The notes beneath the pieces were generated by a model. The model had not been told where the DNA came from, made no database searches, and worked only from the letters and a program-made list of their open reading frames with translations. The translations under genes were made by a program, and so were the position numbers. 64,000 bases of DNA from Thermodesulfobacteriota bacterium. GTDB taxonomy: Bacteria; Desulfobacterota; BSN033; UBA1163. The stretch covers positions 1-64,000 of the forward strand of contig JAOAHX010000017.1 in assembly GCA_026415035.1 (NCBI GenBank), given 5' to 3'. Positions within the stretch are counted from its first letter, which is position 1. Each line of letters begins with the position of its first letter. Shown one piece after another: positions 1 through 64,000 of the stretch.

Positions 1-76
1 GAAGGAGTTGCGGTTTGCCATCCGGGAGGGCGGACGAACCGTCGGCGCCGGCGTCATCAGCGATATCCTCGAATAG
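1..76 (+). CDS. tuf: Elongation factor Tu, C-terminal end (partial)
   Basis: Only the last 24 codons are inside the window, read in frame from base 2 to a TAG at 74-76. The peptide (RFAIREGGRTVGAG followed by VISDILE) is the conserved C-terminus of EF-Tu, the GTPase that carries aminoacyl-tRNA to the ribosome. rpmG follows 46 bases later. tuf-rpmG-tRNA-secE-nusG is the usual order upstream of the rplKAJL-rpoBC cluster in many proteobacteria, which supports the call despite the short stretch. Confidence 0.92.
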   Translation, partial: KELRFAIREGGRTVGAGVISDILE

Positions 77-122
77 GGGGCCTCATCCCGGGAAGCGGCC
101 CTTCTCCTGAGGAGCGATGTGA

Positions 123-272
123 ATGAGAACCATCATCAATCTGGCTTGCACAGAATGTAAAAGGCGGAATTATTCAACGACGAAGAATAAACGGACCACC
201 CCGGACAAACTGGAATTGAAAAAATACTGTCGATTCTGCCGTAAACATACGGTCCATAAAGAGACGAAGTGA
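123..272 (+). CDS. rpmG: 50S ribosomal protein L33
   Basis: A 49-residue protein of the normal L33 length. It has the zinc-binding type layout with two CxxC pairs, CTEC near residue 9 and CRFC near residue 36, separated by the basic segment [11 protein letters not shown]. It is a small protein of the large ribosomal subunit near the E site. The ATG at 123 is preceded by a GGAGCGATGTGA stretch that can serve as a ribosome-binding site. It lies between tuf and tRNA-Trp. The four-Cys (C+) form suggests zinc-dependent L33; no C- paralogue is visible here. Confidence 0.95.
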
Positions 273-342
273 GGGGCGAGGGGCCCAACCGGAGGGTAGT
301 TCGCAGCTGGGGGGTCCGCTTGAGCTCAAGAGAAGACAAGAG

Positions 343-419
343 AGGCCAGTAGCTCTAACGGATAGAGCACCGGACTCCAAATCCGGGTGTTGGGGGTTCG
401 AATCCCTCCTGGCCTGCCA
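343..419 (+). tRNA. tRNA-Trp (anticodon CCA)
   Basis: A full cloverleaf can be drawn. The 7-bp acceptor stem is AGGCCAG at 343-349 with CTGGCCT at 409-415. The D arm is GCTC/GAGC, and the anticodon stem CCGGA/TCCGG holds the loop CTCCAAA with anticodon CCA. The T arm carries the loop TTCGAAT. The discriminator is G416 and the 3' CCA is genomically encoded (417-419). tRNA-Trp between rpmG and secE is a common arrangement. An imperfect GGCCC/GGGCC hairpin follows at 433-450 without a T-run. Confidence 0.96.
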
Positions 420-503
420 TTGACCTTGAGGTGGCCCATCGGGACGGGCCGTGAAACATAGACCAGAGGGATGTCTCAAGGATGCCTCGGAAAGGCAGCT
501 CAG

Positions 504-725
504 ATGCGGTTGGAGTTCAAGGAAAAGGTTGAGGCCGCCAAGCAATTCTTGAGGGAAGTCAAGACCGAATTGAAAAAGGTCACTTGGCCCTCCAAGAAGG
601 ACGCGGCAGCCGGGACCGCGGTCGTGCTCGTCACCGTTTTTGTCATCGCCTTTTTTTTGGGCCTGGTGGATTCGGGTCTCTCCTACCTTGTTCGCGCCCT
701 CTTGAAGAGGGCGGTCAGTTCCTGA
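504..725 (+). CDS. secE: Preprotein translocase subunit SecE
   Basis: A single-spanning SecE of 73 residues from the ATG at 504. It has the family signature [16 protein letters not shown] ahead of one hydrophobic segment ([18 protein letters not shown]), as expected of the essential SecYEG channel subunit. I chose 504 because GAAAGG sits 7 bases upstream. A longer start at 471 (84 residues) is possible, but its purine tract abuts the ATG. It is followed by nusG, the usual neighbour. Confidence 0.93.
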
Positions 726-795
726 GGTCAGGATCGAAGGTTCCCGACCGCCTCTTTTTGAGGTGGATTCCGGCGGGTTGGAGATCGCTAACATT

Positions 796-1326
796 ATGGC
801 TATGAAATGGTATGTCGTCCATACCTATTCCGGGTTCGAGAACCGGGCGAAGCAGAACCTTGAGGAACGGATCAAAAATCTCGGAAAGGAGCAATATTTT
901 GCTTCCATCCTCGTTCCCACGGAGACCGTCATCGAGGCCTCCAAGGGGAAGAAGAAGATTTCCCAGAGAAAGATCTTTCCGGGTTATCTATTGGTCCAGA
1001 TGGAGCTCAACGAGGAGACCTGGCATATCGTGAAGGAGACGCCCAAAATCACGGGGTTTGCGGGCGATAGCCTGAAACCCACCCCCCTTTCGGATAAAGA
1101 GGTGGAGGAGATCCTCGCCCAGATGAGAGAGGGCGTCTCAAAGGCCAAGCCGAAGGTCTCCTTCAGCGTGGGCGATAGCGTTCGGGTCATCGACGGCCCC
1201 TTCGTCAATTTCATCGGGACCATTGAGGAAGTGAAGCCCGAGAAGAGAAAGGTGAAGGTGCTGGTTTCGATCTTCGGGCGGTCGACGCCGGTCGAGCTGG
1301 ATTTCATCCAGGTCGAAAAGAATTGA
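796..1326 (+). CDS. nusG: Transcription termination/antitermination factor NusG
   Basis: A 176-residue NusG. The N-terminal NGN domain begins [16 protein letters not shown] and contains [12 protein letters not shown]. The C-terminal KOW domain contains [13 protein letters not shown] and ends [17 protein letters not shown]. NusG binds RNA polymerase and links it to Rho or to ribosomal protein S10. The ATG at 796 was chosen because homologues begin M-x-KWYVVH; an upstream in-frame ATG at 763 would add an atypical leader. It sits in the order secE-nusG-rplK. Confidence 0.95.
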
Positions 1327-1403
1327 TCAAAAGTCCAAGCGTTGCCTGAGAAGGGCTCGGAGGCTTTCGACGCCACCCAACCTTCTTCAGGCTGGAGTCG
1401 AGG

Positions 1404-1826
1404 ATGGCAAAAAAAGTCGTGGCAATGGTGAAACTGCAGATCCCCGCGGGGCAGGCCAACCCGTCCCCGCCGGTGGGGCCGGCCTTGGGACAACACGGCG
1501 TGAATATCATGGAGTTCTGCAAGGCCTTCAATGCGCGGACCCAATCCCAGGAGGGGATGATCATCCCGGTGGTGATCACCATCTACTCAGATCGTTCTTT
1601 CACCTTCGTGACGAAGACCCCACCGGCATCGGTCCTGTTGAAAAAGGCGGCCAAGATCGTCAAGGGGTCGAGCGAGCCCAATCGCGTCAAGGTGGGGACC
1701 GTGACCAAGGAACAGATTCGGGAGATCGCCCAGCTCAAGTTGAAAGACCTCAATGCCGTGGACCTGGATGGGGCGATCCGGACGATCGAAGGGACGGCCC
1801 GCAGCATGGGGCTGGAGATTGTGTGA
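1404..1826 (+). CDS. rplK: 50S ribosomal protein L11
   Basis: A 140-residue L11 of normal length, with the N-terminal motif [20 protein letters not shown] and the C-terminal rRNA-binding domain ([33 protein letters not shown]). It forms the GTPase-associated centre with L10 and L12. A 77-bp gap separates it from nusG. rplA starts 10 bases after its stop, so the two are co-transcribed. In many bacteria L1 represses this rplKA mRNA; I did not find a clear L1-binding loop here. Confidence 0.96.
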
Positions 1827-1836
1827 GAGAAGGACG

Positions 1837-2544
1837 ATGGGAAGCCGAGGGAAAAAATATTTAGAAGCACGAAGCAAGGTCGATCGAACGAAGCGGTACG
1901 ATCTGGAGGAGGGCGTGAAACTCGTCCTCGATACGGCCTATGCCAAATTCGACGAAGGGGTCGACTTGGCCGTGCGTCTCGGGGTGGATCCCAAAAAGCC
2001 CGATCAGATGGTCAGGGGCACGGCGATCCTCCCCCATGGAACCGGCAAGAAGGTGAGGGTCCTCGTCTTTGCCAAAGGCCAGAAGGAGAAGGAGGCGCTC
2101 GAAGCGGGGGCCGACTATGTCGGGGCCGAAGACCTGATCGAAAAGATTTCCAAAGGATGGCTTGAATTTGATAAGGCCATCGCCACCCCCGACCTGATGG
2201 GCCAGGTGAGCAAATTGGGAAAGATCCTCGGGCCCCGGGGAATGATGCCCAATCCGAAAGTGGGAACCGTCACCTTCGACCTGGAAAGGGCGATCAAGGA
2301 AATCAAGGCGGGGAAGGTGGAGTTCAAGGTCGAAAAGGCGGGGATCGTCCACGTCCCGGTGGGGAAAGTCTCCTTCGGATACGATCGCCTGTTGGAAAAC
2401 ATCAAGGCCGTCTTGGAGGTGATCCTGCGGTCCAAGCCACCGACCAGCAAAGGGACCTATTTACGAAGCATTGCCTTGTCCACCACGATGGGACCGGGGA
2501 TCAAAATCGATCCCAATCAGATCAAAGGCGCCTTGAAGGTCTGA
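1837..2544 (+). CDS. rplA: 50S ribosomal protein L1
   Basis: A 235-residue L1 forming the mobile L1 stalk. Domain I is split around domain II (about residues 72-160, nt 2050-2316), which carries the signature [13 protein letters not shown]. The ATG at 1837 is used because homologues begin near [12 protein letters not shown]; an upstream in-frame ATG at 1753 lies inside rplK. Domain II is the closest recognisable relative of a domain inserted in RpoB at nt 5173-5445 (see findings). Confidence 0.96.
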
Positions 2545-2624
2545 GGTCGATCGGGGCGATCCCTTCGGATTCCTTCATCCATCGCGGTTAGGGTTGCGCG
2601 ACCTCATCGAGGAGGTGGTCATCC

Positions 2625-3158
2625 GTGAATCGGGCTGAGAAGCAAGAGATGGTGGTTGAGCTGTCCAGGAAGTTGGAAGGGTTTCAGGCCGTCGTCCTGA
2701 CCCACTATCGGGGCCTCAACGTGGAGCAGATGAACACCCTGAGACGCCGATTTCGAGAGGAGAAGATCGTCTATCAGGTGGTCAAGAATACGTTGATGAA
2801 GCGGGCGGCCACCGGAACCGCCTTGGAGAAGTTGACCGATTATTTCGAGGGGCCCACGGCCGTGGCCATCACCCACGGCGATCCCGTGTCTCTGGCAAAG
2901 ATCCTGACCGATTTTGTCAAAGCCCAACCCCAGCTCGAGATCAAGGTCGGGTTGATTCAGGGGAAGGTCAGCACCCCCGAAGAGATCAAAGAACTGGCCA
3001 CCCTTCCCTCACGAGAGGTCCTGATGGCCCAGGTCTTGGGAGGCCTTCAAGCACCGGCCCAGGAGGTGGTGGGCCTTCTCTATCGCGGGGTCCAGCAGGT
3101 CCTGGGGGTGATTCAAGCCCGGGCCGACCAACTGGCCAAGCCAGAAGGTGGACAATAG
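2625..3158 (+). CDS. rplJ: 50S ribosomal protein L10
   Basis: A 177-residue L10 starting with GTG at 2625, preceded by a strong GGAGGTGG ribosome-binding site at 2611. Typical segments are [22 protein letters not shown], which lies in the rRNA-binding N-terminal domain, and [12 protein letters not shown]. The C-terminal helix carrying L12 dimers ends the protein. The 80-bp leader before it could hold the L10-L12 autoregulatory site, but I could not draw a convincing fold by eye. Confidence 0.95.
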
Positions 3159-3183
3159 AATTAAGAGACAGGAGGATGTGTCA

Positions 3184-3573
3184 ATGGCGGATATTCAGAA
3201 AATCGCAGATGAGATCAGCACGCTAACTTTATTGGAAGCCCGGGAGCTGGTAAGGGTCCTGGAGGAGAAACTGGGCGTGAAGGCCGCCGCCCCGATGGCC
3301 GTTGCGGCCATTCCGGCCGCGGGGGTGGCCCCCGGTGCCGAGGCGGCTCCCAAAGAGGAGAAGACGGAATTTGACGTGATTTTGACCGGCTACGGGGACA
3401 AGAAGATCCAGGTGATCAAGGTGGTGAGGGAGATCACCGGCCTGGGATTGAAGGAGGCCAAGGATCTCGTCGAGGGCGTTCCGAAACCCGTGAAAGAGGG
3501 GGTGAGCAAAGAAGAGGCAGCAGCCCTCAAAAAGAAGTTGGAAGAAGGGGGCGGAACGGTCGAGATCCGATAA
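3184..3573 (+). CDS. rplL: 50S ribosomal protein L7/L12
   Basis: A 129-residue L7/L12 with the N-terminal dimerisation domain ([23 protein letters not shown]), an Ala/Pro-rich hinge, and the factor-binding C-terminal domain ([20 protein letters not shown] then [21 protein letters not shown]). The ATG at 3184 follows an ACAGGAGG ribosome-binding site; an earlier in-frame ATG at 3148 overlaps rplJ and lacks homology. It recruits translation factors as part of the ribosomal stalk. Confidence 0.96.
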
Positions 3574-3849
3574 TCGTGGAAGGCCGCTGTCCAAGAACCG
3601 ACATTCCTTCGTTTTTAAGACCTCCCCAAGGGTGGGGCAGCTGAAAAGAAGACATCCGATTCATCTCCCATTGTCTCGTCGAATAGCCATCGGAGGGTGA
3701 ATCCTCCTCGATCGGCACCTTTGGGACGGAGGCAAGAACTCTACGAACCGGTCCATGGCGAGACAGTTCAGTCTCTTCCCAGACGGACGAAATCGAATCA
3801 CGTGAGGGTCCGAAAGGGAGGGGACTTTTTATTTGAGGAAGGAGTCTCT
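3574..3849 (+). promoter_or_regulatory. rplL-rpoB intercistronic leader with hairpins
   Basis: A 276-bp gap between rplL and rpoB with no credible gene. It holds two short inverted repeats: CCCC/GGGG (3624-3627 with 3634-3637) and GGAGG/CCTCC (3692-3696 with 3703-3707). Neither is followed by a T-run. In E. coli the same gap contains an attenuator and an RNase III site that lower rpoBC expression relative to rplJL. A similar role here is an inference from position and the visible hairpins. Confidence 0.4.
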
Positions 3850-6800
3850 ATGGCCCAAACTGTTCCGATCTACCGTCGCTATCGAAAGAACTTTTCAAAG
3901 ATCAAAGAAGTATTAGAGATCTCCAACCTGATCGAAGTCCAGAAAAAATCTTACGAGAAGTTCCTTCAGGCCCATGTCGATCCTGAACAACGGGAGCCGG
4001 TGGGACTTCAAGGGGTGTTCAAAACCGTCTTTCCCATCAAGGACTTTTATGAAACGGCCTCGCTCGAATTTGTCAGCTACCGCCTCACCGAACCCAAGTA
4101 CGATGTGGAAGAGTGTCTGCTGAGGGGCATGACCTACGCCGCCCCCATCAAGGTGACGGTTCGTCTGGTCGTCTGGGATGTGAACGAGGAGACGAAGGTC
4201 CGCAACATCAAAGCGGTCAAAGAACAGGAGGTCTACTTCGGCGAGATCCCCCTGATGACCGAAAACGGCACCTTCATCATCAACGGCACCGAAAGGGTCA
4301 TCGTCAGCCAGCTGCACCGCTCCCCCGGGGTCTTTTTCGACCGAGACCAGGTGAAACCCCATTCGGGAGGGAAAATCCTCTACTATGCCCGCATCATTCC
4401 CTATCGGGGTTCTTGGATCGACTTCGAATTCGATCAGAAAGACCTCCTCTACGTCCGGATCGACCGGAGGCGGAAAATTCCGGTCACGGTCTTCCTCCGG
4501 GCCCTGAAATATACGGGCCAGGAGCTGCTCGACTACTTTTATCATCGGGAAAAGATCTTCTATCGGAAAGGGAGGTTTGTCAAAGAGATTTCCAAAGAGG
4601 TCCTCATCGGCCAGAAGGCCACGATGGATATCGTCGATCCGGAAACCCAGAAGGTGATCCTGAAGAAGCATCGCCGGATCACCGAGGAGTCCTATCGACG
4701 GCTGGAGGCCAGCAAGATCACGACCATCCCCGTGGAGCCGGAGGACCTGATCGGAAAGTACCTGGCCCGAGATGTGGTCGACCCGGAGACCGGGGAGGTG
4801 ATCGCGGAGTACAACCAGGAGGTGACGGAGGCCTTTCTCGAACAGGTCAAGGAGAGAAGGATCGAAAGTTTTGAGATCCTTTTCATCGACCACATCAACG
4901 TCAGCTCCTCCCTCCGGGACACCCTGACCCTCGACCGGATCGAGTTGAGCCGCGAAGAGAAGGAGAGGCTGGCGAGGGAAGAGCCCGGGAAATCGGTCCG
5001 GGAAAAAGAAGCGGAGCGGGCGTTGATCGACATTTATCGAAGGCTCAGGCCCGGCGACCCCCCCACCATCGAGACGGCCATCAACCTCTTCTACAACCTC
5101 TTTTTCAATCCTGAACGGTACGACCTGTCCAAGGTGGGGAGGATGAAGTTGAACCACAAGCTCGGATTGAAGGGCAGGCCTCCCAAAATTCTGGTGCTCA
5201 CCGAGAAGTGGAAGAAAGAGGCCCTGGGGGCGGGGGCTACCTATGCCGGCGGAAAGGAGCTGATCGATCGGATCCTGGCCGGCTGGCTCGATTTCGATGA
5301 AGTCCTCGCCACTCCGGAGATGGCCGACGAGATCCCGCGATTGGCCAAGGTTCTCCACCCCATCGGGATGATGCCTTCCCTCAAGGAGGGCACCCTGACC
5401 GAAGACCTCCAGGGCCAGATCGAGAAGATCCTGGAGGACGAGAAGACCACCCTCCGGAGGCGCGATATCCTCGAGGTGGTCAAATACCTCATCCGGTTGA
5501 AGGACGGCCAGGGATCGGTGGACGACATCGATCATTTGGGCAACCGCCGGGTGAGGACCGTGGGAGAACTGCTGGAGAACCAGTACCACATCGGCTTGGT
5601 ACGGATCGAAAGGGCGATCAAGGAACGGATGAGCCTTCAGGACATCGAGACCCTGATGCCCCACGACCTGATCAACTCCAAACCCCTCTCGGCGGTGATC
5701 AAGGAGTTTTTCGGTTCGAGTCAGCTCTCTCAATTTATGGATCAGACGAACCCCCTCTCCGAGATCACGCATAAACGGAGGCTCTCGGCCCTCGGCCCGG
5801 GAGGTCTCACCCGGGAACGGGCAGGGTTCGAAGTGAGGGACGTCCACCCCACCCATTACGGCAGGATCTGCCCGATCGAAACGCCCGAGGGGCCGAACAT
5901 CGGTCTCATCACCTCCCTGAGCACGTACGCGCGGGTCAACGACTACGGGTTCATCGAGACTCCCTATCGGGAGGTGGTCAACGGCCGGGTGACCAATCAG
6001 ATCCGCTACCTTTTTGCGCTGGATGAGGAGGAAGAGGTCAACGGCCAGAAACCCGCCATTGCCCAGGCCAATGCGCCCATCGACCGGGAAGGCCGATTCA
6101 TCGCCCCTTTGGTTTCGGCCAGACGGGGAGGGGAATTTGTGATGGTTAAACCGGAGGAGATCCGATACATGGACGTCTCCCCCAAGCAGCTGGTCAGCGT
6201 GGCCACTTCGCTGATCCCCTTTCTCGAAAACGACGATGCCAACCGGGCCCTCATGGGTTCCAACATGCAGCGGCAGGCCGTTCCCCTTCTGAGGACGGAC
6301 GCGCCCTTGGTGGGAACGGGGATGGAGGGGATCGTGGCCAGGGACTCCGGCGTGGCGGTCGTCGCCAAGCGGGACGGCGTGGTGGAAGATGTGGATGCCT
6401 CCCGCATCGTGATCCGAGCCGACGAGGAGGGCGACGATCTGAACGACTCCGGGGTGGATATCTACACCCTGATCAAATATAAACGGTCCAACCAGAATAC
6501 CTGCATCAACCAGAGGCCCATCGTCCAGGTGGGGGACCGGGTGAGGAAGGGAGAGGTGATCGCCGACGGGCCCGCCACTGACATGGGGGAGCTGGCCCTG
6601 GGTCGCAATGTCCTCGTGGCGTTTATGCCCTGGGGCGGCTACAACTTCGAGGATTCCATTCTCATCAGCGAGAGGCTTCTGAAAGAGGATACCTACACCT
6701 CCATCCACATCGAGGAATTCGAGTGCGTCGCCCGGGATACGAAGTTGGGTAAGGAGGAGATCACCTCCGATATCCCCAACGTCGGAGAAGAGGCCTTGAA

Positions 6801-8310
6801 AAACCTGGACGAGAGCGGGATCGTCCGGATCGGGGCCGAGGTCAAACCCGGGGATATCTTGGTCGGAAAGGTGACCCCGAAAGGGGAGACCCAGCTCTCC
6901 CCGGAGGAGAAGCTGCTCCGGGCCATCTTCGGCGAGAAGGCGGGGGATGTGCGGGATACCTCCCTGCGCGTGCCTCACGGAATCGAAGGCATCGTCATCG
7001 ACGCCAAGGTCTTCTCTCGAAAAGGCCAGGAGCGAGACGAGCGCATGAAGGCCATCGAGGAGCAGGAGAGGGCCCGGTTGCTCAAAAACCAGGCCGACGA
7101 GATCCGGATCATCCAGAACAGCGCCAGGCGGAAGATCGGCAAATACCTCATCGGGAAGAAGGCCGCTCACCGGATCGCCGATGAAAAGAAGAACCGCGTT
7201 TTCTTGGAAGCCAAAGAGAGGATCAAAGAGGATCACCTCCACGTCATCCCCTTCGATCGGCTGAAGGAGATCGATGTGGTGGAGGGAAAGCGGGTGATCC
7301 CGGACGTCCGAAAGATCCTCGACCACGCGGAACTCCAGATCAATGTGGTCAAGGAGGTCTTCGCCGAGAAGTTGGCCAAATTGAAGAGGGGAGACGAGTT
7401 GGCGCCGGGCATCATCAAATCGGTCAAGGTCTATGTCGCCATCAAAAGGAAGCTCTCCGTGGGGGACAAGATGTCCGGTCGCCACGGAAACAAAGGGATC
7501 ATCTCCCGAATCCTTCCGGAGGAGGACATGCCCTTCCTCGAGGACGGCACTCCGGTCGATGTCGTTCTCAATCCCCTGGGCGTGCCCTCCAGGATGAATG
7601 TCGGACAGATCCTCGAGACCCATCTCGGTTGGGCGGCCAAAGGGCTGGGCTGGAAGATCGCCCAATATCTCGAGAAACACTATAATCCCAAAATCCTCCG
7701 GAGGAAGATCAAAGAGATCTACTCCTCCAAGGAGATCAACCAGTACCTGGACCAGGCCAGCGACGAAGAGATCGTGGAACTGGCCCGGAGGCTCGGGCGG
7801 GGGGTCTACATGTCCGTCCCCGTCTTCGATGGGGCCTCCGAGGAAGAGATCCGGGACCATTTAAATAAGGCGGGGCTTCCCACGAGCGGCCAAACCATCC
7901 TTTACGATGGAAGGACAGGCGAGCCCTTCCACCATAAAGTGACGGTGGGGTATATGTATCTCCTGAAATTGCACCATCTGGTGGACGAAAAGATCCACGC
8001 CCGCTCGATCGGGCCCTATTCTCTGGTCACCCAGCAACCCCTGGGAGGGAAGGCCCAGTTCGGTGGCCAGCGCTTGGGAGAGATGGAGGTCTGGGCCCTC
8101 GAGGCCTATGGGGCGGCCCATTCCTTGCAGGAGTTTCTGACGGTGAAGTCGGACGATACCACCGGGCGGACCCGCGTCTATGAGGCGATCGTGAAAGGCG
8201 AGCACACCTTGGAACCGGGCCTTCCTGAGTCGTTCAATGTCTTGGTCAAAGAACTCCAGAGCCTCTGCCTCGATACCGAATTGTTGGAGGAGAAGAGGGA
8301 GGAGATCTGA
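3850..8310 (+). CDS. rpoB: RNA polymerase beta subunit with inserted L1-like domain
   Basis: A 1486-residue beta subunit, longer than the roughly 1340-1375 residues usual in proteobacteria. Conserved blocks are all present: [12 protein letters not shown] (about residue 432), the rifampicin region [18 protein letters not shown] (about 621), [17 protein letters not shown], and [13 protein letters not shown] (about 1208). The ATG at 3850 follows AAGGAG; an earlier in-frame start at 3697 lies in the leader. Residues about 442-532 (nt 5173-5445) are an insertion between LGLK and [11 protein letters not shown] that matches ribosomal protein L1 domain II ([26 protein letters not shown]). The frame is uninterrupted, so this is a genuine in-frame domain, not a broken gene. 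Confidence 0.97.
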
Positions 8311-8333
8311 AGTTTTAAAAAAGGAGGGGACCC

Positions 8334-11300
8334 TTGGAAGACTATCTCTCGTTCTTCGAAAAAGGAAAGAGCGCCATCAACTACAACGCCATTCGCATCT
8401 CCATCGCCTCTCCGGAGAAGATCGAGTCCTGGTCTCACGGGGAGGTGAAAAAACCCGAGACGATCAACTACCGGACCTTCAAGCCGGAGAAGGACGGTCT
8501 CTTCTGCGCCAAGATCTTCGGCCCCACCAAGGATTACGAGTGCAACTGCGGCAAATACAAACGGATGAAACATCGGGGGATCGTCTGTGAGAAGTGCGGG
8601 GTGGAGGTGATCCAGTCGAAGGTCCGGAGGGAACGGATGGGGCACATCCGTCTGGCCACGCCGGTGGCCCATATCTGGTTCCTCAAGTCGATCCCCAGCA
8701 AGATCGGGATCCTCGCCGACATGACCTTGAGGGAGCTGGAGCGGATCCTCTACTTTGAGGCCTACCTGGTGCTCGACGGGAAGGGCACCCCTTACAAACG
8801 GGGGGAGATCCTGTCCGAGGAGCGCTACCGGGAGGCGAAGGAGAAATATGGGGACGCCCTGGTCGTCTCCCAGGGAGCCGAGGCGATTCGGGAACTCCTG
8901 AAGGGAACGAATGTGAAAGAGCTTTCCCAAAAACTGAGGGAGGAGATGAAGGAGACGACCTCGGAGGCGAAGAAGAGGCGTCTGGCGAAGCGGTTGAAGA
9001 TCATCGAATCCTTCCTCGAGTCGGGGAACAAACCCGAGTGGATGATCTTGGAGGTCATCCCGGTCATCCCCCCTGACCTCCGGCCCCTGGTGCCCCTCGA
9101 TGGGGGGAGGTTTGCCACGTCCGATTTGAACGATCTCTATCGAAGGGTGATCAACCGGAACAACCGGCTTAAACGCCTTCTCGAATTGAATGCCCCCGAG
9201 ATCATCATCCGGAACGAAAAGCGGATGTTGCAGGAGGCGGTGGACGCCCTCTTCGATAACGGCAAGAGGGGAAAGACCATCCTCGGAGCCAATAAGAAGC
9301 CCCTCAAGTCACTCAGCGACATGCTCCGGGGCAAACAGGGCCGTTTTCGACAGAACCTCTTGGGGAAAAGGGTGGACTACTCCGGTCGCTCCGTGATCGT
9401 CGTGGGGCCGGAATTGAAGTTGCATCAATGCGGCCTTCCGAAAAAGATGGCCCTGGAGCTTTTCAAGCCTTTCATCTACCATCAGTTAGAGGCCAAAGGG
9501 CTGGCCTCGACGATCAAGAGCGCCAAAAAGATGATCGAGAAGGAGAGGCCCGAGGTCTGGGATGTGCTGGACGAGGTGATCCGTGAACATCCCGTCCTGC
9601 TGAACCGGGCCCCGACCCTGCATCGATTGGGAATCCAGGCCTTCGAGCCCATCCTGATCGAGGGGAAGGCCATCCAGCTCCATCCCCTCGTCTGCGCCGC
9701 TTTCAACGCGGACTTCGATGGGGATCAGATGGCGGTCCACGTCCCCCTCTCTGTGGAGGCCCAGGCCGAGGCTCGGGTCCTCATGATGTCGACCAACAAC
9801 ATCCTTTCGCCTGCCAATGGCAAGCCCATCATCATCCCCACCCAGGACATCGTCCTCGGCATCTACTACATGACCCGGGAACGGCCCTATGTGAAAGGGG
9901 AGGGGAAGATCTTCGCCAATCCCGAAGAAGTGCGGGCCGCCTACGATGCCCAGGAGATGGACCTCCATGCGAGGATCAAAGTGCGGATCGACGGGAACCT
10001 GGTGGAGACGACCGTCGGCCGCGTCCTGCTCAAGGAGATCCTTCCCGAGGAGATCCCCTTCAGCCTGATCAACAAGGTGATGAAGAAGGGCGACCTGGCC
10101 ACCCTCATCGATTATTGCTATCGCCACTGCGGGGACAAGAAGACGGTCCTGCTGGCCGACCGTCTGAAGACCCTGGGATACCATTACGCCACGCTCGCCG
10201 GCATCTCCATCTCCGTGGGGGACATGCTGATACCCTCCAACAAACAGGAGCTCCTCGAGGAGGCCCAGAAAGAGATCGAGAAGGTCCAGGAGCAATATAC
10301 CGAGGGGCTGATCACGGACGGAGAACGCTACAACAAGGTCATCGACATCTGGGCGGAGGTGACCGAGAACATCGCCGAGGTGATGTTGAAAGAGCTGGGG
10401 ACCGAAGTGATCGAAGGGCCTTCGGGAGAGAAGATGGTGATCGACAGCTTCAACCCCATCTACATGATGGCCGATTCGGGGGCCCGAGGAAGCGCCCAGC
10501 AGGTGAGGCAGTTGGCGGGGATGCGCGGTCTGATGGCCAAGCCCTCTGGAGAGATCATCGAGACCCCGATCACGGCCAACTTCCGGGAAGGCCTGACGGT
10601 GCTGCAATACTTCATCTCCACCCATGGAGCCCGAAAGGGGTTGGCCGATACCGCTCTGAAGACGGCCAATGCCGGATACCTGACCCGGCGCCTGGTCGAT
10701 GTCGCCCAGGACGTCGTCATCACGGAGTATGATTGCGGAACCCTGGACGGCATCGAGGTGGAATCCCTGATCGAAGGAGGCGAGATCATCGAGTCGATGA
10801 AGGACCGGATCTTGGGCCGGGTGGCCTTGGAGGACATCCGGGATCCCTTCTCCGACGAGGTGATCGTGAAGGGGAATCAAGAGATTGACGAAGCCCTCTC
10901 CGAAAAGATCGAGGATGCGGGCATCGATAAAGTGAAGATCCGTTCCGTCCTGACCTGCAAGTCGAAGCGAGGGGTCTGCGCCCTTTGCTACGGCCGGGAT
11001 TTGGCCCGGGGGAGGTTGGTCAACGTGGGCGAGGCCATCGGGATCATCGCCGCTCAATCCATCGGAGAGCCCGGAACCCAGCTGACCATGCGGACCTTCC
11101 ACATCGGTGGGGCGGCCAGCCGGAGGGCCGAGCAGACGACCCTTGAAAGCCGGATCGACGGGAGGATCAAATTTATCAATCTCAAGACGGTCAAGAACCG
11201 AGAGGGACATCTCATCGTGATGAACCGAAACGGCGAACTGGCCGTCCTCGACGAAAACGGCAGGGAAAGGCGTCGCTATTCGGTCATCTACGGAGCGAAA

Positions 11301-12452
11301 TTGAAGGTCAAGGACGGACAGAAGGTGAAGGAGGGAGATCTGCTGGCCGAGTGGGATCCCTACTCCATTCCGGTCCTGACCGAAGTGAGTGGCCGGGTGA
11401 AGTTCGGGGACATCATCGAAGGGGTGACCATGCAGGAGCAGGTGGACGAATTCACCGGCCTCTCGAGGAAGGTGATCATCGAGTCGAAAGATCCGGATCT
11501 CCGGCCGAGGATCTCCATCAAAGATGAGAAGGGGAGGACGATGAACCTCCCCGGTTCCACCTCCCAGGCGCGATATCTCCTGCCGGTGGGGGCCAATATC
11601 TTCGTCTCCGAGGGGGATATGGTGGAGGCGGGGGATGTGATCGTGAAGATTCCCAGGGAGACGACCAAGACCAAGGACATCACCGGAGGGCTTCCCAGGG
11701 TGGCCGAGCTCTTCGAGGCCCGAAAACCGAAGGAGTATGCCCTGATCAGCGACATCGACGGGGTGGTGGAATTCAGCAAGGACCTCAAAGGAAAGCGAAA
11801 GGTGATCATCCGGCCCGAGGTGGGCGAACCCAAAGAGTATATCATCCCCAAGGGAAAACACGTGAGCGTCCATGAAGGGGACTTCGTCAAGGCGGGGGAG
11901 GCGTTGATGGATGGACCCGCCAATCCCCATGACATTTTGAGGGTCTTGGGCGATAAGGCCCTGGCGCGATATTTGGTGGACGAGATCCAGGAGGTCTACA
12001 AACTTCAAGGCGTCAAGATCAACGATAAACACATCGAGGTGATCGTCCGGCAGATGCTGAAACGGGTCAGGATCAAAGAGGTGGGCGACACCCACTTCCT
12101 GGTCGATGACCAGGTCGAGAAGCATGTCTTCGAGGAGGAGAATGCAAGGGTGATCGCCCAGGGGGGCAAACCCGCGGTGGCCGAGCCGCTCTTTTTGGGC
12201 ATCACCAAGGCCTCCCTCATCACCGACAGTTTCATCTCAGCGGCCTCCTTCCAGGAGACGACCAAGGTCCTGACGCAGGCGGCCGTCGCCGGGAAGATCG
12301 ATCACCTGAAGGGGCTGAAGGAGAACGTGATCATGGGACGGCTCATCCCCGCGGGGACCGGCCTTCCCAAATATCGCGATATGGAGATTTGGGTCGAAGG
12401 GTATACGGAGGAGGAGGCCCAACCGGAGGGGGGCGTCGAAGCCACCGCCTAA
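8334..12452 (+). CDS. rpoC: RNA polymerase beta' subunit
   Basis: A 1372-residue beta' subunit starting with TTG at 8334, 4-5 bases after AAGGAGGGG. The N-terminal zinc site ([19 protein letters not shown], about residues 70-88), the catalytic magnesium loop NADFDGDQM (about 458-466), and the second zinc site are intact. The latter comprises the DCGTLDG Cys near 801 and [11 protein letters not shown] near 874. [20 protein letters not shown] precedes the trigger loop region. It follows rpoB by 23 bases. The cluster ends here with a terminator; rpsL, rpsG and fusA do not follow. Confidence 0.98.
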
Positions 12453-12480
12453 ATTCGCCTCCCCCGAACAGAGCCAACCG

Positions 12481-12522
12481 AGGCCCGTCCTTTGACCTTC
12501 CAGAGGATGGGCCTTCTTTTTT
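12481..12522 (+). terminator. Intrinsic terminator after rpoC
   Basis: The 10-bp stem AGGCCCGTCC (12481-12490) pairs with GGATGGGCCT (12505-12514), with one G-T wobble and a 14-nt loop. It is followed by TCTTTTTT. It lies 28 bases after the rpoC stop and before lgt, closing the ribosomal protein/RNA polymerase transcription unit. Confidence 0.85.
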
Positions 12523-12578
12523 GGCAGGCTCCTATTGCCGAAGGGGGCCGCGATCCGGCCTGCCGATCAGGAGGGGCG

Positions 12579-13349
12579 ATGACGGTCGATTTCAATCCGA
12601 TCATGGTCGAACTCGGGCCCATCCGGGTGAGCTGGTATGGGATGATGTACGTGTTGGGGTTCATCGCCTCCTACCTCCTGGTCCGTTATCAGATGAAGAA
12701 GAAGGACTTCGGGGTGACCCGGGTGGAGATCGAAAACCTCTACTTCTATCTCATCATCGGCCTGATGGTGGGTGCCCGTCTGGGGTACGTCCTCTTTTAC
12801 GATTTGAAGATGTATCTTCAAGCCCCCCTCGAAATCTTTGCCGTATGGAAAGGGGGGATGTCTTTCCACGGAGGGTTGATCGGCGTCCTGATCGTGGGGC
12901 TTTTGTTCTCGTGGAAACACCGGAAGTCTTTCTGGAGGATCGCCGACCTGATCACCGTCACCGCGCCGATCGGATTGGGACTGGGACGGATCGGCAACTT
13001 CATCAACGGCGAGCTCTATGGACGTGTGACCTCGGTTCCCTGGGCGATGATCTTTCCGAGGGGAGGGCCTCATCCTCGCCATCCTTCGCAGCTCTATGAG
13101 TGCGCCTTGGAAGGGGGGCTCCTCTTCCTCCTCCTCTGGTCTCTCAAAGACAGAGGGTTACCGAGGGGGGGATTGCTGGCCCTCTTTCTCCTCCTCTACG
13201 GCCTCTTTCGTTTTCTTGTCGAATTCTTCAGGGAACCCGATCCGCATCTCGGGTTCGTCCTCGGGCCCCTGACCCTGGGCCAGGTCTTCTCCCTGATCAT
13301 GATAGGGGGAGGTAGCGCGCTCTATTTCATCCTGAGAAAACGGGTTTGA
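12579..13349 (+). CDS. lgt: Prolipoprotein diacylglyceryl transferase
   Basis: A 256-residue polytopic inner-membrane enzyme that transfers diacylglycerol from phosphatidylglycerol to the lipobox cysteine of prolipoproteins. The Lgt signature GRIGNFINGELYGR is present, as are the catalytic-site segment MSFHGGLIG and RHPSQLYE. About seven hydrophobic segments are visible. The ATG at 12579 follows CAGGAGGGG; an upstream in-frame start at 12492 overlaps the rpoC terminator. Lgt is near-universal, so the call is firm. Confidence 0.95.
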   Translation: MTVDFNPIMVELGPIRVSWYGMMYVLGFIASYLLVRYQMKKKDFGVTRVEIENLYFYLIIGLMVGARLGYVLFYDLKMYLQAPLEIFAVWKGGMSFHGGLIGVLIVGLLFSWKHRKSFWRIADLITVTAPIGLGLGRIGNFINGELYGRVTSVPWAMIFPRGGPHPRHPSQLYECALEGGLLFLLLWSLKDRGLPRGGLLALFLLLYGLFRFLVEFFREPDPHLGFVLGPLTLGQVFSLIMIGGGSALYFILRKRV

Positions 13350-13374
13350 TTTTCTCTCTTTTTTGTCGTAAAAA
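13346..13374 (+). promoter_or_regulatory. Promoter of the TetR-type regulator gene
   Basis: TTGATT (13346-13351), a 17-bp spacer, then TAAAAA (13369-13374). The -35 overlaps the end of lgt and the palindromic operator begins at the last base of the -10, so regulator binding would block the start site. This is read from the sequence; neither box is perfect. Confidence 0.5.
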
Positions 13375-13389
13375 TGACCGGGTGGTCAT
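13374..13389. promoter_or_regulatory. Palindromic operator 1 (upstream of tetR gene)
   Basis: A perfect inverted repeat, ATGACC-GGGT-GGTCAT, of 6-4-6 geometry, directly downstream of the -10 of the regulator promoter. The same repeat with a different centre occurs at 14056-14071, on the other side of the regulator gene. The paired occurrence makes it a strong candidate for the binding site of the TetR-type protein encoded between them. Confidence 0.72.
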
Positions 13390-13397
13390 CGTCCTCC

Positions 13398-14039
13398 ATG
13401 GAAGCCAAGAAGACCTTCTTCAACCTGCCTGAAGAGAAGCAGAGGAGGGTGTTGGAAACGGCCCTCGAGGAGTTTTCAGAAAAAGGCTACCGGGCGGCAA
13501 GCATCAACCTGATCGTTTCGAGGCTCGGCATCGCCAAGGGTTCCATCTACCAGTATTTCTCCGACAAAAAGAGCCTCTTCCTCTACATCTTCGATTATGC
13601 GGTCGAATTGGTCCGGAAGAGGTTGAAGCAGGTCAAACAGGAGACCAAGGAGGAGCCTACCTTTGAAAGGATTCGAAGGTCCCTCCTTTCAGGGGTCGAC
13701 TTCATCGAAGAGCACCCCTTGATCTATCGGGGCTATCTAAAGATGATGTTCGAAAAGGAGGTCCCCTTTCGGGAAGACCTCTTGAAGAAGATCCGGCTTT
13801 TCTCATCGGATTACCTGACCTCCATTCTCGTCGAGGGAAGGCAGAGGGGAGAGGTCCGGACGGACGTGGACCTCGAGACCATGGTCTTTCTCCTCGATGC
13901 CGTCATGGATCGATGCTTACAGGCCTATGCCGTCGCTTATCTCGATCCCGGCCTGCGTCTTCATCGGGCCGATCGATCCGAATTGGAACGAAAGATCGAT
14001 AGGCTCGTCGAGGTGATCCGGACAGGGATCGGCAAATAA
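13398..14039 (+). CDS. TetR/AcrR-family transcriptional regulator
   Basis: A 213-residue TetR-family protein. The N-terminal helix-turn-helix covers about residues 8-55 (RRVLETALEEFSEKGYRAAS then GIAKGSIYQYFSDKKSLFLY). The C-terminal part is a helical ligand and dimer domain ending LVEVIRTGIGK. I chose the ATG at 13398 because the in-frame ATG at 13374 is the first half of the operator and overlaps the -10. No strong Shine-Dalgarno precedes either. Operators on both sides imply autoregulation and control of the downstream ubiD-ubiA-ABC genes. The effector is unknown; a quinone precursor or lipid-like molecule would fit the neighbours. Confidence 0.9.
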   Translation: MEAKKTFFNLPEEKQRRVLETALEEFSEKGYRAASINLIVSRLGIAKGSIYQYFSDKKSLFLYIFDYAVELVRKRLKQVKQETKEEPTFERIRRSLLSGVDFIEEHPLIYRGYLKMMFEKEVPFREDLLKKIRLFSSDYLTSILVEGRQRGEVRTDVDLETMVFLLDAVMDRCLQAYAVAYLDPGLRLHRADRSELERKIDRLVEVIRTGIGK

Positions 14040-14055
14040 AAATTTTGAGGTGAGA

Positions 14056-14071
14056 ATGACCAACCGGTCAC
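14056..14071. promoter_or_regulatory. Palindromic operator 2 (upstream of ubiD)
   Basis: ATGACC-AACC-GGTCAC shares the TGACC-N4-GGTCA core and 6-4-6 geometry with operator 1. It lies 17 bases before the ubiD ATG, between the regulator gene and the enzyme/transporter genes. Binding here would affect transcription into, or from just upstream of, ubiD. I saw no clean separate promoter in the 48-bp gap. Confidence 0.7.
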
Positions 14072-14087
14072 TCCGAGGGGAGGAGCG

Positions 14088-15530
14088 ATGTCCTTCAGGG
14101 ATCTCCAGCAATTGATCGCCTCGCTGGAAAAGGAAGGGGAACTGAGAAGGATTGGGCATCCCGTCAGTCCGATACTCGAGATCACGGAGATCACCGATCG
14201 GGTGAGCAAGAGGAGAGGTCCGGCGCTCTATTTCGAAAGGGTAGAAGGACATCGCTTTCCCGTGGTGACGAACCTCTTCGGTTCTGAAAAGAGGATCCGG
14301 CTCTCCTTTGGGGGACGATCCCCTGAGGAGATCGGAAGAAAGATCAAGACCCTGTTGGGGATGGAACCGCCCGATACCCTCTGGAAGAAGATCAAGGCCA
14401 TCCCCGACCTCCTTCAGCTTTCGAAGGTATTCCCCAAAAGGGCGCAAAGGGCCCCCTGTCAGGAGATCATCCTGAGGGAGCCCGACCTCGGGATCCTCCC
14501 GGCCCTTCAGTGCTGGCCTGAAGATGGGGGAAGGTTCATCACCTTTCCGGTGGTGATCACCCGGGATCCTGAAACGGGCAAGAGAAATATGGGGATGTAC
14601 CGGTTACAGGTGTTCGACGCGAAGACCCTGGGGGTTCACTGGCATCCCCAGAAGGGAGGGGCTCACCACCTCCGGGTGGCTGAGAGGAGAAAGGAGAGGC
14701 TGGAGGTGGCGGTGGCCTTGGGTCCGGATCCTGCGACCCTCTATGCGGCCACGGCACCGCTTCCCGAGGGAATGGATGAGTTCCTCTTTGCGGGCCTTCT
14801 GAGGGAAGAGCCGGTCGAGATGGTTTCAGGTCTCACGGTCTCCCTGGAGGTACCGGCCCAATCCCAGTTCGTCATCGAAGGGTATATCGAACCTGGCGAG
14901 AGGAGGGTGGAGGGACCTTTTGGAGACCATACCGGTTTTTACTCCCTCCCTGACCTCTACCCCGTGATCCATGTCACCGCACTCACCCATCGGAGGGATG
15001 CCATCTATCCGGCCACGATCGTCGGGATCCCTCCCATGGAGGATGCCTATCTCGGATGGGCGACGGAGAGGATCTTTCTCCCCCTGATCCAGATGCAGCT
15101 GCCCGAGATCGTCGATCTCCATATGCCGGCCGAGGGGGTCTTCCACAACCTTGTCTTCGTCTCTATCGAGAAGCGGTATCCCGGCCATGCAAGGAAGGTC
15201 GGCCATGCCCTCTGGGGGATGGGACAGATGATGTTTGCCAAGGTGATCGTCCTCTTCGATGCGGAGGTGGATGTTCAGAACCTCTCCGAGTGCCTCTGGA
15301 TCCTGGGGGCCAACATCGATCCGAAGAGAGATGTCTTCTTCGCCGAGGGACCGGTCGACGCTCTCGATCATGCCTCGCCCCTTCCCCATTATGGAAGTAA
15401 AATGGGGATCGATGCGACCAAGAAATGGCCGGAGGAGGGATTTCAGCGGCCCTGGCCGAATAAGATCGAGATGGATCGGGAGGTGAAAAGACGGATTGAT
15501 CAGTTGTGGCCCCTCCTCGGCCTGGAGTAA
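14088..15530 (+). CDS. UbiD-family decarboxylase
   Basis: A 480-residue UbiD-family enzyme; these use prenylated FMN to decarboxylate aromatic or unsaturated acids. The conserved core includes RNMGMYRLQVFDAKTLGVHW, HPQKGGAHH (about residues 185-193), the GPFGDHTGFYS segment near residue 285, and the C-terminal GIDATKKWPEEGF. GGGGAGG precedes the ATG. It is 7 bases from a UbiA-type prenyltransferase, the classic quinone pair: 3-polyprenyl-4-hydroxybenzoate decarboxylase in ubiquinone synthesis, or the corresponding step of the futalosine menaquinone route. The menaquinone role is more likely in an anaerobe, but this is an inference. No ubiX is nearby. Confidence 0.87.
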   Translation: MSFRDLQQLIASLEKEGELRRIGHPVSPILEITEITDRVSKRRGPALYFERVEGHRFPVVTNLFGSEKRIRLSFGGRSPEEIGRKIKTLLGMEPPDTLWKKIKAIPDLLQLSKVFPKRAQRAPCQEIILREPDLGILPALQCWPEDGGRFITFPVVITRDPETGKRNMGMYRLQVFDAKTLGVHWHPQKGGAHHLRVAERRKERLEVAVALGPDPATLYAATAPLPEGMDEFLFAGLLREEPVEMVSGLTVSLEVPAQSQFVIEGYIEPGERRVEGPFGDHTGFYSLPDLYPVIHVTALTHRRDAIYPATIVGIPPMEDAYLGWATERIFLPLIQMQLPEIVDLHMPAEGVFHNLVFVSIEKRYPGHARKVGHALWGMGQMMFAKVIVLFDAEVDVQNLSECLWILGANIDPKRDVFFAEGPVDALDHASPLPHYGSKMGIDATKKWPEEGFQRPWPNKIEMDREVKRRIDQLWPLLGLE

Positions 15531-15537
15531 GGGGAGC

Positions 15538-16398
15538 ATGAACCTCTTGAAACGGATCGGAATCGTCCTGGAGGCGATCAAATTCGAGCACACGATTTTT
15601 GCGCTTCCCTTCGCCTTCTCAGGGGCGGTCCTCGCCGCCGAAGGACTGCCCACGCTTCGTCAAGGGGGATGGATCCTTCTGGCGATGGTCGGGGCGAGGA
15701 GCAGCGCCATGGCCTTCAATCGACTGGTGGATGCGACCTACGATGGGCAGAACCCGAGGACAAAAGATCGGGCCCTTCCCCGGGGATTGCTCTCGAAGAG
15801 GTTTTTCATCGGCCTCATCCTCCTCTCCTCGGGGGTGTTCATCCTATCCGCCTGGATGCTCAACCCCTTGACCTTTGCCCTCTCTTTTCCGGGGCTGGCC
15901 TGGATCCTTTTCTACTCTTACACCAAACGCTTTACCGCCCTGTCCCACCTCGTCCTCGGATTTTCCTTGAGTTTCGCTCCCATCGGGGCCCACATCGCCA
16001 TCAAAGGGGCCATCGAATTCCTCCCCATCCTTCTCGGACTCGGAACGATGTTCTGGGTGGCGGGGTTCGACGTCCTCTATGCGTGCCTCGATTACGAATT
16101 CGATCGAAAGGCCCGCCTCTTCTCCATCCCGAGATTGTTCGGCATATCAAAGGCCTTGCACGTGGCCAAAGGTTTCCATGCCTTGGCCCTCCTCTTCTTC
16201 CTTCTGACCGGAATCTGGGGCGGGATGGGGACGATCTATTTCTTGGGGACCTTGCTGGTCTTCGTCTTCCTTTCGGTGGAGCATGCGATCCTCTCTCCGG
16301 AGGACCTTTCGAAGATCAACGTCTCCTTCTTTACGATGAACGGGATGGTCAGCATCGTCCTCTTTCTGGCCATCCTTTTCGATACCATCCAAAAATAG
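15538..16398 (+). CDS. UbiA-family polyprenyltransferase
   Basis: A 286-residue membrane prenyltransferase with about eight hydrophobic segments. It has both Asp-rich motifs of the UbiA superfamily: NRLVDATYD (about residues 61-69) and DVLYACLDYEFDRKA (about 179). It also has the lineage-typical opening KFEHTIFALPFAFSGA. Such enzymes attach a polyprenyl chain to 4-hydroxybenzoate or a naphthoate (UbiA/MqnP types). The ATG at 15538 follows GGGGAG, 7 bases after ubiD, so the two act in one pathway. The exact aromatic acceptor cannot be read from sequence. Confidence 0.88.
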   Translation: MNLLKRIGIVLEAIKFEHTIFALPFAFSGAVLAAEGLPTLRQGGWILLAMVGARSSAMAFNRLVDATYDGQNPRTKDRALPRGLLSKRFFIGLILLSSGVFILSAWMLNPLTFALSFPGLAWILFYSYTKRFTALSHLVLGFSLSFAPIGAHIAIKGAIEFLPILLGLGTMFWVAGFDVLYACLDYEFDRKARLFSIPRLFGISKALHVAKGFHALALLFFLLTGIWGGMGTIYFLGTLLVFVFLSVEHAILSPEDLSKINVSFFTMNGMVSIVLFLAILFDTIQK

Positions 16399-16407
16399 GA
16401 GGAAGAG

Positions 16408-17358
16408 ATGCCAAGACACTTCATCTGTTTCGGCTTGATCCTTGGAGGGATGGTGGCGTTTTTCCTGACGGCCCAAGCCGAGGCCTCCCCCATCCGAATC
16501 GGGGTACTTCCGATCGTGGAATCCCTGCCCTTCTTCGTCGCCCAGGAGAAGGGACTGTTTCAGGCCTCTGGGGTGAAGGTCGAGATCGTCTCCTTTGCGA
16601 GCGCCTTGGAGCGGGACAGCGCCCTCCAAGCCGGATCCATTCACGGGGCGATCCAGGACCTTCTCGGGATGTGCTTGTTTAAGAGCAGGGACCTCCCTTA
16701 CCGCATCGTCACCAATATCACCCTGCCGACCTCGAAGAAGGACCTCTTCGTCGTCCTGGCCTCACCGGGCTCCGGCCTGAAGACGATCGAAGACCTCCGC
16801 GGCAACGAGATCGGCCTCTCCTCCTACACGGTGGCCGAATATGTCACCGATTCCCTCCTCGGCCAGAGAGGGGTGCGGATCGACGAGGTAAAGAAGGTGG
16901 AGGTGAAGAAGATCCCCCTCCGCTTTCAGATGCTCATGGAAGGAAAGTTGAAGGCGGCCACCCTTCCGGAGCCCCTGGCCTCGCTGGCCCTCTTTCAGGG
17001 GGCGAGGAAGCTGGGTGGGGATTATGGCCTGAAAGGGACCCAGGTCGTTCTCGTTTTCCAAGACCCCCTAATCCGTTCCGAAAGGGAACTCCTGGTCCGT
17101 TTCGGCAAGGCCTATGCCCAGGCCGTCCGGATGATCAACGAAGACCCCTTGCGGTGGAGGGAACTCCTCGTGGAGAAGGGGAGGCTGCCCGCTCCGATCA
17201 AGGAGATCTATGAGATGAACCCCTTCTCCGAGATCTCCCTCCCCCAACCCGATGAGATCCAGGCGGTGAGGACTTGGATGGAGGGAAAGGGGCTCGACAC
17301 CTCGAAGGTGTCCTCTCCTTTGCTGGTCAACGACCTCTGGGTTCATGGGGTGCGATGA
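16408..17358 (+). CDS. ABC transporter substrate-binding protein (NitT/TauT type)
   Basis: A 316-residue periplasmic binding protein of the NMT1/SsuA-like family. A signal peptide is clear: a short basic start, a hydrophobic core, then cleavage near AQAEA-SPIRIG. Family features are IRIGVLPIVESLPFFVAQEKGLF, GSIHGAIQDLL, and DLRGNEIGLSSYT. It starts 9 bases after the ubiA-type gene with a TAGGAGGAAG site and overlaps the ATPase gene by ATGA. Family members bind nitrate, sulfonates, thiamine precursors or aromatic acids; the substrate here is unknown. The linkage to UbiD/UbiA suggests an aromatic or quinone-related compound, which is an inference. Confidence 0.87.
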   Translation: MPRHFICFGLILGGMVAFFLTAQAEASPIRIGVLPIVESLPFFVAQEKGLFQASGVKVEIVSFASALERDSALQAGSIHGAIQDLLGMCLFKSRDLPYRIVTNITLPTSKKDLFVVLASPGSGLKTIEDLRGNEIGLSSYTVAEYVTDSLLGQRGVRIDEVKKVEVKKIPLRFQMLMEGKLKAATLPEPLASLALFQGARKLGGDYGLKGTQVVLVFQDPLIRSERELLVRFGKAYAQAVRMINEDPLRWRELLVEKGRLPAPIKEIYEMNPFSEISLPQPDEIQAVRTWMEGKGLDTSKVSSPLLVNDLWVHGVR

Positions 17359-18098
17359 TCCAAGTCAGGAATCTCTCCACCTCCTATGGGGAGAAGGGAT
17401 CGAGAAAGATTGTTTTTAAAGGGCTCTCCTTCGAGATCTCTTCGGGCGTTCCCCTAAGCGTGATCGGTCCCTCGGGGTGCGGCAAGACCACGCTTCTTTA
17501 CGTGCTGTCGGGCCTGAAAAAACCGGATGCCGGAGAGATCCTCTTCAAGGGAGAGCCGCTCGATGGACACCGGAGGGAGATCGCCCTGGTCCTTCAACAT
17601 TACGGACTCCTCCCTTGGAAGACGGTCTATCAGAACGCCTCGCTCGGATTGAAGATCAGGGGCTTTTCGAAGCAGGCTTCGAAGGAGATCGTCCTTCCGA
17701 TCCTTCGTGAGCTGGCGATCGAGCACCTCCTGGAGCGGTATCCCGGTCAGTTGAGCGGCGGGGAGAAACAGCGGGTTGCCATTGCGAGGGCCCTGGCCCT
17801 CCGGCCTTCCCTTCTCCTTCTGGATGAACCCTTCTCCTCCCTCGACGCCTTCACCCGGGAGCACCTGCAGAACCTTATTCTGAAGATCTGCCGCCAGAGG
17901 GAACTGGCCCTCGTCCATGTGACCCACAGTATCGAAGAGGCGGTCTTCTTAGGAGAGAGGGCGCTGGTGATGCACGAAGGGGGATACGATCTGCTCTCCC
18001 TCGACGGGATCCGGATGGTGGAAAGAGACCCCGAGTATCGGAAGAGCGACCTTTTCCATCGGTACTGCAACCTGATGAGAAGCCATCTGAAGAGGTAG
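17355..18098 (+). CDS. ABC transporter ATP-binding protein (NitT/TauT type)
   Basis: A 247-residue ATPase with Walker A GPSGCGKTT (about residues 37-45), signature LSGGEKQRVAIARALALRP, Walker B LLLLDEPFSSLD and the switch His in LVHVTHSIEEA. The start overlaps the binding-protein stop (ATGA), implying translational coupling. It energises the permease encoded 3 bases downstream. Family resemblance is to SsuB/TauB. Confidence 0.92.
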   Translation: MIQVRNLSTSYGEKGSRKIVFKGLSFEISSGVPLSVIGPSGCGKTTLLYVLSGLKKPDAGEILFKGEPLDGHRREIALVLQHYGLLPWKTVYQNASLGLKIRGFSKQASKEIVLPILRELAIEHLLERYPGQLSGGEKQRVAIARALALRPSLLLLDEPFSSLDAFTREHLQNLILKICRQRELALVHVTHSIEEAVFLGERALVMHEGGYDLLSLDGIRMVERDPEYRKSDLFHRYCNLMRSHLKR

Positions 18099-18101
18099 AG
18101 G

Positions 18102-18839
18102 ATGTTGAGGGGACGAACCCTTTGGGCGTTGACGATGATCTTTGCGATCTGGTATCTCCTCGCCGTCTCTTTCGAGAGTCCCATTCTGCCCTTTCCTCAC
18201 ACCGTCTTTTTTGCGCTTCCGCTCTACCTCCGGAAAGGACTGGCAGGACATTTTTTGGTCAGCGGCTACCGGGCCCTGATGGGGCTCCTCTTGGCCCTGG
18301 TCACCGCCGTTCCCGTCGGTCTCTATTTAGGCAGGCGGAAGAAGGTCGATGAGCTGATCTCTCCCATGATCTATCTCCTCTATCCCATCCCGAAGATCGT
18401 CTTCCTTCCCCTCGTCCTTCTCCTCTTCGGTCTGGGCGATGGCTCCAAGATCTTCATCCTCTACCTCATCGTCTTCTTTCAGATCTTGGTGACGACCCGG
18501 GATGCGGCCAAGGGGATCGACGAGGAGCAGATCCTCTCGGTCCTTTCGCTCGGGGCCAGTCCGTTTCAAATCTTTCTCCACACGGTCATTCCGGCCTGTC
18601 TTCCCAAGGTCTTGACCTCTCTGAGGATCAGTATCGGAACGGCCATCGCCGTTCTCTTCTTTGTGGAGTCCTTCGCGACCGAAAACGGCCTCGGGTTCTT
18701 CATTCTCGACGCGTGGGCCAGGCTCGATTACCTGGCGATGTATGGCGGAATCGTCGGGATGGGCCTTTTGGGGGTGATCCTGTACGAGATGGTCGACCGG
18801 ATCGAACGAAAGGTGTGTCGATGGATGTTTCCGGCCTAA
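18102..18839 (+). CDS. ABC transporter permease (NitT/TauT type)
   Basis: A 245-residue inner-membrane permease with about six hydrophobic segments. The cytoplasmic EAA-type loop SLGASPFQIFLHTVIPACLP (about residues 147-166) would contact the ATPase. GLYLGRRKKVDELISPMIY and the TauC-like IPKIVFLPLVLLLFGLGDGSK region fit the SsuC/TauC family. Last gene of the TetR-flanked unit; no convincing terminator was seen in the 80-bp convergent gap that follows. Confidence 0.9.
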   Translation: MLRGRTLWALTMIFAIWYLLAVSFESPILPFPHTVFFALPLYLRKGLAGHFLVSGYRALMGLLLALVTAVPVGLYLGRRKKVDELISPMIYLLYPIPKIVFLPLVLLLFGLGDGSKIFILYLIVFFQILVTTRDAAKGIDEEQILSVLSLGASPFQIFLHTVIPACLPKVLTSLRISIGTAIAVLFFVESFATENGLGFFILDAWARLDYLAMYGGIVGMGLLGVILYEMVDRIERKVCRWMFPA

Positions 18840-18919
18840 ACGGTCAGGGCCTTTTTAAAGGGAAACGGAGGAGGGTCGACCGAACTCCATCGCCCCCCTC
18901 GGAGTCCAAGGACCTCTGA

Positions 18920-19741
18920 TCAGAGACCGCTCATGGCCATCTGGACCACCAACAGATCGTTGGAGACCTTCTGGACCCCTTTGACCCGCTTGATCAGGGC
19001 CTCGATCTTCTCCTTTGCCTCCTGAGAATTGACCATTCCGAAGACCCGGACGGTTTCGTCCGCTTCGATCGAAAAGAAGACATGAGAGGTCAGGAGGCCA
19101 GATTCGAGGAGAGCGGACTCGACCTGCCGCTGGAGAGAGAGCCTCCTCAGATTGAGGATCGAATCCACCCCACAGGATTTGATCTCTTCGGTCTTGGCCC
19201 CCTCGACGATCATCCGGGCGGCAAAGTCGACGCTCAGCTTATCCGTGTTGAGGACCAGGTCGTAGAGGTGGGGGTTGAGCCATTCCTCGTGGAAGGCAAA
19301 GTGGATGAACCCCTTCTTGTCCTCGTCCGAACGTTGGATCATCCGTTCCGCCACCTCCTGAGCGACGCCCCTCTCCTCCATGAGCCTTCGGATCCTTTTC
19401 TCCAGGGAGCCAATGATCAAGACATGAAAGGCGCAATCAAAGGAGTGGAGCAGAAGTTGGCTGCCCTTTCCGAAGAAGACGGCGTCGCCTTGTTTAGCTA
19501 CCTCGTAGATCACCGACTGGAGCCGATCGAGATAGATTTTGGGCTTCTCGCTGAAGAGGCGTTCCCAGAGGGCCGGGCTCTTCTCCCCCAACTTTTGGAG
19601 GTCGGAGAGGTATCCTAAGTCCTCCGCGGCCTTGAGGAGTTCCTCCTCGCCGTAAAAGGTGTAATTGAGGTCCTTGGCCACCTTTCTCGCAATGGCCTCC
19701 CCATTCGTTCCCAGCATCGAAGAAACAGTGATGAAATACAT
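18920..19741 (-). CDS. Cytidylate kinase-like protein fused to a BON domain
   Basis: A 273-residue two-domain protein. Residues 1-200 resemble the cytidylate kinase-like family (PF13189 type): an ITVSS start followed by LGTNGEAIARKVAKDL, then VFFGKGSQLLL, RIRRLMEERGVAQ, and LYDLVLNTDKLSVDFAA. The canonical GSGG-type P-loop is replaced by GTNG. Residues about 205-270 look like a BON domain (VESALLESGLLTSHVFFSIE, then VRVFGMVNSQEAKEKIEALI). BON domains bind phospholipids or other ligands. AAAGGAGG precedes the ATG. It lies 57 bp downstream of fumC on the same strand. The function is unknown; it may be a sensor rather than a nucleotide kinase. Confidence 0.75.
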   Translation of the reverse strand: MYFITVSSMLGTNGEAIARKVAKDLNYTFYGEEELLKAAEDLGYLSDLQKLGEKSPALWERLFSEKPKIYLDRLQSVIYEVAKQGDAVFFGKGSQLLLHSFDCAFHVLIIGSLEKRIRRLMEERGVAQEVAERMIQRSDEDKKGFIHFAFHEEWLNPHLYDLVLNTDKLSVDFAARMIVEGAKTEEIKSCGVDSILNLRRLSLQRQVESALLESGLLTSHVFFSIEADETVRVFGMVNSQEAKEKIEALIKRVKGVQKVSNDLLVVQMAMSGL

Positions 19742-19798
19742 CCGTGGGCCCTCCTTTCTTGATCTCTGAGTTAATGATGGTCATTGGAAAAGATCCTG

Positions 19799-21220
<1,422 letters not shown>

Positions 21221-21234
21221 GGTTGGCCTCCTTC

Positions 21235-24200
21235 TCATGGATTTTCCGTCCTCAAGATCGATTTCAATCGCCCCACCTGATATTGGGAGCGCCTCTCCGC
21301 CTCCTGGAGCCTCTGGATCATCGACCAGGATCGTTCAAGTCCCCGGATCACCTCCTTGGCGGGCCGAAGGGGATGGTACCCGATTTGAAGGGCCGCGATC
21401 AGCATCCACCACCAGAGAAGTTCCTCAAAGGACTCTTGGTGAAACCAGAGGAGGTCTTGGTAAAGATTGACCCCTAAAAATTGAGAGGCCTCGGGGTCCT
21501 CGAAAAGGTCTTCCACGACCCGAAGGAGGTCCTCCTCTTCGAACCATCCCCCATGGCGGATCAGGAGGTGGATGAGCCTCACCGATCTACTTGCGATCTC
21601 TTCCTCAACCCCCAATCCCCTTAACGTATCGACCACGGCCTCATCGATCCATCCCTGCTCGGGATCGGGGCCAAGGCCCTTCGGCCCCTCTTTGCGGTCC
21701 ATGGCCCTTTTTGCAAAATGGACGAAGAGCCAAGACAAGAGGGTTGGATAGGGATCGGGGGAACCCTGGAGGTTCTGGTGAAGGTATTCGGCCAGGGCCT
21801 TGAGGCCTTTCGGCCGAAAGAGCTGTGGCCTCCGGGTGAGGACCGGAAGGTAAAGGATGGCCTCCAATTTCTGTCTGATCTCCTGCGAGAGGGCCTCTCC
21901 CGAGGGAGGGCCTTCTAAGGCCTCGTCGACCGCCCTCAGGAAATGGCGAAGCCTCTGTTCGACCTCATCGAGCAAGCTTCGGTCCACCGAGGTTCCGGAC
22001 CGGGTCAGACGGGCCTCCATGAGCCTTTGGAAGAAAGGGGCAGAGACAAAGGCCCTGAAGGCCTGGCGGACCGAAGAGAACCGGATCTCCCTCAAAGGCG
22101 CTTCGAGGTCGGCCACGCCCCGTCCCCCGAGCCACCGGTTCAGCTGCTCATAGTGACCCCAGAGGTTGTCCTGGACCTCCCGGAAGTCGAGGAAGACATG
22201 GTACTCGTAGGCCCCCAATTCCGCGTAGAGGCCTTTTTCACAGAGCTCTTTGGAATTTCGGATGTATTGGAGGCCCGAGATGTGATCTCGAAAGAGACAG
22301 AAATGGTGGGGGTCCCCCTGAAGGCCCAGGCCCTCGCCCAGGGTCTTCTGGATCAAGATCCTCTCTCCCCCTGCTTCGGTCGAATAGGCCACCGAAGTGC
22401 GAACCCAGCCGGAGGTGTGGCCGTAACGGTTATGATAGAGGACGAGGGCCCGCTCCTCTCCCAGACGGTTCGAATAGGCGAAGACGTCTTCGTTGACCCA
22501 TCCCTCGGGGGTGAAGAAATCGTAGAGCAAAAAATGTCTCACCTCGGCGAAGAGGGGACGGCGCTTTAGAAGCGGGAAGATCTCTCTCTCGTGGCGGTCG
22601 ATCAACTCGAGATCGGGTTCCTCGTCCCATTTGGCGGTTCGATACTCCATCCCGTATTTTTCTCTAAACCCTTCGATCTGGCCATGGGCGAACATGGGAA
22701 GGCCGGGCAGGGTGACCATGAGGGTGCAGATCCCGAAGTATTTATCTTCCCTTCCGAACTGGGCGATGGCGGTCTCCTCATCCGGGTTGCTCATGAAGTT
22801 GACAAACCGCTTCAGGATTTCCGGGTTGAACTCCAGGGTATTCTTCATCACCGATCGGTAATTTGCGTTCTCTTCGTCCTTCAGCATGTTCATGAAGGCA
22901 CTGTTATAGACGCGGTGCATCCCGAGGCTCCGGACAAAGTAGCCCTCAAGGAGCCAGAAGGCCTCGGCGAGGAGAAGCGTCTCCGGGGCCTCCTCTCCCA
23001 CGCGGTCCACCACCTGCCGCCAGAATTCCTCGGGCATATGGCGGTTGAACTCCTCGCGGCTCATTCCGTGTTCCGCCCGCGACGGGATGGCCCCACCGGT
23101 GCCGGGTTCGGGAAACCAGAGCCGCTGGTAATGTTTTTTGGTGAGGGTCATGGCGGCATCAAAGCGGATGATCGGAAACTTCCGCGCGACGTGAAGGATC
23201 GTCTGGATCACGGCCTCCCGGACTTCTGCTTTCAGGAAATTGAGCTGGGCCGTATCGTTCCAGGGCATCCGGGTCCCGTCGTTGCCGTGGTACATGTAGC
23301 GCTCCTGCCCCGTTCTCCGATCGACCCATTTAAAAACGACGGCCGCATCGGTCCGATCGTAGTAGTGGTCCTCGAGATAGATGCCGATCTCGCCGTGCCA
23401 GGAGAGGTCCGGCCCGTTGAAACGATAGGACGGAAAGGGGCTTTCCTCGGATTGAATGAACCAGTCGGGATGGTGGATGACCCATCTCGAATCGATCCCC
23501 ATGTGGTTGGGGACCATATCGCTCGCCAACCGGATGCCCCTTCTTCCGGCGCGGTCCTTCAAGTTCTGAAAGGCCTCCTCCCCGCCCAGGTCCCCGGCGA
23601 TCTCGTAGTCGAAGAGGGAGTAGGCCGAGGCCGCGGCCTCCGGATTTCCCATCAACTCTTTGATCTTCTTGGAAGCAAGGCTACGTTCCCAGATGCCGAT
23701 GAGCCAGAGGCCGGTGATCCCCCAGCGGGCCAGGAGATCCAGTTCTTCATCCGGGATCTGGTCGAGGCGATTGATGGACCGACGATACTTTCTCGAGAGC
23801 TGATGGAGCCAGACGTAGATGTTTTTGGCGAGGAGGACCACCTTCGGCATCCATTCGAGATCGGGGCTGAACCGTTCCGGCTCTTCTTCCTGGCCCGTAT
23901 ATTGGTAGACTTCCGCTGGCGGAGGATGGCTTAAGGGAGAGAATCTCCTCATGCGAGCGATCTCTTCTTCTTTGAGAAGGTCGAGGCCCCGGAGGAGAAG
24001 GGGGAGATATCGGCCCAATAGATAGCCCCAGCGCTTGAGGATGTATTCGAGCTGGCCCCAGAGGGAATGAGGCACCGCACGGGCGGGGCTCCGGAGCATC
24101 TCGAGGAGGGATTGGTCCTCGGGTCCGAAGGTCGGCTGGCTCCTGAAGAAGTCGGAGAGTTGCTCGATGATCGAAGCATAGGCCGTCTCTTCTGCGAGGA

Positions 24201-24705
24201 CCGTGTCATCGAAAAGTTCGAGGAAGGGTGAGAAGGCGGGGTTGACGTTGGCCAGCCAGAGCAGGAGCATCTCTTCGAGGGCGACCTGACGGTTTTCGAT
24301 GCCCTCCGTCTTTCCTTCCAGGTAGGTGTCTAAGTCGATCTCCCCGCGGTAAAGGCTTATCGAGGGAAACTCTTCGGAGAATTTCCTCAAGGCCTTCTCC
24401 ACCTCGCCTCTTCCCAAATTTTTATGAAGCCACTGGAGGGCCTCTTCCATGACGAGAGGTTTTTTTTCCTCTCTGTAAAGGGCGACGACATGGTGAAGGA
24501 TTTCGTCGATCAGACCCATGGCGTAGAGGTCTCCCGGTTGAACGGTTCGCTCGGGAAACCGGTCAGCCTCCCTTTTTGCGTTCATCTGTTGGGCGAATCG
24601 CCTGACCGCACGGAGATCGGGAAAGATCACGTTGCCCCGGATCGTGATGAGGGACGCGTCGAAGCGATACCGATCCCTCGCCTTCCGGGAGATGTGGAAT
24701 TCCAT
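21235..24705 (-). CDS. Large GH13 (alpha-amylase family) protein
   Basis: A 1156-residue protein with a central GH13 barrel. Region I is DMVPNHMG (about 395), region II IIRFDAAM with the nucleophile Asp (about 511), and region III LLLAEAFW with the acid/base Glu (about 578). The usual NHD of region IV reads SNPDEE (about 637), so the Asp is kept but the His is replaced by Pro. An N-terminal helical region of about 330 residues and a C-terminal extension of about 350 residues match nothing I recognise. It lacks a signal peptide, so it is probably cytoplasmic and acts on an alpha-glucan or glucosyl compound. Substrate unknown. First gene of a three-gene minus-strand unit with its own promoter. 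Confidence 0.82.
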   Translation of the reverse strand: MEFHISRKARDRYRFDASLITIRGNVIFPDLRAVRRFAQQMNAKREADRFPERTVQPGDLYAMGLIDEILHHVVALYREEKKPLVMEEALQWLHKNLGRGEVEKALRKFSEEFPSISLYRGEIDLDTYLEGKTEGIENRQVALEEMLLLWLANVNPAFSPFLELFDDTVLAEETAYASIIEQLSDFFRSQPTFGPEDQSLLEMLRSPARAVPHSLWGQLEYILKRWGYLLGRYLPLLLRGLDLLKEEEIARMRRFSPLSHPPPAEVYQYTGQEEEPERFSPDLEWMPKVVLLAKNIYVWLHQLSRKYRRSINRLDQIPDEELDLLARWGITGLWLIGIWERSLASKKIKELMGNPEAAASAYSLFDYEIAGDLGGEEAFQNLKDRAGRRGIRLASDMVPNHMGIDSRWVIHHPDWFIQSEESPFPSYRFNGPDLSWHGEIGIYLEDHYYDRTDAAVVFKWVDRRTGQERYMYHGNDGTRMPWNDTAQLNFLKAEVREAVIQTILHVARKFPIIRFDAAMTLTKKHYQRLWFPEPGTGGAIPSRAEHGMSREEFNRHMPEEFWRQVVDRVGEEAPETLLLAEAFWLLEGYFVRSLGMHRVYNSAFMNMLKDEENANYRSVMKNTLEFNPEILKRFVNFMSNPDEETAIAQFGREDKYFGICTLMVTLPGLPMFAHGQIEGFREKYGMEYRTAKWDEEPDLELIDRHEREIFPLLKRRPLFAEVRHFLLYDFFTPEGWVNEDVFAYSNRLGEERALVLYHNRYGHTSGWVRTSVAYSTEAGGERILIQKTLGEGLGLQGDPHHFCLFRDHISGLQYIRNSKELCEKGLYAELGAYEYHVFLDFREVQDNLWGHYEQLNRWLGGRGVADLEAPLREIRFSSVRQAFRAFVSAPFFQRLMEARLTRSGTSVDRSLLDEVEQRLRHFLRAVDEALEGPPSGEALSQEIRQKLEAILYLPVLTRRPQLFRPKGLKALAEYLHQNLQGSPDPYPTLLSWLFVHFAKRAMDRKEGPKGLGPDPEQGWIDEAVVDTLRGLGVEEEIASRSVRLIHLLIRHGGWFEEEDLLRVVEDLFEDPEASQFLGVNLYQDLLWFHQESFEELLWWWMLIAALQIGYHPLRPAKEVIRGLERSWSMIQRLQEAERRSQYQVGRLKSILRTENP

Positions 24706-24734
24706 ACCGACCCCCTCAGCGACGTGTTTTCCTT

Positions 24735-24763
24735 AATATAGGCCAATCCACCCCAAGACTCAA
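24735..24763 (-). promoter_or_regulatory. Promoter of the GH13-fumC-kinase-like unit
   Basis: On the minus strand TTGAGT (24758-24763), a 17-bp spacer and TATATT (24735-24740). A start near 24728 leaves a short leader to the ATG at 24705 with GAGGGGG as the ribosome-binding site. On the other strand of the same gap only a weak TTGACC (24788-24793) precedes the DUF72 gene. Confidence 0.6.
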
Positions 24764-24840
24764 GAAAAACCGGAACATCGCCTCGGATTGACCGGATCCC
24801 TCTTAATATGATACGTTAAGGGCGAAAAGGGCTTTGAAGG

Positions 24841-25662
24841 ATGGTGTCCGTAGGAGCAGACCCGACGATCAAGGTCGGGACGAGCGGGTTTTCGTTCAGG
24901 GATTGGAAGGGGACGATCTATCCCCCTGGTCTTCCCGAGAGGGAGATGCTGTCCTACTACGAGAAGGAACTCGGTTTCCGTGCCCTGGAGGTGAACTTCA
25001 CCTACTATAGCCTTCCCTCTCAGAAGAGCCTTGCGGCGATGGCCAAGAAGACCTCGCCGGACTTTGAATTCGTCGTCAAGGCCCACAAAGGCCTCACCCA
25101 CGAGATCCGGGATCGGGAAACGAAAAAGTGGATCGACAATCGGGAGACCTTCCGTCAGTTCAGATCGAGCCTCGATCCGTTGATTGCGGAGGGGAAACTG
25201 GCCACGGTCCTGGCTCAATTTCCCTACGGCTTCTTCCCGATCCGAGAGAATTTCGACTATCTTCATAGATTCAGGGGGCTGATGGAGGGGGTTCCTCTCG
25301 TTTGCGAATTTCGGAACGAAGCCTGGATGAGAGAGGAGACCTTTGACTTCCTCTCGAAGGAGGAGATCGGCTACTGCATCGTGGACGAGCCCAAACTTCC
25401 CCAATTGATGCCTTACCTTCCGAGGGCCACCTCTTCGATCGGCTACTTCCGGTTCCACGGGAGAAATCCCAACTGGTTTCAGGTCCCTTCCTCGGTAAGG
25501 TACGATTACCTCTACAGCGAGGAAGAAATCAGGACGTTTGTCCCGGATATCCTGGAGATTTCGAAAAAGACGGCCAAGACCTTCGTCTTCTTCAACAATT
25601 GCCATGCCGGCTCCGCGGCTAAAAATGCGGCCCAGTTGGCCCAACTCTTGGCCAAGCCGTAG
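24841..25662 (+). CDS. DUF72 family protein
   Basis: A 273-residue DUF72 protein, predicted TIM-barrel fold. The family opening [20 protein letters not shown] is present, as are [24 protein letters not shown], and the C-terminal [19 protein letters not shown]. The biochemical function of the family is not established to my knowledge. GAAGG lies directly before the ATG. It is followed at 95 bp by hisI, possibly in the same transcript, but no functional link to histidine synthesis is evident. Confidence 0.85.
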
Positions 25663-25757
25663 CAGGCTCGGCCTGGTCAGGGATGGGGGCGACGCCCCTT
25701 CCCGGAGAATCCCGCGCGGGCGGAATCCATTTCGATGAACGTTTTCAAGGAGGCACC

Positions 25758-26135
25758 GTGATCCAGATCGACTTCGAAAAGGGCGGGGGGCTGATCCCGG
25801 CGGTCATCCAGGATCATGCCACCGGCCGTGTCCTGATGTTGGGCTACATGAATCGAGATTCGTGGGAGGAGACCCTGAAGACCGGAAGGGTCACCTACTG
25901 GTCTCGATCTCGGAAACAGCTCTGGTTGAAAGGGGAGAGCTCGGGCCATTTTCAGGTGGTCCGAGAGATCTATCTCGATTGCGATGGGGACACCCTCTTG
26001 ATCCGGGTCGAGCAGATCGGAGGGGCCGCCTGCCATACCGGCTTTCAGAGTTGTTTCCACCATCGATACGAGGACGGTCGATGGGTGATCCGAGGGGAAA
26101 AAATCTTCGATCCGGAGGAGGTCTATCAAAAGTGA
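25758..26135 (+). CDS. hisI: Phosphoribosyl-AMP cyclohydrolase
   Basis: A 125-residue HisI catalysing the third step of histidine synthesis (opening of phosphoribosyl-AMP). Metal-binding residues lie in [20 protein letters not shown] and HTGFQSCF, with the substrate motif [16 protein letters not shown] selected the GTG at 25758 because AAGGAGG sits 5 bases upstream; a longer frame from 25683 lacks a site and homology. The separate HisE (pyrophosphohydrolase) domain is absent. Its stop overlaps the hisG start (GTGA). Confidence 0.92.
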
Positions 26136-27004
26136 ACACCCTTAAATTGGGGATCCCGAAGGGAAGCCTTGAGAATGCCACCATCGAGCTCTTTCGAAAA
26201 TCGGGGTGGAAGATCGTGGTCAGTGCCCGCAGTTATTTCCCCACGGTGGATGACGAGGAGATTCGATGTACCCTCGTTCGAGCCCAGGAGATGTCGAGAT
26301 TTGTGGAGATGGGGACCCTCGACGCGGGGCTGACGGGGAAAGACTGGGTCCTGGAGAATGGGTCCGATGTCGTCGTGGTTCAAGACCTGGTCTATTCGAA
26401 GACGAGCACCGCTCCGGCCCGGTGGGTCTTGGTGGTGGCGGAGGATTCCCCCATCCGGTCGATCTATGACCTGGAGGGGAAGAAGATCTTTACGGAGCTG
26501 GTCAATTTTACCCGGAGATACTTCGCCGAGAGGAACATCAAGGTGGATGTGGAGTTCTCCTGGGGAGCGACCGAAGGAAAGGTGATCGAAGGCCTTTGCG
26601 ACGCGATCGTGGAGGTCACCGAGACGGGAAGCACCCTCCGGGCCAATAAACTGAGGATCGTCGAGGAGCTGCTTCAGACCAATACCCAACTCATCGCGAA
26701 CCGCGAGGCCTACGAGGACCCTTGGAAGAGGGAGAAGATCGAGCAGATCTCCCTCCTGCTTCAGGGCGCCCTTCGGGCCGAGGGGATGGTGGGGCTGAAG
26801 ATGAACGTCCCGGCCAACGATCTGAAGAGCGTCATCGAGATCCTTCCCTGCATCACGGCACCGACCATCTCCAACCTCTTTCAGAGCGATTGGTTTGCCG
26901 TGGAGGTGATGGTCTCGGAGAAGGAGGTTCGGGAGCTCATCCCTCAGCTCCTCAAACGGGGGGCCGTGGGGATCATCGAATATCCTCTAAACAAAGTGAT
27001 CTAA
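26132..27004 (+). CDS. hisG: ATP phosphoribosyltransferase, long form
   Basis: A 290-residue HisG of the long type with a C-terminal regulatory domain ([18 protein letters not shown] then [20 protein letters not shown]), so no HisZ partner is needed. The catalytic domain shows [12 protein letters not shown] and [18 protein letters not shown]. It performs the first committed step of histidine synthesis and is normally feedback-inhibited by histidine through the C-terminal domain. GTG start at 26132 overlaps the hisI stop by 4 bases. No other his genes are in the window. Confidence 0.93.
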
Positions 27005-27047
27005 CGGGCCCGGGAGGCCCCATCGGTTTTAAAGGCAGGGTGGCATC

Positions 27048-28919
27048 GTGGGCCTGGAGAAGTGGAAAGAGAAATTCCCCCAAAAATTTTTGGCCGAGGA
27101 GTTCATCTTCGGCCACATCCACCGTGGGGATCGGATCTTCATCGGGACCGGATGCGGGGAGCCCCAGCATCTGGTCAAGGCCCTGAGCCAATACGTCCAA
27201 AAGCATCCCAAGAGCCTCACCGATGCGGAACTCCTCCAGGTCTGGACGATGGGGATCAACCCCCACGCGGATGAAATATGGAAGGACGTTTTCCGGCACA
27301 ACTCCTTTTTTATCTCCGATCCCATCCGGGAGGCCGTCAACCAGGGTGCCGCGGACTATACCCCTGTCTTTCTTTCCCAGGTCCCCAGCCTCTTCTACCG
27401 GGGACTTGTCCCGATCGATGTCGCCCTGATTCAAACGTCCCCTCCCGACGATCACGGGTTTATGAACCTCGGGGTGAGCGTCGACATTGTCAAGGCCGCA
27501 GCCGAAAAGGCCCGCCTGGTGGTGGCGCAGGTCAACCCGCGGATGCCGAGGGTTCATGGCGATGGCTTTATTCATATTGAGGAGGTCGATTTCATCCTCC
27601 CCCACGAAGAGCCCATCCTCGAATTTGTCCCGGAGGCCGACACGGCCATAGCCGACCAGATCGGAAAATATGTGGCCCGATTGATTCGAGACGGAGATAC
27701 CATTCAGATCGGCTATGGGGCGATCCCGAATGCCATTCTGACCCACCTGGGCCAAAAACGACATTTAGGCGTCCATTCGGAGCTCCTCACCGACGGCGTG
27801 GTCGAGCTGATGAAGAGGCGGGTCATCGACAACACCCGGAAAACGATCAACCGCGGAAAGACCATCGCCTCTTTCTGTATGGGCCGTCAGGAGACCTATG
27901 CGTATCTCCATGACAATCCCGCCATCGAATTGCGGACCATCGATTATACCAACAACCCCCTCATTATCGCCCAACACGAACGGATGACGGCCATTAATAC
28001 GGCCCTCGAAATCGACCTGACGGGCCAGGCCTCCGCCGAATCGATCGGCAGGACCTTCTACAGCGGCATCGGGGGACAGGCCGATTTTATGCGGGGGGCG
28101 GCCCTGGCCAGGGAGGGGAAGACGATCCTCGCCCTTCCCTCCACGGCGGATCAAGGAAGGCGCTCCCGGATCGTTCCCTTTCTCCGGGAGGGGGCAGGGG
28201 TGACCCTCCATCGCGGGGATGTCCATTATGTGGTGACCGAATATGGCATTGCCCACCTGCGGGGCAAGAATATCCGGGAGCGGGCGATGGCCCTCATCGC
28301 CATCGCCCATCCCAACTTCAGGTCCTGGCTGATCGAGGAGGCGAAGAAATCCCATCTCATCTATCCGGATCAAGCCTTCATTCCGGGTTTGAGGGGAGAG
28401 TACCCTGAACATCTGGAAATCCACCGGACGACCAAGACCGGCCTGGGGCTTTTGATAAGGCCCGTCAGGCTGGACGACGAGCCCCTTCTCAAAGAGTTCT
28501 TTTATTCCCTGTCGGAGAACAGTCTCTATCGGAGGTTCATCTCCCTGAGAAAGGACATGCCCCATGAACGATTGCAATCCTTCGTCGTCATTGATTATAC
28601 GAAAGAGATGGTCCTTCTGGCCGTCCTTCGGGAGGGTGAAAGAGACGTCGTGGTGGGCATGGGACAATATTCCATCGATGAGGCCACCTACACGGCCGAG
28701 GTCGGTTTTGCCGTCAGGGATGATTACCAGAACAAGGGGATCGGGACGGAGCTGCTCGCCTATCTCACCCTTCTCGCCAAACAGCAAGGGCTTCTGGGAT
28801 TTTATGCAGAGGTGCTCGTGGAGAACCGCCCCATGCTCCATCTCTTCGAAAAAATGGGTTTTCGAATCGAGAAGAGACGGGACGAACGGATTTACGAGTT
28901 GAACATGACCTTTCCCTGA
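27048..28919 (+). CDS. Acetyl-CoA hydrolase/CoA-transferase fused to a GNAT domain
   Basis: A 623-residue fusion. Residues 1 to about 455 are of the acetyl-CoA hydrolase/4-hydroxybutyrate CoA-transferase family (GTGCGEPQHLVKAL, SPPDDHGFMNLGVSVD, QIGYGAIPNAIL, YSGIGGQADFMRGAALA, VVTEYGIAHLRGK). Residues about 463-623 are a GNAT acetyltransferase (LLIRPVRLDDEPLLKEFFYS, VGFAVRDDYQNKGIGTELLA, EVLVENRPMLHLFEKMGF), with the acetyl-CoA-binding Q/RxxGxG/A element in QNKGIG. The GTG at 27048 has only a weak purine tract. The reaction partners (which acyl-CoA, which acetyl acceptor) cannot be read from sequence. The fusion suggests control of CoA-transferase activity or of another target by acetylation, an inference. 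Confidence 0.88.
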   Translation: MGLEKWKEKFPQKFLAEEFIFGHIHRGDRIFIGTGCGEPQHLVKALSQYVQKHPKSLTDAELLQVWTMGINPHADEIWKDVFRHNSFFISDPIREAVNQGAADYTPVFLSQVPSLFYRGLVPIDVALIQTSPPDDHGFMNLGVSVDIVKAAAEKARLVVAQVNPRMPRVHGDGFIHIEEVDFILPHEEPILEFVPEADTAIADQIGKYVARLIRDGDTIQIGYGAIPNAILTHLGQKRHLGVHSELLTDGVVELMKRRVIDNTRKTINRGKTIASFCMGRQETYAYLHDNPAIELRTIDYTNNPLIIAQHERMTAINTALEIDLTGQASAESIGRTFYSGIGGQADFMRGAALAREGKTILALPSTADQGRRSRIVPFLREGAGVTLHRGDVHYVVTEYGIAHLRGKNIRERAMALIAIAHPNFRSWLIEEAKKSHLIYPDQAFIPGLRGEYPEHLEIHRTTKTGLGLLIRPVRLDDEPLLKEFFYSLSENSLYRRFISLRKDMPHERLQSFVVIDYTKEMVLLAVLREGERDVVVGMGQYSIDEATYTAEVGFAVRDDYQNKGIGTELLAYLTLLAKQQGLLGFYAEVLVENRPMLHLFEKMGFRIEKRRDERIYELNMTFP

Positions 28920-28926
28920 GGGCTCG

Positions 28927-28965
28927 GGCCCTTTCGATGATTTAGGCAATGGGCAAGGGCCTTTT
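28927..28965 (+). terminator. Possible terminator after the CoA-transferase/GNAT gene
   Basis: GGCCCTT (28927-28933) pairs with AAGGGCC (28955-28961), followed by TTTT. The loop is long (21 nt) and the T-run short, so this is only a candidate. It lies a few bases after the stop and before the next promoter. Confidence 0.35.
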
Positions 28966-29071
28966 AACGGATGGGCATTAACCCTCCTCCAAAAAATTCT
29001 TTCTCCGTTCATTTTCAAATGAGCCCCCCTCCCCTGGTTCATCGAACCCTTCCTGAGTCTTCCCGGCCCCT

Positions 29072-29099
29072 TTGACTTGGGAGTCCCCTATGGTATGTT
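29072..29099 (+). promoter_or_regulatory. Promoter upstream of the YkgJ-type gene
   Basis: TTGACT (29072-29077), a 16-bp spacer and TATGTT (29094-29099). Transcription would start near 29106, leaving a leader of about 100 nt before the ATG at 29205. This also argues against the longer reading frame beginning at 29103. The rest of the 285-bp gap 28920-29204 holds the candidate terminator and nothing else I could identify. Confidence 0.55.
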
Positions 29100-29204
29100 A
29101 ATGTGAAAGGGGATTGCGGGGGAGCCGCCGACATCCCGGAAATCCCCAAGGACGTTTTCCCTCTTCCGGTTTTGGGGTTTTGGGTTAAGGGGTGTGAAGG
29201 ATCG

Positions 29205-29837
29205 ATGCCTCTTTCCTCTTTTAACCGGAAGCTCATCGAGGCTCTTTCCGAGTTGTATGCTGAAATGGATCGGCAAACGGCCGAGTTCCGGAGGGCCACG
29301 GGACTCCGCTGTCCTCCCGGCTGTGGCCAATGTTGCGAAACTCAAACGCCTCAGGTGACCGTGCTCGAGATGCTGCCGGCGGCAGGAGAGCTGTTTGCTC
29401 GGGGGACGGCCGACCGATGGCTGGAGCGCATTGCCTCGTCCGGGGAGGGGGCGAGATGCGTCTTTTACGAACCCGATCCTTCGATCCGGGGAAACGGGCT
29501 TTGTCAATTTTACGGTTTCCGGCCCTCCGTGTGTCGCCTGTTTGGTTTTGCGGGGATGAAAGATAGGGAGGGACGATTGATATTGCAGGCCTGCCGTCGC
29601 CAGAAGGAGGAGATGCCTCTCCTCGTCGAAAAGGCCCAGGAAGCCCTCTCAAAAGGGGGTGTCGCGCCGAGCTACGATCACTTCTTCCTCAGGTTGTTTG
29701 CGCTGGAGCCCTCCCTTCGAGGAGATCGGATGCCGATCAACCGGGCCCTCCGCCTTGCCCTCGAGAGATACGGGCTCATGGTTCAACTGGTTGAGGCCGA
29801 GGGTTTTGAATCGGAGAAAAAAGGTGAAAGACCTTGA
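29205..29837 (+). CDS. YkgJ-family cysteine cluster protein
   Basis: A 210-residue protein with the cysteine cluster typical of the YkgJ/CxxCxxCC family: CPPGCGQCCE (about residues 36-45), a Cys in ARCVFYE, GLCQFYGFRPSVCRLFGF, and a late Cys in LQACRRQ. Such proteins are thought to bind a zinc ion or an iron-sulfur cluster; the function is unproven. The ATG at 29205 has AAGG 4-5 bases upstream and fits the promoter position. It stands alone between a terminator candidate and a convergent gene. Confidence 0.8.
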   Translation: MPLSSFNRKLIEALSELYAEMDRQTAEFRRATGLRCPPGCGQCCETQTPQVTVLEMLPAAGELFARGTADRWLERIASSGEGARCVFYEPDPSIRGNGLCQFYGFRPSVCRLFGFAGMKDREGRLILQACRRQKEEMPLLVEKAQEALSKGGVAPSYDHFFLRLFALEPSLRGDRMPINRALRLALERYGLMVQLVEAEGFESEKKGERP

Positions 29838-30016
29838 ACTTAGACAATTCTTGCGATCCCGGCCGGAGTCTGAAGGCCCAAGGATTCAGCCCTGAGGTCA
29901 TTTCAGACAGAGGCTTTTCCTTCCTCTCGCCATAGAGGGGGTTCATGAAAGACTAGCCCTTTGGGGTGGATCATTGGTTGGGGGCTATCTTAGACAAGGG
30001 CCTTTCTTTACGGTCT

Positions 30017-30391
30017 TCACTTCAAGCCGATGAGAGAGATGAAAAGAATCAGGGCCACAAGACCGGTCAAGATGAGTAAAAGGCTTCCGATGAATTTGCG
30101 GGCTTGAGGAAAATGGCGGCTCAACGCTTCATCGCGGTCCATATCGGTCGACTCCAAACTCTTAAGAGTCCCCTGGATTGCATGGATATGTCTTTCCATC
30201 TCCGCAACGAAGCGGGCTCCTTCCGCATCGTCAGACGTGGCGATCTTCTTTAAATATTTACGGAAGGCCGAATCTACGTTCCGATTATTCAGGGCCTTCG
30301 TGAGCTGATACACCCGATCGATGGCCGGCCCGAACTGCGGTTTAATCTGGACCGTCTCGGCAACAAGGTTCTCCATCTCCTTTTGGCCCAT
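30017..30391 (-). CDS. Small C-tail-anchored protein of unknown function
   Basis: A 124-residue protein. The first ~95 residues are hydrophilic and helix-forming (LTKALNNRNVDSAFRKYL, EGARFVAEMERHIHAIQGTL). The last ~24 form a single hydrophobic segment (SLLLILTGLVALILFISLIG), so it is probably anchored in the inner membrane by its C-terminus. GGGGGAG lies 7 bases before the ATG, a good ribosome-binding site, which supports it being real. I do not recognise a family. It follows the ARPP-1 gene on the same strand after 122 bp. Confidence 0.65.
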   Translation of the reverse strand: MGQKEMENLVAETVQIKPQFGPAIDRVYQLTKALNNRNVDSAFRKYLKKIATSDDAEGARFVAEMERHIHAIQGTLKSLESTDMDRDEALSRHFPQARKFIGSLLLILTGLVALILFISLIGLK

Positions 30392-30513
30392 ATTTTTTCT
30401 CCCCCAAAGAATTCGGCCTCTTGGAGGTCATCCGCCCCTTTTCAAGACGAACGCCTTCTGAGCCTTTGTCTTACTCTACCCTCCTTTGAAATCCGTTGCA
30501 AGGCTTACATCCC

Positions 30514-31503
30514 TCAGATCTCCCAAAACCTGAAGGCTCGGCGTCGGCTGGGGCTCGAGATCCTTCCGGCTCGATCAGTCTCCTCCGCCCTGAAGAAGGC
30601 CATATGGATCACTGTGTCCTGATATACGAGGGAGGACCCCACGATGGTCTTTCCTTCGAAGCGGTGATCCCAACCGTATCCGACGGATTCGTACCGCTCC
30701 TCTTGGCATGTCTTGGCTTCTTCGATAAAACGACTTGCTTCCCTTTCGATGGGGGAGTGGGTTCCTTTTTCCTTTCTAAATAGGGCGTCCATCGCATAAC
30801 TCTTCACCAGCTTGCCATGAATTTGTTTATAGGCCTGGCTTCGGGAAAGGATGTCGAAACCCACGGCCTTTCCGTTGACGATGACCAAAATCCCTTTCTG
30901 ATCCTCGAGACAGGGAAAGGCCTTCAGGAAAACGGCCAGCTCCTCCTCCTTCGCCTCGAAGACATCCCTCATGGCTTGGGTTGGAGAAAAGACCTGGGCG
31001 TCTTTGGCCAAATAGGTCAACTCATCCCAGACCTCCCTCTGGTTGCTGGCATAGGCGAGCGAATCCTTCAAGCTTCGGCTCACCGATGCCACCTTTTTCG
31101 CCCTGGCCTTCTTGTACATCAGATTCCCTGAGGGTTCAAATTCTCTTGAAGCATAGGCCCATCTTCCCTGTTCCGTGCAGCTGACGGGGATGATGGTCTC
31201 AGCCCCTTCTTTGAGGAGGATGGTCGTGTTCAACACCCTGTTCTGCTTTGCCCCTTCAAGCTCCTCTCCGTCGAGGAGAAGGATCGGAATATCCGCCCTG
31301 TTCACCACTTTCAATTCAGGCACCGAACCGGCCTGGCTGACCTCGGTGATGGTCAGGAGCCTCTTTTCAAGGGCCTCCCCGAGTGTGATATAGGGAGGAC
31401 CTCCCTCGAGGGAGGTGAATAAGGCAACGACCGCCATGTTCTCAAAAACCCTCGGTTCCCCCAATTCGATCTTCGTCAAGAATTCAACGATGATGGGATT
31501 CAT
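30514..31503 (-). CDS. ARPP-1 (DUF6569) domain protein
   Basis: A 329-residue protein matching the ARPP-1/DUF6569 family. It has the diagnostic core LTITEVSQAGSVPELKVVNR, ILLLDGEELEGAKQNRVLNT and IIPVSCTEQGRW. The family name comes from association with ARG and rhodanese-phosphatase proteins. No biochemical activity is established to my knowledge. AAAGGAGG precedes the ATG. Its start overlaps by 20 bases the end of a zinc-finger miniprotein gene, so the two are translated from one mRNA. No signal peptide; probably cytoplasmic. Confidence 0.78.
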   Translation of the reverse strand: MNPIIVEFLTKIELGEPRVFENMAVVALFTSLEGGPPYITLGEALEKRLLTITEVSQAGSVPELKVVNRADIPILLLDGEELEGAKQNRVLNTTILLKEGAETIIPVSCTEQGRWAYASREFEPSGNLMYKKARAKKVASVSRSLKDSLAYASNQREVWDELTYLAKDAQVFSPTQAMRDVFEAKEEELAVFLKAFPCLEDQKGILVIVNGKAVGFDILSRSQAYKQIHGKLVKSYAMDALFRKEKGTHSPIEREASRFIEEAKTCQEERYESVGYGWDHRFEGKTIVGSSLVYQDTVIHMAFFRAEETDRAGRISSPSRRRAFRFWEI

Positions 31504-31690
31504 CTGTTCCTCCTTTCTCCGATGGGGGCTCTTTTTTGATCCAACCGAACCCGTTACATCGGAAACACACTTCGATCTTCTTTCCCCCGTTAATCAATTT
31601 GCCGGTGCCCCCGCAAGAGGGGCACCAGGCCATCTTAAACTTTTCGGGGTCGATATCCCTACCCCTCTTCCCTTTTTTCTCTGACTTCAT
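31484..31690 (-). CDS. DnaJ-type zinc-finger miniprotein
   Basis: A 68-residue protein with two CxxCxGxG-type repeats as in the zinc-binding centre of DnaJ: CPSCGGTGK (about residues 23-31) and CFRCNGFGW (about 42-50), flanked by charged tails. With only two repeats it would bind a single zinc ion. It overlaps the ARPP-1 gene start by 20 bases, implying coupled translation and perhaps physical partnership. The activity is unknown; it could be a chaperone-like or redox-sensitive adaptor. Confidence 0.7.
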   Translation of the reverse strand: MKSEKKGKRGRDIDPEKFKMAWCPSCGGTGKLINGGKKIEVCFRCNGFGWIKKEPPSEKGGTDESHHR

Positions 31691-32053
31691 GTCAACTCTG
31701 TCTGAAGAGGTTTACGAGGAGATGACCTCCATTCCGATCAGATCCTGGTCGACCTCCTGCAGGTGCTTGAAGAGATGGATGTCCCAAGTTTTTTGGCTTT
31801 TCTTTCTCGTTCCGGTTTAAGGAGATGAAGCCTTCAAAATGGCCCATGATCCGCAGAGTGGGGCAGATCACCTCTCCATGAAAACCCCCTTAGGATGGGT
31901 TCTTTTAGTTCATGATAATAACAGGCCAACTACCCCAAAGGGTGTCCTATGTTATTGTTAAAAAAATCCAATAGTTACGAGTTGAGAAGGGGGCTTCCGA
32001 GGGGGATTTAAAGGGATGGCCTTTGGATCGTTTCAATCCTTCGAAGGGGAAGG
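31691..32053. other. AT-richer intergenic region with an inverted repeat
   Basis: 363 bp between two minus-strand genes. It contains AATAACA (31917-31923) and TGTTATT (31950-31956), an inverted repeat with a 26-bp centre, in a stretch noticeably more AT-rich than its surroundings. It must contain the promoter for the zinc-finger/ARPP-1 genes, but I could not pick one with confidence. A protein-like but start-less and frame-broken reading exists on the plus strand at 31689-31828 (see rejected). Confidence 0.35.
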
Positions 32054-33325
32054 TCAAGATCTTAAGAACAATCCCACCACCTCCATGTGATAGGTTTGTG
32101 GGAACATGTCGATGAGACGGACTTGTTGGAGGGCATAGCCCTTTTTCACGAAGAAGTGGACATCCCTTGAGAAGGTCGCGGGATCGCAGGAGACATAGAC
32201 GATCTTTTCAGGGGCCAATCGTGTGATCTCCTCAGTGATCCTTTTGCCTCCTGCCCGGGGTGGGTCGAGAACCAAAAGTTTCCATCCTTCCCCGGCCTCC
32301 CCTAACTTTTCTTCCACCCTGCCCAGGCGGAACTGACAGTTTTTTATCCGGTTGACCTTGGCGTTGTAGCGGGCATCGGCAACTGCTGTCGCATCCTCCT
32401 CGATTCCCATGACCCACCCCGTTTCCGCCGCCAAAGGGAGCGAGAGGTTGCCGATGCCCGCGTAGAGGTCGAGGACTCGATCTCCCTTTCCCAAATCCCC
32501 GAACTCCAGGACTGTCTGAATCAGTTGAGGATTCTGGTAGGGATTGACCTGGCAGAAGCTTCCCGGAGAGACGCGGAAGCGAAAGGCCATCGTCCTCTCC
32601 CCTCTCTTTAACGGAACCGTCAGATTCAGATAAGGATCGCCAAGGAACTCCCAGTCCCCTTTCCTTGTCAGGGCGATCCCCTTTAATGGGGAGGGGGGTT
32701 GGAGGAGATCTTTCAGAAATGGCTTTTTCCCCTTCGGAGGCAGACAACCATGCAAGACCAATATCCCTTTTCCCTCATCGGGCGAGACGTTGATTTCGAT
32801 CTGCGCGGCACCGGAAAGGAGGTGCGGTCTCTCTCGGAGATGCCGGAGGATGAGGTTGATCAGGGAATGAGCGATCAAACATCCTTCCACCTCGACGATT
32901 CGACGGGATTGCTGGGCGAAAAACCCGATCCTGCTTCTTTGAACCTTGCACTGGACCCTAATTCGATATCCAAAAGGCGGGGAGGAGGGGGCCGTGGAGA
33001 TAACAGGGACCTCCTTCAGCCCGGCGATCCTGTGGAGCAGGTCGATCAAGATCTCTTTCTTGAACGTCTCCTGGGCGGAGGGGTCGATATGCTGCCACTG
33101 ACAACCCCCGCAGGTCCCGAAATAAGGACAGGGGGCCTGGACCCTCAGAGGAGAAGAGGTCAGGATCTCTTTTACCTGGCCGATCAGGTAGTCCTTTTTC
33201 TCCGAGGTGATTTCAACGACGACCTCCTCTCCGGCAAGGGTGCCTGGGACGAAGATCACTTTGCCATCGATCCGTCCCACCCCCGTTCCTCCAAAAGCCA
33301 TCGAATAGATTTTGACCCGCCTCAT
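32054..33325 (-). CDS. 23S rRNA (uracil-5-)-methyltransferase, RlmD/TrmA family
   Basis: A 423-residue SAM-dependent RNA methyltransferase. An N-terminal TRAM-like domain (about 1-55) precedes the iron-sulfur motif CPYFGTCGGCQWQH (about 66-79) and its later Cys. The SAM site VLDLYAGIGNLSLPLA follows, then LVLDPPRAGG, and the catalytic Cys in YVSCDPATFSRD (about 376). It forms 5-methyluridine in 23S rRNA; whether the target is U1939 (RlmD) or another uridine cannot be settled here. It is divergent from accD and has its own promoter. Confidence 0.9.
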   Translation of the reverse strand: MRRVKIYSMAFGGTGVGRIDGKVIFVPGTLAGEEVVVEITSEKKDYLIGQVKEILTSSPLRVQAPCPYFGTCGGCQWQHIDPSAQETFKKEILIDLLHRIAGLKEVPVISTAPSSPPFGYRIRVQCKVQRSRIGFFAQQSRRIVEVEGCLIAHSLINLILRHLRERPHLLSGAAQIEINVSPDEGKGILVLHGCLPPKGKKPFLKDLLQPPSPLKGIALTRKGDWEFLGDPYLNLTVPLKRGERTMAFRFRVSPGSFCQVNPYQNPQLIQTVLEFGDLGKGDRVLDLYAGIGNLSLPLAAETGWVMGIEEDATAVADARYNAKVNRIKNCQFRLGRVEEKLGEAGEGWKLLVLDPPRAGGKRITEEITRLAPEKIVYVSCDPATFSRDVHFFVKKGYALQQVRLIDMFPQTYHMEVVGLFLRS

Positions 33326-33333
33326 CCTTGCCT

Positions 33334-33362
33334 AAGATATCATCCCGCCGCAGAGGATTCAA
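33334..33362 (-). promoter_or_regulatory. Promoter of the rRNA methyltransferase gene
   Basis: On the minus strand TTGAAT (33357-33362), 17-bp spacer, TATCTT (33334-33339). The expected start point is only 2-3 bases ahead of the ATG at 33325, so the transcript would be leaderless or nearly so, unless another promoter is used. Confidence 0.5.
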
Positions 33363-33382
33363 TTGCCTCCAGGCGGGTTCGA

Positions 33383-33411
33383 TTGACTTATCCCCCTTGT
33401 TTTGTTAGATA
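33383..33411 (+). promoter_or_regulatory. Promoter of the accD-to-lpxL block
   Basis: TTGACT (33383-33388), exactly 17 bp, TAGATA (33406-33411). The start would be near 33418, about 40 bases before the accD ATG at 33459. It is the only clear promoter upstream of the 12 plus-strand genes that follow, and it lies back to back with the methyltransferase promoter. Confidence 0.6.
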
Positions 33412-33458
33412 TTTACGTCACCCTTACTCTATCTGATGGAGAGGCGTTTTTCCATTCC

Positions 33459-34322
33459 ATGGCCTGGTTCAGAAAGGGAGAGGAGGAAGAAAAAAGAGGG
33501 GAGAGGCGGGAGGAGACCAGGGCCTTTGACGAGCTCTGGGTAAAGTGCAAATCCTGCAACGAGATGATCTACCGGAAGGTCATCGAGCGAAACCTCCAGG
33601 TCTGCCCCAAATGTAATTATCATTTTCAAATCCCCGCGAGGAAACGGATCGAGTGGATGGTGGATCCGGGGACATTTGTCGAATACGATTCCAACCTCCT
33701 CCCCACCGACCCTCTCGAATTCAAGGATTCGAAACGGTATTCCCACCGCATCAAAGAATCCCAGGAGGCCACCGGGCAGAAGGATGCGGTCATCTGCGGC
33801 GAGGCGGCTTTCGAAGGGGAGCCGGCGATGATCGCGGTCTTCGAATTCAATTTCATGGGTGGGAGCATGGGGTCGGTCGTTGGAGAGAAGATTACCCGTT
33901 TGATCGAAAGGGCCATCGAGAAGAGGATCGGGGTCGTCATCTTCTGTGCCTCGGGCGGTGCGAGGATGCAGGAAGGGATCCTCTCCTTGATGCAGATGGC
34001 CAAGACGAGCGCGGCCCTGGCCCGGCTTCACGAAGCGAGGCTCCCATATATTACGGTTCTGACGGATCCCACGACGGGCGGGGTATCGGCGAGCATCGCC
34101 ATGCTGGGGGATGTCATCATCGCGGAGCCCAAGGCCATGATCGGATTTGCTGGGCCCCGGGTCATCAAAGACACCATCCGGGCGGAGCTGCCCGAGGGGT
34201 TTCAGAGGGCCGAATATCTTCTCCAGCATGGGATGGTGGACCTCATCGTCGAACGAAAAGACCTCCGCCATACCATCGCCCTGCTTCTCAAGATGCTCAA
34301 AGTCGAAACCCCCAGGTCCTGA
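33459..34322 (+). CDS. accD: Acetyl-CoA carboxylase carboxyltransferase subunit beta
   Basis: A 287-residue AccD. The N-terminal four-Cys zinc ribbon (CKSC ... CPKC, about residues 30-52) is followed by the carboxyltransferase core (EFNFMGGSMGSVVGEKITRL, GVVIFCASGGARMQEG, LTDPTTGGVSASIAMLGD, IGFAGPRVI). It makes malonyl-CoA with AccA and biotinylated AccB. The ATG at 33459 is used because the longer frame starts inside the promoter. An acidic/basic run (GEEEEKRGERREETR) precedes the zinc ribbon. folC starts 4 bases after its stop, a common pairing. Confidence 0.94.
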   Translation: MAWFRKGEEEEKRGERREETRAFDELWVKCKSCNEMIYRKVIERNLQVCPKCNYHFQIPARKRIEWMVDPGTFVEYDSNLLPTDPLEFKDSKRYSHRIKESQEATGQKDAVICGEAAFEGEPAMIAVFEFNFMGGSMGSVVGEKITRLIERAIEKRIGVVIFCASGGARMQEGILSLMQMAKTSAALARLHEARLPYITVLTDPTTGGVSASIAMLGDVIIAEPKAMIGFAGPRVIKDTIRAELPEGFQRAEYLLQHGMVDLIVERKDLRHTIALLLKMLKVETPRS

Positions 34323-34326
34323 GAAC

Positions 34327-35619
34327 ATGAAACAGAACGGTTATCAACGATCCCTCAATTATCTCTTCGGCCTCGAAAAATACGGGATGATCTTCGGTCT
34401 GAAGAAGATCGAGGCGATCCTCGAGGCCGTCGGCAACCCCCACCACGACCTTCAGGCCATCCACATCGGAGGGACAAACGGGAAGGGGTCGACCGCAGTC
34501 ATGACCGCTTCGATCCTACAGAAGGAAGGATATCGGGTGGGCCTCTACACCTCGCCGCACCTCCTTCGGTTCACGGAACGGATCCAGATCGACGGAAAGG
34601 AGATCGAACCCGAGAAGGTGGTCGAGCTGACGGAGTTTTTGCGGGAGAGGATCGAAGCCGCAGGGGTCTCTCCTCCCTTTACCTTCTTCGATTTCACCAC
34701 GGCCCTGGCCCTTCTCTATTTCCGGGAGAAGATGGTTGACCTGGCCGTGCTGGAGGTGGGGTTGGGAGGGAGGCTCGATTCGACCAATGTGGTTGATCCT
34801 CTGGTCTCCGTGATCACGAATATCGGGAAGGACCATGAGGATGTCCTCGGCAAAGGGATCATGAAGATCGCGGCCGAAAAGGCCGGGATCATCAAAAAGG
34901 GGCGTCCCCTGATCACCGCGGCGACCCAACCCGGGGTGATCGGCCTCTTTGCGAAGATCTGTCGAGAAAAAAAGGCCCCTTTCTTCCAGGTGGGAAAAGA
35001 ATTTCGCTTCGTGTCTTCCGGCGAGAGGACTTTCCATTATGAGGGCCTCCATCGGAAACTCTGGAACCTCTCGTTGAACCTCTACGGGCCCCACCAGCTC
35101 GTCAACGCCACTACCGCCATCGGCACTGCCGAAGTTTTAGACGACCTCGGATACCGAATTTCGAACGATGCCATCGTCGAGGGCCTCAAAACGGCCCATT
35201 GGCCAGGAAGGCTCGAGTTGATTCAATCCATGCCGCGGGTCCTTCTCGACGGGGCCCATAATCCCGAAGGGGCCCTTTCCCTCCGAGCCGCCTTGGAGCG
35301 AGACTTCTCCTACCACCGCCTCATTCTCCTCATCGGGATTATGAAGGACAAGGATATTCCTGGGATCCTCCGCCCCCTGGCCCCCCTGGCAGACCATATC
35401 ATCTTCACCCGGCCCAAGGTCGAGAGGGCGGCCCCTCCGGAGGATCTCCTGAAGGCCGCGGGTCGAAATGGAAAGAAAGCAGAGGTCGTCGAAGACCTCA
35501 AGAAGGCCATAGACCGGGCCCTCTCCCTTACAGGGGAGGACGATCTCCTCTGTATTACCGGTTCCCTCTATACCGTGGGCGAGGCCCGTTCCTATTTCCT
35601 GCCCAGAGGAAGGTCATGA
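34327..35619 (+). CDS. folC: Folylpolyglutamate/dihydrofolate synthase
   Basis: A 430-residue Mur-ligase-type enzyme adding glutamate to folates. The ATP loop is GGTNGKGSTAV (about residues 44-54), followed by YTSPHLLRFTERI, LEVGLGGRLDSTN, and in the C-terminal domain LLDGAHNPEGALSL. It starts 4 bases after accD and ends in an ATGA overlap with lptD. Whether it also has dihydrofolate synthase activity cannot be seen directly. Confidence 0.93.
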   Translation: MKQNGYQRSLNYLFGLEKYGMIFGLKKIEAILEAVGNPHHDLQAIHIGGTNGKGSTAVMTASILQKEGYRVGLYTSPHLLRFTERIQIDGKEIEPEKVVELTEFLRERIEAAGVSPPFTFFDFTTALALLYFREKMVDLAVLEVGLGGRLDSTNVVDPLVSVITNIGKDHEDVLGKGIMKIAAEKAGIIKKGRPLITAATQPGVIGLFAKICREKKAPFFQVGKEFRFVSSGERTFHYEGLHRKLWNLSLNLYGPHQLVNATTAIGTAEVLDDLGYRISNDAIVEGLKTAHWPGRLELIQSMPRVLLDGAHNPEGALSLRAALERDFSYHRLILLIGIMKDKDIPGILRPLAPLADHIIFTRPKVERAAPPEDLLKAAGRNGKKAEVVEDLKKAIDRALSLTGEDDLLCITGSLYTVGEARSYFLPRGRS

Positions 35620-37763
35620 AGTCCAACGGGGCGATAGCCTTCCTCCTCTTCCTCGTCCTATTTACCATTTCCCCTGCAGAGGGAAAGATTGCCGAAAAGA
35701 GGGTGGGCCGGGAGGAGGGGCCGGTGGACATCGAGGCCGACGAACTTTCCTACGATCGGGATCGGCAAATTTATGAAGCCCATGGAAGGGTGGAGGTGAG
35801 AAGGGGGACGCTCTTCCTCCGGGCCGATCACGCCCAACTTCAGATGGCCACCAAAGACCTGGTCGCCTGGGGGAACATCGTCCTCCGGGAGGGAGAGGAT
35901 GTGCTCGAATGCGAACGGCTGGAGATCAACCTCGATACGCGTTTGGGGAGGATCTACCAGGCCAGGCTCTTTCTCAAAGAGCAGAATTTCCACATCACGG
36001 GCAAGGAGGCGGTGAAACTTGGAGAGAATCGTTATCGCCTTATCGAGGGCTCCTTCACCACCTGCGACGCCCCGCGTCCCCCTTGGAAATTTACCGTCAA
36101 AGAATTGGAGGTCACGATCGAGGGGTACGGGGTTGCCAAGGCCCCGACCTTTTACCTCGAAGGGGTCCCCTCGCTCTATCTTCCGTGGGCCATCTTCCCG
36201 GTCAAGAGGGAGAGGCAAACGGGGTTTCTTTTGCCCCAGGTCGGATACTCGGAGAAGTACGGCCCGGAGGTGAAGACCGCCTTCTTTTGGGCGATGACGA
36301 AAGATATGGATTCTACGATCTACCTCGACTATTTGGGGGAGAGGGGGGTCAAGGGTGGCATCGAATACCGCTACGCCTTTGCCCCTGAGACCTCGGGAAA
36401 GGCCAATTTCTTTTTCATCGACGATCAGGTCTTGGAGAAGAACCGCTATGCCTTCTTTCTTCAGGGTCAGCAGAAGCTTCCCCAGGGTTTCTATGCGAGG
36501 GGCGACGTCAACTGGTTGAGCGATATCCGGTACCAGCGTGACTTCGACGAAGATCTTCCGGGAGAGGCCAAGATCGATGCCCGGAGCCGGCGGCAACTCA
36601 GGTCCACCCTCTTCGGAGGCAAAAATTGGGACGGTTTCAGCTTTTTAACCGAAGGATCGGTCTATCAGGACCTCACCCAGGAGAGCAACGACGAGACCCT
36701 TCAGAGGCTTCCTCAAGTCGGTTTTTACGCCCTCCCCCAATCTTTGATCCAAACCCCACTCTTTGTTGAAGGAGTCTTCACTTACAACCATTTCTGGCGG
36801 GAGAAGGGGGTGAAAGCCCACCGGTGGGATCTCTTCCCCAGGTTCCTCTTTCCTCTAAGGCTCTTCAATGTGTTGAAGGTGGAGCCGAGCCTCGGTCTCC
36901 GAGAGACCCTTTATCGGCCCTTTGACGACCCCACCCGACGTTACCAGGGATGGGAGTCCCGGGAGACCTTCGTCGCTCAGATGGAAGTCTCCGCCGAGAT
37001 CTACCGGGTCTACGAGGCAGACCTGATCGGAGGTCTTTTGGACCTCTTCCCCGTGGGGAAATGGATGCATACCATAGAACCGATGATTCGTTATGGATAC
37101 AGCCCTCGGGTAACACAGAAGAACATCCCCCTTTTCGATGACATCGACCGGGTGCCCTATGTGAATCAGATCACCTACGGGGTCATCCAAAAGTTCATCG
37201 GGAGGTCAGCCGAGGCCAAGGCGAACGCCGGGGCTTGGGAGTACGCGAGGCTGGAGATCTTCCAATCCTACAGTTTCGGTGACCCCTTCGAAAGGGATTC
37301 GAGAGGTAGGAAGAGGTCCTTTTCCAATATTCGGGGGGAGCTCTGGTGGCAGTTCAGCCCCTATCTGAGCGGCCGGATCGATGGAGAATTCGATCCGTAC
37401 GATGGCCATTTCGATACAGGCAACGTGAGCCTCACCCTCCAGGATCGGCGGGAAGACCTCCTCTCGGTTCAATATCGATACGGTCGGAGCCAGCTCGAAG
37501 AGCTCTCTGCAGGAGTCCGAATCAAGGTGAGGCCCACCCTTTATCTGTTCGGATCCACCCGCTATAATTTGAAAGACGGCTGGAAGGTCGAAAATCTCTA
37601 TGGGGCGGAATACCGGGCCCAGTGCTGGACGCTGGGCTTGATGGTCGAGGACAAGGGAGAGTCGCCGGACAAGAAGCAGAGGAAGGAGGTCAAGGTCCAG
37701 GCCTATCTCAACCTGTTAGGGCTCGGTTCCTTGGGGAAAAGGCCCTCCCTGATGGGCCTTTAA
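35616..37763 (+). CDS. lptD: LPS-assembly protein LptD (OstA)
   Basis: A 715-residue outer-membrane LPS insertion protein. A signal peptide (hydrophobic AFLLFLVLFTIS, cleavage near the EGK at residue 24) is followed by an OstA/LptA-like jellyroll (VDIEADELSYDRDRQIYEAHG, about 37-57) and a C-terminal beta-barrel with repeated aromatic-rich strands. GSFTTCDAPRPPW is the usual cysteine-containing segment. Translation is coupled to folC by ATGA. It requires LptE, which is not seen in the window. The genes downstream make LPS sugars and lipid A, consistent with its role. Confidence 0.9.
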   Translation: MKSNGAIAFLLFLVLFTISPAEGKIAEKRVGREEGPVDIEADELSYDRDRQIYEAHGRVEVRRGTLFLRADHAQLQMATKDLVAWGNIVLREGEDVLECERLEINLDTRLGRIYQARLFLKEQNFHITGKEAVKLGENRYRLIEGSFTTCDAPRPPWKFTVKELEVTIEGYGVAKAPTFYLEGVPSLYLPWAIFPVKRERQTGFLLPQVGYSEKYGPEVKTAFFWAMTKDMDSTIYLDYLGERGVKGGIEYRYAFAPETSGKANFFFIDDQVLEKNRYAFFLQGQQKLPQGFYARGDVNWLSDIRYQRDFDEDLPGEAKIDARSRRQLRSTLFGGKNWDGFSFLTEGSVYQDLTQESNDETLQRLPQVGFYALPQSLIQTPLFVEGVFTYNHFWREKGVKAHRWDLFPRFLFPLRLFNVLKVEPSLGLRETLYRPFDDPTRRYQGWESRETFVAQMEVSAEIYRVYEADLIGGLLDLFPVGKWMHTIEPMIRYGYSPRVTQKNIPLFDDIDRVPYVNQITYGVIQKFIGRSAEAKANAGAWEYARLEIFQSYSFGDPFERDSRGRKRSFSNIRGELWWQFSPYLSGRIDGEFDPYDGHFDTGNVSLTLQDRREDLLSVQYRYGRSQLEELSAGVRIKVRPTLYLFGSTRYNLKDGWKVENLYGAEYRAQCWTLGLMVEDKGESPDKKQRKEVKVQAYLNLLGLGSLGKRPSLMGL

Positions 37764-37787
37764 CCAAACAGGGCAAAGGAGGAGAAG

Positions 37788-38519
37788 ATGAAGGGGGTCA
37801 TTTTAGCCGGGGGCTTAGGAACCCGGCTCTATCCGCTGACGAAGGTGACCAATAAGCACCTGCTGCCGGTCTACAACAAGCCCATGATCTATTATCCCAT
37901 TCAAACCTTGATCAATGCGGGCATCGACGACATTTTGATCGTCACCGGCGGAAACAATGCCGGGGACTTTCTTCGCCTCTTAGGAAACGGCAAGGAGTTC
38001 GGGCTCCGGCATATCAACTATACCTATCAGGAAGGAGAAGGGGGCATCGCGGATGCCCTCAGCTTGGCGGAATTCTTTGCCGCGGGGGAGAGCATCTGCG
38101 TCGTCCTGGGGGACAATATCATCGAGAAGAATATCCGGAAGGCCAAAGAGGCTTTTGAGCGACAGAAGGAGGGGGCGAAGATCCTTCTGAAAGAGGTTCC
38201 GGACCCCCATCGGTTTGGCGTGGCCGAACTGGAGGGAGATCGGATCGTGAGGATCGAGGAGAAGCCCAAACAGCCCAAAACGAATTATGCCGTGATCGGC
38301 ATCTATTTCTATGATTCGACCGTTTTCGATTTCATCAAGGGCCTGAAGCCTTCCGAGAGGGGAGAGCTCGAGATCACCGATGTGAATAACCGTTACATCG
38401 AGCAGCGAAAGATGACCTATGACATCCTGGAGGGATGGTGGACCGATGCCGGGACCTTCGAATCCCTGCTGCGAGCCAACCAGCTGGTGGCTCAAACCGG
38501 GGCCAACAATCTGGATTGA
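37788..38519 (+). CDS. Sugar-nucleotidyltransferase, short RmlA type
   Basis: A 243-residue nucleotidyltransferase with the signature KGVILAGGLGTRLYPLT and the RmlA-type blocks KPMIYYPIQTLINAGI, VVLGDNIIE, VRIEEKPKQPKTNYA, and WWTDAGTFESLL. It most likely couples glucose-1-phosphate to dTTP, providing the substrate for the rmlB-type gene downstream. It is about 45 residues shorter than classical RmlA (~290), lacking the C-terminal allosteric part. AAAGGAGGAG precedes the ATG. Confidence 0.85.
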   Translation: MKGVILAGGLGTRLYPLTKVTNKHLLPVYNKPMIYYPIQTLINAGIDDILIVTGGNNAGDFLRLLGNGKEFGLRHINYTYQEGEGGIADALSLAEFFAAGESICVVLGDNIIEKNIRKAKEAFERQKEGAKILLKEVPDPHRFGVAELEGDRIVRIEEKPKQPKTNYAVIGIYFYDSTVFDFIKGLKPSERGELEITDVNNRYIEQRKMTYDILEGWWTDAGTFESLLRANQLVAQTGANNLD

Positions 38520-38566
38520 TCTTTTCGTCCTCTGACCACGGGCACCCAATGAAACAGGAGGCAGCG

Positions 38567-39022
38567 ATGATTCAAGGCGTGAAGACGAAGATGCTGAGAG
38601 TCATTCCGGACGAACGGGGAAGGGTGATGGAGATCCTCCGGGCGGATGATCCTCTGTTTTCGAAGTTCGGCCAGGTCTATTTGACGACCACCTACCCCCA
38701 GGTGGTCAAGGCCTGGCACTACCACAAGGTCCAGACCGACAACATCGTGGCGATCCAGGGGATGATCAAACTGGTCCTCTACGATCCCAGGGAGAAATCA
38801 CCGACCCGGGGGGAGATCAATCAGTTTTACATCGGCGTCCATAACCCGATGCTCGTCCAGGTCCCGAACATGGTCTATCACGGGTGGAAGTGCGTGAGCG
38901 AGGAGGAGGCGGTCATCATCAACATCCCCACGGAAGTCTACAACTATGAAGAACCTGACGAGTACCGTCTCCCTCCTCACGGGAAGGACATCCCCTATGA
39001 CTGGTCGCGGAAAGACGGATGA
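38567..39022 (+). CDS. dTDP-4-dehydro-sugar epimerase-like (RmlC-type) protein
   Basis: A 151-residue small cupin-like epimerase related to RmlC: IPDERGRVMEILRADDPLFS, QVYLTTTYPQVVKAWHYHK, and PNMVYHGWKCVSEEEAVIIN. It is shorter than classical RmlC (about 180). The ATG at 38567 has AGGAGG 5 bases upstream; an in-frame ATG at 38549 is less likely. By context it would epimerise the 4-keto-sugar made by RmlB before RmlD reduces it. The divergent sequence leaves open another isomerase activity. Confidence 0.8.
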   Translation: MIQGVKTKMLRVIPDERGRVMEILRADDPLFSKFGQVYLTTTYPQVVKAWHYHKVQTDNIVAIQGMIKLVLYDPREKSPTRGEINQFYIGVHNPMLVQVPNMVYHGWKCVSEEEAVIINIPTEVYNYEEPDEYRLPPHGKDIPYDWSRKDG

Positions 39023-39085
39023 GAAAGGCGGACGGGCGACGGGCGTGAGGGACGATCGAGGCGGGCTCGAGAGAGGGGGAGGGCG

Positions 39086-40102
39086 ATGAGAATCCTGGTC
39101 ACGGGCGGTTGTGGGTTTATCGGAAGCAATTTCATCCGGTATCATCTGCAGACCTATCCCGAGAGCTCGGTCATCAACGTGGATAAGCTCACCTATGCGG
39201 GAAACCTCGAGAACCTCTCCGACCTTTCTCGGTCCGAAAGGTATCAATTCGTCCGGGCCGACATCGCAGATCGGGAACGGATGGAGGAGCTGGTCGGCAG
39301 AGGGGTGGACGCCATCGTCAACTTCGCCGCAGAATCGCACGTGGATCGATCGATCGAAGACCCGAGCGCCTTCATCCGGACCAACGTCTTCGGGACCTTC
39401 GTCCTGCTCGAGGCCTTGAGGAAGTATTCGAGGGAGAGGAGGATCCGGTTTCTCCACATCTCCACGGACGAGGTCTACGGGTCGTTGGGAGAGACCGGGG
39501 CCTTCACGGAGGAGACGCCCCTGGCCCCCAACAGTCCCTATTCCGCAAGCAAGGCCTCCGCCGACATGCTCGTCCGGGCCTATCATCATACCTACGGCCT
39601 TCCCACCCTCATCACCCGCTGTTCCAACAACTACGGCCCCTATCAATTCCCAGAGAAGTTGATCCCCCTGATGATCTCCAATGCCATGGAAGAGAAGGAA
39701 CTGCCGATCTACGGCGACGGGCTCCATATTCGGGATTGGATCTACGTGGAGGACCACTGCAGGGCCCTCGACCTGGTCCTCTGGCAGGGAAAGGAGGGAG
39801 AGGTTTACAATATCGGAGGAGGAAGCGAGCGGACAAACCTGTACGTGGCCAAAACCATCCTGGATCGCCTGGGGAAGCCCCACTCCCTGATCCGGTTCGT
39901 CACGGATCGGCCTGGCCATGACCGACGCTATGCCATCGACTTTTCCAAGATCCGGAGGGAATTGGGCTGGTCGCCCACGGTCTCCTTCGAAGAGGGGATC
40001 GATCGAACCATCGACTGGTATCGAACCCACTCCGAGTGGTGGAGGAAGATCAAGACAGGCGAGTACCTCGACTATTACCGGCGGATGTATCAGAACCGTT
40101 AG
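39086..40102 (+). CDS. rfbB: dTDP-glucose 4,6-dehydratase
   Basis: A 338-residue short-chain dehydrogenase with the NAD loop ILVTGGCGFIGSNFIRYH. RmlB-specific motifs include NVDKLTYAGNLENL, NFAAESHVDRSI, HISTDEVYGSLG, and the catalytic YxxxK in SPYSASKASADMLVR. It converts dTDP-glucose to dTDP-4-keto-6-deoxyglucose. GGGGGAGG lies 4 bases before the ATG. It is part of a four-gene dTDP-sugar set. Confidence 0.93.
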   Translation: MRILVTGGCGFIGSNFIRYHLQTYPESSVINVDKLTYAGNLENLSDLSRSERYQFVRADIADRERMEELVGRGVDAIVNFAAESHVDRSIEDPSAFIRTNVFGTFVLLEALRKYSRERRIRFLHISTDEVYGSLGETGAFTEETPLAPNSPYSASKASADMLVRAYHHTYGLPTLITRCSNNYGPYQFPEKLIPLMISNAMEEKELPIYGDGLHIRDWIYVEDHCRALDLVLWQGKEGEVYNIGGGSERTNLYVAKTILDRLGKPHSLIRFVTDRPGHDRRYAIDFSKIRRELGWSPTVSFEEGIDRTIDWYRTHSEWWRKIKTGEYLDYYRRMYQNR

Positions 40103-40135
40103 GCCGTTGAGGGAAGGACGTCGAGCCACGCGGGC

Positions 40136-41038
40136 ATGGAACGGATCGTCGTGATCGGTGCGAAGGGCATGTTGGGACGGGACCTTTTACCCCAACTCCA
40201 TTCCGCCTTCGAGGGCGAGGTGCTGGGGTGGGACCTCGAAGAGATCGACATCCGGAACGAGAAAGAGACGATCGAAAAGATCCTCGAGGTTCGGCCGACG
40301 ATCCTCCTCAATCTGGCCGCCTATACGGATGTGGACGGTTGTGAAATCCATCGGGAAGAGGCCTTTCGGGTCAATGGCGAGGGGACGAAGCATCTCGTCC
40401 TGGCCGCAAACCGGTGCGACGCCAAGGTCGTCTACTTGAGCACCGACTACGTCTTCGACGGTCGCAAGAACGTCCCCTATACGGAGGAGGACGAACCGAA
40501 CCCGATCAATGTCTACGGCCAGTCGAAAAGGGTAGGGGAGGAGGCCCTCCTTCGCTCGGGAAAAGACGGGTTGATCATCCGGACCCAGTGGCTCTACGGC
40601 CGGTATGGTCGAAATTTTGTCTCGGCGATCCTCAACCAGGCCAAAGAGCGGCGGGGAAAGGTGGGCGCCGAAAGATCCCTCAGGATCGTCCATGACCAGT
40701 TTGGAAATCCCACCTATACAGTCGATCTCTCGAGAATGATCGTGCAGTTGATTCAAAAAGGGGCGGCCGGGATCGTTCACGCTACCAACCAGGGGAGTTG
40801 CTCTTGGTTCGAATTCGGACAGACCATCCTGCACCTCTGCGGCCTTCGAGACGTCGAGGTCATCCCCATCGCTTCGGACCAGCTGGACCGCAAGGCCCTC
40901 CGCCCCGCCTACTCCGTCCTCAGCACCGAGAAGCTGAGGGGGGAATTCGGGATCGAGCCGAGGCACTGGAGGGAGGCCCTTTCCGATTACCTCTCCCTGC
41001 TGAAGCAGCAGGGCGAACTTCAATGGATCGAGGGGTGA
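40136..41038 (+). CDS. rfbD: dTDP-4-dehydrorhamnose reductase
   Basis: A 300-residue RmlD-type reductase. The NAD(P) motif is VIGAKGMLGRDLLPQL; catalytic and substrate elements are VYLSTDYVFDGRKN, YGQSKRVGEEALL and RTQWLYGRYGRNFVSAIL. It performs the final reduction to dTDP-L-rhamnose, the probable end product of the set. The Shine-Dalgarno is weak (GGGAAGG about 20 bases upstream). ugd begins 3 bases after its stop. Confidence 0.9.
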   Translation: MERIVVIGAKGMLGRDLLPQLHSAFEGEVLGWDLEEIDIRNEKETIEKILEVRPTILLNLAAYTDVDGCEIHREEAFRVNGEGTKHLVLAANRCDAKVVYLSTDYVFDGRKNVPYTEEDEPNPINVYGQSKRVGEEALLRSGKDGLIIRTQWLYGRYGRNFVSAILNQAKERRGKVGAERSLRIVHDQFGNPTYTVDLSRMIVQLIQKGAAGIVHATNQGSCSWFEFGQTILHLCGLRDVEVIPIASDQLDRKALRPAYSVLSTEKLRGEFGIEPRHWREALSDYLSLLKQQGELQWIEG

Positions 41039-41041
41039 GCA

Positions 41042-42340
41042 ATGCATATCTGCATCGTCGGGACGGGTTATGTCGGGCTGGTCACCGGAGCCTGTTTGGC
41101 AGAGTTCGGGATGAACCTCATCTGTGTGGACAACGATCGCCAAAAGATCGACCTCCTCAAATCGGGGAAGCTCCCCATCTACGAACCCGGGCTTGAGACC
41201 TTGGTGGCAAAGGGCACCAGGGAGGGGAGGCTCCACTTTTCCACCGACCTCGGAGAGGCCATCCGGAAGAGCCTGGTGGTCTTCGTGGCCGTGGGGACAC
41301 CGCCTCGGGAGGACGGGTCCGCGGATCTCCGCTACGTCGAGGAGGTGGGGAAGGAGATCGCCACCCAGATGGATGGCTACAAGGTGGTGGTGATGAAATC
41401 GACCGTCCCGGTGGGCACCGCGAGGTGGTTCAAAGGGTTGATCCAGGGACATCAGCCGAGGCCCATCCCCTTCGACATCGTCTCCAACCCGGAGTTCCTG
41501 AGGGAGGGCTCCGCCATCGAGGACTTCATGAGGCCAGATCGAGTCGTCATCGGAGCCGAAAGCGAACAGGCCTTCGCCATCATGAAGGACATCTACAGCG
41601 CCCTCTATCTGATCGAAACCCCTTTCATCCTGACGACGCTTGAGTCGGCCGAGATGATCAAGTATGCGACCAACAGCTTTCTGGCCACGAAGGTGACCTT
41701 CATCAACGAGATCGCCAACCTCTGCGAAAAGGTCGGGGCCGACGTCCACCACGTGGCCAAGGCCATGGGCCTCGACGGCCGGATCGGAAGGAAGTTTCTC
41801 CATCCGGGGCCAGGTTATGGAGGGTCGTGTTTTCCGAAGGATACGCGGGCCCTCTCATGGTTGGCCAGACAGAAGGGCTATACCTTCCGGGTCCTCGAAT
41901 CGGTCATCCAAGCCAACGAGTTTCAGAAGCAGAGGATGGTCGAGAAGATCGAGGAGATGGTAGGCGGGCTTTCCGGCAAGAAGATCGGGATCCTCGGCCT
42001 CTCCTTCAAACCGAATACGAACGACATCCGGGAATCCTCCTCGATCTTCATCATCGAGGCGCTCCTCAAAAGGGGGGCGAAGATCAAGGCCTTCGATCCT
42101 GCCGCGATGGAGGAGGCCCGGAAGGTCCTTCCGGAGATCGAGTACGGAGACAACGCCTACGACGTCGCCGTGGATGCGGATGCCCTCGTCTTGGTGACGG
42201 AATGGAATCAATTTCGGAGGCTCGACCTCTCGAGGATCAAGGGGCTGCTCAAAGAGCCTGTCTTCATCGATCTTCGAAACGTTTATGAACCGGAGCAGAT
42301 GAAACGGCTCGGCTTTCGTTACTGCGGCGTAGGAAGGTAG
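41042..42340 (+). CDS. ugd: UDP-glucose 6-dehydrogenase
   Basis: A 432-residue UDP-glucose/GDP-mannose dehydrogenase family protein. It has the NAD motif ICIVGTGYVGLVTGACLAEF, KSTVPVGTA, and SNPEFLREGSAIEDFMRPDR. The catalytic Cys is in GPGYGGSCFPKDTRAL (about residue 261), and GLSFKPNTNDIRESSS follows. It oxidises UDP-glucose to UDP-glucuronate for LPS core, capsule or lipid A modification. Start 3 bases after rfbD indicates one transcript. Confidence 0.92.
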   Translation: MHICIVGTGYVGLVTGACLAEFGMNLICVDNDRQKIDLLKSGKLPIYEPGLETLVAKGTREGRLHFSTDLGEAIRKSLVVFVAVGTPPREDGSADLRYVEEVGKEIATQMDGYKVVVMKSTVPVGTARWFKGLIQGHQPRPIPFDIVSNPEFLREGSAIEDFMRPDRVVIGAESEQAFAIMKDIYSALYLIETPFILTTLESAEMIKYATNSFLATKVTFINEIANLCEKVGADVHHVAKAMGLDGRIGRKFLHPGPGYGGSCFPKDTRALSWLARQKGYTFRVLESVIQANEFQKQRMVEKIEEMVGGLSGKKIGILGLSFKPNTNDIRESSSIFIIEALLKRGAKIKAFDPAAMEEARKVLPEIEYGDNAYDVAVDADALVLVTEWNQFRRLDLSRIKGLLKEPVFIDLRNVYEPEQMKRLGFRYCGVGR

Positions 42341-42352
42341 GGTGCCGGCGGG

Positions 42353-43147
42353 ATGGACGGGGAGAAGGATTGGATCTTCGTCTCCGATGCCCATTTCACC
42401 GAAAGGGATCGGGAGGCGATGGAGGGGTTTGAGGCCTTTCTCGATCGGGAACGGGATCGAATGGGCCATCTCGTCCTGCTCGGAGACCTCTTCGAATTCC
42501 TCTTCGGATTTCGAGGAGGGGGCGAAGAAGGGAAGGCCTTTCCCTATCCCGCCTATCTCTCTTTGCTTGATCGCCTTCAGAGATTGGGTCAGGAAGGGGT
42601 TCGAATCACCTATGTGGAGGGAAACCACGATTTTTTCCTTCAGCCCCTTTTCAGGGGATGGCTGAAGCTCGAGGCCGAGATCGTCCCCTTAGGGAAGGAA
42701 GAGCGGATCGGAGATCGGAGGGCCTATGTGGCCCATGGAGACCTGGCCAACCCCCATCTTTGGGGATACCGGATCTACCGAAGAATGATCAAGAATCGCC
42801 TGACCTACGGGTTGATCGAGGCGGTGGGCCCAGCCTTTTCAAAACGGGTGGCAAGATGGCTCAGCGAGAGGAGTTTTAACAAGAATCATGCGGCCCCTGC
42901 TTCGGCCCCACCGCCGGAATTCAGACGGTTTGCCCATCGAAAATTTTCAGAGGGTTTCGATCTCGTCATTCTCGGCCACTCCCATGTCCCCGATCAGTGG
43001 GAGGTGATCTTGGAAGGAAGGCGGTGCCTCTATTTCAACACGGGAGAGTGGAGGGAGCGACGCTCTTTTCTCCGTTTCACGCCGCCAGATCGATTCCGGC
43101 TGGAAAGATGGGAAGGCACCCCGTTGAGAGATCGTCATGGGACATAA
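42353..43147 (+). CDS. lpxH: UDP-2,3-diacylglucosamine diphosphatase (LpxH-like)
   Basis: A 264-residue calcineurin-like phosphoesterase. The metal-binding set is complete: SDAHF (about residues 11-15), GDLFEF, EGNHDFF, AHGDLAN and GHSHVP. LpxH cleaves UDP-diacylglucosamine to lipid X in lipid A synthesis. The placement among LPS genes and the NHDFF form favour LpxH, though the central ~60 residues differ from E. coli LpxH, so a related phosphoesterase is possible. It overlaps gmhB by 11 bases. Confidence 0.8.
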   Translation: MDGEKDWIFVSDAHFTERDREAMEGFEAFLDRERDRMGHLVLLGDLFEFLFGFRGGGEEGKAFPYPAYLSLLDRLQRLGQEGVRITYVEGNHDFFLQPLFRGWLKLEAEIVPLGKEERIGDRRAYVAHGDLANPHLWGYRIYRRMIKNRLTYGLIEAVGPAFSKRVARWLSERSFNKNHAAPASAPPPEFRRFAHRKFSEGFDLVILGHSHVPDQWEVILEGRRCLYFNTGEWRERRSFLRFTPPDRFRLERWEGTPLRDRHGT

Positions 43148-43730
43148 AGCGGTCTTTCTCGATCGGGACGGGACGATCAACGAGGAAGTGGGCTACCTGA
43201 ATCAGGTCTCTCGGTTTCGGCTCCTTCCCCGGTCGGCGGAGGCGATCCGCCTGTTGAACCAGGCAGGGATCAAGGTGGTGGTGATCACCAACCAGTCGGG
43301 GGTGGCGAGGGGGTATTTCCCCGAATCGTTGGTCCATCAGGTCCATGAGAGGATGGTGGACGAGTTAAAGGAACAGGGAGCCCACGTGGACGGGATTTAC
43401 TACTGCCCCCATCATCCGGAGATTGGGGAGCCCCCTTACCGCCAGAGGTGTCGCTGCCGGAAACCCGAAACCGGCCTCGTCGAAGAGGCGGTGAAAGATC
43501 TCGAAATCGACTGCCTTAGGAGTTACGCCATTGGAGACAAAAGGGTGGACATCGAGTTCGGCCGCAAGATCGGGGCCCGGGCCATCCTCGTTCTGACAGG
43601 ACACGGGCGGGAGGAGCGGGATCGCCTGGGAGACGACCAGGCCTTTTCCCCCGATTTCGTGGCCGAGGACCTCTACGAGGCGGTTCAGTGGGTCCTCTCT
43701 CGGGAGGGCCACTCGGGCAGAAACCGGTGA
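43137..43730 (+). CDS. gmhB: D-glycero-D-manno-heptose 1,7-bisphosphate 7-phosphatase
   Basis: A 197-residue HAD phosphatase: motif I FLDRDGTINEEVGYL, motif II VVVITNQSGVARGYF, and the zinc loop with Cys/His ligands in YYCPHHPEIG and CRCRKPETGLV. Motif IV is AIGDKRVDIEFG. It removes the 7-phosphate in ADP-heptose synthesis for the LPS inner core. The start lies inside the end of lpxH (11-base overlap). Other heptose genes (gmhA, hldE) are not in the window. Confidence 0.9.
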   Translation: MGHKAVFLDRDGTINEEVGYLNQVSRFRLLPRSAEAIRLLNQAGIKVVVITNQSGVARGYFPESLVHQVHERMVDELKEQGAHVDGIYYCPHHPEIGEPPYRQRCRCRKPETGLVEEAVKDLEIDCLRSYAIGDKRVDIEFGRKIGARAILVLTGHGREERDRLGDDQAFSPDFVAEDLYEAVQWVLSREGHSGRNR

Positions 43731-43781
43731 GCGAAGGTGGGGTTGGAGTTTTATATAAGCATTTCCAAAGGGAGGGTGACG

Positions 43782-43961
43782 ATGGCGATCAGCAAGGAGT
43801 TGCTCGATATTTTGGCCTGTCCGAAGTGCAAGGGAGATATTTATCTCAACCAGGCCGGAGATGGGTTGATCTGTAGATCGTGCAAGTTGATCTATCAGAT
43901 CAAGGAGGATATCCCCATCATGCTCATCGACGAGGCCCTCCCTTATACGGGGGAAGAATAA
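43782..43961 (+). CDS. Trm112-like zinc-ribbon protein
   Basis: A 59-residue Trm112/YcaR-family protein: LLDILACPKCKGDIYLNQ, then LICRSCKLIYQIKEDIPIML. Two CxxC pairs would hold one zinc ion. AAGGGAGGG lies 5 bases before the ATG at 43782; the frame is open from 43737 but that start has no site. In bacteria these proteins often sit next to lpxK or other LPS genes, as here; their role is unclear, possibly as a methyltransferase partner. Confidence 0.85.
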   Translation: MAISKELLDILACPKCKGDIYLNQAGDGLICRSCKLIYQIKEDIPIMLIDEALPYTGEE

Positions 43962-44004
43962 GATCCTGCATTCGACCTTCGAGATTCAACGCTCTGGAAC
44001 CGAA

Positions 44005-44895
44005 TTGTTCGCCTATCCCGCTTACCTTCTTCTCAAAGCCTTGGGTTTCATCGTCAACCGCCTTCCCGACGGGATCGCGCTCTGGATCGGCCGACGCCTC
44101 GGCGACCTGATGTACCTCGTCGATTTTGAGCATCGAAGGGTCGCCCTGAGGAATCTCGAGATCGCCTTCGGAGAGGAGAAGACGAGGGAGGAACGGCGAG
44201 CCATCGCGAGGAAGAATTTCCAGAACCTCGGGATGATGGCCATCGAATTCTTCCAGATCCCGAAGATGGACCTGAAGCGCTATCAGGAGAGGGTGACCGT
44301 GGAGGGCCTCGAAGGCGCGCTGAAGATCCTCGAGGAGGGAAAGGGAGCCCTTCTTCTGCTTGGCCACTTCGGAAACTGGGAGTTGATGGCCCCGATGGCC
44401 AGGATGATCGAGAGGCCGATCCTGGCCATTGCCAAACCGATCAAACGAAATCCTTGGCTGAATCGATGGATCATCGAGAGCCGGCAGAAGGTGGGGTTGA
44501 GGATCATCCCGCCGGTAAACGCCACCCCGAAGGTGATCCGGGCGCTCTCCGAGAATATTCCGGTGGCCATCCTCTTCGACCAGCGAGGGAAGCGAAGCCA
44601 GGGCGTCTGGGCCGACTTCTTCGGGCGGAAGGTGCCGACGACGGCGGGGTTGGCCGTGATGGCCCTTCGAAGCGGCGCCCCGGTCCTGCCCGTCTTCATG
44701 ATCCGGGAGGGGGGCGGACGACATCGGCTCATCATCAAGGACCCTCTCCCCCTCATTCAGACCGGACATTTCCGGAAGGACGTCGAGGCCAACACCCAGC
44801 TCTTCAATCAGGTCCTCGAATCGATCATCCGCCAATATCCCGAACAATGGCTCTGGATCCACCGGAGGTTCGAGAGGAAGCCGAAACGGCGCTGA
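44005..44895 (+). CDS. Lipid A acyltransferase, LpxL/HtrB family
   Basis: A 296-residue late acyltransferase. The H-x4-E catalytic motif is GHFGNWELM (about residues 114-122). Family blocks are NLEIAFGEEKTREERRAIAR, AILFDQRGKRSQGVWADFFG and YPEQWLWIHRRFERKP. It adds a secondary acyl chain to Kdo-lipid A or a Kdo-free precursor. The start is uncertain: I used the TTG at 44005, as no ATG with a good site lies nearby. Last gene of the envelope block, 13 bp from convergent purL. Confidence 0.86.
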   Translation: MFAYPAYLLLKALGFIVNRLPDGIALWIGRRLGDLMYLVDFEHRRVALRNLEIAFGEEKTREERRAIARKNFQNLGMMAIEFFQIPKMDLKRYQERVTVEGLEGALKILEEGKGALLLLGHFGNWELMAPMARMIERPILAIAKPIKRNPWLNRWIIESRQKVGLRIIPPVNATPKVIRALSENIPVAILFDQRGKRSQGVWADFFGRKVPTTAGLAVMALRSGAPVLPVFMIREGGGRHRLIIKDPLPLIQTGHFRKDVEANTQLFNQVLESIIRQYPEQWLWIHRRFERKPKRR

Positions 44896-44908
44896 GGTCG
44901 AACCTTCC

Positions 44909-47900
44909 TCAGACGTTGCGATCACACCACATCCTCGCATTCTGAAACATCCTCAACCAGGGCGAGGCCTTCCACCTCCGATCCAGGTCCGGAGGAAGCC
45001 AGGACCACTGCCATTTGAGGAAGGCCCTTTCCGGATGGGGCATGATCGCTAGGTGTCGGCCATCAGGCGTACAGAGGCCGGTGATCCCGAAGGGCGATCC
45101 GTTGGGATTGAAAGGATAACTTTCAGGAACCCTTCCGTCTTGCCGGCCCTCGTCGTCGACGAAGACGAGGGGGGCGAGTTTCTTTTGCAAGATTTCGTCG
45201 ATGAGAGAAGGATCAGGCGAAAGGAGCCTTCCCTCTCCGTGGGCCACCCAGACGCCCAGGATGGAGCCCTCCATGCCTTTGAACATGATCGCAGGGCTTT
45301 CGAGGACCTTCACGGTCACCCAGCGCGACTCGAACCGGCCCGAGGTGTTTCGAACGAAACGGGGCTGGAGGTGATCGGGGAGGCCCCGCCAGGGCACCCA
45401 CCCCAACAGGGCGAAGAGCTGACAGCCGTTGCACACCCCGAGGGAGAAGGTATCGGGCCTATGGTAGAAGTCGTCGAACATCCTTCTCAGATCTTCGTTG
45501 AACCGGATGGCCGCAGCCCAACCCTTGGCGCTCTCGGGAACGTCGGCATAGGAGAACCCTCCCACGGCCACCAGGCCTCTGAAACGATCCAAGGTGATAC
45601 GGCCTTCGAGGAGGTCGGTCATGGTAACATCCCAGGGCCGAAATCCGGCTTGAAAGAAGGCCGAGGTCATCTCCCGATCGCCGTTACTTCCTTCTTCGCG
45701 GAGGATGGCCACGTCGGGCTTATCCCTTCCCTCGAGAAGGATCGCAGGGGTCGGCTGGGGATCGAAGGTGAGGACGTAGGTCGGCCCTCTTCGGTCGAAG
45801 ATGTTCCGCTTCTCCTCGTCCGCGCATTGCGGGTTCATCTGGAGGCGCTCGATCTGGTAGGAGGTCTCCTCCCACCACTGCCGGAGAAGACGCATGTCCG
45901 CCTCGAACACCCTTTGGGAATTGAAGGTTACACCAACCTCCTTCGTCTCTTTGGTCTCGGCGATGATCCTGAAAGGGATCCCGTTAAAGCGAAGCCTCTC
46001 GGTGACGTTTGAAAGCTCCTCCTTTCGGCATTCGAAGACCAGGCCGAGCTCCTCTGCAAAAAGCCTTTCGATGGGGCTCCAGAGCCCCTCCATCTCCACC
46101 TCGAGGCCGCAGTTGCCAGCGAAGGCCATCTCAAGGAGGGTCGTGATGAGGCCGCCATCGCTTACATCGTGGCCTGCCAGGAGGAGGTCCTCAGAAATCA
46201 ATTGCTGGATCACGTTGAAACTCACTTTGAGGAGGTCGGGGTCCTCCACATCGGGGACGGCGTCTCCCAACTGTCCGTAGACCTGGGCCAGGGCCGAGCC
46301 GCCGAGCCGGGCCTTTCCCCTCGCAAGGTCGATGAAGAGGAGTTGGCTCCGGCCCGGGGCTTTCAGGTCGGGTGTGGCCACTTTGGTGATGTCGGGGACG
46401 GTGGCATAGGCGGAGATGACGAGCTGGCGGGGGGATTTGACGATCTCCTCTCCCACCCTTGCCGCCATGGAGAGGCTGTCCTTCCCGCCATCGACCGCGA
46501 TCCCGAGACGGATCATCAGGTCCCGCATGGCGCAGGCCGCCTCGTACAGGGCCGCGCCCTCTCCCGGAAGTTTGGGCGCCCACATCCAGTTGGCCGAGCA
46601 TTTGATGTCCTCGAATCGGCTGATGCGGGCCCAAGCCAGGTTGGTGAGGGCCTCTCCCACGGCCATCCTCGCCCCTGCGGCCGGGTTGAGGAGCATCTTG
46701 ATGGGCTGCTCTCCGATGGAGGTGGCCGCGCCCGTCAACCCGAAGTGGCTCTGGCTGATCACCGCCACATCGCCCACGGTCAGCTGGAGGGGTCCGCAAC
46801 ATTGCTGTCTTGCGATCAATCCCGTGACGCTGCGGTCCACCTTGTTGGTGAGAAACCGTTTCGATCCGACCGCCAAGTTGCGAAGCACGCGAGAGAGGGC
46901 CTCTTCCACGGTGAGGGAATCGGAAAGCTCGAGGGGCTTGAGGACCGGGACGACCCTCCGGTCTTGAAAGGTCTTCTGGGGCATCTGGCCTAAGACCCTT
47001 GCAAGGTTGAGGTTGACCGGCGTCGTGTCGTCCTTTTCGTCATGGACCACGAAGCGGCCGTCCCCCGTCACCTCTCCGAGGACTTCACAGGCCACCTTCT
47101 CCCTCCGGCAGATCGCCTCGAACTCTCCGATCCTTCCAGGCCAGATGAGAAAGCCGCACCGCTCCTGATATTCGGCGATCCAGATCTTCAGGACCGAGAG
47201 GGTCGGATCGCCCAGCCGGATCCGCCTCAGCTCGATTCGGCCTCCCGCCTTCTCGACCAGCTCCTTCAGGACGTTGGCAGGTCCGCCCGCGCCCTGGTCG
47301 TGGACGCTCAGGATGGGATTTCGGTCTCCCATCTCGACACAGGCCCGGATGACGCGGTTGAGCTTCTGCTCCATCTCGGCATCCCCTCGCTGGACCGCGT
47401 TGAAGTCGAGCTCCTCCACGTTTTCTCCCTGCAGCTTGCTCGAGGCCGACCCGCCGCTTATGCCGATGCCATAGGCCGGTCCCCCCACCTGGACGATGAG
47501 CATCCCCTTCTGGGGCTCCTCTTTCTCGATGTGCCTTTCGTCGATCTGTCCGATCCCGCCCGTGAACATGATGGGCTTGATCCAGGCCCAACGCTCGCCG
47601 TTGGGAAGCCTCTGGTCGAAGGAGCGGGTGAATCCGAGGATGACGGGTTCTCCGAATTTGTTTCCGTAGTCGCTCGCCCCGTCGCTTGCTCGGATCTCGA
47701 TCGTCAGGGCGTTGGCTAGGTTGGAGGGATAGACCGCCTTTGGATCCTCCCAGGGGAGGTCATACCCAGGGATCAACAGATGGGCCACGCAGTAGGCGGC
47801 CGTTCCTGCGACGACCAACCCCCCCCTTCCCGTGGCGTGGACGTCGCGAATCCTTCCTCCCGTTCCCGTTTCTGCTCCGGGAAAGGGGGCCACGCCCGTC

Positions 47901-48727
47901 GGGAAGTTATGGGTCTCGGCCGTGAAGAGGATGTGGTAGAGGACCTTCGTCCTCTGAAAGGGGCAGGGCCCTCCGGGCCGTTCGGGAAGGATGGTCCAGC
48001 ACTCGTAACCCCGGATGGCGCTCGAGTTGTCCTTGAAGGCGATGACACTGTTGGAGGGATGGGCCTTCAGCGTCGATTTGACGATCTCCAGAAGCGTCTC
48101 CGGCATGGCCAGGCCGTCGATCACCTGCCTTCCCTTGAAATAGCCATGTCTGGAGTGTTCGCTGTTGGCATTGTCGAGGTCCCGGATCTCGACGACGGTG
48201 GGATTCCGCCCCTCCTCTCTCACGAAGTAGTCGTAGTAGAACCTCCGATCCCACTCGTCCATGGCAAGGCCGGGGAGTTCGTCAAAGGCCTCCAGGCCTT
48301 TTTCGAGGAGGGGGATCTCGAAGACCGGTTCGGGTTCGATGCCCGATTCGAAGCTCTCGAGGGGGCGCTCATAGAGGCATTCGGTCATCCGGTCATGGTG
48401 CTCCTGAATGAAGCGGGCCCGGTCTGCGCCCGGAGGCAGACGATAGCGTCTGGAGCGTTCGATCCTGAGGACCTTCTTCAACCCGCAGGTGTGGCAGATG
48501 GAGACGAGGTTGGTGGAGTAGGCCGTTTCGAAATTCATCCGGGGACCGACTTCCACGATCTCGGCATCTTCTGGGTAGGCCGTCTTCAACCGGATGTTCT
48601 CTGAGACGAACCCTTCCGCGAGGATCTCTCGCAGGAGGGAAAGCTCCTCCGGTTCGAGGGGCGAAGAGGTCTCCACATTGAAACAGTATTCGAGGTGGTC
48701 ACTCCTCGGTTGATAGAGGTGAAGCAT
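44909..48727 (-). CDS. purL: Phosphoribosylformylglycinamidine synthase, single chain
   Basis: A 1272-residue large-type PurL with all three parts in one chain: the N-terminal PurS-like region, the double AIR-synthetase-type core, and a C-terminal glutamine amidotransferase. Core motifs are RDLDNANSEHSRHGYFKG, TAETHNFPTGVAPFPGAETG and LSVHDQGAGGPANVL. The amidotransferase nucleophile Cys is in LGVCNGCQLFALLG (about residue 1096) and its His in IMPHPERAFLKWQW. It makes FGAM in purine synthesis. The ATG at 48727 follows AGGAGA; a longer start at 48790 is inside purN. It overlaps purN by 29 bases. Confidence 0.94.
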   Translation of the reverse strand: MLHLYQPRSDHLEYCFNVETSSPLEPEELSLLREILAEGFVSENIRLKTAYPEDAEIVEVGPRMNFETAYSTNLVSICHTCGLKKVLRIERSRRYRLPPGADRARFIQEHHDRMTECLYERPLESFESGIEPEPVFEIPLLEKGLEAFDELPGLAMDEWDRRFYYDYFVREEGRNPTVVEIRDLDNANSEHSRHGYFKGRQVIDGLAMPETLLEIVKSTLKAHPSNSVIAFKDNSSAIRGYECWTILPERPGGPCPFQRTKVLYHILFTAETHNFPTGVAPFPGAETGTGGRIRDVHATGRGGLVVAGTAAYCVAHLLIPGYDLPWEDPKAVYPSNLANALTIEIRASDGASDYGNKFGEPVILGFTRSFDQRLPNGERWAWIKPIMFTGGIGQIDERHIEKEEPQKGMLIVQVGGPAYGIGISGGSASSKLQGENVEELDFNAVQRGDAEMEQKLNRVIRACVEMGDRNPILSVHDQGAGGPANVLKELVEKAGGRIELRRIRLGDPTLSVLKIWIAEYQERCGFLIWPGRIGEFEAICRREKVACEVLGEVTGDGRFVVHDEKDDTTPVNLNLARVLGQMPQKTFQDRRVVPVLKPLELSDSLTVEEALSRVLRNLAVGSKRFLTNKVDRSVTGLIARQQCCGPLQLTVGDVAVISQSHFGLTGAATSIGEQPIKMLLNPAAGARMAVGEALTNLAWARISRFEDIKCSANWMWAPKLPGEGAALYEAACAMRDLMIRLGIAVDGGKDSLSMAARVGEEIVKSPRQLVISAYATVPDITKVATPDLKAPGRSQLLFIDLARGKARLGGSALAQVYGQLGDAVPDVEDPDLLKVSFNVIQQLISEDLLLAGHDVSDGGLITTLLEMAFAGNCGLEVEMEGLWSPIERLFAEELGLVFECRKEELSNVTERLRFNGIPFRIIAETKETKEVGVTFNSQRVFEADMRLLRQWWEETSYQIERLQMNPQCADEEKRNIFDRRGPTYVLTFDPQPTPAILLEGRDKPDVAILREEGSNGDREMTSAFFQAGFRPWDVTMTDLLEGRITLDRFRGLVAVGGFSYADVPESAKGWAAAIRFNEDLRRMFDDFYHRPDTFSLGVCNGCQLFALLGWVPWRGLPDHLQPRFVRNTSGRFESRWVTVKVLESPAIMFKGMEGSILGVWVAHGEGRLLSPDPSLIDEILQKKLAPLVFVDDEGRQDGRVPESYPFNPNGSPFGITGLCTPDGRHLAIMPHPERAFLKWQWSWLPPDLDRRWKASPWLRMFQNARMWCDRNV

Positions 48728-49406
48728 ATCTCTCCTCTCGATGGATCGAGAATCTTCCTGCCGGGACGTCTCGGTAAAGGACCTTTCCATCTTTCAAGGC
48801 GATGTGGCCATGAACGACCAGGTTCAGGATGTAGCTCTGCCAGGCCCGCTCCTTTTCGTTCACCCTTCGGGCCAGGCTCTCGGCATCGTCCTCGGGTCTG
48901 ATCAAGACGGGCATCTCGAAGAAGACGGGGCCGTGGTCGTAAGCGGTCTCGTCGACAAAATGCATGGTCACGGCGCTCTGGGTGATCTCGCCCCTCCTGT
49001 AGGCGGCGATCACGGCCTCGTGGACATGATGGCCATACATCCCCGGCCCGCCGAAACGGGGAAGGGGACCGGGATGGATATTGACGGTCCGGGCCGGGTC
49101 GAGGCCTCTTACGAATTTCAACCATCCGGAGCACATCACATAATCGGCCCGGTACTTCTCCACGAGGGATCGGTATCCCTCGGCTTCGAAGGGGCCTGGC
49201 CAGTATTCGAAAGGGACCTTCAGGGCGTCGGCCCTTTTTCGAACCCCCCCATGGGGATGGTTGGAGACGACCCCGACGATGTCGGCGTCGAGGACGGGCG
49301 GGTTCGTCCGGGAAAATTCGACCAGCTCCTGGAAACCGGAGCCTCCTCCGGTGGCATCGCCACTGGCAAAGACCAAGACCCTTACCTTTTCAATGCTCGC
49401 GGCCAT
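48699..49406 (-). CDS. purN: Phosphoribosylglycinamide formyltransferase
   Basis: A 235-residue PurN transferring a formyl group from 10-formyl-THF to GAR. The active-site triad is visible as Asn and His in TVNIHPGPLPRFGGPGMYG and Asp in AYDHGPVFFE. The N-terminal loop FASGDATGGGSGFQELVE is the phosphate site. The ATG at 49406 has GGGGAG at good spacing; an upstream ATG at 49442 has none. It precedes purL, the next-but-one pathway step. It is somewhat longer than E. coli PurN (212), with a C-terminal tail. Confidence 0.9.
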   Translation of the reverse strand: MAASIEKVRVLVFASGDATGGGSGFQELVEFSRTNPPVLDADIVGVVSNHPHGGVRKRADALKVPFEYWPGPFEAEGYRSLVEKYRADYVMCSGWLKFVRGLDPARTVNIHPGPLPRFGGPGMYGHHVHEAVIAAYRRGEITQSAVTMHFVDETAYDHGPVFFEMPVLIRPEDDAESLARRVNEKERAWQSYILNLVVHGHIALKDGKVLYRDVPAGRFSIHREERYASPLSTEE

Positions 49407-49470
49407 CCTCGTCTCCCCGATGATGGAAGCCTTCCTTTCCATTGGGAGGTGAAGGGATTTCGTCCAAAAG

Positions 49471-51333
49471 TCACTCCCCGATCGGGTTCTCCCCCAAACC
49501 GAGCTCCTTCAGCTTTTGAGGGGTTGGGAGCCCCTCCTCTGACCAGCCGCGGTACTCGTAGTATTCGCTGAGCATCTGGCCGAGGGGCGGGAGATTGGGG
49601 GTCAACCCGGGGCCGATCCTCTTGAAGGTGAGATGCCGGAAGGGCAGGGTGTCATCTTTTCGGCTGATCCCGAGCCTCACATTGTAAAGGCGTTTGAGAT
49701 TGAAGATCCTCTCTCCGGTTTTGAGAAACTCCTCGATGGACATCTCCCTTCCCGTGACCAGTTGATACCACCGAACGATGTCGGTGATCGTGACCCCTCC
49801 GAAGAGGATGAACTTGCAGAGCTTGAGGGAGTCCATCATCCCCATGAGGTTCTGGCTTTTGGCGGCGATGATGCCTTTCCCTTTCACCTCGTAGCGATCG
49901 ACGGGTTCGGGGATTCCCATCTCGGGAGATTTCAAGACCCTCTCGAAGGTGTGGCTGAGGCCGGAGAGGTGGCAGGCCCCCCTCGAAGAGGTGGCAAAGC
50001 CCACCGCACCGGCATTGTAGCCCCTCGGGTCATGGGCCGGAAGCTCGAGTCCCTTGATGTGGGGGGCGAATTCGATGGAGTTTTTTCCGAGGATCTCGGA
50101 GGCCCTTTTGACCCCTTTCCCCAGGATTTCGCCAAACCCCTCTTTGTGGGCGATCTTTCTGATCATATCGATGAGGGCGGAGGGACTCCCCCACCGGAGT
50201 TCGACCCCATCGGTCTCTTCCTCGTCGATCACGCCCTTTTCATAGGCCTCCATCCCGAAGGCGATCACCGCGCCCGTGGAGATGGTGTCGAGGCCGTAAC
50301 GGTTGCAGAGTTCGTTCGCATAGCAGAGGGCCTCCAGGTCGTCGATCAGGCAGTTGCTCCCCAGAAGGGCAAGGGTTTCGTATTCCGGACCCGCTCCATC
50401 GACCCCGGCATAGGGACCCCGGTCGATCCTCACCCTCCTCCCACAGCCGAGGGTGCAGGCATCGCAGAAGTACCTTCCGGTGAGCACGGTCTCCGAGAGG
50501 GTCACCCCGTTGATCTTCTCCGCCGATTCCTCCCACCGTCCCACGTACCTCCAGTTCTGGAGAGGGAGGGTTCCCATCGATTCGAAGAGGGAGAGCGACC
50601 CCGCCGTGCCCCATTTCCTGAAGTTCTCTGCATTCTTGTTGATCATGGGTCCGAACTGTTTCGGAAGGGACTCCACCTCTTCGGGCTGAAAGACCTCCAC
50701 CTTCCGGCTTCCGAAGACCGCGATGGCCTTTAGATTCTTCGACCCCATCACCGCGCCCATGCCGCAGCGCCCTGCCGCGCGGGCATCGCGGCCATCGGTC
50801 ATGATCGAGGCGAGGAGGACCTGATTCTCCCCTGCCTGACCGATGGCGCTGATGACGGCCTCTGGGTGGGTTTCGGACCTCAAAAGGGCATCGACCTCAT
50901 AGGTATCTTTCCCCCAGAGGTGGGAGGCCTCCCGGATCTCCACCTTTCCCTCATGGACCCAGAGATAGACCGGCCTTTCTGCCCTTCCCGTGACGAGGAT
51001 CCCGTCATATCCGGCCTTTTTAAGGACGGCGCCCCAGGTCCCGCCGACATCCGATTCCCCGAAGATTCGGGTAAGGGGAGAGCGTGAGACCACCGCATGG
51101 CGGCCCGAAAGGGGGACAGAGGTCCCTGTGAAGGGTCCGGTCATGAAGATCAGAGGGTTTTCGGGACCGAGGGGATCGGTCTTCTCATCGGTCATTTCGT
51201 AGAGATATTTTGCTCCGAGGCCGCTTCCTCCGATGAAGGCATCGAGCCAATCCCCCTTCAAGGGTTCTTCTCCCATTTCGAAACGGGTGAGGTCGACCCT
51301 CAAAATTTGACCGATGTAGCCTTTTCGTTTCAT
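49471..51333 (-). CDS. Aldehyde:ferredoxin oxidoreductase (tungstopterin type)
   Basis: A 620-residue AOR family enzyme. The N-terminal domain holds GGSGLGAKYLYE and ESDVGGTWGAVLKKAGYDGI, which bind the bis-tungstopterin. The [4Fe-4S] ligands are CDACTLGC (about residues 288-295) and a Cys in MDSLKLCKFILFG (about 501). Members oxidise aldehydes to acids with ferredoxin, or run in reverse. AAGGAGG precedes the ATG at 51333; an upstream in-frame start at 51408 lacks a site. The aldehyde specificity is unknown. A divergent tiny transcription unit starts 93 bp upstream. Confidence 0.93.
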   Translation of the reverse strand: MKRKGYIGQILRVDLTRFEMGEEPLKGDWLDAFIGGSGLGAKYLYEMTDEKTDPLGPENPLIFMTGPFTGTSVPLSGRHAVVSRSPLTRIFGESDVGGTWGAVLKKAGYDGILVTGRAERPVYLWVHEGKVEIREASHLWGKDTYEVDALLRSETHPEAVISAIGQAGENQVLLASIMTDGRDARAAGRCGMGAVMGSKNLKAIAVFGSRKVEVFQPEEVESLPKQFGPMINKNAENFRKWGTAGSLSLFESMGTLPLQNWRYVGRWEESAEKINGVTLSETVLTGRYFCDACTLGCGRRVRIDRGPYAGVDGAGPEYETLALLGSNCLIDDLEALCYANELCNRYGLDTISTGAVIAFGMEAYEKGVIDEEETDGVELRWGSPSALIDMIRKIAHKEGFGEILGKGVKRASEILGKNSIEFAPHIKGLELPAHDPRGYNAGAVGFATSSRGACHLSGLSHTFERVLKSPEMGIPEPVDRYEVKGKGIIAAKSQNLMGMMDSLKLCKFILFGGVTITDIVRWYQLVTGREMSIEEFLKTGERIFNLKRLYNVRLGISRKDDTLPFRHLTFKRIGPGLTPNLPPLGQMLSEYYEYRGWSEEGLPTPQKLKELGLGENPIGE

Positions 51334-51425
51334 AGGATCCTCCTTCGCTGGCCCAGGGGTCAGGAAGCTATCCCTTTCCACTATGCCATAATTTAAAGAG
51401 GATTTCATCCATCGAGCAAAACGCC

Positions 51426-51454
51426 TTGACAGATGAGGAGCCTCCCTTTACAAT
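51426..51454 (+). promoter_or_regulatory. Near-consensus sigma-70-type promoter of a short unit
   Basis: TTGACA (51426-51431), exactly 17 bp, TACAAT (51449-51454). It is the best -35 match in the window with a 5/6 -10. Transcription would begin near 51461 and meet a terminator at 51585-51614, giving an RNA of about 155 nt. It points away from the aor gene. Confidence 0.75.
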
Positions 51455-51481
51455 GAACTCTAAGAAAAGGAGGTGAGGTCC

Positions 51482-51544
51482 ATGAGATGGCTGTTCCCCC
51501 ACGCGACCCATTGCTCGACCTGCGGCTCAATGCGTTGGTCCTGA
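51482..51544 (+). CDS. Putative 20-residue CxxC peptide
   Basis: An ORF of 20 codons starting with ATG at 51482, 8 bases after GGAGG in AAAAGGAGGTGA, which is nearly the full complement of the 16S rRNA 3' end. The peptide reads MRWLFPHATH then CSTCGSMRWS, with a CxxC motif and MRW at both ends. A second ORF in another frame starts 5 bases later (51487-51555, 22 codons, PRDPLLDLRLNAL in its middle) with poorer spacing; I cannot decide which, or whether both, are translated. Promoter, ribosome-binding site and terminator surround it exactly. No family recognised; it could be a peptide product, a leader peptide, or a small RNA with incidental ORFs. Confidence 0.4.
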   Translation: MRWLFPHATHCSTCGSMRWS

Positions 51545-51584
51545 GCATGACGTAAAACTGCTCACCGGACAATCTACATTCTTT

Positions 51585-51614
51585 AAAAGGCCGGTAGAGG
51601 ATGCCGGCCTTTTT
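51585..51614 (+). terminator. Intrinsic terminator of the short unit
   Basis: AAAAGGCCGG (51585-51594) pairs with CCGGCCTTTT (51604-51613) around a 9-nt loop. The GC core is six base pairs, and the T-run of five (51610-51614) forms the end of the stem. It lies between the short ORF and the next promoter at 51621. Confidence 0.8.
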
Positions 51615-51620
51615 GTTGCC

Positions 51621-51649
51621 TTGACAGAATCGTCCGTAATTTTTATGAT
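51621..51649 (+). promoter_or_regulatory. Promoter of the cupin-MFS unit
   Basis: TTGACA (51621-51626), exactly 17 bp, TATGAT (51644-51649). The start would be near 51656, 26 bases before the cupin ATG. It begins only 7 bases after the terminator of the short unit, so the two units are insulated. With the other elements it accounts for most of the 348-bp gap 51334-51681; the first ~90 bp of the gap should hold the aor promoter, for which I saw only a weak candidate. Confidence 0.75.
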
Positions 51650-51681
51650 GGGAGATATTTTAACCGAAAGGAATCGCTCTG

Positions 51682-52017
51682 ATGGGATTTATTCAATCTT
51701 CCGAGGTCGTGCCGACGCAAATCGCCCCAGGTAGAAAACGATATCTTTCCCATCTCTCCAATCTGATGATGGTGGTGATCGATTTCGAAGACGGTCCCGC
51801 CTCCCAGATGGACCCACCCCATTCCCATCCCCACGAACAGATCTCCTATGTGGTCTCAGGGGAGGTGAAGGTCCTCCTCGGGAACGAGGTCCTTCAACTC
51901 GGGCCCGGCGACCTCTTCAGCGTCCCTCCCCATGTTCCTCATAGCGTCCAGGTCCTCACGCCAAAGGCGAGGTTGATCGACGCCTTTTCACCCATCCGCG
52001 AGGAGTTCCTGAAATAA
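51682..52017 (+). CDS. Small cupin-domain protein
   Basis: A 111-residue single cupin. Motif 1 is DPPHSHPHEQISYVVSGEVKV, with metal-ligand His and Glu residues; motif 2 is PGDLFSVPPHVPHSVQVL. Such proteins bind a metal and act as isomerases, dioxygenases or small-molecule sensors; the ligand is unknown. AAAGGA lies 9 bases before the ATG. An MFS transporter gene follows by 10 bases, so a role in uptake or processing of the transported compound is plausible but inferred. Confidence 0.85.
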   Translation: MGFIQSSEVVPTQIAPGRKRYLSHLSNLMMVVIDFEDGPASQMDPPHSHPHEQISYVVSGEVKVLLGNEVLQLGPGDLFSVPPHVPHSVQVLTPKARLIDAFSPIREEFLK

Positions 52018-52027
52018 TCCCTCTTCT

Positions 52028-53245
52028 ATGGGAAGCGAGATTCGTGACGAGCCGGCTGAGAAGAGATCCCCCGATGCCCCCTTCAGGGTTTATGTGGGGC
52101 CTCTCCTCTTTCTCGTGGCGATCTTCTTCATCAACTTCCTCTCGAGGGTGATCTTCTCGCCCCTGATGCCCACGATCGAGAGGGATTTAAAGATCGGACA
52201 CGATGAGGCGGGCTCTTTCTTCTTCCTCGTCACCCTGGGCTATTGCATCGGCTTGTTGATCTCTGGGACGATCTCTTCGAGGCTCCGTCACAGGGGGGCG
52301 ATCCTCTTCTCCTCGTTGGCCCTGGCAGGCGCACTCTTCTGGCTTGGCCTGACCCGCCATCCCTGGGCGATCCGCTCGGGGCTTCTCGTCCTGGGCTTGG
52401 GGGCCGGCTTCTACCTCCCCTCTGGGATCTCCACCCTCACCAGCCTGGTGAGCCAGCGCCACTGGGGAAAGGCCATCGGCATCCATGAACTTGCGCCCAA
52501 TCTCGGCTTCATCGTGGCCCCTCTCCTCACCGAAGTGCTGTTGAGATGGTTTTCTTGGCAGGAGACGCTGATTGTCCTTGGAGGGGCCTCCTTGATGTCG
52601 GGAGCGCTCTTTTTCTTATGGGGAAAGGGAGGGGACTTTCCCGGAGAGGCCCCCCGTTATGACACGTTAAAGGCGATCCTGAAGGAACCCTCCCTTTTCA
52701 TGATGATCGCCTTCTTCGCCCTGGGAGTGGGGGCAAGTTTTGCCATCTATGCGATGCTTCCCCTCTATCTCGTCTCGGAAAAGGGGATGGATCGTACTCT
52801 GGCCAACACCCTGCTCTCCCTTTCGAGGATGGTGCCTCTGGTCACCTCCTTTCTGGCGGGGTGGATGACCGACCGTCTGGGGATACAAAAGACGCTGAAG
52901 ATCGTCTTCTCCAGCTCGGGATTGACGACCGGCCTGATCGGCCTGGTCCCGGTCCCCTGGGTGCTTCCCATCATCTTTCTCCAGCCCATCTTGGCCACAG
53001 GCTTCTTCCCAGCGGGCTTTGCCGCCCTCTCGAAGATCGGATCTCCCCGGACGAAGAACCTCACCGTCTCCCTCACCGTCCCCATCGGTTTCCTCATCGG
53101 AGGAGGGGTCGGTACGGCCGGTCTCGGCCTGATCGGTGAGGCCGGTGCCTTCGGCCTCGGTTTCGTCCTCTTCGGCGGGATCGTCGGGGGAGGTGCCTTT
53201 CTGGTGAGATATCTGAGACTGGAGGGGGGAGGTCCTTCGAAGTAG
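52028..53245 (+). CDS. Major facilitator superfamily transporter
   Basis: A 405-residue protein with about 12 hydrophobic segments in two halves. An MFS-type loop follows TM2 (ISGTISSRLRHRGAI), and a matching loop GWMTDRLGIQKTLKI lies in the second half. The charged N-terminus (GSEIRDEPAEKRSPD) is cytoplasmic. The substrate is unknown; organic anion or sugar-acid porters are the nearest general type. Its start 10 bases after the cupin suggests a shared transcript from the promoter at 51621. It ends 5 bp from the convergent glycosyltransferase gene. Confidence 0.85.
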   Translation: MGSEIRDEPAEKRSPDAPFRVYVGPLLFLVAIFFINFLSRVIFSPLMPTIERDLKIGHDEAGSFFFLVTLGYCIGLLISGTISSRLRHRGAILFSSLALAGALFWLGLTRHPWAIRSGLLVLGLGAGFYLPSGISTLTSLVSQRHWGKAIGIHELAPNLGFIVAPLLTEVLLRWFSWQETLIVLGGASLMSGALFFLWGKGGDFPGEAPRYDTLKAILKEPSLFMMIAFFALGVGASFAIYAMLPLYLVSEKGMDRTLANTLLSLSRMVPLVTSFLAGWMTDRLGIQKTLKIVFSSSGLTTGLIGLVPVPWVLPIIFLQPILATGFFPAGFAALSKIGSPRTKNLTVSLTVPIGFLIGGGVGTAGLGLIGEAGAFGLGFVLFGGIVGGGAFLVRYLRLEGGGPSK

Positions 53246-53250
53246 CCCCT

Positions 53251-54717
53251 TCATCCCTCCCGGAGGAGCCTCTGGCGGGCCGATATTTCATCGGAACGGA
53301 GTTTGTCTTTAAAGGCATCCCTCTGGTTTCGCTCGACGATCCCTGGAGCAGAATCGGTATTGCCCGACCAGCGACGGCAGAGATAGAGGCTTTCGTAGAT
53401 CCTGCCGATCCGGTACTCCCTGCAGATCCTCAGGGCCACCGCATAGTCCTCCCCGTAGCTCACATTGGGGAATCCTATCTCTCGAAGGAGGGAGGTGTCG
53501 AACCCCCTTGGGGCTCCAAGGCCGTTGATGCGAAGGGCGTTGTTGTGGCCGTTCTCGTCGGTCCACTCCCGGTGGTCGATCAAACCCGGCGGAATCTCCT
53601 TCAGGGAGGAGTCGACCAGGGTGTAGGAGCCGATGACCATGGCCAGGCCTTCTTGCCGAAGCTTATCGACCATCCTTTGAAGGGCGTAGGGGCTGCTATA
53701 GAGGTCGTCCGAATCGAGCTGGATCGCATAGCGACCGCAGGAGGGATGGGAGAGGGCTTCGTTCCAGCAGCCTCCGATCCCGAGATCCCTTCTTTCGGGA
53801 ATGTGGTGGATGATGCGCGGATCGATCTTGGCCAGACCGGAGAGGAGGTCGCTTGTCCCATCGGTGGAGTGGTTGTCCACGACGATGACGTTGAAGGAGA
53901 AGTCGGCCTCCTGGCAGAGGGCGCTTCTTACGGCCTCTCCGATCGTCTCACGCCGGTCCCGGACCGGGATGACGACCGAGGCCACGACCGGAAAAGGAGC
54001 TTTTGCCGATTCGACCGTCTTGACCCGTGGGGGAAGATAGGCGCCGATCCTCTTCAGATGGTCGGTAAAGACCGATTCCATCTCCAGCTGAAGCGACCTA
54101 TTTCTGGGATCGAGATAAGAAAATAACCTTGCCTCGTAAGGAGATTCCTCCCTCTGCCGAAGGGAGTAGAGCGGTTCGGGGACGTGTTGGATCGGGTGGT
54201 CAATGGATAGTTTCAGTCGAAGGTCGTAAAGGCCTGCCCAGTTCACCTCCTCAACAGGACCGTAGCGAACGAGGGCCTGCCTGGCTGCCTCGACCGAGAG
54301 GAGGATGAGGGCTCCGAAGTCGAAATCGTCCCTCACGCTTCCCAACTGGTAGTCGTTTAGGGGGTGTATCCTCTTCAGGGAACCGCTCTCTTCGAAGTAG
54401 TCGGAATAGGCCAGGCCAGCCCCCCTCGATTCCGCGATCTCGAGAAGCCTCTTCAATCCCTCGGGTCGAATCGAGACGGCCTCCGGGTCGAGGACGAGAA
54501 GGAGGTAGCCCGTCTTCACCAGAGTAAGGATTCGATTGAGGACCTTGCCTTCTGTGAGGGAGCTCCCCGAAAGAAAAATGGTTTCTGAAAAAGGCGAACA
54601 GATCGATTCCCGGGTAAAGGTCATCAGGGTTTCGACAAGGTCCGTCCGCCTCAAGGGAAGGAACTTCTCCAGGACCGATGGGGAGCCATCCGGAAGGAGG
54701 ATCGTCAGGGGTTTCAT
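53251..54717 (-). CDS. Glycosyltransferase with a GT2 domain and GT2-like N-terminus
   Basis: A 488-residue protein. The C-terminal half (about 225-460) is a GT2 domain: VVASVVIPVRDRRETIGEAV, VDNHSTDGTSDLL, the metal-binding DSD in YAIQLDSDDLYSS, and GEDYAVALRICREY. The N-terminal ~210 residues resemble a second, reduced GT2-like fold (AGLAYSDYFEESG, LGSVRDDFDFGAL). The start (ATG at 54717) overlaps the stop of the AmgK-like gene by ATGA; longer in-frame starts lie inside that gene. Last gene of the salvage operon; acceptor unknown, possibly a cell-wall or envelope sugar. Confidence 0.82.
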   Translation of the reverse strand: MKPLTILLPDGSPSVLEKFLPLRRTDLVETLMTFTRESICSPFSETIFLSGSSLTEGKVLNRILTLVKTGYLLLVLDPEAVSIRPEGLKRLLEIAESRGAGLAYSDYFEESGSLKRIHPLNDYQLGSVRDDFDFGALILLSVEAARQALVRYGPVEEVNWAGLYDLRLKLSIDHPIQHVPEPLYSLRQREESPYEARLFSYLDPRNRSLQLEMESVFTDHLKRIGAYLPPRVKTVESAKAPFPVVASVVIPVRDRRETIGEAVRSALCQEADFSFNVIVVDNHSTDGTSDLLSGLAKIDPRIIHHIPERRDLGIGGCWNEALSHPSCGRYAIQLDSDDLYSSPYALQRMVDKLRQEGLAMVIGSYTLVDSSLKEIPPGLIDHREWTDENGHNNALRINGLGAPRGFDTSLLREIGFPNVSYGEDYAVALRICREYRIGRIYESLYLCRRWSGNTDSAPGIVERNQRDAFKDKLRSDEISARQRLLREG

Positions 54718-55796
54718 CGATGCCATCCTTTCGTTTCGATCCTCTCCCGGCACCTGTAGGCCAGTTGCGTGAGATTGGGAAAACCTTCCAGATGGCCAAG
54801 GGCCAGCATGAGGTTCTTCAGGCCGGCCGGGACATAGGAGAGAAACCTCCGGAGGCCCTTCTCGAGCCCCAAATATCCATAGGCACCGAGGGCCTGCATG
54901 AGGCGCTGGGCCGAGGCCTCCCAGAAGATCTTCTCGAACTCATTCCGCGATAGGTTCGGATCGAAGAGGCTGTAATAGTGCTCGAGGAGCTCCATCCGCT
55001 CCCCCTCTTCGAATCCGACATAAGGGTCGCAGAGGAGGGAGGCGAGATCGTAAAAGGGACTTCCGAAGCGCATCCCCTGAAAGTCTATGAGATAGGGTTC
55101 GCCGTCACGGACCATCACATTTTGCGATTGGAGATCCCGGTGGATGAGGCACGGTTTTGTCCGAAGAAGGCTCAGGGCGAGGTTTAAGAATTCTCCTTCG
55201 ATCTTCTCCTCATCGGCCATTCCGAGCTCGATCCCGCAGAGGTTTTTGACAAAGTGGGTTTTGAAGTAGTTCTGTTCCCAGCGGTAGAGATCGAGGTCAA
55301 ACCCTTCCATGAGCTTAAGGCCGCCTCTTGGAAGGTCTTTTTCGGTCAGGCGATGGAGCTTGGAAGCGACCGATAGCGTTTTTCGATAGAGCCGCCTCCG
55401 GACCTCCCAGGGAGCGTTTCGGAAGGAAAAGAGGTCTGTCTCACCGAGATCTTCCATGACGACCAGAGAGAGATCGGGGTCGTGCCCGTATACTTTCGGA
55501 ACGGGCAATCCCATTTCTTTCAGAAAAAGGCCGATGTCAGCGTAGTAGGCGTTTTCGGTCCGTTTGGGATCGTAATGGATCAGGATGGCCGTATCGGTGA
55601 GGTTCCATGTGGCCCGAAAAAAGCTTCGGTCCGAACCCCTTCCCTCGAGAGGTGAGAGTTCGACAGGGGTCTTCTCCTCGAGGCCGAAGGCCGCCCTTAC
55701 AAAATGGATCATCCCCTCTTTTTTCAGACTTAGGATATCAGGCCCCTTGGCCGACAAAGCGATACCTCCCAAAGGCCTTCCACGATTGGAACTCAA
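54714..55796 (-). CDS. AmgK-like amino-sugar kinase (APH family)
   Basis: A 360-residue aminoglycoside-phosphotransferase-fold kinase. The catalytic loop is LIHRDLQSQNVMV (H-x-D-x4-N) and the metal motif is LIDFQGMRFG; GRGSDRSFFRATW near residue 52 is the nucleotide loop. AmgK phosphorylates N-acetylmuramate and N-acetylglucosamine at C1, and MurU then makes the UDP-sugar. The neighbour upstream is a MurU-like gene, overlapping by TTGA, which supports the assignment. The start is taken as TTG 55796; an ATG at 55712 is the alternative (332 residues), close to the usual AmgK length. Confidence 0.78.
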   Translation of the reverse strand: MSSNRGRPLGGIALSAKGPDILSLKKEGMIHFVRAAFGLEEKTPVELSPLEGRGSDRSFFRATWNLTDTAILIHYDPKRTENAYYADIGLFLKEMGLPVPKVYGHDPDLSLVVMEDLGETDLFSFRNAPWEVRRRLYRKTLSVASKLHRLTEKDLPRGGLKLMEGFDLDLYRWEQNYFKTHFVKNLCGIELGMADEEKIEGEFLNLALSLLRTKPCLIHRDLQSQNVMVRDGEPYLIDFQGMRFGSPFYDLASLLCDPYVGFEEGERMELLEHYYSLFDPNLSRNEFEKIFWEASAQRLMQALGAYGYLGLEKGLRRFLSYVPAGLKNLMLALGHLEGFPNLTQLAYRCRERIETKGWHR

Positions 55797-56506
55797 GGTT
55801 TTGCAACCCTTAATCTTTCGTAGGCTTCGACCGATCCGATCCCCTTCCAGTCTCCTTCGTCGATGACGACGCCCAGAACCGAGCCCGGGTTCTCCCTGAT
55901 CCTTCTTACCAGGACATCGACGATCGATTCCACCCTGCCCGCTTCAATGGACTTGAGGAGGGAGGTTTCGACCGCATAGATCCCCGTGAACTGGCAGGCC
56001 CTCCTCCCTAAATTTTTCAAAATCCCCCTGAGGTCGCAGACGGCTCCGTCTTCGTCAAGATTTACATTGAGGAGAGGGCCCTGGCTTCTAAGGGCGAGGG
56101 TCACCTCGGGCCGCCTCTCCTCGTGTGCCTCTCGGAGGCGTTCGAGGGGAAGGTCGGAGAGGATATCCCCGTTGTAGCAGAAGATCGCCTCGTCCTCTTT
56201 TAGAAGGTCCTCGATATTTTTTAGTCCCCCTCCGGTGTCGAGGAGCACGGGTTCATAGCGAAAGAGGATCGGAACCCCCCGCCACCTTCCCTCCGGAAAG
56301 GCTTGGCGAAAGGCCTCCGGAAGGTGATGGGTATTGACGATGAGGCGGTCTACGCCGGCATCGATAAGGTGATCCATCGCATAGGTGATCAGGGGACGGC
56401 CTCCGATCTCGAGAAGAGGTTTCGGACACCTCTCGGTCAGAGGCCTGAGGCGCTTTCCAAGTCCCGCGCCGAGGATAAAAGCCGTCCTGAACCGTCGTTT
56501 CTTCAT
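55793..56506 (-). CDS. MurU-like sugar-1-phosphate nucleotidyltransferase
   Basis: A 237-residue nucleotidyltransferase: FILGAGLGKRLRPLTERCPKPL, LDTGGGLKNIEDLL, FCYNGDILSDLPL, and the C-terminal DEGDWKGIGSVEAYE. MurU makes UDP-MurNAc from MurNAc-1-phosphate, bypassing de novo synthesis and fosfomycin-sensitive MurA. The true start is the ATG at 56506, overlapping the AmpG-like stop by ATGA; the open frame extends far upstream inside the permease gene but is not coding. GlcNAc-1-P or mannose-1-P specificity cannot be excluded from sequence alone. Confidence 0.8.
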   Translation of the reverse strand: MKKRRFRTAFILGAGLGKRLRPLTERCPKPLLEIGGRPLITYAMDHLIDAGVDRLIVNTHHLPEAFRQAFPEGRWRGVPILFRYEPVLLDTGGGLKNIEDLLKEDEAIFCYNGDILSDLPLERLREAHEERRPEVTLALRSQGPLLNVNLDEDGAVCDLRGILKNLGRRACQFTGIYAVETSLLKSIEAGRVESIVDVLVRRIRENPGSVLGVVIDEGDWKGIGSVEAYERLRVAKP

Positions 56507-57795
56507 ACCCGTTTCGTCTCTTTCTTCTTTCCGAAGTCGGGATCGATCTTCACCAGGCCTGTAACGATAAACCCGGGGATGGTGGCCGCCATCACATAGA
56601 GGAAGAAGTCGGGATAGCCCAACCGTTCCTGGAGCCAGCCGCTTGCCATGGCGGGGACCATCATGGCGAGGGCCATGATCCCGGTGGCGATGGCGTAGTG
56701 GACCGTTCGGTATTCGCCCTCCGAGATCATCATCATGAACATCGTATAGGCCGTAAACCCGAAGCCGTAGCCAAACTGTTCCAGGCCGATGCAGAGGGTG
56801 ATCCAGAGGAGATGGGAGGGCAGGGCCTGGGAAAGGTAGACATAGACGAGGTCGGGCAGGTGGAGGGCCGCTGCCATGATCCAGAGCCAGAACCTGAGCC
56901 CCTTTCGATAAATGGCATACCCGCCCAAGAGACCTCCCAACATGAGCGAGATGACCCCGACGGTTCCGTAGACCATCCCGACCTGGGAGGTGGTCAGTTC
57001 GAGTCCCCCCTTGTGCCGGGGATCGAGAAGAAAGGGCGCGATGATCTTGACGATCTGGGTCTCGGCAAAACGATAGAAGAGAAGGAAGGCGAGGATGGAG
57101 AAGATCTCCCTCTTTTTGAAGAAGAGTCCGAAGGGACGGAAGAAGTCGGGGAGAAAAGAGGCCGCAGGCCTTCGGGGTGCCGGTTGATCCGAATCCGGAA
57201 AAGGGAGGACCAGGGAGTGGTAAAGGAAAAAGAGGAAGAAGAGCCCCGAGACCATCAAGAGAGCCATCGTCCAAGAGGCCGGAACCGACTGCCCCCTTCC
57301 CTCGAGGGTGCCCGCCAGGATGACCAGCCCGCCCTGGGTGGCGATCATGGCGAGACGGTAAAAGGTGGTCCGGACGCCGACGAAGGCGGCCCGATGATGC
57401 TCCTCCAACCCGAGGAGGTAGAACCCATCGGCTGCAATATCGTGGGTGGCGGAGCAGAAGGCCATGAGCCAGAAGAAGGCGAGGGTGAGCTGAAAAAAAC
57501 GGGAGGTTGGGAGGGAGAGGGCGATGGAGGCCAGGGAGGCCCCGACAAGGAGCTGGGTGAGGAGGATCCAGAATCGTTTCGTTCTCAAGAGCTCGACCAG
57601 GGGGCTCCAGAGGGGTTTGATGACCCAAGGGAGGTAGAGCCAGCTCGTGTAGAGGGCGATTTCGGTGTTGGAGATCCCGAGGCGCTTATAGAGCACGACG
57701 GAGACCGACATGGCCATGGCATAGGGAACCCCCTCGGCCACATAAAGGGAGGGGACCCAGGCCCAAGGGTTTCGTGAGGCGGGTCTCTTCTCCAT
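56503..57795 (-). CDS. AmpG-like muropeptide permease (MFS)
   Basis: A 430-residue MFS protein with about 12-14 hydrophobic segments and AmpG-like features: SLYVAEGVPYAMAMSVSVVL, LPWVIKPLWSPLVELL, and FCSATHDIAADGFYLLGLEE with the conserved HDIAADG. AmpG proteins import anhydro-muropeptides released during wall turnover. The ATG at 57795 lies 9 bases after GGAGG; a TTG 6 bases earlier is possible. It is upstream of, and overlaps, the MurU-like gene. Assignment rests on motif resemblance and on the neighbouring salvage genes. Confidence 0.78.
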   Translation of the reverse strand: MEKRPASRNPWAWVPSLYVAEGVPYAMAMSVSVVLYKRLGISNTEIALYTSWLYLPWVIKPLWSPLVELLRTKRFWILLTQLLVGASLASIALSLPTSRFFQLTLAFFWLMAFCSATHDIAADGFYLLGLEEHHRAAFVGVRTTFYRLAMIATQGGLVILAGTLEGRGQSVPASWTMALLMVSGLFFLFFLYHSLVLPFPDSDQPAPRRPAASFLPDFFRPFGLFFKKREIFSILAFLLFYRFAETQIVKIIAPFLLDPRHKGGLELTTSQVGMVYGTVGVISLMLGGLLGGYAIYRKGLRFWLWIMAAALHLPDLVYVYLSQALPSHLLWITLCIGLEQFGYGFGFTAYTMFMMMISEGEYRTVHYAIATGIMALAMMVPAMASGWLQERLGYPDFFLYVMAATIPGFIVTGLVKIDPDFGKKKETKRV

Positions 57796-57835
57796 CGTCA
57801 ATAGCCTCCGCCCGTCCCTGATCTTTTTAGGCTTC

Positions 57836-59146
57836 TCAATAAATTTTCTTCAGGTCGGTTCCCGGAAAATAGTGGGTCAAGATCCTTTCTGCCGAACATC
57901 CCTTCAGGGCCATGGCTGCCGCGCCGATCTGGCAGAGGCCGACCCCGTGTCCCCAGCCCGCCCCGAGGAGGATGAAACGATCCGCCTCTTTCCTCACGAC
58001 GAAGGCGCTGCTGTAGAGATGGCTTCTCGAGAGCCAGCGTCTGATCTCGAGCTCCTTTCCCACGACGAAGGTTCTTTTCGTCCCGGCGATCTTGAGCCGC
58101 GAGATCCTGCCCGAGGGACCGCGTCGAAGAGGGACGATCTCCTTTAGGGCTCCAAAGTCGATTCCCGACTTTATCTTTAGAATCTCCTCCAGTTCCTCCC
58201 TCGGATATTCGACCCTCCACCTGAAGAAGTCCCTCGTCTTGAGGTCGGTCTCTGTCAGGACCTTTCCGAGAAGTTCTTCGTCCTCCACGTTGCAGTAGGC
58301 CTCGGGCCTCGATCGGATCCAAGCCTCGACCTCCTTCTCCCCGAGGAGAGGCGGAAAGGGAGAAGGGCCGTCCGAGATGCTCCTGAGATAAGGAATCGAA
58401 CGGTCCTCCCAGGCAGTGGGGTAAATTTCGGTGATCCCCCCACAGGCCTTGGAATATCTGGCATCGCAGATCTCCTCACCGAAGACCATCACCCCTCCAC
58501 GGGTCTGTTCGATCGCCTCTCCTACCCGGGGAGCGATCTTTGTGACCCCCTGATACCTCTGGCAGTGGTCCTCCGAACAGACATCGTAGAGGTCGTGTTC
58601 GCTCCGGCCATAATAACGGAGGATTTCGTCTTTGCCCTTCTCTCCCTCGATGGGGATGTCCGAGCGGCCCTTCCGACCCAGGCCCGCAAGAAGCCAGCTC
58701 CTCGAGAGGATGGCATGGGCCTTGAGAAACTCCATCGGCGCCTCTGGATTCATCTCGGAGGAGACGACTCCCGCAAGATACCCCTCGAGGTCGACCTCGT
58801 TGATGGCGCAGATCGTGCCGTCCTCCCTCAAATGGAGGAGGAGATCTCCGGGAAATGTGAGGTCCTCCTTTCTCTCCCAGTGGAATTGGCTTCCCAGGGT
58901 GACCCGTTCGAGGGTGAAGAGGGAACCCCGGGTCCCCGCGAGCCTGATCAAAGGGCCGGGGGAGATTTCAAAACCCCCTTCGTTTCTGAAAAGGAGCGAG
59001 GGGGGCCTCGGCCTCAGGAGAAAACGGCCAGAGACAGAGCCGATCCCTTCCATAAGAAAAGGTCCATCCAGTCGACCGGAGAGCTCCGCCGCCCCGTCTA
59101 CAAGGCCAATCTTTATCTTCGGTGGAAGATTCATCGTCTCTGACAT
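57836..59146 (-). CDS. SpoIID/LytB-domain protein
   Basis: A 436-residue protein with a SpoIID-type domain: EVDLEGYLAGVVSSEMNPEAPMEFLKAHA, split here as EVDLEGYLAGVVSSEMN and PEAPMEFLKAHAILSRS, KACGGITEIYP, YLRSISDGP, and the C-terminal GWGHGVGLCQIGAAAMA. In Bacillus SpoIID the Glu in the SSEM position is the catalytic residue of a glycan-cleaving transglycosylase. No signal peptide is visible and the frame is closed upstream by TGA, so the cell location is unclear. First gene of the salvage operon, 40 bp before the AmpG-like gene. Confidence 0.85.
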   Translation of the reverse strand: MSETMNLPPKIKIGLVDGAAELSGRLDGPFLMEGIGSVSGRFLLRPRPPSLLFRNEGGFEISPGPLIRLAGTRGSLFTLERVTLGSQFHWERKEDLTFPGDLLLHLREDGTICAINEVDLEGYLAGVVSSEMNPEAPMEFLKAHAILSRSWLLAGLGRKGRSDIPIEGEKGKDEILRYYGRSEHDLYDVCSEDHCQRYQGVTKIAPRVGEAIEQTRGGVMVFGEEICDARYSKACGGITEIYPTAWEDRSIPYLRSISDGPSPFPPLLGEKEVEAWIRSRPEAYCNVEDEELLGKVLTETDLKTRDFFRWRVEYPREELEEILKIKSGIDFGALKEIVPLRRGPSGRISRLKIAGTKRTFVVGKELEIRRWLSRSHLYSSAFVVRKEADRFILLGAGWGHGVGLCQIGAAAMALKGCSAERILTHYFPGTDLKKIY

Positions 59147-59159
59147 GGACGCCTCAAGC

Positions 59160-59186
59160 TTATTACGTCCCCTTCGGGGTTGTCAA
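59160..59186 (-). promoter_or_regulatory. Promoter candidate of the peptidoglycan salvage operon
   Basis: On the minus strand TTGACA (59181-59186), a 15-bp spacer and TAATAA (59160-59165). The spacer contains the small palindrome CCCCGAAGGGG. The spacing is short for sigma-70, so confidence is modest, but the -35 is perfect and it lies just ahead of the SpoIID-like gene. Confidence 0.45.
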
Positions 59187-59217
59187 ATCGAAGCGGTCGT
59201 CTCTCCTTCCCTTTCCC

Positions 59218-59246
59218 TTGACCGTCGATCCGTTCTAAAATAAGAT
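59218..59246 (+). promoter_or_regulatory. Promoter of the phospholipase C-like gene
   Basis: TTGACC (59218-59223), exactly 17 bp, TAAGAT (59241-59246). The start would be near 59253, 25 bases before the ATG at 59278. It excludes the longer in-frame start at 59245. It lies back to back with the promoter of the minus-strand operon. Confidence 0.65.
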
Positions 59247-59277
59247 GGTCTGGCGAGTTCCGGTAGAGGAGGAGACC

Positions 59278-60384
59278 ATGCCGGCCTGCATCGCCCATCT
59301 GCTCATCTGCAACAAGGCGGTCAAAGTCCTTCAGGAGGGAGACGAATACGAATCGTTTATCGCTCTTCTCGATGCCGACCAGCATAAACCCTTTCTCAAC
59401 CTCGGCGCGATCGGCCCTGACCTCTCCTATTTCGGGACCGAGTGGAAGGGGCTTCAGAACCTCCTCCTCGAAGGGTCGGACAAACCCCTCGGCGTGGACG
59501 GCTGGTCCTATCTTCTCCATTCGAAAGACCCCAATCGATTTCCCCTCGCCCTGATCGAGCTGATCTGGAAGGATACCCGTTGGGAGGAGGAGGAATGGGA
59601 GGGCGTTGACCTCGATAAGTTTGCCTTCACCTGCGGGTATCTCTCCCATATGGCCGCTGACCAGATCATCCACCGGAGGGTGAACGAGATCGCCGGCCCC
59701 TATTACCGCGCAGGAGAGAACCGGAAGCTCCACCGCAGGTGCGAGATTTACCAGGACGTGGCCCTTTTTCAGACCCTTTATCCCGAAGAAGATTTCATGG
59801 AGAAGGCCTTTCATCGCTGGGTCGATATTTCGCCCGAAAGTTCACGCAACGCGCCGGATTGGTTCCGCTATTATCTCCAGAGGGCCTTTGTCGAGACCCA
59901 TGGCGTCTTTCCGGAAGAGGGGAGGATCGAAGACTGGCTGGACGGGTTGCTCCTCATCCTCAGGGGCCTCAAGTGGATCGGCCCCTACAAAGTCGCTTAT
60001 GAGGAGTGGAAGGAACAGGGGATGTCCTCGGAGAGCTTCTCTCTCTTCTTCAAAGACTACCTTTCCCTCTTCTTTGAGGCCGTCGAATTGACCGGGATCT
60101 ACTGGAGGGCCGTCTTCGAGCTTTACGACCCGCCGGAGGGAACCCTTCAGATCGACGATCGAATGCGGGCGCGATTCCGAAGGATCGTTCAGAACGCCGA
60201 TCTCTCCTCTCCCCTTCAGAGGGAGATCTTGAAGGACGCCCGGGCCGCCCTCCAGGCGAGGGTCCCCCGCAAGTTTGGTCCCCTCGTCAGAAAGGCCCAG
60301 CGACCTATCAATCGAGAGGCGATCCTCTCCATCAAGGCCGAGGATGTCGGGAGATTGGAAAAAGGGAGGGCGGTTAAAGGATGA
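59278..60384 (+). CDS. Zinc-dependent phospholipase C-like protein
   Basis: A 368-residue protein of the zinc-dependent phospholipase C family (PF00882 type). The N-terminal His and Asp ligands appear in PACIAHLLICNKAV and NLGAIGPDLSYFG, followed by GYLSHMAADQIIHRRVNEI. It lacks a signal peptide, unlike secreted bacterial PLCs, so it is probably an intracellular hydrolase of unknown substrate. AGAGGAGGAG lies just before the ATG. Its 3' end overlaps the convergent LOG gene by 11 bases. Confidence 0.82.
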   Translation: MPACIAHLLICNKAVKVLQEGDEYESFIALLDADQHKPFLNLGAIGPDLSYFGTEWKGLQNLLLEGSDKPLGVDGWSYLLHSKDPNRFPLALIELIWKDTRWEEEEWEGVDLDKFAFTCGYLSHMAADQIIHRRVNEIAGPYYRAGENRKLHRRCEIYQDVALFQTLYPEEDFMEKAFHRWVDISPESSRNAPDWFRYYLQRAFVETHGVFPEEGRIEDWLDGLLLILRGLKWIGPYKVAYEEWKEQGMSSESFSLFFKDYLSLFFEAVELTGIYWRAVFELYDPPEGTLQIDDRMRARFRRIVQNADLSSPLQREILKDARAALQARVPRKFGPLVRKAQRPINREAILSIKAEDVGRLEKGRAVKG

Positions 60385-61030
60385 CCGTCTTCTTGATGGT
60401 CCGGACGACCTCTTCTGGATCGTCGACGACCTGAAGGATGCAGAGGTCTTCAGGAGAGATCTTGCCTTCTTTGAGGACGACCTCCTTGAGCCACTCGAGG
60501 AGGCCCTTCCAATAGCTGGAGCCGACGAGGATGACCGGGAAGGGCCTGATCTTCTTCGTCTGGATGAGGGTCACGGATTCGAAGAGTTCGTCCATCGTCC
60601 CGAATCCGCCTGGGAGGATGACGTAGGCCACTGCATACTTTACGAACATCACCTTCCGGACGAAGAAGTAACGGTATCTGAGCTGGATGTTCGCATAGGG
60701 GTTGGGTTTCTGCTCCATGGGGAGCTCGATGTTGAGGCCGATGGAGTTTCCTCCTGCCAGGGCCGCTCCCTTGTTGGCCGCCTCCATGACCCCCGGGCCT
60801 CCGCCCGTGATGACCGAGAACCCGTTCTCCGCCAAGAGCTGGCCGATCCGTTCGGCCTTCTGATAGATCTCGTCGCCCGGTTTGACCCGGGTGGAGCCGA
60901 AGATGGAGACCGCAGGGTGGTACTTGGCAAGGGTGTCGAACCCCTCGACGAACTCTGCCATGATGTGGAACATCCTCCAGGATTCCTGGGCCGAGATCCG
61001 GTCGACGACGTATTGATGGTTATTCGGCAT
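60374..61030 (-). CDS. LOG-family nucleotide-binding protein
   Basis: A 218-residue LOG/TIGR00730-type protein with the nucleotide site VITGGGPGVMEAANKGA and the motif ILPGGFGTMDELFE. Plant LOG enzymes release cytokinin bases from nucleoside monophosphates; bacterial members often have nucleotide phosphoribohydrolase activity, though many annotations still say lysine decarboxylase. GGGGGGAG lies next to the ATG at 61030; an upstream in-frame start at 61075 coincides with the promoter. It stands alone with its own promoter. Confidence 0.88.
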   Translation of the reverse strand: MPNNHQYVVDRISAQESWRMFHIMAEFVEGFDTLAKYHPAVSIFGSTRVKPGDEIYQKAERIGQLLAENGFSVITGGGPGVMEAANKGAALAGGNSIGLNIELPMEQKPNPYANIQLRYRYFFVRKVMFVKYAVAYVILPGGFGTMDELFESVTLIQTKKIRPFPVILVGSSYWKGLLEWLKEVVLKEGKISPEDLCILQVVDDPEEVVRTIKKTVIL

Positions 61031-61046
61031 GGCTCCCCCCGACCCT

Positions 61047-61075
61047 ATTATGGGTTCTTCACTTCCTTTCGTCAA
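61047..61075 (-). promoter_or_regulatory. Promoter of the LOG gene
   Basis: On the minus strand TTGACG (61070-61075), 17 bp, CATAAT (61047-61052). It gives a short leader of about 10 nt to the ATG at 61030. Confidence 0.6.
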
Positions 61076-61105
61076 TGGTTCTGTTCATTCTATCGGCAAC
61101 TTTCG

Positions 61106-61134
61106 TTGAAAATTTGAGGTTTTTGTTTTAGGAA
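61106..61134 (+). promoter_or_regulatory. Possible promoter of the beta-CASP nuclease gene
   Basis: TTGAAA (61106-61111), 17 bp, TAGGAA (61129-61134). The -10 matches poorly, but the position fits the TTG start at 61169. It is the only candidate in the 138-bp divergent gap. Confidence 0.35.
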
Positions 61135-61168
61135 TCGGTTAACCTTTAGAACCGGGAAAGGGCCGAGG

Positions 61169-62788
61169 TTGATCCACGTTCAATTCTTGGGAGGGGCGAG
61201 GACTGTCACGGGCTCGGCCACCCTTTTGGAGAACCGTTCCTGGAAGTGCCTCATCGACTGCGGATTGTTCCAGGGCGGGAAAGAGGTGGAAAAGAGGAAC
61301 TTCCGTACCCGGCCTTACCATCCCCGCGACCTCTCTTTCATCCTCCTGACCCACGCCCATATCGACCACAGCGGACTCCTTCCCAGGTTGGTGAGGGAGG
61401 GTTTTCGGGGAAAGGTGGTCTGCACCGGGGCAACCTTCGACCTGTGCCAGGTGATGCTCAGGGACAGTGCCCATATCCAGGAGATGGAGGCGGAGTGGCA
61501 GAACCGCAAAAACAGGAGATCGGGCGGAGAGGGGATGGAACCGCTCTACACACTGAAGGATGCCGAAAGGAGCCTCCATTATTTCCTCCCCATCCCTTAT
61601 CGCGAAACCCTTTCCCTTGCCGACGGTCTCTCCGTTCGTTTTCAAGACGCAGGCCACATCCTCGGTTCGGCCATCATCGAAGTATGGGTCGAGGTGGGAA
61701 CCCAGAAGAAGAAGCTGGTCTTTTCCGGAGACCTCGGGTCTTCGGGACAGCCCATCGTCAAAGACCCCACCTCCATTCGAGAGGCGGATCTCCTCTGGCT
61801 CGAATCGACCTATGGAGATCGGCTCCACAAATCGAAGGAGGAGACGGAGAAGGAGCTGTTAGGGATCGTCCAGGAGGCGATCCGGGATCAGGGGAAGGTG
61901 ATCATCCCGGCCTTTGCGATCGAGCGCACCCAGGAGATCATTTACACGATCGGACGATTTATGAGACAGGGGCTCCTTCCCTCCATCCCCATTTATATCG
62001 ACAGCCCCTTGGCGATCTCGGCCACAGAGATCTTCAAGAGACATCCGGAATGCTTCGATGGAGAGATGGTGGATGTCCTTGCGAGGGGCGAGGACCCACT
62101 GGCGCTTCCGGAGATCCACTATACCCGGACCACGGAAGAGTCCAAGGCCATCAATGAAGACCAGAGGCCGGGGATCATCATCTCGGCAAGCGGGATGTGC
62201 GATTCGGGAAGGATCAAACATCACCTCAAGCACCACCTTTGGAAGGAGAAGTCCCATATCGTATTCGTCGGCTACCAGGGGGAAGGGACCGTGGGGAGAA
62301 GGCTCGTCGATGGCGCCCAGAGCATTCGGCTCTTCGGCGAGGAGATCGCCGTGAGGGCAAAGGTCCATACCCTGGGAGGTTTTTCAGCCCATGCCGACCA
62401 GAAAGGGCTCCTCGATTGGCTCTCCCACTTCGAGAATCCCGACCTGGAGGTCTTCGTCAATCATGGCGAAGAGAAGGCCTCCCTGGAACTGGCCCGTCAG
62501 ATCCGGGAGCGGTTTTCTTTAAAGGTGAGCGTCCCGCGCTGGCAGGAGAGGAGAACCCTCTTCGGGCCCGAAGGGAGCTCCGTGATCGAAGAGGAGGTGG
62601 GCCCGGAGGAGAGATCCGAGGAAAAACTTCATGACCTTCTGAAGCACCTGGACAGAAATTACAAGAGGCTTCGGAAGAAATTTAGGTCCCTCAGAAGGAG
62701 GGCGAGCGAGGAGATCTCCGACCCTCGCCAACTCAGGCAGTTAGAAGAGGTGAACCGGAGGATCGAGGAACTGGTCTCGGAGCTTTAA
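61169..62788 (+). CDS. Metallo-beta-lactamase/beta-CASP RNase
   Basis: A 539-residue nuclease of the CPSF/Ysh1-like class found in bacteria and archaea. The metal motif is LTHAHIDHSGLLPRL (about residues 53-67); DAGHILGSAIIEV, FSGDLGSSGQP and WLESTYGDRLH follow. The beta-CASP part has IPAFAIERTQEIIY and ISASGMCDSGRIKHHL, and the RMMBL tail has LGGFSAHADQKGLLDWL. A charged C-terminal tail (about 480-539) looks helical or coiled-coil and may bind RNA. The start is TTG at 61169 with GAGG next to it. It likely processes or degrades RNA. Confidence 0.9.
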   Translation: MIHVQFLGGARTVTGSATLLENRSWKCLIDCGLFQGGKEVEKRNFRTRPYHPRDLSFILLTHAHIDHSGLLPRLVREGFRGKVVCTGATFDLCQVMLRDSAHIQEMEAEWQNRKNRRSGGEGMEPLYTLKDAERSLHYFLPIPYRETLSLADGLSVRFQDAGHILGSAIIEVWVEVGTQKKKLVFSGDLGSSGQPIVKDPTSIREADLLWLESTYGDRLHKSKEETEKELLGIVQEAIRDQGKVIIPAFAIERTQEIIYTIGRFMRQGLLPSIPIYIDSPLAISATEIFKRHPECFDGEMVDVLARGEDPLALPEIHYTRTTEESKAINEDQRPGIIISASGMCDSGRIKHHLKHHLWKEKSHIVFVGYQGEGTVGRRLVDGAQSIRLFGEEIAVRAKVHTLGGFSAHADQKGLLDWLSHFENPDLEVFVNHGEEKASLELARQIRERFSLKVSVPRWQERRTLFGPEGSSVIEEEVGPEERSEEKLHDLLKHLDRNYKRLRKKFRSLRRRASEEISDPRQLRQLEEVNRRIEELVSEL

Positions 62789-62840
62789 GGGCCGACAGGG
62801 ATCGAACACGAAAGGGAAATTCACATCGGGAGGACCCTTT

Positions 62841-64000
62841 GTGGTAGCGCTGGTCAAGATCGGGATCGTTTTCCTGGCGATCCTTTTTATGATCCATCGG
62901 AAGGTCAGCCTCTGGGTAGCCCTTCTTGTGGCCACTTTTCTCCTGGGCCTCCTTTTTCATTTGCCCCTAAAGAAGATCGCCGAAGGGCTGGCCTCTTCGT
63001 TTGCCGACGGGCGGACGCTTTTGCTCCTCAGCGCCTTCTTCTCCATCCTCCTCTTCAGCAATCTCTTGAAAGAGACGGGGCGGATGAATCAGATCATGGA
63101 AGGGTTTCGAGCCACCCTGAAAGATGCCCGGCTGGTGATCGCCGTGCTCCCCGCCATCATCGGATTAATGCCCATCGTGGGAGGGGCGCTACTCTCCGCA
63201 CCTATGGTCGTCGAGAGTTCGGATGAGCTCAAGCTCTCTCCCGAAAGGCGGACCTTCATCAATTACTGGTTTCGCCATCTCTGGGAGTATGTGCTTCCGA
63301 CCTATCCCGCTCTTCTCCTGGCGGCGTCTCTGATCGGCGTCCCGGTGAGAAGGCTCTGCTGGCTCAATCTCCCCCTCACACCGGCCGCCCTTCTGGGCGG
63401 AATCCTCGTGGGCTACCGGGGCGTTTCAAAGGGGAGCGGGACTTCGGGATCCCTTCCGAGGAGGAATTCCTTTTTGAGCCTGTTGAAGAACCTCTTTCCC
63501 CTCGCCTTTGCCCTCTGCCTCGTGGTGGGGTTTCAGGTGGAGCTTGTCATCGCCTTCGGGATCACGATCGCCGGGATGATCGTGGCTTTCAAGATCGGGA
63601 AACAGGCCCTGATCAAGGGAGTGAAGGAGAGCCTCGGCATCGAGCTGCTCTTGGCGATCGCCTTCGTCATGGGGTTCAAGAATGTCCTCGAATCGTCCCG
63701 GGCCATTCCTGCCGTGTCAGAGGCCTTGGCTCGCCTGGGCATCCCCCTCTTTCTGATCGCCCTCCTCATCCCGTTCCTCGTTGGCCTCATGACCGGCATG
63801 ACGGTGGCGCCCATCGGAATCGGCTTTCCCATCCTCATCCCCTTGCTTAGACCTCACCCCCATTTTCACGCCTATATGATGCTCGCCTTTGCAGGCGGGA
63901 TCTGCGGGGTGATGCTTTCCTTTCTCCATCCCTGTCTCATTCTGACGAGGGAGTATTTTAAGGCTGACTGGAGGGGTCTCTACCGGTTGCTCTGGTTTCC
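62841..64000 (+). CDS. DUF401 family membrane protein (partial, 3' end outside)
   Basis: An open frame runs from GTG at 62841, 6 bases after GGAGG, to the window end: 386 complete codons with no stop. The product is highly hydrophobic with about ten membrane segments and loops such as ANGRTLLL-type FADGRTLLLL, IVGGALLSAPMVVESS and VGLMTGMTVAPIGIGFP. This resembles the DUF401/AF0261 family of integral membrane proteins, possibly anion transporters; function unproven. It follows the beta-CASP gene by 52 bp. Confidence 0.82.
   Translation, partial: MVALVKIGIVFLAILFMIHRKVSLWVALLVATFLLGLLFHLPLKKIAEGLASSFADGRTLLLLSAFFSILLFSNLLKETGRMNQIMEGFRATLKDARLVIAVLPAIIGLMPIVGGALLSAPMVVESSDELKLSPERRTFINYWFRHLWEYVLPTYPALLLAASLIGVPVRRLCWLNLPLTPAALLGGILVGYRGVSKGSGTSGSLPRRNSFLSLLKNLFPLAFALCLVVGFQVELVIAFGITIAGMIVAFKIGKQALIKGVKESLGIELLLAIAFVMGFKNVLESSRAIPAVSEALARLGIPLFLIALLIPFLVGLMTGMTVAPIGIGFPILIPLLRPHPHFHAYMMLAFAGGICGVMLSFLHPCLILTREYFKADWRGLYRLLWF

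Follow-up and report, generated by a model that had tools for sequence, protein, structure and literature searches.

Between aor, the gene of a tungstopterin aldehyde oxidoreductase, and a cupin gene of a Thermodesulfobacteriota bacterium lie 190 bp that an initial annotation, made from the letters alone, took for a self-contained transcription unit expressing a very short peptide or a small RNA. The locus, part of a 64,000-nucleotide stretch of DNA (the window), raises the question of whether so small a unit is a gene at all and, if it is, whether the peptide, the RNA or both together do its work. We report an unannotated gene family whose amino acids are conserved between phyla, and an RNA pseudoknot, widespread in phages and bacteria, that is absent from Rfam. 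Together they point to an undescribed control of ribosomes or RNA decay.

The unit and its neighbours

The promoter, Shine-Dalgarno sequence, 20-codon ORF and terminator were all found where the initial annotation had placed them, as was a clean promoter belonging to the cupin gene, and it was right that annotation pipelines overlook the unit. The features of the locus are as follows.

51426..51454, + strand: sigma-70-type promoter, TTGACA (51426-51431) and TACAAT (51449-51454) at 17 nt spacing, 11/12 consensus matches
51465..51476, + strand: very strong Shine-Dalgarno sequence AAAAGGAGGTGA, its core AGGAGGTGAGG nearly invariant within the family
51482..51544, + strand: 20-codon ORF MRWLFPHATHCSTCGSMRWS with its stop, the translated frame; 56/70 substitutions among the 17 family copies fall at third codon positions
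51482..51529, + strand: codons 1-16, under amino-acid constraint across phyla; consensus MKRFM[VIL]PRVAHCSEGC, with a variant in the window's family
51538..51564, + strand: H-type pseudoknot, from covariation; model R1 matches in 60 genomes
51585..51614, + strand: intrinsic terminator, GC-rich hairpin and T-run, from sequence and folding
51621..51649, + strand: separate promoter of the cupin gene, TTGACA/TATGAT, outside the unit

A promoter scan of the 2.2-kb region returned 2 promoter-like sites against 0.5 expected. The automatic terminator scan missed the hairpin at 51585-51614, probably because the A-tract and T-tract lengthen its stem, and the whole unit RNA folded by itself is weakly unusual (z = -1.8). 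A Shine-Dalgarno sequence is also present in copies from other families.

With a 108-bp probe, one strong copy per genome was recovered from all 17 genomes of the window's family (85-100% identity), and no comparable copy was found elsewhere in the window's class; one genome carries an additional 21-nt partial match. TTGACA stands about 17 nt before an AT-rich -10 element in all 16 family copies with enough upstream sequence. Given this conservation of copy and promoter, the unit is more than chance at the level of sequence. A multi-copy repeat or mobile element is ruled out, as the genome that holds the window carries the unit once.

The surroundings are far less constant. aor adjoins 4/17 family copies and a cupin gene adjoins 7-8/17, once convergently, and some cupin genes of the family have no unit upstream. 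Thus, we regard the unit as an independent gene, and the link to aor and cupin that its position in the window had suggested as incidental. The expectation of conservation in close relatives is borne out even though these neighbours differ, and retention of the promoter among changing neighbours upholds the view of an independent, strongly signalled small transcription unit.

The ORF and the pseudoknot at its end

Translation of the first-frame ORF is proven by the substitution pattern: across the 17 family copies 64% of distinct changes in that frame are synonymous against 21% expected, whereas in the two remaining frames the shares are 21% and 18%, with 28% and 25% expected. A second ORF, proposed in another frame, is therefore unsupported. 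In 68 sequences from outside the family, diversity at G15 is 0 at the first two codon positions and 0.59 at the third, and C12 and H11 behave alike, with near-invariant first and second positions and a free third. Codons 17-19 are unconstrained, stops included, and coding constraint ends at codon 16. The conserved Cys remarked on earlier is genuine; the CxxC motif drawn around it proved incomplete, being only the form that HC-x2-GC, a wider motif, takes in the window's family. Nor is 'MRW at each end' a feature, since the C-terminal residues vary and can be removed by a stop (L040, L372, L382). NCBIfam gave no match to the peptide, and Pfam only sub-threshold zinc-ribbon matches (zf-ChsH2, 17.6 bits against a cut-off of 23.2, one peptide only).

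The initial annotation missed the most conserved part of the unit, and the most informative: a pseudoknot located at the stop codon. In the window it reads GUC-C-[UGAGCA]-U-GAC-GUAAAAC-[UGCUCA] and overlaps the ORF end: GUC (51538-51540) pairs with GAC (51549-51551) as the first helix, UGAGCA (51542-51547) pairs with UGCUCA (51559-51564) as the second stem, GUAAAAC is the spacer, and the second stem opens with the three bases of the stop codon UGA. The invariant piece 3' of the ORF across copies is GUC-C-[UGAGCA]-N-GAC-RYNAAAC-[UGCUCA], and the RNA 3' of the pseudoknot shows no conservation. The 6-bp stem covaries (UGAGC/GCUCA, UGGGC/GCCCA, UGGAC/GUCCA). For the 3-bp helix, counts of fixed sequence variants in viral contigs show compensated pairs to be common (GUC:GAC at least 120, GCC:GGC 114, GAC:GUC at least 120) and mismatched ones nearly absent (GCC:GAC 1, GUC:GGC 0, GAC:GAC 0). 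From this strong covariation we conclude that the H-type pseudoknot is real. Rfam, at its thresholds, gave no match at the unit.

The pseudoknot starts 8 nt after codon 16. Outside the window's family this distance is constant and the position of the stop ranges from -8 to +31 from the pseudoknot start; an extended Cys-rich peptide, HCSCCSEGGC (L383:1528-1632), preserves the GC-to-pseudoknot distance. The register is not absolute, because the order of Cys and Gly in the window's family is shifted against the pseudoknot (HCSTCGS, not HCSEGC).

Occurrence in bacteria and phages

Copies outside the family were recovered first with a pattern describing the hairpin that follows the ORF and then with covariance model R1, which matches 60/395 genomes of the phylum, about 58 of them convincing on inspection. 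(E-values of R1 and of a second model, R2, are rough.) The module MKRFMxPRVAHCSEGC-xxxS thus occurs in about 58/395 genomes of the phylum, and also in Actinomycetota, Omnitrophota and Gemmatimonadota; the peptide has the consensus MKRFM[VIL]PR[VIT]AHCSEGC with a free tail behind it. Bacteria of Desulfomonile type are among the carriers (L133, L145). Among the matches listed from 85,000 species genomes are Actinomycetes, Acidimicrobiia, Thermoleophilia, Omnitrophota and one Gemmatimonadetes-labelled genome. Judged by sequence, the 20-codon gene occurs in at least four phyla. Abundances from these collection scans are lower bounds, and, as many loci are metagenome-assembled, single labels (for example Portnoybacteria, L132) may be mis-binned. 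Carriers found beyond the phylum have one copy in 8/9 cases and two in the ninth. Terminator-like hairpins accompany 37/81 copies against 17/405 shuffled controls, and a few copies (L355, L359, L375, L382) lead straight into a gene.

Several loci have individual traits. In three Actinomycetota loci (L094, L097, L180) the tiny gene follows shortly after an ArsR-type regulator gene, recognised by eye, with C-terminal Cys residues, which hints at a metal input; a neighbour protein in L139 resembles mercuric reductase, again by eye. A second GTCCTGAGCA immediately follows the first pseudoknot in two Actinomycetota loci (L097 about 1380-1420, L108:5088-5125). The pseudoknot stands without the ORF beside a CcsA-like cytochrome c biogenesis gene in three deltaproteobacterial loci (L085, L104, L116; recognised by eye), with a heavy-metal P-type ATPase gene, also identified by eye, as the other neighbour in L104. 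One bacterial genome of the phylum (G046, L070:1500) has the hairpin with GTCC and no HC peptide upstream.

Without the peptide, the pseudoknot is common in phages. Among the phage copies listed, the upstream gene runs in the same direction as the pseudoknot in 101/122 and the downstream gene does so in 107/123. Three independent variant sets place its start mostly 6-7 nt after a stop codon and almost never closer, so that a terminating ribosome would abut the pseudoknot in nearly the same geometry as in the bacterial module. In Streptococcus, thermophilic D6E, Stenotrophomonas, Leuconostoc and Staphylococcus phages it lies just 5' of annotated scaffold/capsid genes or an equivalent gene pair; GP20/DUF4355 neighbours were recognised by eye. 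ORF-less copies also sit in the gap ahead of the scaffold and major capsid genes of phages in Paenibacillus loci (L088, L100, L121, L124, L127) and in named phages (L317-L319, L322, L323), and other phage copies stand directly 5' of tRNA genes (L254:356-463, L457:1361-1458, L316, L320). L254 also contains a sub-threshold manA RNA (50.0 bits against 55.2). The ORF module gave no tblastn match in phages or plasmids, and the peptide-plus-pseudoknot pattern had none in viral contigs. A phage or plasmid origin of the module is rejected on these grounds, and its distribution indicates that ORF and pseudoknot together are cellular.

Possible function and known systems

The comparisons above establish an independent transcript, translated codons 1-16, a real pseudoknot and an ORF that runs into it. 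Our best reading, to which we give a probability of about 0.4, is that a translated ORF, acting as a sensor or arrest peptide, stands in a fixed register to the pseudoknot, which serves as a mechanical roadblock, with the stability of the transcript or of a 3' fragment as output. As the ORF runs into the pseudoknot, a ribosome finishing it must either unfold the pseudoknot or stop against it. With codon 16 in the P site, by ribosome geometry some 11 nt would separate it from the pseudoknot, which would then sit at the mRNA entrance. We infer that the ribosome pauses in this position, aided by a 16-residue nascent chain whose His-Cys...Gly-Cys/His ligands would lie wholly inside the exit tunnel. 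The ORF would then be an arrest or sensor peptide deciding whether the pseudoknot is folded, with charged tRNA, metal and redox state as candidate inputs. Once folded, the pseudoknot would block comers from the 5' side, be they ribosome, exonuclease or Rho, and the stability of the unit transcript or its 3' fragment would change; this output is the weakest step. The fixed ORF-pseudoknot register renders such ribosome gating directly testable.

Family-wide conservation and a promoter conserved among changing neighbours support gating at the level of sequence, as do a coding constraint that stops at codon 16 and the fixed distance from that codon to the pseudoknot outside the window's family. 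By analogy, support also comes from the phage pseudoknot 6-7 nt after a stop codon and from the blocking activities of coremin, a plant-virus motif, and of flaviviral RNA. Against gating stand the want of a conserved target gene downstream, which known arrest-peptide systems possess, the HCSTCGS shift in the window's family and the pattern of RNase J. No convincing canonical RNase J was found in the window's family and, among 395 genomes of the phylum, the enzyme is present in 30/58 carriers and 185/337 non-carriers (p = 0.67). Dependence on RNase J predicts that carriers have it; as there is no association, the bacterial module does not appear to depend on RNase J, and a ribosome or Rho may be the motor that arrives from the 5' side.

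A functional free peptide is another possible source of the coding constraint, and the main rival, possible though we lean against it, is an ordinary tiny protein gene whose product is a 16-29-residue peptide with His/Cys ligands (metal- or thiol-binding, for example), the pseudoknot merely stabilising or insulating the mRNA. Strong amino-acid constraint with synonymous change, the strong Shine-Dalgarno sequence, the invariant His and Cys ligands and the ArsR-type and mercuric-reductase-like neighbours seen by eye all fit such a gene. However, it leaves the fixed register to the pseudoknot unexplained, the constraint stops abruptly at codon 16 before a tail free in both sequence and length, and the protein family searches returned nothing above threshold. 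We consider it improbable that the unit is mainly non-coding, with 5'-to-3' decay or processing halting at the pseudoknot to leave a stable, coremin-like pseudoknot-terminator RNA of 70-80 nt and with ORF translation serving only for timing. The helix and spacer identical to coremin, and a terminator close behind in about half of the copies, speak for this product, but the RNA downstream of the pseudoknot is unconserved, codons 1-16 are under protein-level selection, and RNase J, the canonical 5'-3' exonuclease, is missing in the window's family and unassociated in the phylum.

The remaining explanations fare worse still. That the unit leads or attenuates the cupin gene, or regulates the divergent aor gene, is refuted as a general role and very unlikely: adjacency in the window is the attraction of this reading, but the cupin gene has its own promoter after the terminator, and the neighbours change within the family as described above. 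Selenocysteine incorporation or another recoding of the stop, with UGA decoded and the hairpin acting as a SECIS element, is mostly refuted, and we leave it scarcely any weight. As in a bacterial SECIS, a conserved hairpin contains an in-frame UGA; here, however, neither that codon nor the frame past it is conserved. Many homologues, including some outside the window's family, carry sense codons in place of UGA (UGG, CGG or CGA) or have an earlier stop, and the third codon of the downstream frame, UGA in the window copy, starts with any base.

Among arrest and sensor leader peptides, the copper-responsive CruR uORF is, like the ORF of our unit, a short translated ORF with Cys ligands, and in our unit the amino acids of the nascent chain are conserved near the putative pause site, as in arrest peptides. 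For CruR, translation itself is reported to be the regulatory signal (PMC9426467). The unit differs in being a stand-alone transcript with a pseudoknot in fixed register and no fixed downstream gene; no regulated gene was found downstream in the same transcript, where the terminator intervenes and the neighbours change.

The nearest known RNA family is GP20-b (Rfam RF03003), whose GuC...GgC...gUAAAAg aligns to the helix and loop of the pseudoknot, and phage copies of the pseudoknot likewise lie 5' of scaffold (GP20-type) genes. The best GP20-b match in the whole genome that holds the window is this hairpin, at 16.9 bits against a gathering cut-off of 36.2. There was no match at 17 other loci, nor at a phage pseudoknot copy even at E <= 10, and the bacterial module differs in including an ORF. 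Membership of a known RNA family is thus rejected, its nearest candidate being below threshold.

The closest mechanical parallel is coremin, GUCCGAAGACGUUAAACUAC, an Xrn1-resistant plant-virus motif at which, in vitro, Xrn1 stalls and scanning ribosomes are blocked (PMC10520033). Coremin, or xrRNA-C, occurs in benyviruses and cucumoviruses (PMC10520033, PMC5869530) and in two plant viruses has a stop codon within or overlapping it. In vitro, bacterial RNase J1 is stopped by a flaviviral RNA that resists exonucleases (PMC5760640). Coremin and our pseudoknot share the 5' helix GUC:GAC, replaceable here too by other Watson-Crick pairs, the C after GUC and a length of 26-30 nt, and the coremin spacer GUUAAAC gives the modal base at each position of phage GUC:GAC copies (GUAAAAC in the window copy). 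They differ in that our loop, C-[UGAGCA]-N, base-pairs and departs from the coremin loop rule YGAD/YGNNAD (PMC10520033), and in that coremin has a separate hairpin 2, whereas here the sequence 3' of the spacer folds back to pair with the loop, over up to 6 bp. Ours also occurs in bacteria and DNA phages, has no link to RNase J, and blocks exonucleases only putatively. An incomplete literature search found no report of coremin from either phages or bacteria. Should the pseudoknot prove to be a roadblock on the 5' side, bacteria and DNA phages would, so far as found here, have their first coremin-like RNA, with consequences for our picture of how capsid and tRNA cistrons are protected or insulated in phages. 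We tentatively propose a coremin-like new class of small mechanical pseudoknot, used between genes by phages of many bacterial groups and coupled in cells of at least four phyla to a conserved 16-codon sensing ORF, which together may form a stand-alone ribosome-gated RNA switch. Because the loop rule and the second hairpin differ, we say that the pseudoknot may work like coremin, and not that it is one.
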